This document shows, piece after piece, positions 1 to 64,000 of a stretch of DNA of 64,000 nt. Numbering within the stretch: position 1 is the first letter of the stretch; the number at the start of each line of letters is the position of its first letter. The notes under the pieces were generated by a model. The model searched no databases, was not told where the DNA came from, and was given only the letters and a program-made list of their open reading frames with translations. The stretch spans positions 1-64,000 of the forward strand of contig JAQYVV010000010.1 of NCBI GenBank assembly GCA_030145275.1, read 5' to 3'. A program made the position numbers and the translations under genes. The stretch is from Desulfurivibrionaceae bacterium. Lineage in GTDB: Bacteria > Desulfobacterota > Desulfobulbia > Desulfobulbales > VMSU01.

Positions 1-1
1 A

Positions 2-2527
2 CACCAGGCGCGAATTTGACACTCCGCAACCGTTGCCAGTTTGGCAACTTCGTTTGGCCGTGGCGCAATGACCAACCATTGGATCGATATCCGCAACTCG
101 GATGTTGTTCTGATAATGGGCGCAAACCCCGCTGAAAATCACCCTATCTCTTTCCAGTATGTCCTTGAAGCCAAGGAGCACGGCGCCAAGATTCTGAGCG
201 TCGACCCCCGCTTTACCCGCACCAGCACCAAAGCGGATATATTTGCACCGCTTCGCAGCGGCACCGACATCGCTTTTCTCGGCGGGATGATCAACTACAT
301 CCTGAGCAACGATCTCCAGCACAAAGAATACATGCAGCTGCACACCAATGCGACCTTTCTGGTCGATCCCCTTTTCCAGATGCCGGGTGAACTGGACGGT
401 CTGTTCTCCGGTTACGATGCCAAAAAACGCAGTTACGACAAAGCGACTTGGGCTTTCCAGCGTGACGCCAACGGCGTGCCAAAGAGTGACCCAGACATGC
501 AGGACCCAAACTGCGTCCTACAGCTACTCAAAAAGCACTACTCACGCTACAGCCCAGATATGGTTTCAGATATCACCGGTACTCCGCCCGACAAACTCGC
601 GGAAATCTATCAAAATTACGGCTCTTCCGGTAAACCCGGCAAGGCGGGAACCATTATGTACGCCATGGGCTGGACCCAGCATACCGTCGGCACCCAAAAC
701 ATCAGGACCATGGCCATTATTCAGCTTTTATTGGGCAACATCGGCATAGCCGGCGGCGGCGTCAATGCGCTGCGCGGAGAATCGAACGTGCAAGGCTCAA
801 CCGACCATTGTCTGCTGTTCCACATTCTCCCCGGCTACCTGCCGACACCGAAAGCAGGCCTGAAAGATCTGGCCACTTACATAGAGAAGACCACACCAAC
901 CACCAATGATCCCCAAAGCGCCAACTGGTGGGGCAACCGCAGCAAATACATCACCTCCCTGCTTCGTGCCCTCTTCGACACCAACCTGACCGCCGAGGAT
1001 GAATTCGGCTACCAGCTCCTGCCAAAACTAGATGCTGGTCAGAACGCCTCCTGGCTCATGATCTTTGATCGGATGTTCCGTGATCAGGTCAAAGGTTTCT
1101 TCGCCTGGGGTCAAAACCCGGCCTGCAGCGGCAGCAACGCCAACAAGGTGCGCCAAGCCATGTCTAAACTCGACTGGATGGTGGCTGTTAACCTGTTTGA
1201 CAACGAAACCGCTTCATTCTGGAAAGGCCCGGGGATGGACCCGGCCAATATCGACACAGAGGTCTTCTTCCTGCCGGTGGCAGCCTCCTTTGAAAAGGAA
1301 GGAAGTATCACCAATTCGGGACGCTGGGCCCAATGGCGCTACCAGGCGGTGGAACCTCTCGGCAACAGTCGCCATGACTCAGAACTGATAAACGAACTAC
1401 AGCACCGGGTGCGGCAGCGCTATGCCGCTGAAAACGGCGCCTTCCCCGACCCTATACTGAAATTGAGCTGGAATTACGGTTTCAAACTCCTGGATGGCAA
1501 AGTCCGTAAAATTGATATCCATGCGGTAGCCAAAGAGATCAACGGCTACTTTCTTGTCGACAAGGAGATTAAAGGTAAGCTCTACAAAAAAGGCGATCTG
1601 GTCCCCTCCTTTGCCTTTTTGCAAGACGATGGTTCGACCTCGTCAGGCAACTGGCTCTATTGCCAAAGCTACAATAGCTCCGGCAATAACATGGCCCGCC
1701 GTGGCCAAAAAGATCCAAGCGGAGTTGGTCTCTACCCCGAATGGTCCTGGTGCTGGCCGGTCAACCGCCGCATTTTATACAACCGCGCCTCGGTCAATGC
1801 CGACGGAGTCCCTTGGAACAAGGAAAAACCAGTCATCTATTGGAACGGCTCCAAATGGAAGGGGGATGTTCCCGACGGTGGCTGGAAACCTCTGTCACAA
1901 GCCGGCACCAGAAAATCCTTCATCATGCTGCCCGACGGAGTCGCCTCAATTTTTAGCGCTGGCATGAAGGAAGGACCTTTCCCTGAGCACTATGAACCGC
2001 TGGAGAGCCCCATCGAGAAGAACTCTCTCTCCGGCACCAAAAACAATCCGGCCATAAAGCTCTTTTACGAAGGAGACGAAAAACTGGAGGTAGATGTCTA
2101 TTACTCCTCCGACAACCGTTATCCATTTGTAGGCACCACCTACCGGGTCACCGAACACTGGCAGACCGGGATCATGACCAGAAACACTCCGTGGCTGCTG
2201 GAAATGCAGCCGAAAATGTTCGTTGAGATCAGCGTGGAACTGGCCAAAGACCAGGGTATCGGTCAAGGTGAGTTGCTCAAAGTCAGCTCGGGAAGAGGCA
2301 GTGTTGAAGCTGTAGCCGTCGTTACCAGGCGCTTTAGACCCTTTAAGGTCCAAGGGAAAACCGTCCATGAGGTGGGCCTGCCTTGGTGCTACGGCTGGAA
2401 CACCCCAAATTGCGGGGACAGCGCCAATCTGTTAACCCCAACCATCGGCGATGCCAATACCATGATCCCAGAAACAAAGGCCTTCATGGTTAATGTCGAA
2501 AAAATCAGTGGGGGGAGAAAAACATGA
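2..2527 (+). CDS. fdnG: Formate dehydrogenase-N/O major (alpha) subunit, selenocysteine-containing, 5'-truncated by window edge
   Basis: In-frame codons upstream of the listed ORF read HQAR-I-U(TGA 17-19)-HSATVASLATSFGRGAMTNHW, matching the FdnG/FdoG active-site Sec motif (..QARV-U-HGPTVASLAPTFGRGAMTNHW..). The listed start at 41 is an internal TTG. Confidence 0.95.
17..50 (+). promoter_or_regulatory. UGA(Sec) codon plus bacterial SECIS hairpin
   Basis: TGA at 17-19. Perfect 7-bp stem GTTGCCA(32-38)/TGGCAAC(42-48) with loop GTT (39-41). GU of the loop lies +20/+21 from UGA, as in E. coli fdhF. Confidence 0.88.
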
Positions 2528-3306
2528 AACGAAAAGCCTTTTTGATCGACACCACCCGCTGCACCGCCTGCCGCAGCTGTCAGGTCGCCTGTAAACAGTG
2601 GAACAAACTCGAAGCTGAAGCAACGGTCAACCGCGGCAGCTATGAAAATCCCCCGGATCTAACCCCGCAGCTCTACAATCAGATTCATTTTATCGAAAAA
2701 GAGCATGGGGATGACTTTAATGATTTTCGCTGGCTATTCATCAACCGGCGCTGCATGCATTGCGCTGATGCCGGCTGCATGAAGGTCTGTCCAGCAGAAG
2801 GGGCTCTCTATCGTACCAAGGAGGGGATGGTCGTCTATGACCAGGATAAATGCATCGGCTGTCACTACTGCGTCAATGCCTGTCCTTTTGATGTGCCGCG
2901 CTTCGACACCCAGCAAAAAGTTACCAAGTGCCACGGCTGTATGGACCGGGTACAAAACGGCCTGTTACCAGCCTGTGTTAAGGCCTGCCCCACAAATACC
3001 CTTCAATTCGGTGATCGCGATCAGCTAATCGCCGAGGCCAAGGCGGAAGGCAAAAAACTTTACGGTGAAAACGATCTTGGCGGACTCGGGGTTCTCTATG
3101 TTCTTGATGATAAACCAGGCACATATAAACTGCCGGAAAACCCTGCCATTCCTGCTTCAATCCTGTTCTGGAAAGATGTCGTAAAACCGCTGGGAATTTT
3201 CGGCTTCTGGGGCGTCGTCGGCGCAGCAGCCCTGCACTATGTGACCGTTGGCCCAAAGAAGATAGAAGACTCATCTGAGCAGCCAGACAATGGAGGTGAA
3301 TCATGA
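2524..3306 (+). CDS. fdnH: Formate dehydrogenase iron-sulfur (beta) subunit
   Basis: Multiple 4Fe-4S CxxCxxCxxxC clusters (CTACRSCQVACKQW, CIGCHYCVNACPFDVPRF), C-terminal TM helix, overlaps fdnG stop. Confidence 0.93.
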   Translation: MKRKAFLIDTTRCTACRSCQVACKQWNKLEAEATVNRGSYENPPDLTPQLYNQIHFIEKEHGDDFNDFRWLFINRRCMHCADAGCMKVCPAEGALYRTKEGMVVYDQDKCIGCHYCVNACPFDVPRFDTQQKVTKCHGCMDRVQNGLLPACVKACPTNTLQFGDRDQLIAEAKAEGKKLYGENDLGGLGVLYVLDDKPGTYKLPENPAIPASILFWKDVVKPLGIFGFWGVVGAAALHYVTVGPKKIEDSSEQPDNGGES

Positions 3307-3920
3307 TATCAAATAACTATATCGATCGTTTTAACACCTTCGACCGCATTCTCCACTGGACGGTTGCCCTTTCCTTCTTTCTCCTGTTCCTGTCTGGAGT
3401 AGGACTTTTTGCCAATGCCTTCTTCGGCTTTTTTGAAATGTTTGGCGGGCCGCAGCAAGCGATCATGGTGCACAAATGGACCGGAGTAGTTTTTTTCGTC
3501 GGCTCAATTATACTTTTTCTAAGCCATGCCGGAGACACCTGCCGCTTTGACGCTGATGACATCAGATGGATCGCCAAACTCGGGGGCTACCTATCCCGCA
3601 AGCATCAGGATATACCCCAAAGCAAGTTCAACGCCGGGCAAAAACTGTTTGGTATTTTCGCCATCATCGCCACTCTGGTCATGGGTATAACCGGATGGAT
3701 CATTTGGGACCCGACCGCATACAGCCGTGAACTGACCCAGTTGTCGCTGATGCTGCACGGACTTTTCTTTACCCTTTTCATGATCGCTATGGTCGTCCAT
3801 ATCTACCTGGCCACCATCGCCAACCCCGGTACAATTGAAGGGATGCTCTGGGGCCAGGTGCGTAAAAGCTGGGCAAAGGCACATGCAATCAAATGGTATC
3901 AGAAGATGCTCAAAAGCTGA
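3303..3920 (+). CDS. fdnI: Formate dehydrogenase cytochrome b (gamma) subunit
   Basis: Four hydrophobic helices, RFNTFDRILHWTVALSFF...MVHKWTG...MLHG motifs, translationally coupled to fdnH. Confidence 0.9.
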   Translation: MISNNYIDRFNTFDRILHWTVALSFFLLFLSGVGLFANAFFGFFEMFGGPQQAIMVHKWTGVVFFVGSIILFLSHAGDTCRFDADDIRWIAKLGGYLSRKHQDIPQSKFNAGQKLFGIFAIIATLVMGITGWIIWDPTAYSRELTQLSLMLHGLFFTLFMIAMVVHIYLATIANPGTIEGMLWGQVRKSWAKAHAIKWYQKMLKS

Positions 3921-4092
3921 CAATTGTTCCGCCGGGGCGCTTCGTGTTCTGCCTCGGCGGGAATTTTGACCATATCTTCGCGCCATTGTCCGCAAACAAG
4001 AGGTGAACGGATGAGAGTGCTAATCTGCCTGTTCTGCGGCACAGTAGCATCCTGCCTGAAGAATATCCGTAGCCCATACCCAAGAGGGATCT

Positions 4093-4959
4093 ATGCTGCA
4101 GAAACGATTAGAAAGCCTTGAAAAACTTGCTGAAGCAAAACCATCCTTGGCCGATGCCTGCCGGTTTCATAGCCGCATATTCCAGCTGATCGCCAATGCT
4201 GAAAAGTTCGTGCACCTCACTATTGATAACACGGTGGCAGCACAGCGCCGGGAACAGGGTTTTCCATTACTCAGTGGCACCACGCTGCAGTTTGATGCCA
4301 AAGCCGCAAAGGACTTTTTTGCTGATTTACTACAGACGCTGCACAAATATGGCCAGCAGAAACAAAAAGAACTACAGATTATGTCAACTGCCTTGCAGGC
4401 AGATGACCTTGACTTGGAATGCCTGCTTCGGGCTACCCTTGATCGGGACCAGACTCCAATCAGGCAAACGGCTGAAAAGATAAATGTGCGTCCGACCTTA
4501 CTAGAATACTGCCTGAGCACAGCTCTCGGGGCAGCCCTGCAACAATGCCGCACTGAAGGTCTGAAAGCAGACAACAGCAGCTGGCACCATGGCTATTGCC
4601 CGATATGCGGCGGCCTGCCATCCATCGCCGAATTGCATGGTAAAGAAGGGGAAAAGATTCTGCATTGCGGACTATGTAGAAACAGCTGGGCCTTCCGTCG
4701 CCTTACCTGTGTCCACTGTGGCAATAGCGACCAGAAAACCCTCGCCTACTTCACCGCCGAGGGAGAAGTTGGTTACCGAGTTGATATCTGCCATGGGTGC
4801 GACGGCTACATTAAGGTTGTTGACAGCCGTGAACGCGGCGAAGAATTGATTCTGGAAGTTGAGGATATCGCCACCCTGCATCTTGACCTGCTCGCCGCCA
4901 AAGAAGGTTTCATTTGCGGCAAAAAAAATCCAGTGCAAAGCCAGAGTGAAGAAGTCTGA
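4093..4959 (+). CDS. fdhE: Formate dehydrogenase accessory protein FdhE
   Basis: CPICGGLPSIAEL..LHCGLCRNSWAFRRLTCVHCGN zinc/iron CxxC motifs of FdhE; downstream of fdnGHI. Confidence 0.9.
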   Translation: MLQKRLESLEKLAEAKPSLADACRFHSRIFQLIANAEKFVHLTIDNTVAAQRREQGFPLLSGTTLQFDAKAAKDFFADLLQTLHKYGQQKQKELQIMSTALQADDLDLECLLRATLDRDQTPIRQTAEKINVRPTLLEYCLSTALGAALQQCRTEGLKADNSSWHHGYCPICGGLPSIAELHGKEGEKILHCGLCRNSWAFRRLTCVHCGNSDQKTLAYFTAEGEVGYRVDICHGCDGYIKVVDSRERGEELILEVEDIATLHLDLLAAKEGFICGKKNPVQSQSEEV

Positions 4960-5045
4960 CCCATGCCTATTATCCCAAATGTTATCGAAAGCAATGGAGG
5001 AACAACTTTAGTACAGCATGGATTTTCTGTCAGGAAACTGAGGAA

Positions 5046-5720
5046 TCATTTGTCAAGCCATCTTTGTAATATATCATTCGGCAGCAATGGAGAAGCGGTC
5101 GTGCTGTTGTTTTGTTCTGCAACCCTGACAGGCTCTGCGGAGCTGATTTCTCTCTCAACTTCATGCATTTCTTCCTGCGGAGACAACTCTGCGCTTTGAG
5201 AATCGGTTATTGTATCTTCTTCAAGATTAACTCCAGTATCAGGGTCTTTCTCGGTCTGCTCTTTTTGTTCCGCTGCGTCAAGCTTGCTCTGTAATTCGTC
5301 AATTTGTTCTTCTAAAGCCGATTTTTGCTCTTCCCAGGTTGCTTTTTCGTCTTCCCAGGCATCTTTTTGTTTATCCTCCAGCTGAAATTCTACTTCCTGC
5401 TCCTCGGCGACGCTTACTATTTCTAGTTTCAAGGCAGTGTTTTCCTCTGAGAGCCTGCTAATCTCATCCTGCTGTACTGCCATTATTTTTTCCAGCTCTT
5501 CAATCCTTCCTACCTTTTTCTCCACCTCTTCGTACTGGTCTTTTGCATTTTTCAACTGTTTATTCAGCAAAGCAAGCTCGTCAACCTGTTCAGTCAGACC
5601 GGCCATTCCTTTCAATTGGATGGCCGCCTTTCTGGCTGAAATCCCGTCAAGCTCTTCCTGTTTTTCCCTCAAACTTTTTTCTAACTCTTCAATTGTTTTT
5701 TGATATTCATTGCTGTCCAT
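5046..5720 (-). CDS. Coiled-coil protein of unknown function
   Basis: 224 aa, E/K/Q/L-rich heptad-like sequence throughout, no TM; 10 bp downstream of the PBP gene on the same strand. Confidence 0.7.
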   Translation of the reverse strand: MDSNEYQKTIEELEKSLREKQEELDGISARKAAIQLKGMAGLTEQVDELALLNKQLKNAKDQYEEVEKKVGRIEELEKIMAVQQDEISRLSEENTALKLEIVSVAEEQEVEFQLEDKQKDAWEDEKATWEEQKSALEEQIDELQSKLDAAEQKEQTEKDPDTGVNLEEDTITDSQSAELSPQEEMHEVEREISSAEPVRVAEQNNSTTASPLLPNDILQRWLDK

Positions 5721-5730
5721 TGCCTGTCTC

Positions 5731-8562
5731 CTAATTAATCTTTATTTTATGTTTCAAAGGGACCAGATTAAGGGATTTTGTTTTGAATGGAATTTTTTCA
5801 TCACAATAGTACTCAACAAGTTTGATAAATAAATCGTCTTTACCTTGATAAATAGCATTGTTGGTATTGAGGATCTGCCCAAGCGCCTCCTCATGACCAT
5901 CCACCCCGATAATATTTTCAAAAATATATTTCTCTTGGCATTTCCCATGTAATAAATGCTCTGCGTATTTATTGACATTGGCCATATATAAATGATTGTT
6001 CCTAAAATCCGCATTGCTGCGTTTTGCATGGTCTACAGATTTATTTACCATTCGTTCGATTTCTTTATCAAAGAGGTGATCAAATATCTTGCCGGCGATT
6101 TTCACCGGACCGTCCCCGGAACTGCCGACACTCTTCATTCCACCCGTGTTAGTTGTTACCGTGACCAGCATAGTAATGGTTTCATCAGGGTGGAGATCGC
6201 GATCCTGGTAAGGATTGAAGTGGCCGATGAACAGTGCGCTTTTATTTTGGGGAGCTGTGCCGGTTTTACCGGACACCAAATTTGTATAGTATTTAAACTC
6301 GCTCTTCATGCCAGAGGCGGTTCCCCTGTTACAAATTTCATAAAGGGCCATCATTTCCTGCTTGCGCTCCTGATCTGCTTCAAAAAGGGGGATGGGGCTG
6401 TATTCAGGATCTGACTGACGTTCGTAGATGGACGCACCATTGATCACAATTCTTTTTACAAAAGAAGGCTGCCGGTATTTACCATCAAGGAAGGCATTAT
6501 AAAGCCCAAGCCATTTTTGCACAGGCACGTCTGAAGACCCTATACCGAAAGGCCAGGACTTGGCCTCTTCCCTGTTGTAATCCAAACCTATTTCGTCAAA
6601 ACCTAAAAGCATGGCATTTCTGACCAGGCGATCATTATACATCCTGGCAAAAATTGTATTGACTGAGATTACCTGGGCTTCAAGTAAGGAATAGGACCTG
6701 CCGAGGTATCGGTTTCTGCCCTGGCCGCGCTCGTTGTACCTATACCAGTTCCTGGGGAGCCACAACTCTTTGCCCGCACTTTCAACATATTTATACTCCA
6801 GCGGTTTATCCACATAAGTGGCCTGCAAGTCTGTATTATGGGTAACCATGTTGTAATAGGAAATGATAGGTTTAATCGTCGAAGAGGGAGCAAATTTTGC
6901 GTTCTTGTCCAACAAATCGATAATTATTTTCGTGGCATTATTACTGTCCGCCTTAACCGCTTCCGCGCCTGAGGGGCTTGAGCTGTCGGTCTGCCAGAAC
7001 TCTTTACCGCCAATATAGGCTATAATTTCGCCTTTTCTGTTGATTGCAACCACGCCAACATTGATGTGCTGGAAAAGATATTTCATGAACCCTTCAAAAT
7101 CGTAATAGGGGGGCGAAATATTTTCTCTCCTATATACCTCCAGGTCCTGTTGCCATCTTTGTTTATTTCTTTTTCTAAGAACCTGTTCAAAATCCGGACT
7201 GTTTAAAAATTTGGCGATGATCTGTTTTATTTGTTCAACCATGGCCAAATCAACACCGGTCTCAATAACTACATCTCCCTTTTCATCCAACAAAAGTTCG
7301 CTTCCTGAAATTTTGCGTCCATTTACATTGTAATTTCGTGAGGTTACCTCCCTGACAACATTCCAGGAGGTCCATTGCTCCTTGCCGTAAAGCGGTGAAC
7401 TAAAATTACGAAATCCAATTCTTCTTATTGATTCTTCATCATCTATAAACCAATTTAAATATTCTTCTTGGCTAATTTCCTCCTTGCCCCGCAGGTAAGC
7501 GAGGGCCAGGTTTATCTTATTAACAGCACTTTTAGCATGGAAGCGGCGTGCCTCGGAAAGCTCTCCAAAGTCTTTGCCTTTAATAGCTATGTCGTAAAAG
7601 GCCAGTTTCCGGTTATGATTAGGAATAAAAGAACCGATGGCCACTAATTGCTGATAGTTTAACTCAGTAAGGTCTTTTTTGAAGTAGTTTCTGGCTGCGG
7701 CCTGGAACCCGTAGATATTACTGCCGACCGGGACGGTATTGATATAAAAATCCAGGCATTTATCTTTGCCGAATTTTGAGACCATCATATAGGCAATTAT
7801 TATTTCCTCAAATTTATTGGCTATGGTCCTTTTATCATTGCCAAGTATCTTTTTGGCATTTTGCATGACCAAAGTACTAGCCCCCCTGGTATTCCCCCCC
7901 AGGGTGTCTTTGACTGCACCAACCAGGTTTACCCAGCTGACACCGGGGTGAACCAGAAAAGCATTCACATACCAAGGATTATTGCGGTGCGGCATGAAAT
8001 AATGGTCTTCGCAAGCCATTATCGCCTTTTTGGCTTTTTCGGGTATCTGGGCTGTTACTTTTCTTTTACCGTATGATTTAATTACCGTTCCCTGCGCACC
8101 AACAATCTTGGCTGAATGGGCATAGCTTTCAAGGTTGTCAGGTAAACGCGACAATGAGGCCGTGTCATAAATTGCCCTGACGGCAAACAACTCGATAAGA
8201 TGCTGGGACGGACCGGGTATGTAGTTGACGATAAAGAGGGTCAGGAGTGCTAGAACACCCCATTTAATGACCCGGGGGATCCAATAAATGGCCCAAAAAG
8301 AGGCTCGGCGAAAAAGACTGTCCCAGGGGAAAGCAATTTTCATGGTGGGATCTTCGGCAAGCGCTTGTATATACTTATGGGCACTTGCTTCAACATCTTT
8401 GCTTTTCTTCAGTTTGCTTAAAACTGCTTTTTTATTAACTCCTTTGCCAATGTCCTTTGAGGAAAAAAAGTGGCGGAAAGTCTTGAGTTTAAGCGCCTGG
8501 CGTCGCGGGTCCGACTCACTGGACTCGTTACTATCTTCAATATTGTCATTGTTGTTTTTCAC
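5731..8562 (-). CDS. Class A penicillin-binding protein (GT51 glycosyltransferase plus transpeptidase), divergent
   Basis: GT51-like CEDHYF...GGNTRGASTLVMQNAKKIL...YINTVPVGSNIYGFQAAARNYF; transpeptidase SSTIKP, SVN and KTGT motifs; N-terminal TM. Confidence 0.85.
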   Translation of the reverse strand: MKNNNDNIEDSNESSESDPRRQALKLKTFRHFFSSKDIGKGVNKKAVLSKLKKSKDVEASAHKYIQALAEDPTMKIAFPWDSLFRRASFWAIYWIPRVIKWGVLALLTLFIVNYIPGPSQHLIELFAVRAIYDTASLSRLPDNLESYAHSAKIVGAQGTVIKSYGKRKVTAQIPEKAKKAIMACEDHYFMPHRNNPWYVNAFLVHPGVSWVNLVGAVKDTLGGNTRGASTLVMQNAKKILGNDKRTIANKFEEIIIAYMMVSKFGKDKCLDFYINTVPVGSNIYGFQAAARNYFKKDLTELNYQQLVAIGSFIPNHNRKLAFYDIAIKGKDFGELSEARRFHAKSAVNKINLALAYLRGKEEISQEEYLNWFIDDEESIRRIGFRNFSSPLYGKEQWTSWNVVREVTSRNYNVNGRKISGSELLLDEKGDVVIETGVDLAMVEQIKQIIAKFLNSPDFEQVLRKRNKQRWQQDLEVYRRENISPPYYDFEGFMKYLFQHINVGVVAINRKGEIIAYIGGKEFWQTDSSSPSGAEAVKADSNNATKIIIDLLDKNAKFAPSSTIKPIISYYNMVTHNTDLQATYVDKPLEYKYVESAGKELWLPRNWYRYNERGQGRNRYLGRSYSLLEAQVISVNTIFARMYNDRLVRNAMLLGFDEIGLDYNREEAKSWPFGIGSSDVPVQKWLGLYNAFLDGKYRQPSFVKRIVINGASIYERQSDPEYSPIPLFEADQERKQEMMALYEICNRGTASGMKSEFKYYTNLVSGKTGTAPQNKSALFIGHFNPYQDRDLHPDETITMLVTVTTNTGGMKSVGSSGDGPVKIAGKIFDHLFDKEIERMVNKSVDHAKRSNADFRNNHLYMANVNKYAEHLLHGKCQEKYIFENIIGVDGHEEALGQILNTNNAIYQGKDDLFIKLVEYYCDEKIPFKTKSLNLVPLKHKIKIN

Positions 8563-8799
8563 TGGTGCTCCGAAATCCTGCTCAAATAAAGCTATATAAA
8601 AAATTTAGGGAAAATGACTCTCATGTTATATAGTTAAAGTATATAGTCTTTTAATCCGATAAATGTTCAAAACATATAGAAATATATTAAGTCATCTTAA
8701 TTACGGCATTGTTATTAATAACCTTTATCGGACAAAGAATGGAAAACAATTAAAGCAACACAATTATTTCCAAAGTCTTTGCATATTTAGAAAATCCTT

Positions 8800-11454
8800 A
8801 TGTTATTTCAATGTAAATGCGGATTCTCCACCAAGGTCCCCAAAAAACACCAGGGAAAGACTGCGCTCTGCCCTAAATGCCGAGCAGCTGTGACGGTTAA
8901 CGGAGAACAAGCCGTCAAACTCAAGCATGCCGCAGGCGGGGGTAGACAGCCTTCTTTCCTCTGTCCGAAATGTGGCTTGCATAAAACGGTGCCAGAAAAG
9001 TTTTTAGGCAAATCAGGCAACTGTCCCAAATGCAAGGCCCGTGTAACTATTTCTTGCCCCCCCCTGCCCATACAAAACAACTTACTTGAAAAAAGCCCCC
9101 TCCTGAAACGGGCTAATGCCTGGTTTAACAACCGGGTCAACATGAAGGCTTTAAGCAGTAAAAAACTTTTCATTAGCATTGGTGCCGCATGTCTTACTTT
9201 TTCTTTGGGCGCATTTTTATTCAATTTTGACTACACAAAAAACATTTTTGCAACCGACCTCTCCAAAGAGATAAAATCTGCTTTTACAAAGCAGCCTTCA
9301 GCGGTCTCTGACAATAAAATAATTTCCAGACAGGCCCAAGCAGAAAAGCTTCTTAATTCCAGCCGTGACCTGAGCAACCTGGATTTAAGCAGTTTGGATC
9401 TATCCAGAAAAGACTTGCGCGGCGTTATTTTCAGGGAGGCAATTCTTGCTGGCGCCAATATGCATAAATCAGATTTACGGCAAGCAGACTTATCCGGCGC
9501 AGATCTAAGCCATGTCAACTTGAGCTATGCAGATCTTAGCAAGGCTAAATTAGAAGGGGCTAAATTGGTGCAAGCCAATCTCCAGCACACAGATTTAAGC
9601 GGTGCTGACCTCAGTGGCGCAAATGTATCGGAAGCCGATTTAAGCAAAGTGAAACTTGCTAAGGCTATTTTAAAAAAAGCAGATTTTGGCAAGGCTATCT
9701 TAGCCGAATCTGATTTAAGCGGTGCAAAGGCTCAATTTGCTAATTTCCAGGGCGCAAATTTAGAGCTGTCTAAATTGCACGGAACCGATTTCTTCCGGGT
9801 CAATTTGAGCCAGGCAAGTCTGAAAAATGCAAATATGACCAAAGCAAATTTTACTGCCGCCAGTTTTATTGGAGCCGATCTTTCCGAGGCAATTATTTCC
9901 GAAGCCAACCTGGCCAAAGCAGACCTGACCAGGGCCAAGCTGAATCATGCTGACCTGAGCGAAGCTAAGATCATTGGCGCTAATTTAAACGAAGCAGATC
10001 TTTCCGAAGCAGATTTAAGCGGCGTTAACTTATCAGGCAGCACTTTAGTACACGCCTACCTGCACAGCACAAATCTCCGTCAAGTAAGAGCAAAATATTG
10101 CGATTTTCAGAAAGCAAACCTGACCAGAGCTGATTTAACGGCTGCCGTATTAACCGGCTCATATTTTGACGAAGCTAATCTTACAGATGCAGTTTTGCTC
10201 AACGCTGATCTGGACAAGACAAGAATGACCAAAGCCAATCTGACCGGTGCCAACCTGAAAAATGTGCAGTTGAGATCCGGGGCAACTTTCAGACATGCCA
10301 ATCTGACCGACTGCGTACTAGAGCAGGCAAATCTGCTCCAAGCCGACTTTAGCAAAGCAAATTTGACCGGCGCCAGTCTGAAACAGGCAAATCTAGCCAA
10401 AGCACGATTTAACTATGCTAATTTAAATGGGGCAGATCTAAGCAAGGCCGATTTATCCTATGCTGATTTCAGCAATAGCGATTTAATAGGTGCCAAGCTC
10501 AGCGATATTCATATCTCCTCCTCTAAAAATTTTAATATAGAAAATCTCAAAATTTCACTTTTGCAGGATGCAAAGCTTACCCATCTAAATTTACGAAATG
10601 CTAATTTGAAAAATTCAAAATTGACCAATGCTGAATTGATCAATACCGACCTGACCAATGCCGATTTGACCAATGCCGACTTGAGCAATGCTCATATCGA
10701 GGGCTCAGATCTGAGTTGGACAAATTTGACCAATACAGATCTGTCCGGCGCCACCTTAAAGAAAACCAACCTAAGTGACGCCAATATTGCCAGGGCAAAT
10801 TTTGCTAAAGCAAATGTCGAAGAGCTCAAAGTCTTTAATTTAAAAAATGTTAATAAGGCAAAGAATTTGCCTGCGGGTCTGATTAACCTCTTATTTGCTG
10901 TCAATGCCACAGGCAAACAATCTTCTCCAAAAAATACTAAAGCCGCTAGCGACACACCTCTTGCCAAATTGCCGGCAGCAGAAAAGAACGTCAAAATCTG
11001 GGGAGTAGCAATTGAAGCTTATGGTATGGTACAGGAACCTTATAAAACAAGGCCCAACCTGAGTGAGGCGTTTAAGGGCTTAAGTGGTTTAGATGTCAAT
11101 TTCCTGAAGTATAAGATTTTCGGCGACAATCATAATGGAGTGCCAGGTAGTCATGGCATAACTATTGGAGCGCTGTTCTCGGTAAACTTTATCCCGGGAA
11201 ATCTCGAACTGCCCATTAAGATTAAATGGGTCGCACCGGACAATACCGTGGTCAGCTCAACAACCAATACGATAAAATACGAGGAGCATCAGGTAACGAC
11301 TTACACTTTCCCTGAGGAGAACAAACCGTTGTTGGGACAGTGGGTGGTAGAATTTTTCTATGGTAAAGACAAAATAGGCGAACATCACCTGACAATTCTT
11401 GACCCGGAACGCTATGAAGCCAAAATGAGACTTGAGGAAAAGGTGATTTTATAG
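8800..11454 (+). CDS. Giant pentapeptide-repeat protein with N-terminal tandem zinc ribbons, TM helix and C-terminal DUF3859-like domain
   Basis: Two CPKC..VPxxxxGKxxxCPKC-type ribbons, a TM segment (KKLFISIGAACLTFSLGAFLF), then ~100 A(D/N)Lxx repeats, then ~150 aa with LLGQWVVEFFYGKDKIGEHHLTI. Confidence 0.85.
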   Translation: MLFQCKCGFSTKVPKKHQGKTALCPKCRAAVTVNGEQAVKLKHAAGGGRQPSFLCPKCGLHKTVPEKFLGKSGNCPKCKARVTISCPPLPIQNNLLEKSPLLKRANAWFNNRVNMKALSSKKLFISIGAACLTFSLGAFLFNFDYTKNIFATDLSKEIKSAFTKQPSAVSDNKIISRQAQAEKLLNSSRDLSNLDLSSLDLSRKDLRGVIFREAILAGANMHKSDLRQADLSGADLSHVNLSYADLSKAKLEGAKLVQANLQHTDLSGADLSGANVSEADLSKVKLAKAILKKADFGKAILAESDLSGAKAQFANFQGANLELSKLHGTDFFRVNLSQASLKNANMTKANFTAASFIGADLSEAIISEANLAKADLTRAKLNHADLSEAKIIGANLNEADLSEADLSGVNLSGSTLVHAYLHSTNLRQVRAKYCDFQKANLTRADLTAAVLTGSYFDEANLTDAVLLNADLDKTRMTKANLTGANLKNVQLRSGATFRHANLTDCVLEQANLLQADFSKANLTGASLKQANLAKARFNYANLNGADLSKADLSYADFSNSDLIGAKLSDIHISSSKNFNIENLKISLLQDAKLTHLNLRNANLKNSKLTNAELINTDLTNADLTNADLSNAHIEGSDLSWTNLTNTDLSGATLKKTNLSDANIARANFAKANVEELKVFNLKNVNKAKNLPAGLINLLFAVNATGKQSSPKNTKAASDTPLAKLPAAEKNVKIWGVAIEAYGMVQEPYKTRPNLSEAFKGLSGLDVNFLKYKIFGDNHNGVPGSHGITIGALFSVNFIPGNLELPIKIKWVAPDNTVVSSTTNTIKYEEHQVTTYTFPEENKPLLGQWVVEFFYGKDKIGEHHLTILDPERYEAKMRLEEKVIL

Positions 11455-11459
11455 CAATA

Positions 11460-11496
11460 AAAAAGCTCCCCGGATAAATCATCCAAGGAGCTTTTT
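11460..11496. terminator. Bidirectional intrinsic terminator
   Basis: 10-bp stem AAAAAGCTCC/GGAGCTTTTT with flanking A/T runs between convergent genes. Confidence 0.75.
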
Positions 11497-11562
11497 ATCT
11501 TTTTTTATTGAGCAAAATCGATGCAAAAGATGATCGACCGGCACGTCTAAGTCAAGAAACTT

Positions 11563-12696
11563 TTACAGATCTTCCGCAAGAGCCATAACCAGGGCTCCTT
11601 TGGCTGTAGTATTTAATGGATTTTCGGCAATCCGCACTTCAGAAATTGCAACAGGTAGCGGCACTTGTTCAAGTATCCCCGCAAACAACTCGGCAAACCC
11701 TTTGGGCAGAACACTACCACCACTTAACACCATTGGAATAGGTTTGGCAATCTTTGGCACCTTGTCTGTGGCAAGCAGTACCTCCTGTAGTTGCTTAAGC
11801 AAGGTAAAGATCAGGTCTTCATAGTAGATATACATGGCGTTCTGAACCCGATCTTTAGTAGCTTTTCTCAGGTCTAAATCATTTTCCTTAATCACCTTGA
11901 TAGTGGTGGCTGGCTCTGCCACGGACGTACCTACCATCGCATCAATATAATCGCCCCCTTTCTGCACACTGAAGGTGATCACCGGCACCGATAGATATGC
12001 CAGGCATACATTACACATCCCCCCCCCCATACTTATACCAATACCGGTAAAGTTATCATTGGAGAGCTCGGACATCACCGTTGCCAACCCCTCATTAATC
12101 GAAATAGGTTTATAGCCGAGACTAGAAAGGTACATTTTCACCACGGATTCATGGTAAAGTACAGATTTTGGGCCTTCCAGTGGTTCGCCGGGGATACTGA
12201 AACAAACCGTCTCGCCACCCTGATTGTCATTTTTGATCAGCGTATCGATTATGGCGTGCAGAACATTGATACCTTCGTCCTCTTTGGCGGAGAGAAGGCC
12301 CCTCTCCATAGTTCGGCGTGTATTGGTGTTGAACATATAGGCAAAATTTTCAGCCGAATATCCGAGGATATAAAACTGCTCCTTTTTTTCAAAAAACGTT
12401 ACTTCGTTTTCCACCAGAATTTTTTTTGTGAACTTGGAGGCCGGAATAGTGAAAAAGGCATTGAGCTGCTTGACAGTATGGACATTTTTCCCCTTGTTCT
12501 GGGACAAAACAATATGGGTAGTACCAATATCCAGGCCAACAGGGCCTTTCGGAAGTTCGGCATCTTCGCCAATCTCCTTCTCTCTGGAAACTACCGGCTT
12601 CTTGGTTGCTTTAATGGCCGTATCAATTTTATCTAATTCACGGGTCATTCGTTTTCTCCCTTTTTCTTGATTTATCTTATGTTGTGTCCCGGACAA
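11563..12696 (-). CDS. Actin/HSP70-superfamily ATPase-like protein (MreB/ParM-like fold, atypical)
   Basis: Phosphate-1 motif GLDIGTTHIVL, glycine-rich second loop ISMGGGMCNV, adenosine-type motif VLSGGSVLPKGFAELF. Confidence 0.75.
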   Translation of the reverse strand: MSGTQHKINQEKGRKRMTRELDKIDTAIKATKKPVVSREKEIGEDAELPKGPVGLDIGTTHIVLSQNKGKNVHTVKQLNAFFTIPASKFTKKILVENEVTFFEKKEQFYILGYSAENFAYMFNTNTRRTMERGLLSAKEDEGINVLHAIIDTLIKNDNQGGETVCFSIPGEPLEGPKSVLYHESVVKMYLSSLGYKPISINEGLATVMSELSNDNFTGIGISMGGGMCNVCLAYLSVPVITFSVQKGGDYIDAMVGTSVAEPATTIKVIKENDLDLRKATKDRVQNAMYIYYEDLIFTLLKQLQEVLLATDKVPKIAKPIPMVLSGGSVLPKGFAELFAGILEQVPLPVAISEVRIAENPLNTTAKGALVMALAEDL

Positions 12697-13106
12697 AAAA
12701 TCCCGATTTTGGCTTAAACCGCAACTTTATTGATCAATTATGGTTACCTTGGCTAAGTATAATTTTTAGGGGTATAAACTCCTAATACTCAGTTTTTTTT
12801 GCCACTTCTAATTTCGATGTTAGCGCTTATCTGGATAATGATGCAGGCATCGAGCAAAAAGGCAATTATTCAAGGTGGCCTTATGACTATATCGTTACTA
12901 TATAAAAAAACATTAAAAATAATTAGATAACTAACCTACATTTTATAGTTTTTTTGAAGAAAACTTTAATAACTCCATATGTCTAAAGTTTTCCTTTTTG
13001 TTTTCCTTTTAACCGCTAAGAATGTAAAGTTGTTTTCAAGATATATAGTAATAGCAGACTATCATAAACAGTGAAAACAAATTTTTTATTTCGGGTATAG
13101 ACTGAA

Positions 13107-15185
13107 ATGACCGCAAAAAACGATATATTAGTTGCCATCAAACTGCTTGCCCCACAAAGTGAAGAGCTTGATGACAGTAGCGGACAGGATCTGGCCAGCG
13201 CCATAAAAGATTGCCTGCAACAGACAGGGGATCAAGAAAACAATGTTGAAGGTCTATTGCTTTTCAGTTTTAAAAAGCTTAACGCCGCTTATTTCTCCGT
13301 TTTTAATTGTTTGAAACAAATCAAAAAAGAGTTTGACGGTAATTTTTCGCAAAACAAACTCCCTGTCCAAATTATCTTTCACTATCCCAGCAATGATGGC
13401 GCAGTTTCTGAGGATATTTGCACTCCTAATTCAACCATATGGAACACACTTGCAGATGATGTACTGTATGTGACGGATTCTCTTAAAACTAATTGGTTCG
13501 AACTCCCGGGCAACATTGATCTGCCAGCCCACCTTTTTGAAAGAAAGGATAATAATTTATTTCAAGTCAGGTTTTTTTCAAAAGAAAATCCTAAGGAAAA
13601 ACAATACTTCCCCCACAGAGATTTAACAGTACAGGGCAAGATGCAGGAATGTTTCTATTGCGGCATAAAAAGCCACTCTCCGGCCCAATGTCCGGGTAAA
13701 CTATTATCACCAGAATTGCAGGGAATTAGTGATATCGGCTATTTGAGTATCACAGATATCGGCAAATATTATCAGCAAGTATTTTCCGAACTGAGGAAAT
13801 ATACCGATATTTTTGAAGCAGGTGTGTCGTATTCAGAAATTCGAAAAAACCCTGCTCTTCTCATTTTTGTAACTTTTTTTGACCTATTGAAGATATATCA
13901 GCCTAGATTCCTTTGGAACCTGGCATTCAGCGAATCGCAGGTGTGGGAAGATTCCCTTGGAACCTTCCCAGGTAAACAGGACAACCGGAATCTGGCAATC
14001 GGCTTCGATTGTCTGCGGGTTGGCCAATATCAACAGGCCAGCGCTATGTTTGACAAAGAGTTCAAACGTCCGTTTGGGAAATATTTTTATGCGACTGTTG
14101 GCCAAGCGTTTATTGCTCTGGAAACAGGATGTGTAAATGATATGAGACCGGGTCTCAGAAAAGCCGAGTTACTTGCCAATAACCAAAAAGAGAAAGTCTA
14201 TATTGCTCTGCTTTCGGCCAGGGTACACGCCTTGAGCAAGAATTGGGAACATGCAAGTAAGGTGCTGTCAAAACTACTAGGTACCGTTTATAAATGCGTT
14301 GACGCTAAATATGCTCGAATACAGATGGAAGTTAACTGCGGGGCAACAGAAAGGACGCTCAAACAGCTCCGCGATATTATTCAAGAGCATGAAGAATACT
14401 TTATAATGGTATTGCTGGATCCTATGTTATTGCCTGCCCAGGATTTAGTGGAGGAAATGCTAGCCGCCATCTTCCGGGAAAAGGAGCAGGAAGCGCAAGA
14501 AGAACTGCTTGAAGTGCGGAAGACCTGTGATCACCTCATGACCTGGGCCGATACGGAGGACAAAGAGGTTATGATAAATTTACAGGCATTGGAGGAGCTT
14601 GAAAATAAATTCAAGCGCAATAGTTTTTTTGGCTCCCTGGATGTAGCAGAAAGATGTAATGGCGTGAACTACGGCTTCAAGCAAATTCAGAAAAGGCAGC
14701 TCAACAAAATAACTAGAGACATTAAAGCACTGACCGCAAGATACAATCAATCCGTATCGTACTGGGAAGGGTACTCTTATCAGTCTTTGTTTCAGACGTT
14801 TAGTGAGCAATTAAAAGGTTTAAAAAGAAAAATTGCCTATGTCCGCTCATTGCTGGAAAGCAACAAGGGTACAGCATTACGAGAGGCTATTGATGTACTG
14901 GCAACCACTAGAAATGATTTTGATAAACTTGATAAGACCAAACGAAAAATGTCTCGGGCCGAAATGGTGGTAGAAGGGATATTGATGTTTGGCAAAAATC
15001 TTTTAATTCTTGAAATCCTCTTTATTGCTACAGGCCTTTCCCTGCTTGTCATATCAAGTATTGTTGAACCTGAGATTTTTGCAGATGGCCTGATTAGTAA
15101 CTTAATCATGATCTCTACCGTGATTGCAGCCCCTGCCATAGCGTTTGTTACATCCTTAGTAAAAGTGATAAACAAATATTTATAA
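13107..15185 (+). CDS. Unknown 692-aa membrane protein with CCHC zinc knuckle, TPR-like middle and two C-terminal TM helices
   Basis: CFYCGIKSHSPAQC = CX2CX4HX4C (13650-13691); helical repeats ~300-430; TM pair in the last ~60 residues. Confidence 0.7.
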   Translation: MTAKNDILVAIKLLAPQSEELDDSSGQDLASAIKDCLQQTGDQENNVEGLLLFSFKKLNAAYFSVFNCLKQIKKEFDGNFSQNKLPVQIIFHYPSNDGAVSEDICTPNSTIWNTLADDVLYVTDSLKTNWFELPGNIDLPAHLFERKDNNLFQVRFFSKENPKEKQYFPHRDLTVQGKMQECFYCGIKSHSPAQCPGKLLSPELQGISDIGYLSITDIGKYYQQVFSELRKYTDIFEAGVSYSEIRKNPALLIFVTFFDLLKIYQPRFLWNLAFSESQVWEDSLGTFPGKQDNRNLAIGFDCLRVGQYQQASAMFDKEFKRPFGKYFYATVGQAFIALETGCVNDMRPGLRKAELLANNQKEKVYIALLSARVHALSKNWEHASKVLSKLLGTVYKCVDAKYARIQMEVNCGATERTLKQLRDIIQEHEEYFIMVLLDPMLLPAQDLVEEMLAAIFREKEQEAQEELLEVRKTCDHLMTWADTEDKEVMINLQALEELENKFKRNSFFGSLDVAERCNGVNYGFKQIQKRQLNKITRDIKALTARYNQSVSYWEGYSYQSLFQTFSEQLKGLKRKIAYVRSLLESNKGTALREAIDVLATTRNDFDKLDKTKRKMSRAEMVVEGILMFGKNLLILEILFIATGLSLLVISSIVEPEIFADGLISNLIMISTVIAAPAIAFVTSLVKVINKYL

Positions 15186-15332
15186 AAGCACAAATATCAC
15201 ACAGTTTTACAATATGATGATCCTCTTTATTACAAAGTATGGTATTCTAAAAAATTACTTCAAGTAAACACCAACCATACTAACGTTTTTAATAAGCTCC
15301 AATTGTGAGCATTGATAATCTAAACTTTACAG

Positions 15333-16262
15333 ATGAAAGAAATTCCTTTTAGCAGAGACAGTAAGAAAACGTTAAAGCTTTTTCGAAAAATAAATAAGTT
15401 CAAGGACCTATCTGACAAGGAGCTTGTAAACTTTGTTAAATATGGCAAATTATGTGAATACAACCCCGACGAGCTAATAATCAAAGAAGGAGACTATGAT
15501 TGCTGGGTCCATTTCTTGATAAACGGTTCTCTGAATGTTTTAAAAGGAGATCATAAGGTCAGTTCACTATGTAGATGTGGTGACGTATTTGGCGAGATGG
15601 GAGTTATAGATGGATCACAAAGGTCGGCATCAATAGTTGCTAATTCTAAAGTTTGGCTTTTAAGTTTTGATGCTTCTGTTATTGAGGATAAGCTCAAATC
15701 AGGCCATACAAATTTTTGTTATATAATATATAGAATTTTTGCCGAAGTCCTAGCCGTACGTCTAAGACACACAACCGAAGAGAATATTAAACTGCGGAAT
15801 GAACCGGAAAGGTTACAAAATGAACTAAAGATATTGAAAAGCAGCATCAGCAAAAAGAAACCAGCACGAAATTATTCACATAGTATCGATATCAAGGATG
15901 AGAAAATTCTTATTGTAGATAGTGTTGAAAGTACCCGTAAAATTATAAGATCTATCTTGAAGGATTTGGGATTCAAAGCAATTTATGAGGCTTATGACGG
16001 ATTCCATGCCCTAAATATCTTAGAGGATGACAATATCGACCTGATAATCTCTGAATGGGATTTAGCAAAACTATCAGGCCTCGACTTGCTTAAAAAAGTC
16101 CGTAGTAACCCGCTAAAAAAAGAGACAGCTTTTTTAATGATGCTGCATGAGTCGGATAAAAAATTGATTGATCTTGCCGTCAATGCCAAGGTAAGCCAGT
16201 GTATCATGAAACCTTATTCGGGCAACACCGTTTTAGAAAAAATTGAAGCAGTTCTTGGATAG
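15333..16262 (+). CDS. Cyclic-nucleotide-binding domain plus degenerate response-regulator receiver protein
   Basis: N-terminal cNMP fold (IIKEGDYDCWVHFLINGSLNVLKG...FGEMGVIDGSQRSASI); C-terminal REC fold (ILIVDSVESTRKII...LIISEWDLAKLSGLDLLKKVR...CIMKPYS). Confidence 0.85.
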   Translation: MKEIPFSRDSKKTLKLFRKINKFKDLSDKELVNFVKYGKLCEYNPDELIIKEGDYDCWVHFLINGSLNVLKGDHKVSSLCRCGDVFGEMGVIDGSQRSASIVANSKVWLLSFDASVIEDKLKSGHTNFCYIIYRIFAEVLAVRLRHTTEENIKLRNEPERLQNELKILKSSISKKKPARNYSHSIDIKDEKILIVDSVESTRKIIRSILKDLGFKAIYEAYDGFHALNILEDDNIDLIISEWDLAKLSGLDLLKKVRSNPLKKETAFLMMLHESDKKLIDLAVNAKVSQCIMKPYSGNTVLEKIEAVLG

Positions 16263-16455
16263 AAAATTGTCAGAAAACCAATTATTTCCAATTCTGACGC
16301 TAACGTGCTACTGAAAAACTACTCCCCTCTCCTTCGCCTATTCCTTGGTTTGCTGGATTAGGGTCTTCTACCACGTCATACACCATGTACGACGCCATCA
16401 ATAGTAACTCCCTAGCTTAATTCACACGATATCGAGGATATTATTATATCCTTTC

Positions 16456-17148
16456 TCAAGGTTGTGCTTGAAGAGCTTGTAGCACATATGGATATACAGT
16501 TTCGACAATGATTTTATGTCCCTCCTCATTGGGATGAATTGTGTCGGCCTGGTTCAGAGCAGGTTCGCCAGCCACTTGGCTTAGGAAAAAAGGAATAAGG
16601 ATACACTCCTGTTCACGGGCTATAGACGGGTAGATATCAGCAAACTTTTCGGTGTAGTCTGCGCCGAGGTTCTGGACGATCTGCATGCCGGCTAGTATCA
16701 CTGTAACATTGCCCTCCTGCAGCATTTGCACGGCCTTGCCGAGATTCTCCCGCACAACGACAGGAGGAATGCCTCGGAGCCCGTCATTGGCACCTGTTTC
16801 CAGAATAACTATTTCGGGTTTCTGGGCCAGTATCCATTTAGTTCTTGATAGGATGCCGCTACTTGTCTCGCCGCTTATTCCTGCATTGATCACCTGCCAG
16901 TGATGCCCGTTATTCTGGAGTTTTTTTTCGATCATAGCCGGCCAGGCTTCCTCTTCCATTACTCCCAGTCCTGCGGTCAGGCTGTCGCCAACAGCAATAA
17001 TGGTTCCGTTGTATCTGGGAGCAGCACTCTTCTCTACTTTTGATTGTCTCTCCTGTTGATCACAACTAAACAGTAAAAGAGTACACAATAGCCAGGAGAT
17101 GATCGCGATAGAGTGGTGGACCAAGTTTTTTTTAGTAATTATTTGCAT
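16456..17148 (-). CDS. tesA: SGNH/GDSL arylesterase / multifunctional acyl-CoA thioesterase I, lipoprotein-like signal
   Basis: GDSLTAGLGV, ETGANDGLRG, DTIHPNEEGH blocks; located after a YbbP-like permease as in the E. coli tesA-ybbA-ybbP locus. Confidence 0.87.
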   Translation of the reverse strand: MQIITKKNLVHHSIAIISWLLCTLLLFSCDQQERQSKVEKSAAPRYNGTIIAVGDSLTAGLGVMEEEAWPAMIEKKLQNNGHHWQVINAGISGETSSGILSRTKWILAQKPEIVILETGANDGLRGIPPVVVRENLGKAVQMLQEGNVTVILAGMQIVQNLGADYTEKFADIYPSIAREQECILIPFFLSQVAGEPALNQADTIHPNEEGHKIIVETVYPYVLQALQAQP

Positions 17149-17158
17149 TGTTTAATCT

Positions 17159-17312
17159 TAAAGATTCGGCTTGATGAAAATTGTTGATAAAACAACCGAC
17201 ATGTAAATGTTTGGATAGTGCCCCAGATTTGGACGATCAGGCCTGCGAGCAATATTGAGTCATATGCGAGTAGGCCTGATCGTCCAAATCTGGGGTGTTA
17301 GCCGAATATTTA
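17159..17312 (-). repeat. Family A1 MITE-like nested-hairpin element (154 bp)
   Basis: TIR TAAAGATTCGGC...GCCGAATATTTA; inner palindrome GCCCCAGATTTGGACGATCAGGCCT...AGGCCTGATCGTCCAAATCTGGGGTG; inverted copy of 27026-27179. Confidence 0.88.
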
Positions 17313-17315
17313 CGT

Positions 17316-19829
17316 TTAATCCTGTCTCTCGTCTCGCAGATAACCAATCGGTTTCTGCTGTAAAATCGAAACTGAGGCACCCAGCCCCACAGCGATAACC
17401 AGCACAAGCGTTGCGGCAATCATAATTATCGTGCTAGCAAATAGGGGCTGGTAGGCAATATTAAACACCTCCCGGCAGATAATCCAACTTCCAAAATGGG
17501 AAATGACAGTTGCAAGCGAGGCACTGAAAAACGCCACAATCAGGTTTTCATAGGTGAAAACCTTTACAACAAAAGAGCCTTTGGCACCAAGGATCTTAAA
17601 ATAGACGGCTTCACGAATCCTGCTTAGGCGAGTAGCAAAGATTGAGCTGATAATGATCAGTAACCCGGCAACAATTGAAAACGAGGTGAAAAACTGAATA
17701 ATGGATGACATCTTGTGCATGATTCCGCCCAGAATTTCAACTGTCGAACCTATGTCAATGACGCTGATATTAGGCAACCTGCCCGCAAGTGTGTTCTGGA
17801 TGGCGGTCAATTGGTACCGATCTATTTTGACGGCACTGAAAATGGTCTGGGGTGCGTCTTTAAGTGATTCCTCTTGAAAGACAAAATAGAAAAAGGGCCG
17901 CACCCTTGATTCCGTTCTGGTTCGCATGCTTGTCACCCGCGCTTTAAGGCCAATACCCTGCACCTTGAAAACAAGCAGATCGCCAATCTTGATATTACCG
18001 TTTTGGGCCACTGTATCCAGTACCGACACGGGCACCTCCCCACTATTGTACAACTCCTCTATCCTACTGCCAAAAAGAGTCTTCCCCTCTGACATCTTCT
18101 CGTCTTTGAGAAGATAGTCTCGATAGGTAAGGTTGAATTCACGGGTCATGTTGTCCCGGTTTTTCGCTCTCTCCTCACCCCTTTTTATGGGCTCATTGTT
18201 AATTGAGGCCAGCCGGGCCCTGACAATAGGGAAATACTCCGCCTCTATGCCGAGAATATCGGCAAACTCTTTTTTCTGTTCAGTCTGGATATCCAGGAAA
18301 TAGGCATTGGGCAGATCGGCGGGATAGGAGTCTATAAAAGTGGCCCGCAGATTCTGATCAATGAGATATATGGAAAAAATCACTGCCAGTGAAGCACTAA
18401 GGGTGATGATAATGGACCGGGTGGCATTGTTTGGCCTGAATAACCCTCGAAAGGCCTGGCGGAGTATTAGAGACCTGGGCCTGTTTTTTTTCATAACCAA
18501 AGACAGACCCTGGGTAACCAGCGCTGCCAAACCAATGAGGCAGCAGAGTCCCAGCATGAAATAAAGACCGATCTTGACATCTTCAAGCTGCCAGATAACC
18601 AGACCGATAAAGAATAAAACAATGATCGAAATGGCGCTGTAGTGCAGGAGTCCTCTTGGTGCTCTGCCAATCTCTTTACGAAAAATAAAGGCAGGCTTGA
18701 GGTTCCTGATACGTTGCAGGGGAAGAAAAGAAAAGAGGCCCACCACAATTGTTCCGAGGAGGAGCCCTTCAAAAACAACCCCCCATGAGATAGTTAGGGT
18801 GACATTGGCTGGCAAAATATCGGCAAAAAGTGTGGGGAAATACAACTGCAACAGATAGCTTAAGATTAATCCAAGGAATGTTCCGGCTGTGCCGAGCAGC
18901 ATGACCATGGCCATAAAGTGGCTGGTGATGAACCGGTTTGTTGCACCCACTGACTTCATGATAGCAATTGTATAATCACTTTCACGGAGCACAGCGTACA
19001 AAGATGTCTGGATGCCGATACCGGCCAGCACCAGGGTGAACAGGCCGATAAGGTTGAGGAAAAAAAGAAAATTCTCAAAAAAACGTTTTATCCGTGAGTT
19101 GCCAGTTTGGAAGGTTTTAACATTTTCCTGGGGTGTAACTGCTTGGGCAGAAAATTCTTCGGCAAGCCGGTCAACAAGGGCGGGGTCATGTACTTTAAGC
19201 AGATAGTCGAACTGTATCCTGCTGCCTTTTTTGATAAGATTAAGCTTTTCTAAGTCGTCAGCTGCGATAAAAATTCTCGGCCCAAAGGAAAAAAATGAAA
19301 CCGGTCGGTCCGGCTCCAGGGTGACAACATCGGCAATGGTAAGCGAGGTTGAGCCTATTTGCAAGGTGTCACCGATGCCGGCCTGCAGACGATCCAAAAG
19401 CACCTGATCGACTATAATTGAGCCAACACTAAGAACTTCCGAGAATTCCCGGCCCGAGAGAAGCTCCACCTTGCCATAAAAAGGGTACCCTTTTTCAACC
19501 ACTTTCAAGTCGCTGAGAATGGATTTTTCCGTCAGGGGATTCCTGGCCATACTGTAAAATTCATTGACCAGGGCGCCTTGGACAATTCCTTCTTGTTCAT
19601 GGCTATGAATGGCTTTGACTAACGGTCCGGAAAAGGGATAATGGGAGTGAATAGTAATGTCAGCCCCATGTAGTTGTCTGGCATCCTGGAGCATTGAGTT
19701 ACGAACACTGCTGCTGAATCCCCCAAGCGAAGTCAAGATGAGCAGGGACAAGGCAACGCAGAGTATAAAAATAATAGCCTGTTTGCGGGAAGCGTCTATT
19801 TGCCTGAAGATGAAATTGAGCTGCAGCAT
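17316..19829 (-). CDS. ABC transporter permease, FtsX/MacB type (YbbP-like)
   Basis: 837 aa, multiple TM helices with duplicated FtsX domains; adjacent ATPase gene. Confidence 0.87.
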   Translation of the reverse strand: MLQLNFIFRQIDASRKQAIIFILCVALSLLILTSLGGFSSSVRNSMLQDARQLHGADITIHSHYPFSGPLVKAIHSHEQEGIVQGALVNEFYSMARNPLTEKSILSDLKVVEKGYPFYGKVELLSGREFSEVLSVGSIIVDQVLLDRLQAGIGDTLQIGSTSLTIADVVTLEPDRPVSFFSFGPRIFIAADDLEKLNLIKKGSRIQFDYLLKVHDPALVDRLAEEFSAQAVTPQENVKTFQTGNSRIKRFFENFLFFLNLIGLFTLVLAGIGIQTSLYAVLRESDYTIAIMKSVGATNRFITSHFMAMVMLLGTAGTFLGLILSYLLQLYFPTLFADILPANVTLTISWGVVFEGLLLGTIVVGLFSFLPLQRIRNLKPAFIFRKEIGRAPRGLLHYSAISIIVLFFIGLVIWQLEDVKIGLYFMLGLCCLIGLAALVTQGLSLVMKKNRPRSLILRQAFRGLFRPNNATRSIIITLSASLAVIFSIYLIDQNLRATFIDSYPADLPNAYFLDIQTEQKKEFADILGIEAEYFPIVRARLASINNEPIKRGEERAKNRDNMTREFNLTYRDYLLKDEKMSEGKTLFGSRIEELYNSGEVPVSVLDTVAQNGNIKIGDLLVFKVQGIGLKARVTSMRTRTESRVRPFFYFVFQEESLKDAPQTIFSAVKIDRYQLTAIQNTLAGRLPNISVIDIGSTVEILGGIMHKMSSIIQFFTSFSIVAGLLIIISSIFATRLSRIREAVYFKILGAKGSFVVKVFTYENLIVAFFSASLATVISHFGSWIICREVFNIAYQPLFASTIIMIAATLVLVIAVGLGASVSILQQKPIGYLRDERQD

Positions 19830-19894
19830 CTACCTAGTTTACCTTACCTGAACAATTACAATTCAATGGTTTTAACTATATCCGGGCATTAACC

Positions 19895-20007
19895 TAATCC
19901 GGATAAACCGGAAATAAGTACCTTAACAGTAGATGCAACACCTTTAAATGAATATACATTTTTCATTTCTTGCCATAAAAAACACGAAAATGATTTATAA
20001 GGTACTA
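19895..20007 (+). repeat. Family B intergenic repeat
   Basis: TAATCCGGATAAACCGGAAATAAGTACCTTAACAGTAGA...TTATAAGGTACTA; same element as 54766-54879 and 60532-60645. Confidence 0.85.
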
Positions 20008-20020
20008 AATTTACGAGTTC

Positions 20021-20695
20021 TCAAATCGTGCCATCGACCAAGCGAACGATAGAGTCCGCTTGGCTGCTTATTTCTCTGCTGTGGGTAGCCAGCACCAGTG
20101 TTGTTTTGAGTTCCTGGCGCAATTCCAGGAGCAGTTGCATAATAATTTCGCTATTGGCTGAGTCCAGGTTGCCAGTCGGTTCGTCGGCAAAGACGATCTG
20201 CGGGCCGTTGATCAGAGCCCGGCAGATGGCAATCCGCTGTTTTTCTCCTCCTGAGAGTTGGTGCGGAAAATTATTCATCCTTTCGCTAAGCTCTACCCGG
20301 CGCAGCAACTCCTTTGCCTTGGCTGCCGCCTGCCGGTCCCGGTTTAATTCTGCCGGAAAAGTGATATTTTCAAAAGCAGTCAGGGAAGGAACAAGATGGA
20401 ATGATTGGAAAACATAGCCGATTGTCCGGTTGCGAAATGGTGCGAGTTCATCCTCACTCAAGTCGGTTATGTCGGTGCCGCCAAGATTGATTTTCCCTGA
20501 ATCTGGTCTGTCCAGCCCTGACAGCAGACTCAATAGAGTCGATTTACCACTGCCGCTTTTCCCTTCAATAACGACAAATTCACCAACCTGAACCGTTATG
20601 CTGACATTATCAAGCACGATAATCTGCCGGGAATCCACATTGTATGATTTGCTCAACTGAATAGCTTTCAGTACATTGGTAGGCATAAATTCCAT
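20021..20695 (-). CDS. ybbA: ABC transporter ATP-binding protein (LolD/YbbA type)
   Basis: Walker A GKSGSGKST, signature LSGGEKQRIAICRAL, Walker B VFADEPTGNLD. Confidence 0.88.
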   Translation of the reverse strand: MEFMPTNVLKAIQLSKSYNVDSRQIIVLDNVSITVQVGEFVVIEGKSGSGKSTLLSLLSGLDRPDSGKINLGGTDITDLSEDELAPFRNRTIGYVFQSFHLVPSLTAFENITFPAELNRDRQAAAKAKELLRRVELSERMNNFPHQLSGGEKQRIAICRALINGPQIVFADEPTGNLDSANSEIIMQLLLELRQELKTTLVLATHSREISSQADSIVRLVDGTI

Positions 20696-20846
20696 CCTGT
20701 CTTTATTTTATTCCAGCAGGGCCTACCCATGTCAGTTCTATTTGTCAGAGCAATGAAGTAAAACAAGGCAAACCTATTTGTATCTATTCAGCAAAGCAAC
20801 CGGGGAGCCCGGCATTTATTTTAAAAGAAACAAGGAGCTCCGGCCT

Positions 20847-20898
20847 GTGTAGGGTGGGCTGTGCCCACCATTCCCGGTGGGCACAGCCCACCCTACAC
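20847..20898. repeat. Perfect 23-bp inverted repeat hairpin
   Basis: GTGTAGGGTGGGCTGTGCCCACC-ATTCCC-GGTGGGCACAGCCCACCCTACAC. Confidence 0.9.
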
Positions 20899-20995
20899 TC
20901 TCGCCGCAACCGCTTGTTTTTACATTAAATTATTAACTACCAGTAATTTTGTTACTTAGAAAATAGGACCCAAAAACGGGCATAACCACCGAATT

Positions 20996-21102
20996 GTAAC
21001 TGTTTAGATGTGCCCCAGATGTGTGTGAACAGGCCTTTCAGCTATACATCGGTATGCTGGAAGGCCTGTTCGCGCGCAGATGGGGTGCAACTGAATAGTT
21101 AC
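20996..21102. repeat. Family A2 nested-hairpin element (107 bp)
   Basis: GTAACTGTTTAGATGTGCCCC...AACAGGCCTTTCAG-CTATACATCGGTATG-CTGGAAGGCCTGTT...GGGGTGCAACTGAATAGTTAC. Confidence 0.85.
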
Positions 21103-21104
21103 AC

Positions 21105-21329
21105 CTACTTGTCAATTGCCTTGATCTCCTCAAGTCGCTCCATAGACTTCGCTGCTAGCTTACTACTTGGGTGTTTCTCAATAATCTCTTGGTAAAGCTT
21201 AGTAGCATTGGGATAATTGCTCTGAATCATTTCAAGTTCTGCTGTCTCAAATAATTGATTTGGGCTCTCGCCGCATGAAGTCAACGTCAATTGCAATGCG
21301 AGTAAGACAAGATAGAATATTTTTTTCAT
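21105..21329 (-). CDS. Small TPR-like lipoprotein
   Basis: Signal peptide with lipobox LTSCGE; helical-repeat sequence EMIQSNYPNATKLYQEIIEKHPSSKLA. Confidence 0.65.
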   Translation of the reverse strand: MKKIFYLVLLALQLTLTSCGESPNQLFETAELEMIQSNYPNATKLYQEIIEKHPSSKLAAKSMERLEEIKAIDK

Positions 21330-21341
21330 TAGAGTACCTTT

Positions 21342-21473
21342 TAGTGCCTTATATCTGGATATCCTGTCACAAAAACCAGATAAGCGTAAGACTTCGAGAA
21401 TTCAAAAAAACATAATGCGCCCAATGCTTTGCAGACTGCTGTTAAGGCACTTATTTCCGGTTTATCCGGATTA
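21342..21473 (-). repeat. Family B intergenic repeat, variant with internal C-motif insertion
   Basis: TAGTGCCTTATA...GTTAAGGCACTTATTTCCGGTTTATCCGGATTA; internal CCAGATAAGCGTAAGACTTCGAG. Confidence 0.75.
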
Positions 21474-21626
21474 GAGGGAAATAGGATCTGAAATATTTTC
21501 AATACGGTACCTTAAAATTACCCGCAAGTCCATATGCTCATTCCAGGATTAGGTACCTACTGCAATAAAGATACGGCGCAAAAATTCTGCTCGGCGTTGT
21601 GATGAGAATCAGACGACTTATGGGAT

Positions 21627-21959
21627 TTACGGCAATCCGCTTGCATCGTCTCTATGGTGGCAATCATGCTTGAGTTGCATGATCGTGCTAAATGCTTCTT
21701 GAGCTTTGGAAAGATCGTTTTCTCGGCAGGCCTTTTCAAAAGCGAGACAACTCTTGCGAAAATAGTCATAGTAATCATCCCCAAAACCTGGATAGCTGAC
21801 CATTATTTGGGTCAAGGCCATAAAATCGGAGAGGATGGCCGAATTAGGCAGTGTTCCACGATTCAGAGCAGCTTTTATTTTGTTATAAAAACCTCGCAGG
21901 CGTTTTTTAAGGGGACGATATTTATGTTCGGCAATCTCAGATTTGCTTTGCTCTTTCAC
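21627..21959 (-). CDS. Small conserved-looking helical protein (possibly XXXCH-domain-like)
   Basis: 110 aa, helical, C-terminal KHDCHHRD reminiscent of the XXXCH family; plausible RBS AAGGAGTTCCC. Confidence 0.5.
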   Translation of the reverse strand: MKEQSKSEIAEHKYRPLKKRLRGFYNKIKAALNRGTLPNSAILSDFMALTQIMVSYPGFGDDYYDYFRKSCLAFEKACRENDLSKAQEAFSTIMQLKHDCHHRDDASGLP

Positions 21960-21999
21960 TTTGGGAACTCCTTGTCAAGGTGAGCCTCATGGCACTAAC

Positions 22000-22136
22000 A
22001 CCCCACAGGTAAGCGTCAGACTCCGAGGGGGGTATAAGTGCCTTAACAGTAGAATATAACATGTTAATTTCAAAATATTTTTTAGTATTTCGTGATTTTT
22101 ATACCCCTCAGGTAAGCGTTAGACTCCGAGGGGGTA
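22000..22136. repeat. Two direct copies of a 34-35-bp palindromic C motif flanking a family B core
   Basis: ACCCCACAGGTAAGCGTCAGACTCCGAGGGGGGTA (22000-22034) and ACCCCTCAGGTAAGCGTTAGACTCCGAGGGGGTA (22103-22136). Confidence 0.8.
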
Positions 22137-22173
22137 CTGAACTGAGTGACAGGAATTCAGCGCTAAGGTACTA
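22034..22173 (+). repeat. Family B repeat interrupted by C motif; its end provides the TAG stop of the adjacent CDS
   Basis: TAAGTGCCTTAACAGTAGAATATAACATGTTAATTTCAAAATA...AATTCAGCGCTAAGGTACTA. Confidence 0.75.
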
Positions 22174-23478
22174 AAAGCCGTATCTAACTGCAGCAAAGAG
22201 GTTATTGTTCTTTTTAAACCGTCCCCAGAAGGTGTGATCTTCCTTGCCCCAGAAGAGATTACCGCCCCCTTCCACTGATAAGTTATCATTTATTTTATAG
22301 TTAACTTTAGGGCGTACATATCCGTCTTGGTCTGATGGGGAATAATAGCTAAAAAGTGAAAGGGTCAAATTTTGGTTCATGAGCAGCTTGGTAAGGCGAA
22401 GGGTCAACATGTGCCGATATTCATCTCGCAGTGGCATGCTTGGAGAAAGATTGCGGACAGCCTGTTCGTAATCCTGGTAGTCCTGCATCCATTCCAGATA
22501 ATACTGCACGGCTCCGGTGAAATCCTGGGCCAATTCCCGCTCAAAACTGGTCAGAAAACGAACCTCGCTGTTTCGATTGCTGGCATCACTGCCGTCCCTG
22601 TTTTTCCTTGAATCATAATAGCCGGCCTCAATGTTGCCGACACCACCTAAAAGAGCAGTCCGGGCAGAACTGCCGTACACGGACAGCCTCGGATAATAGG
22701 CGAGAGCAGATGCCATGTTAAAGCCTTCCGGCTCCTTCCAGAAACCAGAATAGGCGTAGACGGCCATCTCGATTCCATCAATATTTTTTGATAGGCGCGC
22801 CGAAAATTCAGCATCACGGATTGAGTTGCGCTCGTCATCAAGCATTTGTGAATCACGACCGGCGAAGCTTCCCGATAAGGAGTTGAAAAAGGAGAGCCTT
22901 TCACCACTGACGTAGTCAGAGTTATTGAATATGGGGGTATAAACGAGATCCAGATTCAATTGCTCCAGGAAAAAACTTGTTTTGACGGCATCAGAAGGCG
23001 CTTTTAGATATTCGTCATGCCTGCCAATAAAAAAGGACTGCCAATCTTTCGGGAACATATCATTTATGAAGATAAGATCACCGGTTCCCCAGGTCAAAAC
23101 CTGGCGGCCGGCCTTGACGTCAACAAAATCCAAGGGGGAAAACTGCAGATTCAATTCGCGTAGTTCAGCTGTTATCTCCTCAAGAACCTGATCGCCAAGA
23201 AGATCCCCTTTAATTTTGAGAAAACCCCACTCCAGGTCTTTGCTGACATCCAGCTGCAGCCTCGTTTCGGCAATGCTATAATCTTTTTCGAGGGGGTCGT
23301 TTCGCAGGCGCAGACCGGCGCGTGCTTCCACAAAACCGTTCACTTCCAAGCCGTAGATGTCAAAAAGATTGTCCTGCCATTGACTGGCCGCAAAGGCGTG
23401 AAACGGCAGATTAATAAAGAAAAGAAGACAAAAAGTAAGTAAGCGCGTCTTAGTCAGAGATAAGTATTTTTGGAGCAT
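22171..23478 (-). CDS. Outer-membrane beta-barrel protein (DUF1302/porin-like)
   Basis: Signal peptide; alternating strands; terminal aromatic FAAVRYGF; clustered with LolA-like and RND genes. Confidence 0.65.
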   Translation of the reverse strand: MLQKYLSLTKTRLLTFCLLFFINLPFHAFAASQWQDNLFDIYGLEVNGFVEARAGLRLRNDPLEKDYSIAETRLQLDVSKDLEWGFLKIKGDLLGDQVLEEITAELRELNLQFSPLDFVDVKAGRQVLTWGTGDLIFINDMFPKDWQSFFIGRHDEYLKAPSDAVKTSFFLEQLNLDLVYTPIFNNSDYVSGERLSFFNSLSGSFAGRDSQMLDDERNSIRDAEFSARLSKNIDGIEMAVYAYSGFWKEPEGFNMASALAYYPRLSVYGSSARTALLGGVGNIEAGYYDSRKNRDGSDASNRNSEVRFLTSFERELAQDFTGAVQYYLEWMQDYQDYEQAVRNLSPSMPLRDEYRHMLTLRLTKLLMNQNLTLSLFSYYSPSDQDGYVRPKVNYKINDNLSVEGGGNLFWGKEDHTFWGRFKKNNNLFAAVRYGF

Positions 23479-24267
23479 CTATTTTCGAACCTCACGCGGA
23501 GCCCGGCGCAGATAACGCTCAGAAAATATATTTTCCTTAAGGCCAATATTGTACTGTATATCTTTAAATTCAGATATCGTTTCTCCACCGCTTACAAGGT
23601 CACTGACCTTTGATTTAGTTACGGTGGGAAAGCCATTAATAACTTGAACGTCCAGGGCCTCGACGATCCGATATCTTTTCCCCTCCTTGTCAAGATATTC
23701 AGCTTTCATCGGCATAAAGTTATTTTTATCGATCCACACCGTATAGCTTGAAAACTCAACATTATCAGGGGATTTTGGCACACTTTTTATGACAAAGGCT
23801 TGCTCCGTTGTCTCTATCAGTTCATGGCTGTCTTCTGCAACACCTCGACCGGATACGTCTTCATAGAGAAAGTGAGAACCAACAAAACTTGTCCGTTTAT
23901 CTGAGGCCGCTATTCTTTTTACCAGGTCAAGGGCCGGCAGGTAGAGCCAGCGGTCGTCATCTCCCAGAACCGATTTATGCACCATAAACACCATTTTACG
24001 CACGTCACTGGGTTTGTTGAAATAGACATAGAATTTTTGTTGTCCTCCATCTTCATTATCTCGCCTGAGAATAACAAACTCCCTATTTCTCTGGCGGCCC
24101 TGGTCGTCCGTGATAACCATGCTCACCTTGGTACGCCCGTCATCTCCCGCGTAGTAGGCGGCCAGATTTGCTTTTTGAATAATCTCATCAACTTCTGCGG
24201 CTAAAGCGGCCTGCCCGAAGCAAAAAAAGAGGGATAGAATAGTTAGAGTTGTTAACAGTTGGCGCAT
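23479..24267 (-). CDS. Outer membrane lipoprotein-sorting (LolA-like) protein
   Basis: Signal peptide; RKMVFMVHKSVLGDDDRWLYLPALDLVKRIAASDKRTSFVGSHFLYEDVSGR, typical of RND-associated LolA-like proteins. Confidence 0.8.
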   Translation of the reverse strand: MRQLLTTLTILSLFFCFGQAALAAEVDEIIQKANLAAYYAGDDGRTKVSMVITDDQGRQRNREFVILRRDNEDGGQQKFYVYFNKPSDVRKMVFMVHKSVLGDDDRWLYLPALDLVKRIAASDKRTSFVGSHFLYEDVSGRGVAEDSHELIETTEQAFVIKSVPKSPDNVEFSSYTVWIDKNNFMPMKAEYLDKEGKRYRIVEALDVQVINGFPTVTKSKVSDLVSGGETISEFKDIQYNIGLKENIFSERYLRRAPREVRK

Positions 24268-24371
24268 GTTTGTCTCCTATAATTTCCTGCAAAAATTTTC
24301 TTGTGCTCTATTGAAACAGAACAAAAATGAAATGTCCATTTTTTTGAAACTTGAGGCAAGGGTTCGCTCCC

Positions 24372-26990
24372 TCAACTCGCAGCTTTTTTATCCCCAAAAT
24401 ACCACCCCTTAAATACTGTCAAGACGGCAGGTAAAACCCATAAGGTTGCCATTCCCGAATAGAACATAATTGTCGCCAAAAAGATGCCGACGGTCTGGTA
24501 GGGAACCAGTGGGGCGGCCAAAAGAGGCGTAAAGCCAATGGCAACAACAATGGTATTTCGAGCTATGGCTCTGGCAGGTTCCTCAAACATGACATCCAAG
24601 GTGGCTTTCCAGGAGCCTAATTGCTTATAAGTCTCTCGGCACCTCTCCAGAAAATGGATGGCAAAATCGACGGCAAGCCCCAAGGTGAGAGAAGAGAGAA
24701 CGGCCACAGGCATGTCGTAATCCTTGCCGACAAGGCCGATGACCCCATAGATAAAAGCAATGGTAACTGTGAGCGGCACCATTGCTAAAAGGCCCCAGGA
24801 AGGGGAGCGAAATAAAATGGCCATCATCAGGAAAACAATAATGAAACTACCCATAAAGGAATCACGCATTCCTGAAACCATTTTATCCTGCCAAACCACG
24901 TTTATATAGGTGAGTCCGGCCCAGTTATGTTGCAGTTCAAGGGGGGGCGGGTTGGCGGCAAAAAATTCTTCGACCTCGGCAATCACTCGCTGCATATCTG
25001 TATTGTCACCGCTCTTTAGCTGTATCCAGATATTCGCCTTTTCATAGTCTGGAGTAACCAGATGCCAAAGGTCATCCGGTTTATGACTGTTTTGAAAAGA
25101 GATAAGGCATTGGGCCACCCCGTTTACTGTATCTGGCACGGTAAAATGACTCTCCTTTCCTTCAAAAAGTTCCTGATGTACCTTTTTGACAACATCGGAG
25201 ACCGAATTGCTTTTGCCGATATCACCATTACCAAGTAGGCTTTGCTGTAATTTTTCCACATATCGCAAAACATCCGGGCGTTTAAATATCTGACTGCGGT
25301 TTTGCATGGCATCAAGGGCATCCACCGCATTGGCCCAGGCATCATAGTCCCTGTCATTGTCCATGGGAACATTGTCCATTTCTGTCTGCCAGATATCCAT
25401 GAGTTGAGCACCCAGGTCTGTTACCGTCTCACTTGTAGAAAGAGCCTTGTCAATCTGAGACAGGGCCGTTGTCAGGATGCTATCATCTTCGCTAAGATGT
25501 TCTGCCAGATGCTTTTTAAGCCAGGTTGCGGCCCCGGCGGTTGTTTCATCACTCTCACTTGCTTCCAGGATCAGATATGCTTCATAGGTGCCGCCAAAAT
25601 GGTTGTTTAAAACTCTGTCTGCCACCCTGATCTCATGACCCTTTTTAAACCAGTTTACCGGGTTATCGTTGATAACAATTTTGCTTATGCCATATCCAGC
25701 CAGGCCGAGGACTGCCAGATTAAGAACAATGACAAGTTTTGCCTGCTTGTATGAGAAACGGCCAATCCAGGCCATATGTTTGTCGATTATGGACGCTTTC
25801 TTGGGTCCTTTTTTCTTACTGGTCATGCCAAAATTTTCCAGACTTTTTTCACTCATCATCATGATATAGGCCGGGATGAAAATAATGGTCAAAATCCAGG
25901 CGGATAGAATTCCGAGGGCCACAAAAAGTCCAAAGGCCTGCACAGGAGGAATTGGGGTCAAGGCAAGGGAGGCAAAACCGGCCGCCGAGGTCAATGAGGT
26001 GTAGAGCATAGGCATGAAGAGATGGTCCAGAACACTCTCAATGGTTTTGCGACGGTCCCGCGTTTTCTGATACCGATCAAAAAATTCACTGAGAATATGG
26101 ATACTGTCAACAACCGCAATGGGCATCAAAAAGATGGGGATCATTGAACTCATGATATGCAGAGTGTTGCCGGTACCGATCAAAAGCCCCATGGTGCCAA
26201 TGACGGTCATCATCGCCACAATCATTGGCGCCACAATCAATTTTACCTGTCTAAAAAAGAGAAGCATGAGCAGAAAAATTGCAACCATGGCAAGCGGAGC
26301 AGAAATTGCCATCTGGATAAACATCTCTTTGCCGAAGGTATCTTCTGCCACCGGCAGACCGGTAATGTAAAATTTATCGTCGCCTGCATCCATGCTGGCG
26401 ATCTTTTTCAGGAGTTGCTTTCGCACCTCGTGGGCAAAATCTTTTGAAGATATGGGGATATAAATCCCAATCGCTTTACTGTCCTCCGAAACCAGGGTCC
26501 CTTTAAGCAGCGGGTTTCCCATGATGGAATCTCGAATCTGTAGAGATTCCGCCTTTGTCTCAGGGGCCTCTTTCATGAGCCATTCAAAGCGGATCTGACC
26601 AGGACCGGATTGTTCAATGCTTTCAACAGTTCCGGGAGCCATGATGTTTTTAGTGATCACCCGTCGTTTTGGATCATCAGGGTCTTGCAGGTGCATAACG
26701 AACTCAGTAAGGTCCTGAACATTTTTAAGCGTAGCAGGATTAAAAACCCCGTCTTTATCCACTTCATTGACCACTCCAAGAACAACAACATCATGAAGGG
26801 TGAACTCTTTCTTGGTCAAATCATGAAAGACCCGAACCGCCTCATCTTCATTCAGCATGTTCTCAGGGTCGGTATCCACATGAACCATGCTTATAAGGCT
26901 GCCCAAAACAATGGTTATGGCAGCAAGAAGAATGGCAACTAATTTAGGTTTGTTCAGGGATATTTGGATGAATTTGGAGCCAAGATGCAT
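24372..26990 (-). CDS. RND-superfamily (MMPL/HpnN-like) exporter
   Basis: 872 aa, two sets of TM clusters with large periplasmic domains; ..VDSIHILSEFFDRYQ.. and ..LGLAVDFAIHFLERCRE.. motifs. Confidence 0.85.
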   Translation of the reverse strand: MHLGSKFIQISLNKPKLVAILLAAITIVLGSLISMVHVDTDPENMLNEDEAVRVFHDLTKKEFTLHDVVVLGVVNEVDKDGVFNPATLKNVQDLTEFVMHLQDPDDPKRRVITKNIMAPGTVESIEQSGPGQIRFEWLMKEAPETKAESLQIRDSIMGNPLLKGTLVSEDSKAIGIYIPISSKDFAHEVRKQLLKKIASMDAGDDKFYITGLPVAEDTFGKEMFIQMAISAPLAMVAIFLLMLLFFRQVKLIVAPMIVAMMTVIGTMGLLIGTGNTLHIMSSMIPIFLMPIAVVDSIHILSEFFDRYQKTRDRRKTIESVLDHLFMPMLYTSLTSAAGFASLALTPIPPVQAFGLFVALGILSAWILTIIFIPAYIMMMSEKSLENFGMTSKKKGPKKASIIDKHMAWIGRFSYKQAKLVIVLNLAVLGLAGYGISKIVINDNPVNWFKKGHEIRVADRVLNNHFGGTYEAYLILEASESDETTAGAATWLKKHLAEHLSEDDSILTTALSQIDKALSTSETVTDLGAQLMDIWQTEMDNVPMDNDRDYDAWANAVDALDAMQNRSQIFKRPDVLRYVEKLQQSLLGNGDIGKSNSVSDVVKKVHQELFEGKESHFTVPDTVNGVAQCLISFQNSHKPDDLWHLVTPDYEKANIWIQLKSGDNTDMQRVIAEVEEFFAANPPPLELQHNWAGLTYINVVWQDKMVSGMRDSFMGSFIIVFLMMAILFRSPSWGLLAMVPLTVTIAFIYGVIGLVGKDYDMPVAVLSSLTLGLAVDFAIHFLERCRETYKQLGSWKATLDVMFEEPARAIARNTIVVAIGFTPLLAAPLVPYQTVGIFLATIMFYSGMATLWVLPAVLTVFKGWYFGDKKAAS

Positions 26991-27025
26991 GCTTTCTCTC
27001 CTTTGAGATCAAGATATTTTATTGG

Positions 27026-27179
27026 TAAATATTCGGATAGCACCCCATCTTTGGACGATCAGGCCTACTCGCATATGACTCAATATTACTCGCAGGCCTG
27101 ATCGTCCAAATCTGGGGCACTATCCAAACATTTACATATCGGTGCTTTTATCAACAATTTGTATCAAGCCGAATCTTTA
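27026..27179 (+). repeat. Family A1 MITE-like nested-hairpin element (154 bp)
   Basis: TAAATATTCGG...GCCGAATCTTTA; near-identical inverted copy of 17159-17312. Confidence 0.88.
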
Positions 27180-27751
27180 CTTTTATTGTGCTGCTTCGCC
27201 TATGATTTCAGTTGCTTGCGGAACTTGGACAAAATCTAACCCTCTGACGTGGTAGCACATGGCACTAAGGTATTTAATTACATACTATAATACACAGGAG
27301 TTCTGGACCTGTAAAGGCTCATTTTTATTTTTCCCATATCTGTTTTTACCATTTTGTCAGAAGATACAGCGAGAGTCAAGTGTCTCAGGTGTATCATGTC
27401 TGTGGTGTGTTTCGAGCATGAGAGACACGTTGGGACAACTTGGGGTAAAATGAGCAATTCATAGCAATACCACTCATTATGGATCCATTTCTATAATAAT
27501 ATTATGACTTCATGCGTGTCCCATGGTGTCTCAATGCATGAATTGCCAGGAGGTGTTTATTTTATTGTAATGAAAAAAATTTAGCATGTAACATGTTGAA
27601 AACAAAGGATGTTTCATTTTTCTTGGCTTTGAGGGATGGTTTTTTAAAAAGTTGGTACGCCGTTTGTAATGGTAATCGGTCATTGTCAAATGACGCTATT
27701 AAACAATCGTATATTTACGAATCAAACAAAACAGAAAATTAAGGGGAAAGA

Positions 27752-28297
27752 ATGAAGAAATTTACTTGTTCAGTATGTGGTTATGTTTATGAAGGGGAAA
27801 ATGCACCGGAAAAATGCCAACAATGCGGCGCTGGGGCAGAAAAATTCAGCCTTTTTACAGAAGGGAGCCTTGATTGGGCTGATCAGCACGTGATCGGGGT
27901 TGCTAAAGATGTCGACCCTGAGATTGTGGAAGGATTAAGGGCCAATTTTGCCGGAGAATGCACTGAAATTGGGATGTATCTTGCTATGTCGCGGCAGGCT
28001 GATAGAGAGGGGTACCCCGAGGTTGCGGCGGCCTATAAACGAATCGCTTATGAGGAGGCTGACCATGCCGCCCGCTTTGCGGAATTGCTTGGCGAGGTTT
28101 TGGTAGCAGACACCAAAGCAAACTTGCAAGCTCGGGTGGACGCTGAATGTGGAGCTTGTTCGGGGAAAAAGGCAATAGCTACCCGTGCCAAGGAGCTAAA
28201 TTATGATGCAATCCATGATACTGTCCACGAAATGTGCAAGGATGAAGCAAGACACGGTAAGGCCTTTGAGGGCTTGCTTAAAAGATATTTCGCTTAA
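27752..28297 (+). CDS. Rubrerythrin-family protein (N-terminal rubredoxin plus ferritin-like diiron domain)
   Basis: [22 protein letters not shown]; diiron ExxH and helix pattern [20 protein letters not shown]...[10 protein letters not shown]. Confidence 0.88.
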
Positions 28298-28312
28298 TAA
28301 AGGAGAATTTCA

Positions 28313-28534
28313 GTGGCTTGTAAAAATAATGAATTAACGGAAAAACAAAAAGTAGTGCTGGCTGCTTTTGCTCAGCAAACAGAGCCCGTCGGTACTAAAG
28401 TGATCGCCGCGGCAAGCAATTTGGAAAGTAAAGTTGTCAGCTGCCAGTTGAAGGCCTTGAAAAATAAAGGGCTGGTGGAAAGCCCTGTTCGTTGTAAATA
28501 TGCCATAACAGCAACTGGCAAAACATCACTATAA
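28313..28534 (+). CDS. Small winged-helix/HTH protein downstream of rubrerythrin
   Basis: GTG start 12 bp after AAGGAG; TEKQKVVLAAFAQQTEPVGTKVIAAASNLESKVVSCQLKALKNKGLVES winged-helix pattern. Confidence 0.65.
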   Translation: MACKNNELTEKQKVVLAAFAQQTEPVGTKVIAAASNLESKVVSCQLKALKNKGLVESPVRCKYAITATGKTSL

Positions 28535-28570
28535 ATAGCCAACAACATCATGCTTGATAATGATTAGGCA

Positions 28571-28617
28571 CATAAAAAAAGAGGGGGGGGTAGCTTTTGC
28601 TCCCCCCCTTTTTTTAT
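28571..28617. terminator. Intrinsic terminator hairpin
   Basis: ATAAAAAAAGAGGGGGGGG-TAGCTTTTGCT-CCCCCCCTTTTTTTAT. Confidence 0.75.
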
Positions 28618-28641
28618 GCCAGACCAAACTGAATGAATCAG

Positions 28642-28800
28642 CTATTCCGTCAACTTTTCTGCCTTTTCTTTGACCGTATCAAAGGCACCATCAAGACTCT
28701 TGCCTGCTTGTTCTGCCGGTCCCGGCTTTTCACAAGCCATTAATGTACAGCTCAAAGCAAGAACCATACTGACTAAAAATACTCTTACGATTTTCCCCAT
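28642..28800 (-). CDS. Entericidin-like small lipoprotein (52 aa, not in ORF track)
   Basis: Translation MGKIVRVFLVSMVLALSCTLMACEKPGPAEQAGKSLDGAFDTVKEKAEKLTE* with lipobox LMAC and RBS AGGAGAAAACA. Confidence 0.75.
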   Translation of the reverse strand: MGKIVRVFLVSMVLALSCTLMACEKPGPAEQAGKSLDGAFDTVKEKAEKLTE

Positions 28801-28823
28801 TGTTTTCTCCTTTCAGATTTTTT

Positions 28824-29669
28824 TTATGACCCGCTCTCCAAGTCAGTTGTATTAATAATCCTCACATCCCGTTGTGGGAATGGGATATTGACACCACCAG
28901 CAAGCAATGCCTTATGGAGTGCATTATTCACCTGGAACAGGGTTTGAAAATATTTCTTGGTTGGCACCCAGTAACGCATGCCAATATTGATGGAGGAGTC
29001 CGCAAACTCTTCTATACCAATCTGAGGGCCAGGATCTTGGCAAACTTCCGTATTCTCCGCTAAAACTTCTCCAACAATACGAATGGCTACCTCCGGATCA
29101 TCCTCATAGGATATGCCAACCGATGCTTCAACAACCTTATTGGCAAAAGAATTTTGCAGGACCTCGCCAACTATATGCTTGTTGGGGATGGTGATTTCCT
29201 CACCATCCTCGGTGGACAAAACGGTAGCTGCTAATTTAATCTCTTCAACGACACCGCTTACCTCATTGACCGTTATGGTATTGCCAACCACAAATGGACG
29301 AGTAAGAATTAAGGATAGACCAGCTCCATAATTTGACAAGGGGCCCTGAATCGCAAAACTGGCGCCAAAAGCCAAGGCACTGATCGCCGCAATCATAGGA
29401 GCTATTGATATGCCAAATTTTCCAATAGTGATGATAACAACAAAAGCAAGAACTAGAATTCGAACACTATTGCCTGTAAATTTTGTCAAAGTCACATCCA
29501 GGGAATATTTCTCACATATCCTCACCGTAACTCGTGCCAGCCAGCCGGCCACCTTGATCCCCACAAAGAGAATAATAAGAGCGCCTATTATCTGGAAGCT
29601 ATATTTTACAAGTACCTCCGCAACCAACGCATAGAGCCTCTGAATCGTTTCCATCTCTTTTTCCATCAC
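28824..29669 (-). CDS. mscS: Small-conductance mechanosensitive channel (MscS family)
   Basis: TM3 region AFGASFAIQGPLSNYGAGLSLILTRPFVVGNTITV and beta domain TVLSTEDGEEITIPNKHIVG. Confidence 0.9.
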   Translation of the reverse strand: MMEKEMETIQRLYALVAEVLVKYSFQIIGALIILFVGIKVAGWLARVTVRICEKYSLDVTLTKFTGNSVRILVLAFVVIITIGKFGISIAPMIAAISALAFGASFAIQGPLSNYGAGLSLILTRPFVVGNTITVNEVSGVVEEIKLAATVLSTEDGEEITIPNKHIVGEVLQNSFANKVVEASVGISYEDDPEVAIRIVGEVLAENTEVCQDPGPQIGIEEFADSSINIGMRYWVPTKKYFQTLFQVNNALHKALLAGGVNIPFPQRDVRIINTTDLESGS

Positions 29670-29715
29670 CTTTTCTCCTTTAGCAAACCAACATCTTTTA
29701 ACCTAAGGGGGGCCA

Positions 29716-30372
29716 TCAATTCATCATGGTGTTAATAAAACTGTCTGCTTCCTTAATTGAAGCCTCCATTTCCCTGACCAAGACAGCGATATTACCCTCA
29801 ACTGCAATAAGCTCGTTCTGCAAAGAGGCAATTGCCTGGGCGTTCAGGTTATGTTTAAGGTAGAGAACCTGGTCTTTGAAAGCGGTTAGGACTGGTGCGA
29901 TCTTCTTTTCCGCCCGCCGCATCGCGATGATTAATTGTTTATATTGCTGCCTTGTTCGCGTCAGTTTTTTCTCGCTGTCACGCCTAAGCTCAGCGTTTGA
30001 ATACTGTTGCAGCTCATCCTGCCATTCAGCAAAGAGGGCCTCTGAAACATCTTCCACCTTATTAATCCGGTCGCGAACATCATCTGCTTTCTTTTCAGAT
30101 AAGTCATACTCCGCCTGCAGGGTCTGATATTTTTCTTCCAAGGTCCCGCCCTTGAAATTAAGTACTGTGCTGAATTGCTCCAAGGCTGATTGAAACTGCT
30201 CTTTTGCCTCAGTTTGTGAATCCCGGGCGTTTTCAACCCGATCAACCATTATATCCCGCTTATGAACACCGAATTTCTCCATGGTTCCATAATAGGCCTT
30301 TTGGCACCCCACCAGGAACAGCAGCGTTAAAACAAGACCCCATACACTTATGTTTTCTATCTTGCCACTCAT
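29716..30372 (-). CDS. DUF2959-like lipoprotein
   Basis: GCQKAYYGTMEKFGVHKRDIMVDRVENARDSQTEAKEQFQSALEQF signature; lipobox. Confidence 0.8.
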   Translation of the reverse strand: MSGKIENISVWGLVLTLLFLVGCQKAYYGTMEKFGVHKRDIMVDRVENARDSQTEAKEQFQSALEQFSTVLNFKGGTLEEKYQTLQAEYDLSEKKADDVRDRINKVEDVSEALFAEWQDELQQYSNAELRRDSEKKLTRTRQQYKQLIIAMRRAEKKIAPVLTAFKDQVLYLKHNLNAQAIASLQNELIAVEGNIAVLVREMEASIKEADSFINTMMN

Positions 30373-30442
30373 ATCGTCCTCCTATTTGTTTTTAGTCTCT
30401 TTTTTACCATGTAAATTCAACTGATGGCAAGAACTGTTTCCC

Positions 30443-30473
30443 TTGACAAAATGATGACTTAGCATCTTATAAT
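30443..30473 (+). promoter_or_regulatory. Candidate sigma70-type promoter for the DUF748 gene
   Basis: TTGACA (30443-30448), 19-nt spacer, TATAAT (30468-30473). Confidence 0.4.
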
Positions 30474-30557
30474 AGTAGATAAACAATAAAAAAGGCCTTT
30501 ATTCCAAAGTAGACCTGATGGCAAAGGCATACACGTTCATCCACCAAAGGATCTCCA

Positions 30558-33500
30558 ATGGGTACGACAGATAAAACCGGATATTTTGAGAAACTGAGAA
30601 GCCTGAGCAGAATGCAAAAAATTGTCTTCTGGTCTCTCATAGCAGTCATTTTTTACACCCTGGCAGGTTTTCTTGCCGCACCTCCCCTTCTAAAACTTGT
30701 TTTAGAAAAAAAGATTCCTGAAATCCTGCAGCGCCCCACTTCCATCCAGAAAATAAAACTGAATCCGTTTACCCTTACCACTACAGTTGAAAATTTTGCT
30801 CTGCAGCAGAAAGATAACTCCACAAACTTTATTGCCTTTGACCATCTCTTTGTCAATCTGCAAATCTCTTCCATTTTTAAAAGGGCCTTGGTCATAAAGG
30901 ATCTTCAGCTCACAGGGCCAGAAATAAACTTTGTGCGGCTGAATGAGGACTTGTACTCTTTTTCAGACCTGCTAACAGATACTGAAAAGGAGAGCCCCAC
31001 CAAGCAGTCTGGCAAGCCCTTTCTTTTTTCGATCAACAACATTGAAATTGCCGGTGGCAGCATCGAATTCCAAGACAGGCCAAAAGATAAAACACATCTG
31101 CTCTCCGCACTCAATCTTGCCATCCCCACCATTTCAAACCTGCCAATTGACATCGACACCCATGTACAACCAGCATTTTCTGCAAAAATTAATGGGACAG
31201 AGCTTGCCCTGAGCGGCAAGACAAAACCTTTTGCCCACTCCCAGGAAACGATTTTCGACTTAAAGCTCTCAAAACTGAATATTCCAGAGTATCTTGCTTA
31301 TATCCCGAACCCCACAGAGGCAACGCTCAAATCAGCTACCCTTGATATTGACACTCAGCTCTCCTATGTGGATACTCCTGATGAGCGGCGTTTGTCTCTC
31401 AGCGGCCTTCTTTCCTTGAGCGACCTTAATCTTGTCGATCTTCAAGGTACAAGTTACGCAAGATTTCCCAAAATCGACATCCAAATCGCGGCATCCAATC
31501 TTCTCAGACAGAATATCGTTCTTGAATCCATCAATCTCATCAGCCCAGAATTAGACTTCACCCGCCAGACCGATGGAGAGATGTTGCCCCTCTCTCTCTT
31601 GACTCCAAGCAAGGAGACGCCTCCTTCTCAAGATGAAGGCAAAGAGAAAAAGGGTGAAACACGACCAATGACCGTGTCGATTCATACAGTCACTATTGCC
31701 GATGGAGTTATTTCCTTTCTCGATCAATCAGCCGACAATTTTGAGACCACTCTGACCCCTCTTGACCTTAAGATCACTAATTTCAGCACTAAACCTCAGA
31801 CAATGGCGGATTTTCTTGTCCAAACCAGAAGTGAAAGTGATGAGCTTTTTACTCTGCAGGGCCAGGCTGGTATTGATCCTTTGATTGCCGATGGAAACCT
31901 TAATCTGCAAGGCCTCAATCTCATTAAATATAATCCATACCTTACAGACCTACTCAACCCCGAAATAAGCGGAGGGAAAATTGACTTCGCATCTCATTTT
32001 CAGTTCAGCAAAGATGAGCACGAATCCAAAACCAGGCTTGATAATGTGGCCATACAGCTTTCTGATTTTTCCCTTAGCGATGGCCCGGAAAACCTCATTC
32101 ATATTCCCCTGCTGGCGATTTCTGAGACAATAATAGATTTAAACAAGCAGGAACTAACAATCGGTGCGCTCAACAGCAAATCGGCTGAATTCCTGCTAAA
32201 GAAGGGCAAAGAAGGAGAAATAAACCTCGCGAAATTACCAAAAGAAACAGAACAAGAGACCACAGCAGAAGATGTCGATCCTGAAAAAGCAGATGTTGCC
32301 GAGCAAAAATCATGGATTGTGACTCTAAACAATGCAACTATAGAAAAATACGGCATCACCTTTATTGACCAAGGCCCAGACTCTCCGTTTACTGCTCAAA
32401 TTACCGACATGTCTCTTAATCTGGGTGCCATTTCCACCGCCCAAAACAGCACAGGCAACATCTCTTTTTCATTTAGGCTCAATGATAGTGGTAAGCTTGC
32501 GGGAGAAGGCATTTTGGGCCTTTCCCCCTTCTCAACGATCTTGACCCTGGAAGGGAACAATATCGCCCTGCCGCCCTTACAAAATTATGCCGCAGACCGT
32601 GCTCACATCCTTATTACTGACGGAGCAGTCTCAACTAATGGTGAATTAAACATTACTCAAAAAGATGAGATCTCAGCACATTTCAAGGGCAGGACCCAGG
32701 TTTCCGACCTCGCTATAGCCGATATAGACGGAGAGGACCTGCTTAGATGGAAAGAACTTTCCATTAATGGCATACAGTTTTCCAACCAACCACAGAATGT
32801 AGCCATCGAAGAGGTGGCCTGGAAAGAACTCTTTTTACAACTCACTATTTTAGAAGACGGTAGCCTGAATCTAGCCAATGTGCTACCGGACACCCCGGCC
32901 AAAGCAACTCAGGAGGAGGAACACCCCGAACCTGTTCCCGCAGCAGCAAAGGAAGAAACCCAGGAAGCAAAGGAAATCAACATTGATACGTTTATTCTGT
33001 CCGGGGCAAAGATACATTTTCTGGACCAAAAAATATCCCCGTCATACACGGCAACTCTTGACAATTTTGGCGGGACGATCACAGGTCTTTCAACAAACAA
33101 AGAGAGCCTTGCACAAGTCGAACTCAAGGGAAATATAAACCAACATGCCCCCATGACCATGACCGGTGCAATAAATCCTCTTAAAGAGGAGCTTTTTGCC
33201 GACCTTAAACTGGACTTTCACGACATTGATCTCAGTCCCACATCTCCTTACACCGGCAAATTTATAGGCTATAAGACCGATAAAGGAAAACTGAGCCTGG
33301 ATTTACACTACTCAATAAATGGGAAGGAATTAAAGGCCAAAAACCAGCTGTTTTTGGACCAATTTACCCTGGGAGATTTTGTTGAAAGTCCTGATGCCGC
33401 AAGTCTGCCCATTCATCTGGCCATTGCCCTTTTGAAAAACAGAAGCGGTGAAATATTTCTTAATATCCCTGTGGAAGGAAACATGGACGACCCAGAATTC

Positions 33501-34199
33501 AGCCTCGCTTCTGTCATCTTTCGGGTCATCTTCAACCTAATCGCCAAAGCCGCGACCTCACCTTTTGCATTGCTAGGAGCACTTATTCCAGACGGTGAAG
33601 ATATGCAGTACGTCCAATTTCAGCCAGGGACTGCAGAAATTACCCCGAAAGCCGCAGATAAACTCACCAAAATGGCCACTGTACTTTTTGAAAGGCCTGG
33701 GCTGAGAATGGACATCCAGGGTAGAGCCGCAGAGGTAGACAGAACCTCTCTGGCCCAAAGCCGCTTAGAACAATTAATCAAACTGCAAAAGCTGCAAGAG
33801 ACCGGCTCTACCGCTAAAAACAATGAAGCTGATGCTCCTATATTTATCAGTGAAGAAGAGTACCCTCTCTACCTTAGCAAAGCCTATGAAGTACATAAAA
33901 ACCAGGTTCCCTCCAAAGATACCCCTGAAAAAAGCAAAGACGAAACGAAAGTGGTCCAAGTTGCCCCAGCAGCCTCTCTAACCGAAGAAGAAATGAAAAA
34001 AGAGATGTTGGCAGCAATAATCATCAAAGATGATAAACTCCGACTGCTGGCACTACAGCGCTCTAATTATGTCATGGATTTTCTGGTGAAAACCGGTCCT
34101 GTTGAAGTGGAGAGACTTTTCATTGTTGAGCCTCAGACTGTCGCTAAAGATTCCGAAGATAAAAAAGCACCCCCTCAAGTTGACCTGATTATTAAATAA
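30558..34199 (+). CDS. DUF748/AsmA-like giant envelope protein
   Basis: 1213 aa, N-terminal TM, repeated AsmA-like beta segments (IEIAGGSIEFQDRPK, VTIADGVISFLDQSA, ATIEKYGITFIDQGP), C-terminal OmpA-like segment. Confidence 0.82.
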   Translation: MGTTDKTGYFEKLRSLSRMQKIVFWSLIAVIFYTLAGFLAAPPLLKLVLEKKIPEILQRPTSIQKIKLNPFTLTTTVENFALQQKDNSTNFIAFDHLFVNLQISSIFKRALVIKDLQLTGPEINFVRLNEDLYSFSDLLTDTEKESPTKQSGKPFLFSINNIEIAGGSIEFQDRPKDKTHLLSALNLAIPTISNLPIDIDTHVQPAFSAKINGTELALSGKTKPFAHSQETIFDLKLSKLNIPEYLAYIPNPTEATLKSATLDIDTQLSYVDTPDERRLSLSGLLSLSDLNLVDLQGTSYARFPKIDIQIAASNLLRQNIVLESINLISPELDFTRQTDGEMLPLSLLTPSKETPPSQDEGKEKKGETRPMTVSIHTVTIADGVISFLDQSADNFETTLTPLDLKITNFSTKPQTMADFLVQTRSESDELFTLQGQAGIDPLIADGNLNLQGLNLIKYNPYLTDLLNPEISGGKIDFASHFQFSKDEHESKTRLDNVAIQLSDFSLSDGPENLIHIPLLAISETIIDLNKQELTIGALNSKSAEFLLKKGKEGEINLAKLPKETEQETTAEDVDPEKADVAEQKSWIVTLNNATIEKYGITFIDQGPDSPFTAQITDMSLNLGAISTAQNSTGNISFSFRLNDSGKLAGEGILGLSPFSTILTLEGNNIALPPLQNYAADRAHILITDGAVSTNGELNITQKDEISAHFKGRTQVSDLAIADIDGEDLLRWKELSINGIQFSNQPQNVAIEEVAWKELFLQLTILEDGSLNLANVLPDTPAKATQEEEHPEPVPAAAKEETQEAKEINIDTFILSGAKIHFLDQKISPSYTATLDNFGGTITGLSTNKESLAQVELKGNINQHAPMTMTGAINPLKEELFADLKLDFHDIDLSPTSPYTGKFIGYKTDKGKLSLDLHYSINGKELKAKNQLFLDQFTLGDFVESPDAASLPIHLAIALLKNRSGEIFLNIPVEGNMDDPEFSLASVIFRVIFNLIAKAATSPFALLGALIPDGEDMQYVQFQPGTAEITPKAADKLTKMATVLFERPGLRMDIQGRAAEVDRTSLAQSRLEQLIKLQKLQETGSTAKNNEADAPIFISEEEYPLYLSKAYEVHKNQVPSKDTPEKSKDETKVVQVAPAASLTEEEMKKEMLAAIIIKDDKLRLLALQRSNYVMDFLVKTGPVEVERLFIVEPQTVAKDSEDKKAPPQVDLIIK

Positions 34200-34371
34200 T
34201 TCAACTTTCCGATTTTATCTGGCAGTTGCTGTAAACCTTTCATCTTTCATCTTGTACCTTAAACAATCAGAAAGGATCACTTGACTTAATAAAGCAGGTG
34301 CTTAAATTACTGGTTTCATTACCCTCTTTTCTCATTTACCATAAGTGCTTACAGTGCTATAAAGCCTATTT

Positions 34372-35760
34372 ATGAACAAGCTGATTATCACATTGCTGTT
34401 AGTCTTGGTCTCCACAGCCTGCAGCCAATTGCAGCCAACTGCCATTGAAAATGCCAACCGTGGTCTGCCCGCTCAGTTTTCCATGTACAGTCAAAGCGCT
34501 GAACAAGCCAACCACTGGTGGGAGGACTTTGAAAGCCTGGAATTAAACAGTCTGATAGACTTGGCAATAAATGAAAACTTTTCAGTCAAAGAGGCCTGGG
34601 CACGCCTTAAACAGGCCGAAATAACCGCACAAAAAGAAGGGGCTCTGCTGTATCCCAAGCTTGACTATTCAGTCGGCGGATCATATCTGGAGCAAAAGAC
34701 AAAGGGACTACCCCGGACAAAAAGTGACAACTGGTCCACGGGACTGACAGCAAGCTATGAAGTAGATCTATGGGGCAAAATAGAGGCAGATAAAAGCAAC
34801 CTTTCCTTGAGCGCCAGCGCAACAAAAGAAGATTTAAAATCAGCCATCATGACAGTCTCCGGAGAAATAGCAGAGGCCTGGATTGGCCTTATCTCCACAA
34901 AAAAGCAAAAAGAGCTCTTTTTAAAACAGCAGGGACTGCAGGAAAAACTTCTTGAACTAATAGAGTTCAGGCTTCCTGTCGGTAAGTCAACCGCTCTTAA
35001 CGTCTATCAGCAACGACAGGCCATTGAAAGAATTTCGGCAGCTTTAATACCAATAAAGAGTAAAACACAACTTTTCAACAGGCAACTGGCCCTGCTTACC
35101 GGCAAAGCATCACTTGCAAATCTGCCGCTCCAGCAACAACACTTCCCGCTCAAAAAAGAAATTCCCGCCGTAGGCTTACCGGCAGATTTGCTGGCCGCCA
35201 GACCTGACATTAAGGCTGCGGGCCTGCGGCTCAACGCCGCCCAATGGCAGATCACTGCCGCCAAAGCTGACCGACTGCCTGCCCTAAAACTTTCCGCCTC
35301 CCACACATATTCAAGCAACGAAATATCCTCACTCTTTGACAATTGGCTTTTAAACCTGGCGGCCAACTTAACTGGACCAATTTTTGACGGTGGCCGCAGG
35401 AAATTGGAAGTCGAGAGGACCAAAGCCGTAGTGGATGAACGCCTGGCCACCTATAGAAAAATCGTTTTTACCGCCATCAAAGAGGTGGAAGATGCCATGG
35501 CGGATGAAGACCAGTATACCCAGACACTGGTCTCCCTGGAAAAACAGCTGCTGCTCTCCTCAAAAACTATGCAGGAGGCCAAAACTCGCTACATTAACGG
35601 CAGTTCAGACTTTCTGAACGTCTTAACAGAGGAGTTAAATAACCTGCAGCTACAGCAGGACATGATCACAGCGCAAGAAAAGATGTTGAGCGCCAGAATT
35701 AAACTTCATAAGGCCCTTGGCGGCTCCTGGGTAAATGCAATAACAACTCTTGCTCACTAA
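34372..35760 (+). CDS. TolC/NodT-family outer membrane efflux lipoprotein
   Basis: Lipobox STACSQ; ARPDIKAAGLRLNAAQWQITAAKADRLPALKL motif. Confidence 0.9.
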   Translation: MNKLIITLLLVLVSTACSQLQPTAIENANRGLPAQFSMYSQSAEQANHWWEDFESLELNSLIDLAINENFSVKEAWARLKQAEITAQKEGALLYPKLDYSVGGSYLEQKTKGLPRTKSDNWSTGLTASYEVDLWGKIEADKSNLSLSASATKEDLKSAIMTVSGEIAEAWIGLISTKKQKELFLKQQGLQEKLLELIEFRLPVGKSTALNVYQQRQAIERISAALIPIKSKTQLFNRQLALLTGKASLANLPLQQQHFPLKKEIPAVGLPADLLAARPDIKAAGLRLNAAQWQITAAKADRLPALKLSASHTYSSNEISSLFDNWLLNLAANLTGPIFDGGRRKLEVERTKAVVDERLATYRKIVFTAIKEVEDAMADEDQYTQTLVSLEKQLLLSSKTMQEAKTRYINGSSDFLNVLTEELNNLQLQQDMITAQEKMLSARIKLHKALGGSWVNAITTLAH

Positions 35761-35826
35761 ACACCACGTGATGCCTTCGGCCAACTGGCTGTAGATTAAT
35801 AACAACCAAATAACCCCAAAAACCAC

Positions 35827-37074
35827 ATGCAAAAAGAAACCAACAACATCATTTCTAAAAAAACTCCGGTACCCACCAGACCGTTGCGGCAGAGGCTGCT
35901 TGCTGTCATCTTAATATTAGGCCTCTTAATCGCTGGTTTTTTCGCCGCCCAATATCTCCTTAAGACAAAACCCAAGGCAAGGAAAAAACCGCCGGTTAAA
36001 ATGCAGACCCTGGTCAAAACAATGACCATATCCCCGATGGACATCAATGCGAAAATAAAGGCCTTTGGAAACATTATCCCTGCCAGGGAAATAAATCTCA
36101 TGGCCAGGGTGTCAGGTGAGGCAGAATATCTGCATCCTAATTTCATCCCCGGCGGCATCGTCAAGGCAGGAGAAGTCCTGCTAAGGCTGGATGGCAAGGA
36201 CTACCAGCTTATCCTCAAGCAAAGGCAAAATGCCCTGGCCAAAGCCCTGGCCGACCTGCGGATCGAACAAGGCAATCAGACCGTGGCCCAAAAGGAGTGG
36301 GAGCTCATCAACAAGCTCTCAAGCGATATCGATACGACAAGCGAAGACCTGGCCTTAAGAAGACCTCAGTTAAACAAGGCAAATGCCGCAATCATGGTGG
36401 CCGAAACCGACATAGAAAAGGCCCTTGTTGATCTGGCCCGAACGGAAATCACCACGCCCTTTAACGCAGTCATCCGCCAGAAAGCAATCAACCTTGGCTC
36501 CCAAGTCTCTAATTTATCGGTCATAGCCGCCCTGGTGGATATTGATGTCTTTTGGGCCATCCTTTCTCTACCGGTGGAAAAGGTAGGCTGGATTGATCTG
36601 CCATCAAACAAAACTGAAGGGTCAACAGTTACCATTCATTCAAATCTACAGGCTCTTTATAAAGGTAAAATTGTCAATCTGTTGCCTGATCTTGACCCAG
36701 ACGGCATGATGGCCCGTATTCTGGTTGAAATCAGGGACCCGATGGGCCTAAAAAGCAACAACCCTCCTCTGCCATTGGGAAGTTTTATTGAGGCTGAAAT
36801 AAGCGGAAAAGAGATGAAAAACGTTTTTAAAGTGCCCCGGCCCGCTTTGCAGGAAAATAGCAAGATCCTCACGGCCACAGATGAGGGGAACCTACAGATA
36901 AAAACGGTGTCAGTTGTCTGGAAAGACCCAGAGTGGGCCTATATCGATACAGGCATGAATGGTGACACAAAAATTATTATTTCCAATGTTCCGGCGCCAG
37001 TGGAAGGCATGCCTTTGGAAATATGGCAGGACAGCAGCGGCAAGAATACTGAAAAAAAGGTAAGCGCTCCATGA
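35827..37074 (+). CDS. RND/HlyD-family periplasmic adaptor
   Basis: Lipoyl-like ...GEAEYLHPNFIPGGIVKAGEVLLRLDGKDYQLIL..., beta-barrel domain; followed by RND permease. Confidence 0.87.
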   Translation: MQKETNNIISKKTPVPTRPLRQRLLAVILILGLLIAGFFAAQYLLKTKPKARKKPPVKMQTLVKTMTISPMDINAKIKAFGNIIPAREINLMARVSGEAEYLHPNFIPGGIVKAGEVLLRLDGKDYQLILKQRQNALAKALADLRIEQGNQTVAQKEWELINKLSSDIDTTSEDLALRRPQLNKANAAIMVAETDIEKALVDLARTEITTPFNAVIRQKAINLGSQVSNLSVIAALVDIDVFWAILSLPVEKVGWIDLPSNKTEGSTVTIHSNLQALYKGKIVNLLPDLDPDGMMARILVEIRDPMGLKSNNPPLPLGSFIEAEISGKEMKNVFKVPRPALQENSKILTATDEGNLQIKTVSVVWKDPEWAYIDTGMNGDTKIIISNVPAPVEGMPLEIWQDSSGKNTEKKVSAP

Positions 37075-37162
37075 ACACCCCGCTGCACGTAATCGGGGTG
37101 CCCATGAAACGCTTACGGACTCGGGGTTAGGCAATCTTGGGTATGCTTAAGTGATCGTTAAC
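37060..37162 (+). repeat. Family A3 element (deleted internal hairpin), overlaps 3' end of adaptor CDS
   Basis: GTAAGCGCTCCATGAACACCCCGCTGCACGTAATCGGGGTGCCCATGAAACGCTTACGGACTCGGGGTTAGGCAATCTTGGGTATGCTTAAGTGATCGTTAAC; matches 59650-59803. Confidence 0.82.
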
Positions 37163-37200
37163 AAAAAAAGAGTACGGGCGACGAGCAGAGAAAGAAATAA

Positions 37201-40200
37201 ATGCACATAGATAAAAGTTTATATAAGGGCCCGATCGCCTGGATGACCGGAAATCCTGTCGCGGCCAACCTGTTAATGCTCTTTCTATTGGTGGGCGGAT
37301 TTTTCTGGGGGACCCAGGTCAAGCAGGAGGTATTCCCGGAATTCGACCTGGATTTGGTCGAAATCTCGGTGGGTTATCCCGGAGCCAGCCCGGAAGAGGT
37401 TGAGCAGGCTATCATCCTGCCCATTGAAGAGGCAATTCAGAATATCAGCGGCATTGAAGAGGTTAGCTCCACCGCCAGTGAAGGCAGCGGTCGTGTCAGG
37501 GTAGAAGCCTCCTTAGACATTGATCTCCAACAACTGTCCACCGACATTAAAAATGAAGTTGATCGGATTACCACCTTTCCAGATGAGGCAAAAGAGCCTC
37601 TTGTCTCTGTGCCCTCCAGAAAAAGACAAGTTATTACTCTCATCGTCTATGGTCAGCAAAAGCAGAAAGTCCTAAGAGAAGTTACTGAAATGGTGCGAGA
37701 CCAGCTCCTCCAAGACCAAGAGATCACCCAGGTTGAACTCCTTGGTGACCATCCGCTGGAAATGAGCATAGAAATCCCTCAGAAAACCCTGCGCGCATAT
37801 AATCTAAAACTCGCTGATGTTGCCGCTAAAATTAAAAATGCATCCATCGATCTGCCCGGAGGTACTATAAAAACCAAGGGCGGTGAGATCCTGGTGCGCA
37901 TGAAGGAGAGAAAAGACTACAAGAATGAATACTCCTCCATCCCAATTATTAACGCCGCCAACGGCACCGTTGTCACTTTAGGGGAAATTGCCACAATCAC
38001 CGACGGTTTTGAAGAGACCGACCAGCACCTGATTTATAACGACATGCCGGCTTTGGGAATTGACGTTTTCAGGATTGGTAAACAGACCCCCATTTCGGTG
38101 GCAGACGCCGTCCTGGCCCATGTAGAAAAGCTGCAGAAAACCCTGCCTGACGGCATATATGTGGACACGGTTAATGACCGCTCGGAAATGTTCAGGCAGC
38201 GTGTTGATCTTCTGGTCAAAAACGGCTTACTGGGACTTGCCCTTGTTTTTATCCTGCTTGCCGTTTTCCTGGAGGCCAGGCTAGCTTTTTGGGTCACTTT
38301 AGGTATTCCCATCTCATTTCTCGGCTCTCTGCTTTTTATCCCCAGTTTTGGTGTCAGTATTAATATGATATCCCTCTTTGCCTTTATTATATCCCTTGGT
38401 ATCGTGGTGGATGACACCATTGTCGTTGGCGAAAACGTCTACAGTTATAGACAGCAGGGGCTCTCTGCCTTTGAGGCGGCAATTAAAGGGGCCAAAGATA
38501 TCGCCACCCCGGTGACCTTCAGTATTATCACCAACATTGTCACCTTTATGCCCCTATATTTTGTCCCCGGCACCATGGGCAAAATCTTTCGAACTATCCC
38601 CATAGTTGTATCAGCTGTTTTTCTGATCTCCCTGCTTGAGGCACTTTTTGTACTCCCAGCCCACCTGGGCCATCAGAAAAAGGTCAAAAATCCTCTGCTA
38701 AAATTTATTACCCGCCAGCAGCGTAAATTTTCAGACGGATTTATGGCTTTCGTTAAAAATGTCTACGGCCCTTCTCTCACCCTTGCTTTACGATTTAGAT
38801 ATGTAAGCTTAACCATCAGCATCGTAATCTTGATGATAACCCTTTCTTATGTGAAAAGCGGTCGCATGGGGATAACCATGTTCCCGAAAGTAGAGGCAGA
38901 TCTCTCTTACGCCTCAGCAACACTTCCTGTGGGAGTTACCGTTGGCGACACCATCGAGGTGCACGACCAGATGCTGGCAGCCGCCAACCAGACAATTGAT
39001 GAGATAGGACGGGAAAACCAGGTGGAAGGGATATTATCTTTCATCAACAAAAATACGGTCTGGGTACAGGTCCATATGGTGCCGCCGGAAGAACGCCTTG
39101 TTAACACCTCCGAATTCACTAAAAGATGGCGGCAGGCAACAGGAAGCATTGCCGGCATTGACTCCCTGAAATACAAGGCCGATCACGGCGGCCCAGGATC
39201 AGGTGCCGCCCTAACCGTGGAGCTGCAGCATCGCGATACCGTTGTCCTGGAAGAGGCAAGCAAAGATTTGGCCGAGGCCTTGGGATATTTCCCCTTGGTT
39301 TCAGATATTGATGATGGCTATACCCCCGGCAAGGACCAGTTCGACTTCACCCTCAAAGCAGCCGCCTACCAATTCGGCCTGAGCCCGATGGAGGTGGCCC
39401 GCCAAATACGCAACGCCTATTATGGTTACGAGGCCTTAACCCAGCTTCGAGGCCGCAACGAGATAAAAATAATGGTGCGCCACCCAGAAAATGAACGAAA
39501 GGCGGAATACTATCTTGATGAGATGCTGATCACCACTCCCAAGGGCATAAAAGTACCATTAACCGAGATTGCCGAGATAAAGAGAGGCAAGGCCTTTACG
39601 ACTATTAGCAGGAGAGACGGGAAAAGAGTTGTAACCGTAACTTCTGATGTGACCCCGCAAAGTAAAGCAGAAATGGTCTTGGAATCAATAAAGCAGGAGA
39701 CCCTGCCGGCTTTGCAGAAAAAATACCAGGGGCTTAGTTTCAGCTTTGAGGGGAAACAGGCCGACAGGAAAGAGTCCATGGCCGCCCTGGCAAAAGGGAT
39801 GGTTTTGGCCTTAATGATCGTCTACATGCTGCTGGCAATTCCTTTTAAAAGCTATATTCAGCCTTCAATTATTATGATCAGCATACCATTTGGAGTCGTC
39901 GGGGCAATTATCGGTCACTTGCTCATGGGATACAGCCTCAGCCTCCTGAGCATGTTCGGGATTGTCGCCCTCTCCGGTGTTGTGGTCAACGATTCCCTGA
40001 TCTTAATTGATTATGCAAACAAACAGGTCCGGGGTGGAGCGACCCATTATGCCGCTGTCATAAATGCCGGTATCAAACGTTTTCGCCCCATTCTGCTCAC
40101 CACCCTCACCACCTTTTGCGGCCTTATGCCCATGATCTTTGAATCTTCGCGCCAGGCCCGCTTTCTTATCCCAATGGCAATTTCTCTAGGCTTTGGCATC

Positions 40201-40314
40201 CTCTTTTCGACTGTGATTATTCTTGTCCTGGTCCCTTCACTGTATATAATTGTCGAGGACATCAAGTGGCTCTTTAAGAAGATTTTTTTCCACCACTCAA
40301 TAAGTTCTACGTAA
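37201..40314 (+). CDS. RND multidrug/metal efflux permease (AcrB family)
   Basis: 1037 aa; YPGASPEEVEQAIILPIEEAIQNI, GIVVDDTIVVGENVYSY, GVVVNDSLILIDYAN. Confidence 0.93.
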   Translation: MHIDKSLYKGPIAWMTGNPVAANLLMLFLLVGGFFWGTQVKQEVFPEFDLDLVEISVGYPGASPEEVEQAIILPIEEAIQNISGIEEVSSTASEGSGRVRVEASLDIDLQQLSTDIKNEVDRITTFPDEAKEPLVSVPSRKRQVITLIVYGQQKQKVLREVTEMVRDQLLQDQEITQVELLGDHPLEMSIEIPQKTLRAYNLKLADVAAKIKNASIDLPGGTIKTKGGEILVRMKERKDYKNEYSSIPIINAANGTVVTLGEIATITDGFEETDQHLIYNDMPALGIDVFRIGKQTPISVADAVLAHVEKLQKTLPDGIYVDTVNDRSEMFRQRVDLLVKNGLLGLALVFILLAVFLEARLAFWVTLGIPISFLGSLLFIPSFGVSINMISLFAFIISLGIVVDDTIVVGENVYSYRQQGLSAFEAAIKGAKDIATPVTFSIITNIVTFMPLYFVPGTMGKIFRTIPIVVSAVFLISLLEALFVLPAHLGHQKKVKNPLLKFITRQQRKFSDGFMAFVKNVYGPSLTLALRFRYVSLTISIVILMITLSYVKSGRMGITMFPKVEADLSYASATLPVGVTVGDTIEVHDQMLAAANQTIDEIGRENQVEGILSFINKNTVWVQVHMVPPEERLVNTSEFTKRWRQATGSIAGIDSLKYKADHGGPGSGAALTVELQHRDTVVLEEASKDLAEALGYFPLVSDIDDGYTPGKDQFDFTLKAAAYQFGLSPMEVARQIRNAYYGYEALTQLRGRNEIKIMVRHPENERKAEYYLDEMLITTPKGIKVPLTEIAEIKRGKAFTTISRRDGKRVVTVTSDVTPQSKAEMVLESIKQETLPALQKKYQGLSFSFEGKQADRKESMAALAKGMVLALMIVYMLLAIPFKSYIQPSIIMISIPFGVVGAIIGHLLMGYSLSLLSMFGIVALSGVVVNDSLILIDYANKQVRGGATHYAAVINAGIKRFRPILLTTLTTFCGLMPMIFESSRQARFLIPMAISLGFGILFSTVIILVLVPSLYIIVEDIKWLFKKIFFHHSISST

Positions 40315-40413
40315 AGTCAGCCTTTAAAAAACCAAAGTGTCTTGACCTGCTCTAATGTAGATGCTAAATAAGCAGCTCAATTATCTTTTTAGATAAAACA
40401 AAAGGAGTTCAAA

Positions 40414-40698
40414 ATGGGACAAAAAGCACAGGCTCGCCACATACTGGTGGCTACAGAAGAAAAATGCAACCAGCTAAAAGAGAAGATAGAAGGCGGAGAA
40501 GATTTTGCTGAAATCGCAAAGGTACACTCAATCTGTCCATCGTCTAAAGATGGTGGCGCCCTTGGTGAATTTGGCCCAGGAGCCATGGTAGAGGAATTCG
40601 ACAAGGTTGTCTTTAGCGCCGAAGTTAATTCCGTACAGGGACCAGTTAAAACTGATTTTGGCTATCATCTTCTGGAAGTGACAAGCCGCACTGAGTAA
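40414..40698 (+). CDS. ppiC: Parvulin-type peptidyl-prolyl isomerase (PpiC)
   Basis: ARHILV...FAEIAKVHSICPSSKDGGALGEFGPGAMVEEFDKVVFSAEVN...TDFGYHLLEV. Confidence 0.92.
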   Translation: MGQKAQARHILVATEEKCNQLKEKIEGGEDFAEIAKVHSICPSSKDGGALGEFGPGAMVEEFDKVVFSAEVNSVQGPVKTDFGYHLLEVTSRTE

Positions 40699-40723
40699 AA
40701 GGCTCGTAAAAAAACACGAGGCT

Positions 40724-40751
40724 TAGCTGGCCTAATATAATCGGCCAGCTA
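40724..40751. terminator. Hairpin between convergent ppiC and rlmN/selenoprotein ORF
   Basis: TAGCTGGCC-TAATATAATC-GGCCAGCTA. Confidence 0.55.
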
Positions 40752-40775
40752 GGCTTGCCCCCCTCTATAAAGAGG

Positions 40776-40907
40776 CTACAGCAGGGCAAACAACAGCCAT
40801 ACCAACAAGCTGAAACCTACAATTACATATACTACTGGTCTTAAAACATTCCAAAGATTTGTTAACTCCTCCGGAGTTAATACTTTTGGCTGTTTTCAGT
40901 TAGCCAT
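40776..40907 (-). CDS. Candidate 43-aa small membrane selenoprotein (UGA at codon 4)
   Basis: MAN-U(TGA, 40896-40898)-KQPKVLTPEELTNLWNVLRPVVYVIVGFSLLVWLLFALL*; SD GAGGTG upstream; hairpin TTAACTCC-GGA-GGAGTTAA 23 nt after UGA; Sec usage shown by fdnG. Confidence 0.68.
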
Positions 40908-40925
40908 TGTGTCCACCTCTTTTAA

Positions 40926-42086
40926 TTACGTTTTCTTCTTGTCTGCTTTCGTCTTACTTGCCAGTTGACCACATGCAGCCGATATATCTGCGCCCCGGCT
41001 GTTTCTCACCAGAGCTATCAGGCCGGCCTCTCTCAGTACCTCTTGAAAAGCTATAACACATTCTTGCTCAGAGCATTTGTAAGGCAAACCATCACACTCA
41101 TTAAATGGCATCAGATTAATCCTGCAGGAGATCCCTGTTAATTTTTCTGCCAACTGCTTTGCATCATCAAGTGAATCATTCACCCCTTTAATAAGAATAT
41201 ATTCGAACAGGATGACCTTTTTCTTGGCCAAGGGGTATGATCGGCAGGCATTAAGCAGCTGCGCCACAGAATACTTCTGGTTAATTGGCATCAGCATACT
41301 GCGAGTCATATCATCTGCAGCATGGAGAGAAACTGCAATATTGACCCGTATATCCCGACCCAAATCCTCTATTCTTGGTACAATTCCACAGGTTGAAACC
41401 GTGACCCGTCGCTCGGTAAATTCAAAACCCCGCTCATCCATCAAAATAGTCAAGGCGGTTATAAGATGTTCATAATTGGCCAGGGGCTCGCCCATTCCCA
41501 TGAATACCAGATTATTAATAATCTCTCTGGCTGGCACACTGGTCATTCCCGATTGAGCCATGTGTTCCATGACCGCCATAACCTGATTGACCATCTCGGA
41601 GGGGCGCAGGTTTCTTTCAAATCCCATGAGCCCAGTTAGACAAAACTTGCAGCCCATGGCACAGCCAACCTGGGATGAGATGCACAGGGTGTTCCGCCCC
41701 TCTGCCGGAATCATAACACTTTCAATCACCGCACCATCATCAAGGACAAAACCATATTTAACCGTGCCATCTTCCGAGCGTTCTACCTGTGCGAGCTCAA
41801 GAGAGCTTAAATATGAGGCTGAGGCAAGTTTGTCCCGATACTCTTTTTTAAGCAGACCGCCAAGCCCCGAAAAATCCGAACTTCCGAGCTTGTATAGCCA
41901 AGAAAACAGATGAGCAGCCCTTGAAGACGGAATATCCAGACTCTGCAGATATTCGGATAACTGCAAACGAGTGAGACCTCGCAGATCTCTCTTTTCCCTG
42001 GCCCTATTCACGCTCCTCATATCCCCTATCCGCTGGCAGCCCACCCTTTCTGGCCGCCGCCACCGCAAGAGTGTCACATATTTCAT
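40926..42086 (-). CDS. rlmN: 23S rRNA (adenine2503-C2)-methyltransferase RlmN (true start probably internal, MRSVNRAREKRD)
   Basis: Radical SAM CxxxCxxC (GCKFCLTGLMGFERNL), NLVFMGMGEPLANYEHL. Confidence 0.95.
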   Translation of the reverse strand: MKYVTLLRWRRPERVGCQRIGDMRSVNRAREKRDLRGLTRLQLSEYLQSLDIPSSRAAHLFSWLYKLGSSDFSGLGGLLKKEYRDKLASASYLSSLELAQVERSEDGTVKYGFVLDDGAVIESVMIPAEGRNTLCISSQVGCAMGCKFCLTGLMGFERNLRPSEMVNQVMAVMEHMAQSGMTSVPAREIINNLVFMGMGEPLANYEHLITALTILMDERGFEFTERRVTVSTCGIVPRIEDLGRDIRVNIAVSLHAADDMTRSMLMPINQKYSVAQLLNACRSYPLAKKKVILFEYILIKGVNDSLDDAKQLAEKLTGISCRINLMPFNECDGLPYKCSEQECVIAFQEVLREAGLIALVRNSRGADISAACGQLASKTKADKKKT

Positions 42087-42744
42087 TATACAGGTCGCCG
42101 GCGTGGCCTTTTACCCAGCGAAAATTAATATCAAGGCCCTCCGCAAGGTCAAGAAGTTCAGCCCAAAGATCAGGATTAACAGCGGGAGCCTTGTCAGATT
42201 TTATCCAGCCCTTTTTCCTCCAACTTTTTGCCCACCCCTTGCTAATGCCGTTCACAACATAACTTGAATCTGAGTACAATGTGATCGGTTTATCCCTTAT
42301 TGCAAGTCCTCTGAGGGCCACTATTGCCCCCATTAACTCCATACGGTTGTTTGTGGTCAGGCGAAAGCCTCCCGACAGCTCTTTTTTTTCGCCCTCATGA
42401 ATCACCACAATCCCATAGCCACCAGGGCCGGGATTATTAATACTACCCCCATCGGTATAAATCGTTACCTCACCAGGTTTCGGCGTTATATCAAGAGATT
42501 CCGCATGGCCTTTCTTTTTGGCCTTTGGCCCGGCTGCAGCGTATATTGGCTCCAAAAGCCAATCTTCGGCCTCCTTTTTGCTCGAAAAACCTTTAAAGCG
42601 GGCCGCAGGATAACCTTTGACCTGTGCCTGGGCTTCAGGCCAGTTATCGTATATCCCCGGCGTTTGTCCTACGGCGATTGCATAAAATTTTTTGGTGGCC
42701 ATTTTTTCCGGTTCCAGTATAAATTTTTGTACTGAGATGGCCAC
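42004..42744 (-). CDS. rnhA: Ribonuclease HI with N-terminal viroplasmin/hybrid-binding domain
   Basis: KKFYAIAVGQTPGIYDNWPEAQAQVKGYPAARFKGFSSKKEAEDWL; RNase H core IYTDGGSINNPGPGGYGIV...MELMGAIVAL...YSDSSYVVNGI. Confidence 0.92.
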   Translation of the reverse strand: MAISVQKFILEPEKMATKKFYAIAVGQTPGIYDNWPEAQAQVKGYPAARFKGFSSKKEAEDWLLEPIYAAAGPKAKKKGHAESLDITPKPGEVTIYTDGGSINNPGPGGYGIVVIHEGEKKELSGGFRLTTNNRMELMGAIVALRGLAIRDKPITLYSDSSYVVNGISKGWAKSWRKKGWIKSDKAPAVNPDLWAELLDLAEGLDINFRWVKGHAGDLYNEICDTLAVAAARKGGLPADRGYEERE

Positions 42745-42906
42745 TATTACTAAATTTTGTACCGGCCACCCCGTTTACATCTTCGAGAGAGAGGTTAAAT
42801 AACCTCGTGCTTTCAGGATATTGAGCATATAAAAAGAAAAAACCACCTGTTGGCATGTAGATTGCTGTAGTAAAGAGTAAAACGAACTCCTTATCTCCTT
42901 TCTAAA

Positions 42907-42940
42907 GAAAACCTGCTTTGTCCCCCCAAAGCAGGTTTTC
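42907..42940. terminator. Intrinsic terminator hairpin
   Basis: 14-bp perfect stem GAAAACCTGCTTTG-TCCCCC-CAAAGCAGGTTTTC. Confidence 0.75.
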
Positions 42941-43076
42941 TGTTTCTACCTGTAGGTATTTTCAGATATTCGTTCCAATTGATGCCCTTCATAACAATTC
43001 TCACCTGTCCCCGTATGGCATAAATTCACTCCGCCCACAGGGATCACCGCTTACAGCCTTTTTCCCTGATCATCTA

Positions 43077-43733
43077 CTACCAGACTCGGTGCTCAATTAC
43101 ATTACCCTGACCACGAGGGGCCACCACCAAGACATAGACCTCGACATTTTCCAACTCATTTTTTCCGTCACTTTCTACATGCTGGTACGTTTGCCCCTTT
43201 GCCCAGCCGGAATCATACGTTAGTGCCGTTGCCCCGCGGCTACCGCTCCCCGATACATCAAGAAGCAACAGTCCATCGCGATAACAGGCAGTAATCTGTC
43301 CGCCATGAGAAGAATGCTTTTTTTCACTGACAAGCTTGATTGATTTACATTCCTTATCTGCAATTTTAAAGGAAACCGGTCGATATGAACGATGTTTACC
43401 ACCTATGCGTATTTTTCCACCCTTCATACTGACCCTCAATAAATCACCAAATTGACCTCCATTGCCATTGTAAATAGATTGAATGTGCTCTTTTCTTTCC
43501 CGAGCCCTCTGCTCTGCCACCACTCTTTTAGCTTTTGCTTCTTCGAGCCGGCTTTCTTCCCTAATTCTCTGCCGTTCGTTATACCCTTCAATGGCAACAA
43601 CCCTTTCTGCTTCACTCATTTTTTGCCATTCTTCATCGGCAACACCATAATGACTAGTACTGCACCCAGGTACCAATATGAAAAAAACAAAAACAAATAT
43701 AATCATATTCAGGGTGTTGTTTTTGTAAAACAT
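43077..43733 (-). CDS. Hypothetical lipoprotein
   Basis: Signal peptide with lipobox VPGCST; no family recognised. Confidence 0.6.
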   Translation of the reverse strand: MFYKNNTLNMIIFVFVFFILVPGCSTSHYGVADEEWQKMSEAERVVAIEGYNERQRIREESRLEEAKAKRVVAEQRARERKEHIQSIYNGNGGQFGDLLRVSMKGGKIRIGGKHRSYRPVSFKIADKECKSIKLVSEKKHSSHGGQITACYRDGLLLLDVSGSGSRGATALTYDSGWAKGQTYQHVESDGKNELENVEVYVLVVAPRGQGNVIEHRVW

Positions 43734-43762
43734 AATCGTAATTCCTTTGTTTAATCTTAAAA

Positions 43763-43911
43763 GTATCTATTCAGCTGCACTTCATCTGCGCCCGATAATG
43801 ATTTTCAGCAGATAAGCGAACAAAGTGAGACTTCGATACATAGGTATGCTGGAGATCATTATCAAACACATCTAAAGCACATCCGGAGTCTGCGCTTACC
43901 TGAATAGATAC
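43763..43911. repeat. Family A2-like element with C motif (149 bp)
   Basis: GTATCTATTCAG...GATACATAGGTATGCTGGAG...CGGAGTCTGCGCTTACCTGAATAGATAC. Confidence 0.7.
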
Positions 43912-44111
43912 GCTTAGGGGGTTACCTTGAGTTTTGCTATTTTCGCTGAATAGTTACTCTTAAAACAATATACTCTGCTATTTTTGCATTATTTTCCACT
44001 CCTTTCTTAAACTTCCGCCTTCATTCCCTGCTCATTATTTTTAATACTTGCATTTGAACATCCCAAAATTAGACTATGAAATATAAAGTAATTTGATGCC
44101 TAGTAGCTTGT

Positions 44112-44444
44112 ATGCTGCTAAACAAAACGGAAAAATTGCGTAAGGGCATCAGTCAAACAAGTGGAACTAATGTGGATTGGTATGATAATTATAATATTGG
44201 AGTAGAGCATATCGACAATCAGCACAAAGAGTTGGTTAAGACGTTGGACAACCTACAAGAATCATTAAAGATCAAAGGATTGCCAAGTATATAACAGCCC
44301 AAAAAGAGCAGGCAAAAACAAAGCTGCCGCCGAGGAAGCCCATGGGGTTGTCGATGATTTTCTCAGGCAAAAATTAATAACACCTGAAGAAGAGAAAGAA
44401 ATAAAAAATAACATCGTGAAAAAATTTAAAGACATGTCATGTTA
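44112..44444 (+). pseudogene. Disrupted bacteriohemerythrin remnant
   Basis: First ORF has VDWYDNYNIGVEHIDNQHKELVKTLDNL then stops; a second frame continues GKNKAAAEEAHGVVDDFLRQKLITPEEEKEIKNNIVKKFKDMSC*. Confidence 0.5.
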
Positions 44445-44697
44445 ATCCTGAAATTAAGCACACCTTCATTTCAGCATCGCACTTGGCACTCTCAGGGGTT
44501 GTTACGAAATAACCTTACAAAGAAGCCCATTCTGAGCCTCACATTTTCCTCCCCCCCGAAAAACATATGTTCGTAAAAATTTTGTTTTATCCATATTTTG
44601 TGATAGCATAACAAAGTTGTTTGGGATTTTTTTGACGATTTTTAAATCAGGAAATTGGGCCAAATTATAACGGATAATATTAAACAGGAGAAATAGT

Positions 44698-45498
44698 ATG
44701 AGAAGAGTTATTGGTTTTACCACAGCTATCTTTTTGATCATGGGTATACTTGCATCAGCATATGGCACAGAAATTAGTTGTTGGTTCCCACCGGGCTGGA
44801 AAAGTAAACCTAGACAAGCTTTGGCGATTACCAAGGCCCTAAGCACAGAAACCGGAATAACCATTAAACCGCGCATTGCCAAAAGCTATCCCCAAATTTT
44901 GAAGTCCTTTGACTCCCCAGACCAGAGCCTTGTCTACGTTGGCTCATTTGTCCAGGCCATCATCAAAGCACGAAGCCTGGGGACTGCCCTTGTCCAAAAC
45001 ATTAACGGCAAAGAGCTTTACTCCGGTGTTTTGATTTACCCTAAAGGGGGCGATCCTGAAGCAATCCTGAAAAACAACCCAGAACAGATCGCCTTTGCCC
45101 TTGGCGCATCCTCCGGTGAATCAAGCGCCAAAGCGGCTACTGGCGGCAAAGCCAACATGGGCACCGCCAACCATGGTAGCACCTGCCGTGCTGTCAGTGC
45201 AGACAAAGCCAAAGCCGGTGTTGTCAAAAATTGGTGGTGGGAGGGCAAAAAGGATGAATTTCCGGAGCTGGCCATGTACAGAATCCCTGATGTTTCCATT
45301 GAGAAAAACCCTGACAATGTTTTGACCGCTTCCAATACTGTGCCTGCTGAGGTTCAACAAAAGATTGCTGCCGCAGCCATTAAAGTAAAAGATGCCTTTG
45401 GCGCACCAGAAATGGTAGAGTTTGATCAGTCCCGCCTTGAGTACCCCTTAGGTCTTATGGCCAAAGGTAAAATTGACCCAATGACTTACAGCTGGTAG
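44698..45498 (+). CDS. Periplasmic substrate-binding protein (PhnD/oxyanion-like)
   Basis: Signal peptide; periplasmic-binding fold sequence; SSGESSAKAATGGKANMGTANHGSTC. Confidence 0.6.
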   Translation: MRRVIGFTTAIFLIMGILASAYGTEISCWFPPGWKSKPRQALAITKALSTETGITIKPRIAKSYPQILKSFDSPDQSLVYVGSFVQAIIKARSLGTALVQNINGKELYSGVLIYPKGGDPEAILKNNPEQIAFALGASSGESSAKAATGGKANMGTANHGSTCRAVSADKAKAGVVKNWWWEGKKDEFPELAMYRIPDVSIEKNPDNVLTASNTVPAEVQQKIAAAAIKVKDAFGAPEMVEFDQSRLEYPLGLMAKGKIDPMTYSW

Positions 45499-45545
45499 GC
45501 CAGAGTAATATTTTTCAGTTTTTTCTTGTTTTCTAGCGTCTTTTG

Positions 45546-45573
45546 CCCCCCTGGGAAAATACTTCCAGGGGGG
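45546..45573. terminator. Hairpin terminator-like
   Basis: CCCCCCTGG-GAAAATACTT-CCAGGGGGG. Confidence 0.5.
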
Positions 45574-45671
45574 GGTGATTTCATGCCACTCATTTCAGCA
45601 CCGACTAAGGCATGTAAAACACGATTTATATTACGCCCGTCGTGTTGGCTCACAAGAAAGCTACCAAGGTG

Positions 45672-47747
45672 CTAAAAATCCTCAAACTCATCATTGGCTT
45701 CCATCAAATCCGTTTTTAAGGGTTGAGCGGCCAGAGTTCTCTGCTTTTTTGTTGCAACTGGGGCTACTGGCAATGTTTTATCTGATGTTTTTAAAAGCCT
45801 AGCAGGGCTAGTCAGATTTTTTTTGGTTCTTTTTACGTTGGGGCCTTTCTCTCTGCCCCCGACCACGGCCGCAAGATCTGCGACTATCTTTTTCACCTGG
45901 GCTGCTTGGGTGGCCAATTGATCAGATGAGGCAGCAATTTCTTCGGAACTTGCCGCGTTTTGCTGGGTGACCGTATCCATGTCAACTACCGCGTGGTTAA
46001 TTTGATCAGTAGCTTTGGCCTGATCCAGGCTGGAATTGGCTATTTCACTGACCAAGGTTACCACTTTAGCCGCATTCTCCGCTACTTTCTCAAAGTCCAG
46101 ATGGGTTTTTGTGGCTGTATCAGATCCTCGATGGACCTTGCCGGTTGTCTCTTCAATCAAGACAGAGGTCTCTTTGGCCGCTTCCGCAGCTCGCATGGCT
46201 AGGTTTCTGACCTCATCAGCCACAACCGCAAAACCTGCTCCTGCTTCTCCTGCTCTGGCAGCTTCTACTGCCGCATTTAGGGCAAGTAAATTGGTTTGAA
46301 ATGCTATTTCATCAATAGTTTTGATTATTTTGGAGGTATCTTCATTGGCCTTTGAAATTTCCGACATAGATATAACCAGTTCATTCATTGATGTGCTGGT
46401 TAGGCCAATAACTTGATTAACTTCCTGCATCAACTTGTCAGCCTGGCTGGCGTTATCCGCATTACTTCTGCCCATGGAGGATACCTCCTCAAGAGAGGCC
46501 GCCGCCTCTTCCTGCGCTGCAGCTTGGGATGAAGCGCCATCGGAAAGGGATAAGCTAGCAGCAGATATCTCTCCGGACGCTACGGCCACCTGCGCGGAAT
46601 TAATGCTAAGATTTTCTATTGATTTACGCAAAGGGAGGCTGATATTGCGGCTTATGATAAAACCAATGATTACTGAGATTAAGGAACCTGCCAAAACGAC
46701 CGCCAATAAAATAATTTTTGCCTTTTTAGCGGTCTCATCTCCAGCTGCAAGATTTTTGCTAACCTCCTCATTGATCGTGGAAACAATGGAGGCAAGAACT
46801 TTTTCTGCATCCAGTAAAGAGACCTCTGTCTTTTCCCGATTATGAGTCTGAAAGTTACTGTAAACGAGCAATGCCTCATTTATTGGGACCATTAAATTAT
46901 CCACATACATCTGAATACTCTCAATACTGGGTAACACTTCTGCAATATATACATCTTTGGCCAGATCAGGTTCTTCGATATCAATAAAATCTGCAATATT
47001 AACGGTGGCCCCCAAAACCTGGCCTAATTCATAAAGTATCTGCTCTTTTGTCTTCTGAACCTGCTCATTTTCAACTTCAAGACCAGTAAGCCACTTGCCA
47101 AAGGCCAAAGACTCGACATCTTCACCGGTATCTACCTTAACATTTTCCAGGACTGACTTACTTACGTCAGCTGTCCACGCCTTATAGGTACCAAAATAAT
47201 GCTCTGCATTCATGGCAAGTTTTTGCGGATTATCAATAGATATTTCATCAATCTGGTGGGCAAACTCCAGACAATTTTCGATGTCTGCTTTCCAAACCAG
47301 CCAGATTTTTTCAAACTTAAGCCATTGATTATTAACTATAGAGCTTTTGGGAAGGGCATCAAAATTTTCCATGTACTGCCCCCCTTCTTCCAAGGCAGCG
47401 GCAAGGTTTTCATATTCCTGGGCTCGCCCTTCCTTGGACAAGGCCGGGTCCAAGACGGTTTGGAGAATAATCTTTACTTCCGTTTGATTCTGCTTAATAT
47501 CTTTAATATTGTTCAGCGTAGGTAAATCCACCTTACCGGTGCGGTTCATCTTTGCCTGGATAGTGCTGGAACTGCTCCAGCCCACTACGCCCACCATAAT
47601 ACTTATAATGGTGGCAAAGAGAAACCCCCCAAGAATCTTAACCTGAATAGATACGTTCATATATAATCTTCTTTTTTTATTGAGATTGTAGTTGGCATGG
47701 AAAAACTTGAGTGCAGCCGAAAATATGTTTTGTTCCACTTCATCCAT
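45672..47747 (-). CDS. Methyl-accepting chemotaxis protein (start probably 47660)
   Basis: Signalling hairpin [50 protein letters not shown]. Confidence 0.93.
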
Positions 47748-47806
47748 CAGCGACCAGCTAAATCATAGTTTCAGGCTGACCGCTGACAGAGTAAAGTTAA
47801 GGCAAA

Positions 47807-48604
47807 CTAATTAAGGATCTGTTTCTGGCCCTCAGGGGAGCGATAAAAATCTATAATTTTCTGGACTTCGGGAGCCGGATCGCCAATGGTGATTAAGCCA
47901 AGAGGCCGTTCAATCGTCTCACTTTTTATTACCTTGGCTTTACCTGGGTTTAAGGAGTAAAAGCCAGCGCTTACCGCACCGATACCACCTTTGTCTTTGG
48001 AGACTTCGTTAATTTCAAGACGAGTGCTTTTTACCAGGGTAGCACTGGCGGCGTAATCAGCTTTTTTCATGACCATTTTCTGAAACACTGCCTTAGTTGA
48101 ACTTCCGGCATGACTAGTAATTACCTGCACTGGTAGATCAGGACCGCCCACATCTTTCCAGTTGGTGACCTTACCGGTATTTAAATCACTAATTTGTGCC
48201 CAGCTGAGAGAATCGACCGAATTGTCCTGATGGACAATTGCTACGATAATATCTTTAGTAATTTCATGGAATTGCAGTCCCTGCGGCACTTCAATTGGAG
48301 CCTTGCCGTCCTTTTTTAGAACCTTTTGAGCTGATTTTATGCTTTCTTCTAGGGTATTGGATGAGATGGCCACATTAGTTTTTCCTTCAAACAAGGCGAG
48401 CATACCCTTGCCAGTGCCAACTCCAAACACCTTAGTCTTGAGGCCGCTTGCAGCTTCAAAGGCCTGCGCCCCTGGTTCCAGAAAGCGTTTCTGGCAGGTG
48501 GTAGACCCCCATAACTTGACCATATCAGCTGCGGAAGCGGTAAAAGAGGTTAAAACAACCAGACACATTGCGAGTACCAGGGATTTAATGTTCATTTGTT
48601 TCAT
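47807..48604 (-). CDS. PstS-like phosphate/oxyanion periplasmic binding protein
   Basis: Signal peptide; VKLWGSTTCQKRFLEPGAQAFEAASGLKTKVFGVGTGKGMLALFEGKTNVAISSNTLEE; KVTNWKDVGGPDLPVQVITSHAGSSTKAVFQ. Confidence 0.8.
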   Translation of the reverse strand: MKQMNIKSLVLAMCLVVLTSFTASAADMVKLWGSTTCQKRFLEPGAQAFEAASGLKTKVFGVGTGKGMLALFEGKTNVAISSNTLEESIKSAQKVLKKDGKAPIEVPQGLQFHEITKDIIVAIVHQDNSVDSLSWAQISDLNTGKVTNWKDVGGPDLPVQVITSHAGSSTKAVFQKMVMKKADYAASATLVKSTRLEINEVSKDKGGIGAVSAGFYSLNPGKAKVIKSETIERPLGLITIGDPAPEVQKIIDFYRSPEGQKQILN

Positions 48605-48774
48605 ACTTAATCTCCTTTTGAAATAATTTTAATTTGTGCCAAAATGTCAGAAAATGACGACAGGTAAAGACACCTGCGGGGGGGGGAATTTTGTTTCTAA
48701 CCTATCAGGTCAGATATCCTCTATAAGACGTAGTAGTACATAACACACACAAAAAAAACAAAAAAAACAAAAAA

Positions 48775-48808
48775 AAACCCCGAAATCCTTTTCAAGATTC
48801 GGGGTTTT
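48775..48808 (-). terminator. Intrinsic terminator downstream of tRNA-Ser
   Basis: On minus strand AACCCCGAATCTTGAAAAGGATTTCGGGGTTTTTTTT. Confidence 0.8.
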
Positions 48809-48839
48809 GGACTTTACTATATTTCGCAAGAGTAAAAAA

Positions 48840-48925
48840 TGGCGGAGGAAGTAGGATTCGAACCCACGGTACTTTCGTACAACGGTTTTCAAGACCGCCG
48901 CCTTCAGCCACTCGGCCATTCCTCC
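48840..48925 (-). tRNA. tRNA-Ser(UGA)
   Basis: GGAGGAATGGCCGAGTGGCTGAAGGCGGCGGTCTTGAAAACCG...GGGTTCGAATCCTACTTCCTCCGCCA; anticodon TGA; long variable arm; CCA encoded. Confidence 0.95.
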
Positions 48926-49130
48926 ACACTGCACTACAGAACAAAGAGCTTTTTTACCATTTCAACCAAATCATGTCAATGACAGAAATAGTTTTTGGGC
49001 GGGATTTCTTCCGCTTATTTGATCCAATAAAACCGGAGATAAGACCCTTTACTCATCATATATCATCTACAGATTTATTTTTCCTTCTCTCTGGATACAT
49101 GCTTAAACGCCTATCTTTAAATCAAAGGGT

Positions 49131-50513
49131 CTAAATAAACTCCAAAGCTTCGCCAATTTTTTTGACCGGGATTATTTTCATGCCGGATATTCCGGCTTTA
49201 GGAGCATTGGCACTGGGCACAATTGCCTGCTTAAACCCATGCTTAACCGCCTCTTTCAGGCGCTCCTGACCGTTGGGGACCGGTCTAATTTCCCCCGCCA
49301 GGCCAACCTCGCCAAAGACGACCAGGTCCGCAGGCAAGGCCTTGTCTTTCAGGCTCGATAAAATTGCCAGCAATACGGCAAGGTCGGCACTGGTTTCTGC
49401 CACTTTGACCCCGCCAACCACATTAACATACACATCCTGGCTATAGCTTGTCACCCCGCCATGACGGTGCAGGACGGCCAACTGCAGGTTCAACCTGTTC
49501 TGGTCCAAGCCGACGGCAACACGCCTCGGATAATCGGAATAGCTGCTCTCTACCAGGGCCTGAACTTCCACCAATAATGGCCGGCTCCCTTCCCAGACAA
49601 CCATGACCACCGAGCCAGGTGAAGGTTCATCGCCTCGAGATAAAAATATGGCCGATGGGTTTTTCACCTCTTTTAAGCCCGTTTCGGTCATGGCAAACAC
49701 ACCGAGTTCATTAACCGCTCCATAGCGATTTTTGATGGCCCGCATCAGCCGGTAGCGGCTATCACTGCCTCCCTCAAAATAGCAGACTACATCTATAATG
49801 TGTTCCAAGACCCTAGGCCCAGCAAGTCCTCCAGACTTGGTGACATGTCCGACTAAAAAAATGGCGATCCCCGTCTGTTTGGCAAAGCGGGTCAAATAGG
49901 CCGCACTCTCTCGCACCTGGGTCACACCCCCAGGAGCTGCCTGAATGTCTGAGACCTGCATGGTCTGGATCGAATCAATGACGAGCACCCCGGGTTTTTC
50001 TTTTAGGGCGGTGGCACAAATATTTTCCACCTGGGTATCGGCTGCAAGCACCAAATTAGATTTGCCCATGCCAAGCCTTTTTGCCCGCAGGGCTATCTGC
50101 TGCAGAGACTCCTCACCAGTTACATAGAGAGCCTTAACATCCTTAAAAGTACAGCAAACCTGTAGCAAGGCGGTGCTTTTACCAACCCCGGGATCTCCGC
50201 CGATCAAGACCACGGAACCAGGAACCACCCCCCCTCCAAGCACCCGGTCAAGCTCCGGCATCCCGGTTGAGATACGAGGCATTGTCTCCAGTTCCACCTC
50301 GGCAATGCTCTTTACTTCAATCACAGAACCGCTGTAACCTGACTGGCCATAGCCCGCCGTCCCCACTACTGCTTCGACAACAGTCTCTTCAATGGTATTC
50401 CATTCATTACATTCCGGGCATTGCCCGGCCCATTTTCCAAAAACTGCGTCGCAAGAACTACAGGTATAGGATTTTTTTTGTTTCGCCATTTTTTCCTGCT
50501 TAAGATTAGCCAT
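49131..50513 (-). CDS. radA: DNA repair protein RadA (Sms)
   Basis: Zinc finger CSSCDAVFGKWAGQCPEC, Walker A GGDPGVGKST, KNRYGAVNE motif. Confidence 0.96.
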   Translation of the reverse strand: MANLKQEKMAKQKKSYTCSSCDAVFGKWAGQCPECNEWNTIEETVVEAVVGTAGYGQSGYSGSVIEVKSIAEVELETMPRISTGMPELDRVLGGGVVPGSVVLIGGDPGVGKSTALLQVCCTFKDVKALYVTGEESLQQIALRAKRLGMGKSNLVLAADTQVENICATALKEKPGVLVIDSIQTMQVSDIQAAPGGVTQVRESAAYLTRFAKQTGIAIFLVGHVTKSGGLAGPRVLEHIIDVVCYFEGGSDSRYRLMRAIKNRYGAVNELGVFAMTETGLKEVKNPSAIFLSRGDEPSPGSVVMVVWEGSRPLLVEVQALVESSYSDYPRRVAVGLDQNRLNLQLAVLHRHGGVTSYSQDVYVNVVGGVKVAETSADLAVLLAILSSLKDKALPADLVVFGEVGLAGEIRPVPNGQERLKEAVKHGFKQAIVPSANAPKAGISGMKIIPVKKIGEALEFI

Positions 50514-50555
50514 TCAGCATAGGCTGCAAATCAACCTTCACACGGTGGGGGGGAG

Positions 50556-50714
50556 GTAACTGTTCAGATGTGCCTCACCCCAAGGGCATTTGCTTCGCGG
50601 CACATATTCGTTCATTTCGGAGTCTACGCTTACCTGGACTTCGAAGCATACTAGTGCTATTCGAGAAGACCAGGTAAGCGTAGACTCCGAGATGGAGTGC
50701 AGCTGAACAGTTAC
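50556..50714. repeat. Family A2 element, long form with C-motif inverted pair (159 bp)
   Basis: GTAACTGTTCAGATGTG...CGGAGTCTACGCTTACCTGG...CCAGGTAAGCGTAGACTCCGAG...GTGCAGCTGAACAGTTAC. Confidence 0.85.
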
Positions 50715-50716
50715 AG

Positions 50717-51862
50717 TCAAACAAGTTCTGCCAGAACCTGGTTTGCCACGGGCAATGATTTTTCGGTGAGACGCATCATATCATTATCAAAAAGGAGCAT
50801 ATCCTCTTCAACAAATCTGGCAATAACTTTTCCGTAATATTTTCGAGGTTCAAGGCCATATCTTTCCAAGAGCCTCGCAAGGGAGACTCCGGAAGTCAGC
50901 CGCAATCCGGTAATAACCGACTCCCGGAAGGAGGCCTCAACAGAGAGTGCTTCACCCTCATGAAAGGGCATAATCCCCTGTTGAACACAATGCACATATT
51001 GCAGATGATCAGCCACATTATGCACCCGAAATCCGTCAAAACAAGATACAGCGCCTGCGCCAAGCCCCAGATAGGAACCATTCTGCCAATAATTAATATT
51101 GTGGCGGCACTCATTACCAGGCCTGGCATAATTTGAAATCTCGTATCTTCCGTAACCAGCGGCTAGCAATTGCTCCTGTGCCGCCGCCTCCATTTCCGCC
51201 ACTTCATCATGGCCGGGCAGATTGAGCTTGCCATTTTCGTTCAATTGGGCAAAAGGTGTGTCCGGCTCAATGGTCATTTCGTACAGGGCAATATGTTCAG
51301 GGTTATGGGATATGGCAACATCCAGGGTCTGGCGTAAATCTACAGCCGTTTGCCGGGGCAGACCGTAGATAAAATCAAGGTTTATATTATCAAAGCCTGC
51401 CTGCCTGGCATGCTCGATGGCTCTGCTCGCCTCAGCGCTTGAATGACTTCGTCCCACAAGAGCCAAAAGATGATCCGAAAAGGACTGCACCCCAATGCTT
51501 AGGCGGTTAATCCCTGCCTCCCTGAGACCAGTAAGTTTTTCCACCGACACACTGTTTGGGTTTGTCTCAACAGAAATCTCCGGATTCCCAACAAAGGAGA
51601 AACCGCTAAGGCATTGCTTGACAAGTTTAGCTAACTGTTTCCCCGAATAGATGCTTGGAGTGCCACCACCTATAAAAAGAGTCGCAAAGATATTCTCCTG
51701 GCACCAGGGATGTGCGGATAAATCCTGCAGCTGCTTCCCCAAGGCTTCCAGGTAAATTGCGGGGGGGGCTTGATCCCGACAAGGAGATGAAACAAAGGCG
51801 CAATACGGACATTTGGAACGACAAAAAGGGATATGAATATAGAGACCGGCCTGCTCCATCAC
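50717..51862 (-). CDS. hemW: HemW-like radical SAM protein
   Basis: YIHIPFCRSKCPYCAF, FIGGGTPS, GVQSF, DFIYGLPRQT. Confidence 0.93.
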   Translation of the reverse strand: MMEQAGLYIHIPFCRSKCPYCAFVSSPCRDQAPPAIYLEALGKQLQDLSAHPWCQENIFATLFIGGGTPSIYSGKQLAKLVKQCLSGFSFVGNPEISVETNPNSVSVEKLTGLREAGINRLSIGVQSFSDHLLALVGRSHSSAEASRAIEHARQAGFDNINLDFIYGLPRQTAVDLRQTLDVAISHNPEHIALYEMTIEPDTPFAQLNENGKLNLPGHDEVAEMEAAAQEQLLAAGYGRYEISNYARPGNECRHNINYWQNGSYLGLGAGAVSCFDGFRVHNVADHLQYVHCVQQGIMPFHEGEALSVEASFRESVITGLRLTSGVSLARLLERYGLEPRKYYGKVIARFVEEDMLLFDNDMMRLTEKSLPVANQVLAELV

Positions 51863-52593
51863 TGATTATTAAGGAGACGTCTGCACTCTTCACTAATTTC
51901 GGCCATTATGCCAAGATCCGCAAAGCTGCAGGGCCGTTTTGAACCGGCCACAATGAAGTGGTCGAGAAGTTGGATGTTCATAAGTGAGAGGGCAAGATAC
52001 AAGTTGCGGGTCAACTTCTTGTCTTCCAGAGACGGCTCCCTGGCGCCGGAGGGGTGATTATGGGCAATAACAAGTGCAGCCGCATTATGATGTAAAGCCG
52101 CTTTGACAAGTTCGCGCGGGTGAATGGTGTTACTGGTCAAGGTCCCTTCAGCAACGATTTCAGATTTAATAATGGCGTGGGCGGCATCAAGAAAAATGAC
52201 CATCAAGACCTCTTTTTTGAGATCCCGCATGCTGTGGATAAGAAAATCTGAGACTTGCGCCGACGATTGCAAATAATCTTTGCTATTCAAGCGCTGCTGT
52301 AAATATCGGCGAGCCACCGAATGGACAAAATGGAGAGCAAAAGAGTTTTTGGGGCCAACCCCTTTTACCTGTTCCAACTGAGCCTGCTTAGCATCAAGGA
52401 CGCCTGCAAGTGAACCGAATTGAGCAATCAGGGCCTTAGCAGGCTCCTTGCAGTCTTTTCTTGGTGTCCCCAGGGTGAGAAGCAGTTCCAAGACATCCGT
52501 ATCCGTGAAGCCGGCAAGACCACGCTCTAAAAAATTATCCCGTAGACGCTGGCGATGACCGGCGCCTTTCTCTTGCCAGTCCTCTTTCTTCAT
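51859..52593 (-). CDS. radC: RadC/JAB-domain protein
   Basis: Helix-hairpin-helix N-terminus; HPRELVKAALHHNAAALVIAHNHPSGAREPS...LLDHFIV. Confidence 0.93.
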   Translation of the reverse strand: MKKEDWQEKGAGHRQRLRDNFLERGLAGFTDTDVLELLLTLGTPRKDCKEPAKALIAQFGSLAGVLDAKQAQLEQVKGVGPKNSFALHFVHSVARRYLQQRLNSKDYLQSSAQVSDFLIHSMRDLKKEVLMVIFLDAAHAIIKSEIVAEGTLTSNTIHPRELVKAALHHNAAALVIAHNHPSGAREPSLEDKKLTRNLYLALSLMNIQLLDHFIVAGSKRPCSFADLGIMAEISEECRRLLNNQ

Positions 52594-54027
52594 CTATTTT
52601 GTAAGCTCTTTCTGGAATAGCTCATTGGCCATCTGAGGATTGGCCTGTCCCTTTGTCTTCTTCATAAGCTGCCCGACAAAGAAACCCATCACCTTTGTTT
52701 TCCCATCCCTGAACTGTTCCACCTGTTCCGGATTATCAGCCATAATCTCCTGGACAATACGGACAAGGTCTCCCTCGTCACTCATCTGGGACAGGTTTTT
52801 CTCCTTGACGATGGCTTCTGCCTCTTTACCACTCTCCATCATGTCGCTAAAGACAGTTTTGGCAATTTTACCGCTTATGGTCCCTTTTTGAACCATGGTT
52901 AGCAAGGCAGCAAGATTCGCCGGCGATACCTTACATGCCGCAATGTCCTCTGGACCACCGCCTTTAAACTCTCGCATCAGTTCGGTCATGATCCAGTTAC
53001 TCAGTTTTTTGGCATTGTCATACCCGAGCAGAGCCGCCTCAAAATAATCCGCCAACTCTTTGGCCGCAGTCAATACTTCAGCATCGTAAGCCGGCAGGCC
53101 AAGCTCCTCCATAAATCTCTGTTTACGCTGACCGGGAAGTTCCGGCAAACTCGCCCGGGCAGTCTCTATCCATTCCTCATCAATAACAATGGGAACCAGA
53201 TCCGGGTCGGGGAAATACCTGTAGTCATGGGCCTCTTCTTTGCTGCGCATGGAGGAGGTCACATTGCGATCCGGATCCCAGAGGAGTGTGGCCTGCACCA
53301 CCTCTTCCCCCTCCAAAAGGAGATCCCTCTGTCGCCGTATTTCATACTCCAAAGCCCTCTGGACGTTGCGAAAAGAGTTCATGTTTTTCAATTCAGTACG
53401 AGTACCAAGCTCTTTTTGTCCATGCGGCCGCAAAGAGATGTTGGCATCACAGCGAAAACTGCCTTCCTGCATATTGCCATCACAGATATCAAGATAGCGT
53501 AAAATAGAGTGGATTTTTTTCAGGTAGGCGACGGCCTCTTCCGGGGAACGCAGATCAGGCTCGCTGACTATTTCGATCAGTGGAACAGCGGTACGATTTA
53601 GATCAACGTATGATTTCGGCTCCCTTTCATCATGAACCAGCTTGCCGGCATCTTCTTCCATATGGATTCGGGTAAGGCCGATTTTTTTGCTCTCGTCCTC
53701 CACCTCAATCTTAACCCAGCCATGTTCAGCAATGGGCAGATCGAACTGGGAAACCTGATACCCCTTAGGTAGATCCGGGTAGAAATAGTTTTTCCGGGCA
53801 AACTGGTTGGTCCGGTTAATCTCACAATTTGTGGCCAGGGCCATGCGAATTGAATAATCAACCACTTGCTTGTTCAGGACGGGCAAAACCCCGGGCATGC
53901 CAAGACAGACTGGGCATGTATGCGAATTTGGCGCTGCCCCGAAAGAGGTGGTGCAGCCGCAAAATATTTTGGTGTTCGTCTTGAGCTGCGCATGTACTTC
54001 AAGTCCTATAACTATTTCAAATTCCAT
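52594..54027 (-). CDS. gatB: Aspartyl/glutamyl-tRNA amidotransferase subunit B
   Basis: [48 protein letters not shown]-terminal YqeY-like domain. Confidence 0.97.
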
Positions 54028-54102
54028 CCCTACTCCTTTCCAATCCTCTTAAGCGGCCTGGTAACTTCAGCATAGACTGCAAATTACCCTTAACTCCAGA
54101 CT

Positions 54103-54210
54103 GTAACTGTTCAGATGTGGTCCATATTTGCACGATCAGGCCACCCAGACTATACACCTGTATGCTGGGTGGCTTGATCGTGTGAAGATGGGGTGCAGCT
54201 GAACAGTTAC
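54103..54210. repeat. Family A2 nested-hairpin element (108 bp)
   Basis: GTAACTGTTCAGATG...ACGATCAGGCCACCCAG-ACTATACACCTGTATG-CTGGGTGGCTTGATCGT...GATGGGGTGCAGCTGAACAGTTAC. Confidence 0.88.
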
Positions 54211-54743
54211 CCGGCCTGCTGAATCCAGGCCCTTATACCAACAAGTTCCTGCTGCCAATCCTGAGTAATCCGTTTTTTCAAAAACATTCTAAAAAGCTCA
54301 TCAATCAGATGCGCAGCCTCTTCATACAAACCGGCTTTTTCAAGAATTCGGCCTTCAACCGCCCCTGGGTCGTCTGACTCTTCAGCCGTTGCCATCGTCT
54401 TTGGGGTGCGGACACTGCGAAAGTCAAACACGCTTCCGGTGAGGGTCAGGTTCCATTCGTAATCTCCGCGCCCGAGAAGAATTCGTGCCTGCTCGAGTTT
54501 TTTACCCATTTTCAAACCGGTATGGGCCTCCCTCATCTCCGCCTGCAAGCCCTGGCAGATAATCTTTTCAAAAGATTCCCCTTCACCAGATTCAAGCAGC
54601 ATATGTTTTTCAAAAACAACCAACACATCCCCAATACCTGGGATATCAACCGAGCCCCCCCTCTCTTCACTCTTATACCAGAGCCAAGTAAGAAATTCCT
54701 GCCCGAGGAAGCGCTTTTCAATCATTAAATCAACTAAATCCAT
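54207..54743 (-). CDS. RdgC-like protein, C-terminal half
   Basis: DLMIEKRFLGQEFLTWLWYKSE...LLLGRGDYEW-type segment typical of the C-terminal half of delta-proteobacterial RdgC-like proteins; stop provided by A2 element. Confidence 0.6.
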   Translation of the reverse strand: MDLVDLMIEKRFLGQEFLTWLWYKSEERGGSVDIPGIGDVLVVFEKHMLLESGEGESFEKIICQGLQAEMREAHTGLKMGKKLEQARILLGRGDYEWNLTLTGSVFDFRSVRTPKTMATAEESDDPGAVEGRILEKAGLYEEAAHLIDELFRMFLKKRITQDWQQELVGIRAWIQQAG

Positions 54744-54765
54744 AATAGTCTCACTCTAATAATTA

Positions 54766-54879
54766 TAATCCGGATAAACCGGAAATAAGTGCCTTAACAG
54801 TGGTCTGCAACATATTGGAAGCATTGTTCTTTTTTGGAATTCTTGCTTTTTGTGACAGAATTTCAGTTATAAGGCACTA
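54766..54879 (+). repeat. Family B intergenic repeat at the rdgC N/C junction
   Basis: TAATCCGGATAAACCGGAAATAAGTGCCTTAACAGTGG...TTTCAGTTATAAGGCACTA. Confidence 0.88.
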
Positions 54880-54885
54880 AAAATA

Positions 54886-55491
54886 CTAAAGAAAAATAGA
54901 CGGGGTCACTTCAGCAAGTCTGTCCTCGTCTGCCTGGTCAAGAAGGTGGACCGCTGCCAGATAAGGGATCTGCCTGACAAGATGAAGGTCAAAAGAGGTT
55001 TTAAAAAACTCTTCTAAAACTTCCTGGGCCTTACCGCTGGTTGAAAAAAACAAAAGCGTATTTTCTGATAAATTCCAGAGAAGATCATAGACAACCGGCA
55101 CAGGAACCGCCTTTTTGATCAGCATCAAGCGCATATTTTCTTTTATCTCAAGCCGATGCCCCCTGCTTAACTTGGGAACTTGCCTCTCTTTTTTCAAGCG
55201 CTCCTCTTCCTTGAGACAAAATTTCTTCAAAACCGTCGAAGAGACTTTACGTTCATCTACACGCAGAGACAAAACCACGTAATCACCTGCTGCATATGAG
55301 GCATAAGCAAACTCCTCATCAAACATATTAAGAACAGAGACCCAACCTATGGAATATTCATCATAGCTGTCGTCTATGTCTTTAAAAGAGTGCTGCGCTA
55401 TACGCTCCGCAGCAAAACTCCAAAAATTATCCGGCAATTCACCTTCCACTGAAAAACGGACAAAGGTAGCCGAATTCGATAACATCCCCAT
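54886..55491 (-). CDS. RdgC-like protein, N-terminal half (ORF track start 55641; better start 55491, MGMLSNSATF with AGGTGA RBS)
   Basis: LSRGHRLEIKENMRLMLIKKAVPVPVVYDLLWNLSENTLLFFSTSGKAQEVLEEFFKTSFDLHL matches RdgC N-terminal domain pattern. Confidence 0.7.
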   Translation of the reverse strand: MGMLSNSATFVRFSVEGELPDNFWSFAAERIAQHSFKDIDDSYDEYSIGWVSVLNMFDEEFAYASYAAGDYVVLSLRVDERKVSSTVLKKFCLKEEERLKKERQVPKLSRGHRLEIKENMRLMLIKKAVPVPVVYDLLWNLSENTLLFFSTSGKAQEVLEEFFKTSFDLHLVRQIPYLAAVHLLDQADEDRLAEVTPSIFL

Positions 55492-55721
55492 AAGTATCAC
55501 CTGAGTTTTTGCAAAATAAGAGAAGAGAAAGAGAGGAAATATATCAGACCAGGGCAACCTCGACAACCTATTTCTCCCGCTTCTTTTCCAATCACCACAG
55601 GGGCGGATGGCCGAGTTCAGCCATTCCTGCAAGGCTAGCATTTATATTTTTTTTAAAATTATTCAAAAAGAGTTCTTGACAGCCAAATCCATTTAATGTA
55701 GATAGTGTCCGTTTACTAGGC

Positions 55722-55797
55722 GGGTCGTTAACTCAGCCGGTAGAGTATCTGCCTTTTAAGCAGAGAGTCGCGCGTTCGAATCGCGCACGACCCACCA
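55722..55797 (+). tRNA. tRNA-Lys(UUU)
   Basis: GGGTCGTTAACTCAGCCGGTAGAGTATCTGCCTTTTAAGCAGAGAGTCGCGCGTTCGAATCGCGCACGACCCACCA; anticodon TTT. Confidence 0.96.
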
Positions 55798-55801
55798 AAA
55801 A

Positions 55802-55879
55802 GTCCCCATCGTCTAGTCAGGTCCAGGACACCGGCCTTTCACGCCGGCAACACCGGTTCGAATCCGGTTGGGGACGCCA
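55802..55879 (+). tRNA. tRNA-Glu(UUC)
   Basis: GTCCCCATCGTCTAGTCAGGTCCAGGACACCGGCCTTTCACGCCGGCAACACCGGTTCGAATCCGGTTGGGGACGCCA; anticodon TTC. Confidence 0.95.
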
Positions 55880-55901
55880 TGAAATTCAGTAGTTATTTCA
55901 A

Positions 55902-56159
55902 CTACTTACCGATAGTAAAGTAAATTGGGCCCCAGATCTTCTGTGGGCCCTTTTTTCGTTTTGTGGGCCCACACCCTGGAAGAACACTTAAAACAGGTCT
56001 TACACTATCCAGCCTTCTAATGTATCTTTCTGTGGTTGCAAGATTCTTGTGACGCAAAATAGTTTGGATATTCAACATCGAAATATTTTCTCGCGCTAAA
56101 ATACTTGCTGTCAAATAGCGGATCCCATGTAGTCCAAATGGCTTAACATCTGCTTTCAT
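55902..56159 (-). pseudogene. Tyrosine recombinase (integrase) C-terminal remnant next to tRNA-Glu
   Basis: GLHGIRYLTASILARENISMLNIQTILRHKNLATTERYIR has HxxR, H and catalytic Y; N-terminal half absent. Confidence 0.75.
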
Positions 56160-56416
56160 ACAGAGACGCTATTCAAAAAAGCGGGCAAACGTCAAGCGGT
56201 GGTGATCTCCCTAATGACTCGGAGACCATAGCCCCACTCCTGGCTGAACTGACACAACCATGCTGGCGCACCAATAAGTGGCAGGAACTTAAACCATCAC
56301 TACCAGGACAGAAATCCGGAACCATTGAAAAACTTGAGCACTACATCAATAAATTTGATTTTAAAGCAGCCCTGAAGGGGCTTGATAAAATTAACTACAA
56401 ATTGCATGGGGATTGA
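56147..56416 (+). pseudogene. Start-less ORF fragment, possibly a C-terminal tail of a hybrid sensor kinase
   Basis: Open frame ...ETIAPLLAELTQPCWRTNKWQELKPSLPGQKSGTIEKLEHYINKFDFKAALKGLDKINYKLHGD* with no in-frame ATG; Hpt-tail-like. Confidence 0.45.
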
Positions 56417-56459
56417 GGAGGGTAAAAAGCCATCGGATGCAGTGAATTAATCTACTTCC

Positions 56460-56780
56460 TCATTTTTTTTGACCAGCAGGTACATGCAAAAGTTTCTTCA
56501 GATCTGCAAAAGGGTTGAAGCTGGCTGTCGCTCTTTCCCCAGCATTAGAATCTTGAGCATCCTGCCACTCAGCCTCCAGGGAACGCGAATGTTCGTTATC
56601 GTGGCAGTAAATGCACAACAGTTCCCAGTTGCTGCCGTCAAGCGGATTGTTACTGTGATCATGATCTTTGTGGTGAACCGTTAACTCTGGAAGCTTTTTC
56701 CCGGAAAATTCCCGGGTACATTTTGCGCAGACCCACGGGAAAAGTTTAAGCGCTTGATCTCGGTACTCATCTTTTTTCAT
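56460..56780 (-). CDS. yajD: YajD-type HNH endonuclease
   Basis: LFPWVCAKCTREFSGKKLPELTVHHKDHDHSNNPLDGSNWELLCIYCHDNEHSR; C-terminal NPFADLKKLL. Confidence 0.93.
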   Translation of the reverse strand: MKKDEYRDQALKLFPWVCAKCTREFSGKKLPELTVHHKDHDHSNNPLDGSNWELLCIYCHDNEHSRSLEAEWQDAQDSNAGERATASFNPFADLKKLLHVPAGQKK

Positions 56781-56840
56781 TTTCTGCGTCCCACCTTAGT
56801 TAAGAGAACTTCACCTTGCTGAATCATTCCAAAAATATCA

Positions 56841-56948
56841 GTAACTGTTCAGAAGCACCCCATCTTCGCCCAAATGGACCTTCTCGAATAGCACTAGTAT
56901 GCTACGAAGGCCCATTTGAACGAATATGGGGCACTTCTGAACAGTTAC
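56841..56948. repeat. Family A2 nested-hairpin element (108 bp)
   Basis: GTAACTGTTCAGAAGCACCCCAT...CAAATGG...TAGCACTAGTATGCT...CCATTTG...ATGGGGCACTTCTGAACAGTTAC. Confidence 0.88.
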
Positions 56949-57061
56949 GGTTCCGAGTTTAGGGTCATTTCAAGCCCTGCCTGAATAGTTATAAATATCA
57001 TAACTATTCGGCAACACTGCGCAGGAAGGTGATCGGGCACCCCATTCACCAGGCAGGAGAC

Positions 57062-58117
57062 TCAGACTATTCCATATAGTATTGACGAATCATTCGGCCC
57101 TTGAAATGGGTATCGGGTAATCTTTTTAACCCCTGACTTTTTCAACATACCCGCAAGTTCTTCCTCCGAATATGATCTTCCAGCTTTATTGCTGACCAGC
57201 ATATTAAGTGAAAAGAGAGCCGGAAATTCGGGGCCACCCTTGTCATTATCGAGAATAAACTCATGGATCATGATAACGCCCCCCGGACTCATTTCGGCAA
57301 CGGTTTTATCAATAATCTGCTGGCATTCATCAGGACCATTGCTGTGCAGGATATGTGAGAGCCAGGCGGCATCATACGGCCCGCCTGAGATAGCGTCGGT
57401 GTTAAAATCACCTCCGGCAAATTTAATCCTATCGGTAAGTTTGAATTTATCCACTGTTTTTGCCGCAAAGGGCTTGGTGGTGTGATGATCAAAAATTACT
57501 GCTTGCAGCTCCGGGTTGGCGATGCAGAAATGAATGGCGTAGGTTCCCGGCCCTCCCCCAAGATCCAGGAGCCTGTGCCGGCCCTGCAAATCTACTTGGG
57601 CGGCTATGTTCGGTGCAATTCCCATGGCCAGGTTAAACATCCCCATTAGAAAACTTTCCCGCTCTGTATCGTCACCATAGGAGCGTTTTTCAACAGGCCC
57701 CCCAGTTTTCACCGCATCATGAAGTTGGGCCCAACCATCCAAAACATGATGATGGTGTAAAATTATGTAACCAATATATTTTGCTGAACTGCTTGAGAGA
57801 AATTCAAAAGCGGCGGGGGAATTAGAATAGCTTCCATTTTCTTTGAGCAACAGTCCCATGGCAGCAAGGGCGTTAAGTAAATATTCGGTGCCGCGCTCAT
57901 CAGATTCTATTTTTTCGGCAATTTCAGCAAGGGACAAACTCCCTCCATCAATGACCGTAAAGACGTCCAGTCTTACTGCAGCCTGCAAGGAACATCCCCA
58001 CCAGTATCCACTAGATGTCCTGAGTAAATCGCCAACGGACCACTCTTTTTTCTCTGTCATAATAATCTTCTCTCTTTGTTGCAGCGTTGCCAAACAGTCA
58101 CATTTAGGTGGTCTCAA
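57062..58117 (-). CDS. SAM-dependent O-methyltransferase (plant-type O-MT fold; probable start 58060)
   Basis: LLDLGGGPGTYAIHFC, winged-helix dimerisation N-terminus, GGVIMIHEFILDND. Confidence 0.85.
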   Translation of the reverse strand: MRPPKCDCLATLQQREKIIMTEKKEWSVGDLLRTSSGYWWGCSLQAAVRLDVFTVIDGGSLSLAEIAEKIESDERGTEYLLNALAAMGLLLKENGSYSNSPAAFEFLSSSSAKYIGYIILHHHHVLDGWAQLHDAVKTGGPVEKRSYGDDTERESFLMGMFNLAMGIAPNIAAQVDLQGRHRLLDLGGGPGTYAIHFCIANPELQAVIFDHHTTKPFAAKTVDKFKLTDRIKFAGGDFNTDAISGGPYDAAWLSHILHSNGPDECQQIIDKTVAEMSPGGVIMIHEFILDNDKGGPEFPALFSLNMLVSNKAGRSYSEEELAGMLKKSGVKKITRYPFQGPNDSSILYGIV

Positions 58118-58161
58118 CTGCTTTTCGGTAGCACACCGAATATTTACCCAATTCTTATAAC

Positions 58162-58317
58162 GTTAGCGATCAATTAAAAGTACACCCAAGATTGCATAAC
58201 CCCGATTCCGTAAGCGTTTCATGGGCACCCCGATGTGCGTGATCGAGCCACGCGATTATACCCCCTGTATATCACGGGGTTCGATCACGTGCAGCGGGGT
58301 GCCCATGGAGCGCTTAC
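58162..58317 (-). repeat. Family A3 nested-hairpin element (156 bp)
   Basis: GTTAGCGATCAATTAAAAGTACACCCAAGATTGCATAACCCCGATTCCGTAAGCGTTTCATGGGCACCCCGATGTGCGTGATCGAGCC...CGCTTAC; inverted relative to 59650-59803. Confidence 0.88.
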
Positions 58318-58320
58318 CTT

Positions 58321-58686
58321 TTAACCACCAGAAAGTTTTACTATCCAGCCATGCTGCCTCAGTTCTTCCACCAATTTTTCCCGAAAATCGCCCTGCAATT
58401 CAATTATACCGTTTTTAACCGAACCTCCAACGCCAAATTTCACCTTAAGTTTTTTGCCCAATTTATTCAACCCCCCAGAGTCAAGAGGCACACCGGCAAT
58501 AATCATCACCCCTTTTCCCTTCCTTCCTCTAGTTAACCTGCTAACCCTGACTATCCCGTCTTTTTGGGGTTGACCCTGTGTTTTAGCGCAGTCACAAAGA
58601 GCCGCTGGCTTGCCGCACCCAGAACACATTCTGCCATGCTCGCTGGAGTAGACAATCGAATTATATTCTTCTCCCTTTTTCTTCAT
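58321..58686 (-). CDS. yciH: SUI1-family translation factor (YciH)
   Basis: IVRVSRLTRGRKGKGVMIIAGVPLDSGGLNKLGKKLKVKFGVGGSVKNGIIELQGDFREKL; N-terminal CSGCGK..CDC. Confidence 0.93.
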   Translation of the reverse strand: MKKKGEEYNSIVYSSEHGRMCSGCGKPAALCDCAKTQGQPQKDGIVRVSRLTRGRKGKGVMIIAGVPLDSGGLNKLGKKLKVKFGVGGSVKNGIIELQGDFREKLVEELRQHGWIVKLSGG

Positions 58687-58699
58687 ATAGTGTTACCTG

Positions 58700-59617
58700 T
58701 TAGTCCAGAGCCTCCGCAGCCCCACGCTGCAGAACAACCGTTGCCAAACTGACAATCACAACTCCGGGCACTATAATAGCCGAAGGCAAGCCGTTCCCCA
58801 TAGCCCAGTCAATAAACAAGACCAATACAGGGTATAAATAGCTGTACGCCATAACCCTGGTCGGCCCAAGGTAGAGGGTGGCCACATGGGTAAAATAAAA
58901 TGTTATAACCGTTGAGAAAATAGCAAGGTAGATAATCCCAGCCCAGACCTGAAACTCAACCGCCCGCCATTCCACTTCCGCGAAACCTGCAAGCGAGAGC
59001 AAAAAAAGCCAGCAAGCTCCTGTGGCCAGGACCCAAAAGGTCATGACAAGCATTGATTCATTTCGATGCAGCTTCTTTACCAGAGGGGTGTATGCCGCCA
59101 TCAGGAAACAGCCTGCCAGAAAGAGCAAGTCTCCATAATTTATTTCCATATTAAAAAGCCGCTGCACATCTCCCCTGAAAATAACCCATACAGCCCCTGC
59201 CATGCCAAAGAACAAGGCGATAATCCTGCTTCGCCCCAACCTCTCCCGAAGAAAAATGGCGCTGTATAGTCCTGATATGCCGGGGACTAGAGCAAAAATA
59301 ATGCTTGTATTAATAGCCGTTGTGAAACGGAGCGACTCAAACATGCACCAGAAGAAACCTACCGTGCTGAAACTTATGACACTGTACCCAAGGGTCTCTT
59401 TAACGGAAGGAAGAGCAAAGGGGTGTTTTATAAAGACAACCGGGGCAAAAGCCAGCACCGCTATGAGATAGCGCAACAAGAGCAGAATGGCCGGATCTAA
59501 CCCATGGGTAATTGCAGCACCAACCGTAAACGAGCTGGAGACGATGACGGCAGAAAAAAGCATAAGAGCATGCACGCCCCAGAGGGGTAAATTCTTTTTT
59601 TCTCTCTCGTTCTTCAC
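58700..59617 (-). CDS. EamA/DMT-family transporter
   Basis: ~10 TM helices, two EamA-like repeats. Confidence 0.88.
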   Translation of the reverse strand: MKNEREKKNLPLWGVHALMLFSAVIVSSSFTVGAAITHGLDPAILLLLRYLIAVLAFAPVVFIKHPFALPSVKETLGYSVISFSTVGFFWCMFESLRFTTAINTSIIFALVPGISGLYSAIFLRERLGRSRIIALFFGMAGAVWVIFRGDVQRLFNMEINYGDLLFLAGCFLMAAYTPLVKKLHRNESMLVMTFWVLATGACWLFLLSLAGFAEVEWRAVEFQVWAGIIYLAIFSTVITFYFTHVATLYLGPTRVMAYSYLYPVLVLFIDWAMGNGLPSAIIVPGVVIVSLATVVLQRGAAEALD

Positions 59618-59649
59618 TTGTTCTTCGCTTTAATGATATAGAATCAATC

Positions 59650-59803
59650 GTAAGCGCTCCATGAACACCCCGCTGCACGTGATCGACCCCCGTGATATAC
59701 AGGGGGTATAATCGCGTGGCTCGATCACGCACATCGGGGTGCCCCTGAAACGGATACGGATTCGGGGTTATGCAATCTTGGGTGTACTTAATTGATCGCT
59801 AAC
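59650..59803 (+). repeat. Family A3 nested-hairpin element (154 bp)
   Basis: GTAAGCGCTCCATGAACACCCCGCTGCACGTGATCG...CGATCACGCACATCGGGGTGCCC...TAATTGATCGCTAAC. Confidence 0.88.
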
Positions 59804-59832
59804 AATCAATCAGTCACAATGGGGCCAAGCGC

Positions 59833-60531
59833 CTACTTTTTTTGTTGTTTCTTGGGGAAAAACGTCCAGGGCTCTTGAAGTTTCGGGAGCAACTCCACAA
59901 AACTAGGATCAAAAAATAGTTTTCCCTGCCCAGGGGGCGATATAAAATGATAATAGGAGCCTAAGAGATGGAATGCAAGAGAGAAAGAGTGAAGATAGCC
60001 TCGGTCCGGCTGTACGCCTGCAGCATTAGCAGGATTATAGAGATTGTCACCAAAGGCAGGAGCCCCAACACTTTTTAAGGCAACCCGTAATTGGTGGGTT
60101 TTCCCGGTAAACGGCCTCAGCACAAAGAGGCGGAAGCCTTCCCCTAGAGGTAGACTAACAAAGCGGGTAACGGCTGGATTATGCATGGATCTCGCAAGTT
60201 TCCATGTTCCCCGCCTGGAGCGCACCATGTCCCCCTGGATCAATCCCTGTTTCTTTTTTGGCGCCCGGTCCGAAAGGGCCAGGTAATATTTCTCGACCTT
60301 GCCTAAAGCAAACTCTTTACTCAGATTTTGGGCGGTCTGCTTGTTTTTAGCAAAAACAAGCAGACCTGAAGTCATTTTATCAAGACGATGTACCGGAAAT
60401 AGCAGAGGGAGTCCGAGTTTTTCCCGAAGAAGCATGGGCAGGCCGGGGAAATCCCCTTCCTGATGGAAAGAGACCCCTGGGTCTTTGTTAATCAGCAAAA
60501 AATCTTTCTGATCCTCTATAATCGTAAACAT
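59833..60531 (-). CDS. RluA-family pseudouridine synthase
   Basis: FPVHRLDKMTSGLLVFAKN; RPFTGKTHQLRVALKSVGAPAFGD. Confidence 0.9.
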   Translation of the reverse strand: MFTIIEDQKDFLLINKDPGVSFHQEGDFPGLPMLLREKLGLPLLFPVHRLDKMTSGLLVFAKNKQTAQNLSKEFALGKVEKYYLALSDRAPKKKQGLIQGDMVRSRRGTWKLARSMHNPAVTRFVSLPLGEGFRLFVLRPFTGKTHQLRVALKSVGAPAFGDNLYNPANAAGVQPDRGYLHSFSLAFHLLGSYYHFISPPGQGKLFFDPSFVELLPKLQEPWTFFPKKQQKK

Positions 60532-60645
60532 TAGTGCCTTAGTGCTGAATTTCTGCCATAAAAAGCACGAAATGCTAAAAAGTATTTTGAAATAAACATG
60601 TTACACTCTACTGTTAAGGCACTTATTTCCGGTTTATCCGGATTA
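60532..60645 (-). repeat. Family B intergenic repeat exactly filling the mnmG-rluA-like gap
   Basis: TAGTGCCTTAGTGCTGAATTTC...TACTGTTAAGGCACTTATTTCCGGTTTATCCGGATTA (114 bp). Confidence 0.9.
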
Positions 60646-62523
60646 GAGGAGTTTCATTTTCTTCAAATGCACCTGCAGAACCGAGATTGCCGCAGGGGTT
60701 ATCCCTGAAATGCGGGAGGCCTGCCCCAAGGAACGGGGCCGAATGGAACTTAGTTTTTCAACCACCTCGTTGGATAAACCATCGAAAGCGGCATAATCAA
60801 TTTCTTCTGGCAAAACTACATCTTCAAGTTTTTTGAAACGCTCAACTTGTTCAATCTGCCTGGTTATGTACCCTTCATATTTTATCTGCAGCTGCACATC
60901 TTGTTTGACCCCAGTAGATATCTCTTTACTACTATTGGTCAAGACAAACAGGTCATCAAGTTTAAGTTCAGGACGACGCAAAACATCGGCCAGACAACAT
61001 GCTTGCTTTAAGGGAGAGCTGCCAAGTTCGGCAAGACGATCATTTATTTCCTGGGTTGGTTTAATTTTCGTTTCTTTCAGCCAACTTATCCCGGCTTCAA
61101 TAGCCTCTTTTTTCTCAAGAAAGTCCTTGTATGTCTGATCATCAACAAGGCCTAGATCTCTGCCAATTTGCCGCAGACGCAGATCCGCATTGTCCTCCCG
61201 GAGCAAGAGTCTATACTCGGCCCGTGAAGTAAACAAACGATACGGTTCTTTGGTGCCTAAAGTAACCAGATCGTCAACCAAAACCCCGGTATATGCCTGG
61301 GACCTATCAAGGATGAGAGGCTCTTCCTCCCGCACATATTTGACCGCATTGATCCCAGCCATCATACCCTGGGCAGCGGCCTCTTCATAACCGGATGTGC
61401 CGTTTATCTGACCCGCCAGAAAAAGTCCTTTTATCCGTTTAGTCATCAAAGAGGGCTGCAACTCAAGGGGGTCGACATAGTCATACTCAATGGCATAACC
61501 CGGCCTGATAACCTTAACATTTTCCAGGCCTTTAATATTCTTTAGCATATTCATCTGTACATCAAGAGGCAGGCTTGTTGGAACTCCGTTGGGATAGATC
61601 TCTACGGTGTCAATACCTTCCGGCTCCAAGAAGATCTGGTGCCTGCCCTTATCCGGGAAACGAGCCACTTTATCCTCGATGGAGGGGCAATACCTGGCCC
61701 CGATTCCCTCAATAATCCCGGTATACATGGGGGAGCGGTCAAGCCCGGCCCGAATGGCATCATGGGCCTTCTGGTTCGTATAGGTTATGTAACACGGCTT
61801 CTGAGGCAAGACAGGGGAACCGCTGCTGGAAAATGAGAAAAAACTGGGGGGATCATCGCTATACTGGGGTTCGAGCTCAGAGTAATCAATGGTCGTGCCA
61901 TCCAGGCGGGGAGTAGTTCCTGTTTTCATCCTCCCCATTGAAAAGCCCAACTCTTTTAAGTGGAGAGGCAGTTTGAATGAGGCGGCATCACCCATGCGAC
62001 CGGCTGGAAAATTTTTCAAACCTATATGAATCAGGCCGTTTAAAAAGGTTCCGGTAACAATAATGACGGTTTTGGCCCTGATCTCCTCTTCTAAGGAGGT
62101 GATAACCCCGGCTACGCGGTTATTCTCTTCGATAATCAAGCGATCTGCCACGGCCTGCTTAATATCCAGCCCCGGCTGCTTTTCCAAAACTGTTTTCATG
62201 CGAAGGCGGTAGAGCAGACGGTCAGCCTGAGCCCTGGAGGACCAGACAGCAGGGCCTTTACTTGTGTTCAAACGTCTAAACTGAATAGCGGTGGCATCAA
62301 TATTTTTCGCCATCTCTCCGCCCAAGGCATCAATTTCTTTAACAAGATGCCCTTTGGCGAGACCACCAATGGCAGGGTTGCAGGACATGGCACCAATACC
62401 ATCCGCATTGATAATCACAACGGCGGTTTTACACCCCATTCTAGCGGCGGCAAGTGCAGCCTCACAGCCAGCGTGACCAGCCCCAATAACAACAACATCA
62501 TAATCAAATTTTTTGCTATTCAT
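60643..62523 (-). CDS. mnmG: tRNA uridine-5-carboxymethylaminomethyl modification enzyme MnmG (GidA)
   Basis: [57 protein letters not shown]. Confidence 0.97.
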
Positions 62524-62561
62524 GAAAATAAATCTCTACCTGTTTCAAAAGAAAGTAAAAA

Positions 62562-62724
62562 TGATGGACTCATAAAAAGTCCATCACTAACTAAACGATG
62601 GCTAAGCAAAAAGTTTGATATACAAGGCGTGGCGTTTTCGCAAGGGTTTGACCATACATATGGTATGTCAAACGTTTGTGAAAACGCCACAACGCAGGAG
62701 ATCGGACTTTTTGCGACGCCATCA
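62562..62724. repeat. Family D MITE-like hairpin element (163 bp)
   Basis: ~21-bp TIRs TGATGGACTCATAAAAAGTCC / GGACTTTTTGCGACGCCATCA around palindrome GTGGCGTTTTCGCAAGGGTTTGACCATACATATGGTATGTCAAACGTTTGTGAAAACGCCAC. Confidence 0.85.
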
Positions 62725-62731
62725 AAAATGG

Positions 62732-63997
62732 TCAATGCACCTGCCAGCGCATGACGGGTTTTCGGGCCATTTTCCAGAAAGCCGGGGAAAGAAGGACCGC
62801 AATTGTATAAAGTTCCAAGCGCCCGGCCAACATGCAAAAGGACAAAGTCAGTTTAGCAAGCCCTGGCAGCTCAGCAAAATTTTGGGCCGGTCCCACCTGT
62901 GCGAGACCTGGGCCAATATTATTCAGTGTCGCTATAACAGCTGTGGTTCCAGTAAGAAAATCTACGCCAAACGAGGTCACCAGAAGACTGGCCCCTAAAA
63001 AGAAAGCTATGTAAAGGGCAAAAAAGCCAAGGATAGCCGCCATGATTTCCTGGGGGACTTTTACCTTGCCTATTTTAATGGTGCTCACTGCATTTGGATG
63101 GATCAAACAGCTCAACTGCATCCGGGCGTATTTAAAAAAGAGTAATAGTCTCACCACCTTAATGCCACCGCCGGTGGAACCGGCACACCCTCCGACAAAC
63201 ATGAGAGAAAGAAGCAGAACCTTACAGACAGGTGGCCACTGATCGAAATCTGCAGTAGCAAAACCGGTGGTGGTTAAAACAGAAACAACCTGAAAGGTAG
63301 CTGTACGAATATTTTCTCCCCAAGCCGTGTAAATCCCGTTGGCAAAATTAACCAAGGAGATGATAATAATGGGGAACAGAGTCAGAAAAAGATAAAAGCG
63401 AAACTCCTCACTTTTCCAATAAGCCGAAATATTGCCATGCAGGCCTTGATGATGGAGGGCAAAATTGATTCCGGCCAAAAACATAAAAACAATGATCACC
63501 GTTTCAATATAGAGCGATTGAAACTGCCCGACACTGGCGGTGTGGGTTGAAAATCCCCCGGTAGCCAGGGTGGCCATTGCATGGCAGACTGCATCAAAAA
63601 AACCAATACCGCCAAACATAAGAAGAACTACTTCAACAAGGGTAAACAGAAAATATACCCCCCATAGTATGCGGGCGGTGTCCTGCATCCTCGGAGCCAG
63701 TCGATCTTTGGTGGGGCCGGGCATTTCAGCCTGAAAGAGCTGCATCCCGGCAACACCAAGCAGGGGCAAAATTGCCAGGGAGAGAACAATAATTCCCATA
63801 CCGCCAATCCAATGGGTCATAGCCCGCCAAAAAAGGACAGATTCAGGAAGAATTTCAATCTGGGCAAGAATAGTCGATCCGGTGGTGGTAAAACCTGACA
63901 TTGACTCAAAAAAACAGTCGACAAATCCCGGCATCTTGCCCGAGAAGTAGTACGGCAGCGCTCCCAGCAGCGCCATCCCAAGCCAGCTTAAGACCAC
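62732..63997 (-). CDS. trkH: Trk-type potassium uptake membrane subunit (5' end beyond window)
   Basis: FESMSGFTTTGSTIL, MTHWIGGMGIIVLSLAILPLLGVAGMQLFQAE, MFVGGCAGSTGGGIKVVR. Confidence 0.93.
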   Translation of the reverse strand: MVLSWLGMALLGALPYYFSGKMPGFVDCFFESMSGFTTTGSTILAQIEILPESVLFWRAMTHWIGGMGIIVLSLAILPLLGVAGMQLFQAEMPGPTKDRLAPRMQDTARILWGVYFLFTLVEVVLLMFGGIGFFDAVCHAMATLATGGFSTHTASVGQFQSLYIETVIIVFMFLAGINFALHHQGLHGNISAYWKSEEFRFYLFLTLFPIIIISLVNFANGIYTAWGENIRTATFQVVSVLTTTGFATADFDQWPPVCKVLLLSLMFVGGCAGSTGGGIKVVRLLLFFKYARMQLSCLIHPNAVSTIKIGKVKVPQEIMAAILGFFALYIAFFLGASLLVTSFGVDFLTGTTAVIATLNNIGPGLAQVGPAQNFAELPGLAKLTLSFCMLAGRLELYTIAVLLSPAFWKMARKPVMRWQVH

Positions 63998-64000
63998 AAC

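Follow-up and report, generated by a model that had tools for sequence, protein, structure and literature searches.

A short open reading frame (ORF) downstream of rlmN in a Desulfurivibrionaceae contig very probably encodes a selenoprotein of 43 amino acids, in which an in-frame UGA would be decoded as selenocysteine (Sec), although Sec insertion itself is deduced here from sequence comparison. This reading was put forward in a first-pass annotation of the window (the whole 64,000-nucleotide stretch analyzed here), and it is now supported by sequence evidence: the UGA occurs in all 16 members of the family, the codons behind it show a coding pattern, the hairpin covaries, and the machinery for Sec decoding is present in nearly all member genomes.

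An ORF with UGA at codon 4 follows rlmN

The ORF is located on the minus strand at 40776..40907. Its frame reads ATG-GCT-AAC-TGA, with the ATG at 40907-40905 and the proposed Sec codon at 40896..40898, after which 39 sense codons lead to a TAG stop (40778-40776), so that the product would be MAN-U-KQPKVLTPEELTNLWNVLRPVVYVIVGFSLLVWLLFALL. A Shine-Dalgarno-like GAGGTG (40914..40919, minus strand) precedes the ATG by 6 nt, and purine-rich AGG/GAG tracts are present there in most members of the family. Upstream on the same strand, across a gap of 18 bp, lies the gene for the 23S rRNA methyltransferase RlmN (40926..42086; Pfam Radical_SAM and RlmN_N), and the two are probably cotranscribed. The other neighbor, encoding a PpiC-type peptidyl-prolyl isomerase (40414..40698, plus strand), is convergent. 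The position and sequence of the ORF had been given correctly in the first-pass annotation, which had also noted that no usable start codon follows the TGA in frame; indeed, the first ATG, GTG, or TTG codons after it are three TTG codons, all within the membrane span of the protein.

The UGA is retained in every member of the family

When 58 genomes, comprising the window's own and relatives, were searched with the protein, clear homologues of the ORF appeared. A profile search then covered 258 genomes of the class, including the window's own (Desulfobulbales, former delta-proteobacteria), of which 16 carry a member, the window included, with E values from 2.6e-23 to 7.7e-17. The members are spread over five families of Desulfobulbales and form a sharply bounded set, the next match in the class reaching only E = 1e-3. 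A phylum-wide search of 395 genomes returned three members, all already in the class set. Six loci are from named relatives and came from a search of genome contigs with a 5-row subset of the alignment; they belong to Desulfurivibrio sp. SURF_16, Candidatus Desulfobia pelagia, a Desulfobia metagenome-assembled genome (MAG), a Desulfobulbaceae MAG, and two deltaproteobacterial MAGs, names from which the assignment to Desulfobulbales was deduced.

Two loci, L083 (G245:C183) and L085 (G186:C313), encode near-identical proteins (MGUKQ[K/I]STLSPDEI...), and their genomes are assigned to two different families of the order. Genome G186 shows 8% contamination, and its copy is close to that of G245. 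Since its occurrence there may reflect contamination or gene transfer, we count the family as present in at least 15 species.

The member proteins are 41 to 43 amino acids long, and each frame contains exactly one in-frame stop codon, which is TGA in 16/16 cases and falls at codon 3 (three members) or codon 4; in L034, an extra ATG ahead makes it codon 5 when counted from the first ATG. Neither Cys, another sense codon, nor another stop was found at this site among the 16 members. Sense codons or other stops at codon 4 of the homologues had been named beforehand as a finding that would speak against a selenoprotein, and the homologues uniformly carry TGA. The alternation of UGA with a Cys codon (UGC) that had been expected was not found: no convincing Cys homologue, which would be supportive and is not required, was detected by profile search in the 258 class or 395 phylum genomes. 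A weak match was observed in a single genome at L046 1501-1572 (G185:C182:15795-15866; E = 0.0024), reading DGN-C-KQKEQVREGEGIKLWFLIKPVN with TGC at the site of the family's TGA. This fragment has neither the membrane helix nor a matching hairpin, and it is possibly a decayed Cys relic or a chance match among 258 genomes. Apart from it, the family appears to be Sec-only.

The codons after the UGA evolve as a protein

Counted from the conserved Trp to the end of the frame, members differ pairwise by 0.32, 0.22, and 0.59 at codon positions 1, 2, and 3, respectively, and residues M1, U4, W19, P24, I29, and W37 are invariant among 13 aligned members. These data indicated that the region downstream of the UGA diverges like coding sequence. 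The part upstream of it comprises just M-[G/A/S]-(x) and is too short for a separate coding test.

The same data bear on whether the UGA could be a true stop, in which case a 3-codon leader would be followed by a hairpin that binds SelB and thereby senses Sec status. A SECIS-like element upstream of E. coli selAB provides a model for such an arrangement, and the closeness of the UGA to the start codon, the retention of the Shine-Dalgarno-like sequence and the hairpin, and the location of the ORF behind rlmN in the window would all suit it. However, it leaves unexplained why the 37 to 39 codons behind the UGA show conservation at the protein level, with an excess of third-position changes, invariant Trp, Pro, and Ile residues, a membrane helix, and ordinary stops at the end. 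Furthermore, the genes downstream vary by lineage and often lie on the opposite strand, which leaves such a leader no constant target. We therefore regard a leader of this kind as very unlikely and favor translation through the UGA.

A covarying bSECIS-type hairpin follows the UGA

Downstream of the UGA, the minus strand contains a perfect 8-bp hairpin, TTAACTCC-GGA-GGAGTTAA (40862..40880), which on its own has a folding energy of -7.8 kcal/mol. For a 68-nt segment beginning at the ATG, the folding energy is -16.5 kcal/mol (z = -3.1), and none of 200 shuffled sequences was equally stable. Published rules for bacterial SECIS (bSECIS) elements specify a loop of 3 to 9 nt, a G in the first two loop positions, a spacing of 16 to 37 nt, and a minimum free energy of at most -7.5 kcal/mol (PMC13188914). 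With its 3-nt loop GGA, which starts with G and is located 23 nt after the UGA, and its stability of -7.8 kcal/mol, the window hairpin satisfies these rules, and the agreement with general bSECIS rules noted in the first-pass annotation is thus borne out.

That annotation had also called for a check on conservation of the hairpin, and we found it kept in 15 of the 16 members, in a gap-free alignment with 94.5% of cells paired. Double-sided changes occur in 3 of 7 stem pairs among these 15 members: U-A, G-C, and C-G alternate at the base, U-A becomes A-U in the window, and, near the loop, U-A becomes C-G, with U-G as an intermediate state. The covariation score is 0.302 versus 0.139 ± 0.024 for shuffled alignments, none of 500 shuffles reaching 0.302, and since related sequences may beat such shuffles without any structure, weight falls on controls in which the structure was slid along the alignment (covariation of 0.068 or lower) and on the codon evidence. 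With respect to the latter, the Pro codon within the hairpin is CCG in 15/15 members; the conserved Pro that precedes the membrane span is encoded by CCA, CCC, CCT, and CCG in 3, 3, 7, and 2 members, respectively. A change of the protein from SPDE to SPGG leaves the stem paired. Conservation of the UGA together with the hairpin across species indicates that this feature is beyond chance.

A consensus scan marks the hairpin as terminator-like on the plus strand, raising the question of whether it merely terminates transcription of the convergent ppiC, with the ORF being incidental. This is extremely improbable, the least probable of the explanations weighed here: genomes in which the neighboring genes are unrelated have the same hairpin at the same distance from the UGA, and the tail, CTTTTGGCTG, is weak.

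The member that departs from the others is L044/L084 (L044 1501-1626, minus strand; G025:C70, near 18207-18332). It keeps MAU and the membrane helix; unlike in its congeners, the SPDE hairpin segment is replaced by unrelated sequence, with no comparable hairpin detected and a fold of the region no better than that of shuffled sequences. This member may use a different SECIS element or may be decaying.

Nearly all genomes with the ORF carry the Sec decoding machinery

The gene selA was found in 15 of the 16 member genomes; selB was likewise found in 15, i.e., all except the window's MAG, and in 5/5 genomes of the same family that were tested. The window's genome contains selA (G000:C22:80493-81872, 621 bits) and tRNA-Sec (G000:C44:150431-150524, 72 bits), and selB was not detected in this MAG, which is 84% complete. 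No tRNA-Sec above the threshold was found in three MAGs of a single genus, all of them fragmented. Thus, the presence of Sec genes, a check proposed at the outset, holds for selA and tRNA-Sec in the window's genome and in nearly all members, but not for selB in the window's own incomplete MAG. In one of the same-family genomes, selB (G004:C194:859-2705) is in two adjacent pieces covering profile positions 1-117 and 141-579, possibly because of a frameshift or an assembly error. The window itself begins with fdnG (2..2662, plus strand; its 5′ end is cut by the window), and, as stated in the first-pass annotation, this gene is of the Sec type: the frame reads through a UGA as HQARI-U-HSATVASLATSFGRGAMTNHW (starting HSATVAS...), which corresponds to the Sec motif known from formate dehydrogenase N.

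These results argue against recoding of the UGA by other means, such as near-cognate readthrough that inserts Trp or a different residue. The product would have an identical length in that case, and Sec is assigned to the site by deduction. Against this stand the Sec machinery and a hairpin that both fits the bSECIS rules and covaries; moreover, UGA is also the ordinary terminal stop of the same ORF in L032/L072, and no member has UGG in place of the internal UGA. There is, in our estimate, only a slight chance that a residue other than Sec is inserted.

The product is predicted to be a membrane-tethered selenol

The amphipathic N-terminal part and single transmembrane helix that had been noticed in the protein were both recovered. 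Residues 12 to 24 (40836..40874, minus strand) comprise the start of the helix (TPEE) and an amphipathic stretch with the invariant W19 and P24, and residues 25 to 43 (40779..40835, minus strand) form the membrane-spanning helix, with a mean Kyte-Doolittle value of 2.75. AlphaFold2, run on the alignment, predicted one helix from residue 12 to 42, with pLDDT of 93 to 95 at residues 21 to 40; residues 1 to 11 are less certain and nonhelical. The S/T-P-D/E-E motif at the start of the helix is a probable N-cap. Basic residues lie nearly all N-terminal of the membrane span, and by the positive-inside rule this charge pattern suggests a cytoplasmic, Sec-bearing N terminus in the style of tail-anchored proteins.

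In the mechanism we propose, ribosomes would start at the ATG and soon meet the UGA, which is codon 4, or codon 3 in three members; there, Sec-tRNA-Sec would be delivered by SelB attached to the hairpin that immediately follows. The product of 41 to 43 amino acids would then bear Sec on a short flexible N terminus, followed by a capped amphipathic turn (S/T-P-D/E-E) and a single membrane helix at the C terminus. Cys is absent from the window protein and not conserved at any position in the family, some members having one within the membrane span. Since there is no conserved Cys, a conserved internal selenenylsulfide is unlikely, and the tethered selenol would most likely pair with a partner or a second copy, through a mixed Se-S or Se-Se bond, or bind a metal. 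A role of the selenol in redox chemistry or metal handling is thus the most likely one; we give redox by itself about an even chance, and confidence in any specific partner is low. No gene partner shared across families of the order emerged from a comparison of 16 neighborhoods, and rlmN is outside the family's common neighborhood. In four genomes of one genus, rlmN also occurs 2 to 3 kb away on the other strand, an observation too weak to interpret.

Residue 2, after the initiator Met, is Gly, Ala, or Ser in every member. Given the specificity of methionine aminopeptidase, Met should therefore be removed, leaving a mature N terminus of [G/A/S]-x-Sec or [G/A]-Sec. More speculatively, and with a rather small likelihood, this Sec-only membrane microprotein could have its mature N terminus itself as the active center, either chelating Ni or Cu through the free amino end and the selenolate, for which amino-terminal His/Cys motifs offer a likeness, or acting as a selenol relay.

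Comparison with known selenoproteins

Eight members were scanned against Pfam and NCBIfam without a significant match; the family profile had no significant match in the PDB, PHROGs likewise gave no significant match, and no plasmid match was found. The first-pass annotation had not recognized the protein family, and the lack of Pfam, NCBIfam, and PDB matches agrees with this. A 2026 review catalogues 119 prokaryotic selenoprotein families (PMC13188914), and none of its 119 entries, compared by description, resembles the 43-aa family. Judged against this catalogue and the NCBIfam models, the computational evidence most likely points to a selenoprotein family that is both new and unusual in form.

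Gene callers skip ORFs that are so short and have such an early stop, and the usual method for finding selenoproteins starts from Cys homologues, on which surveys mostly rely for UGA frames. A Sec-only family of 41 to 43 amino acids with UGA at codon 3 or 4 escapes both nets, so selenoproteomes may be undercounted in such a class. The family would also offer a natural case of Sec insertion nearly at the start codon, and, being a membrane selenoprotein of minimal size with no Cys version found, it bears on why cells use Sec.

The families catalogued in prokaryotes share the decoding mechanism proposed here, and several of them are uncharacterized, some being from Thermodesulfobacteriota (PMC13188914). 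A deep-Sep survey, which included Desulfobulbia genomes, reported nine families as new, each of which has Cys homologues (PMC12013277), whereas none was found for the 43-aa family. Like FdnG and other bacterial bSECIS selenoproteins, the family has an in-frame UGA, a hairpin just downstream that is within the rules, and selA, selB, and tRNA-Sec in nearly all of its genomes; unlike the FdnG type, to which it is unrelated in sequence, it has one membrane helix, its UGA at codon 3 or 4, and no recognized enzyme domain. Among eukaryotic proteins, SELENOK and SELENOS are small, span the membrane once, and have a single Sec on a flexible part exposed to the cytosol. This residue lies close to the C terminus, and the SECIS element of both is in the 3′ untranslated region. 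The resemblance is thus one of analogy only, with no sequence relation, and the bacterial family would place its Sec near the N terminus.
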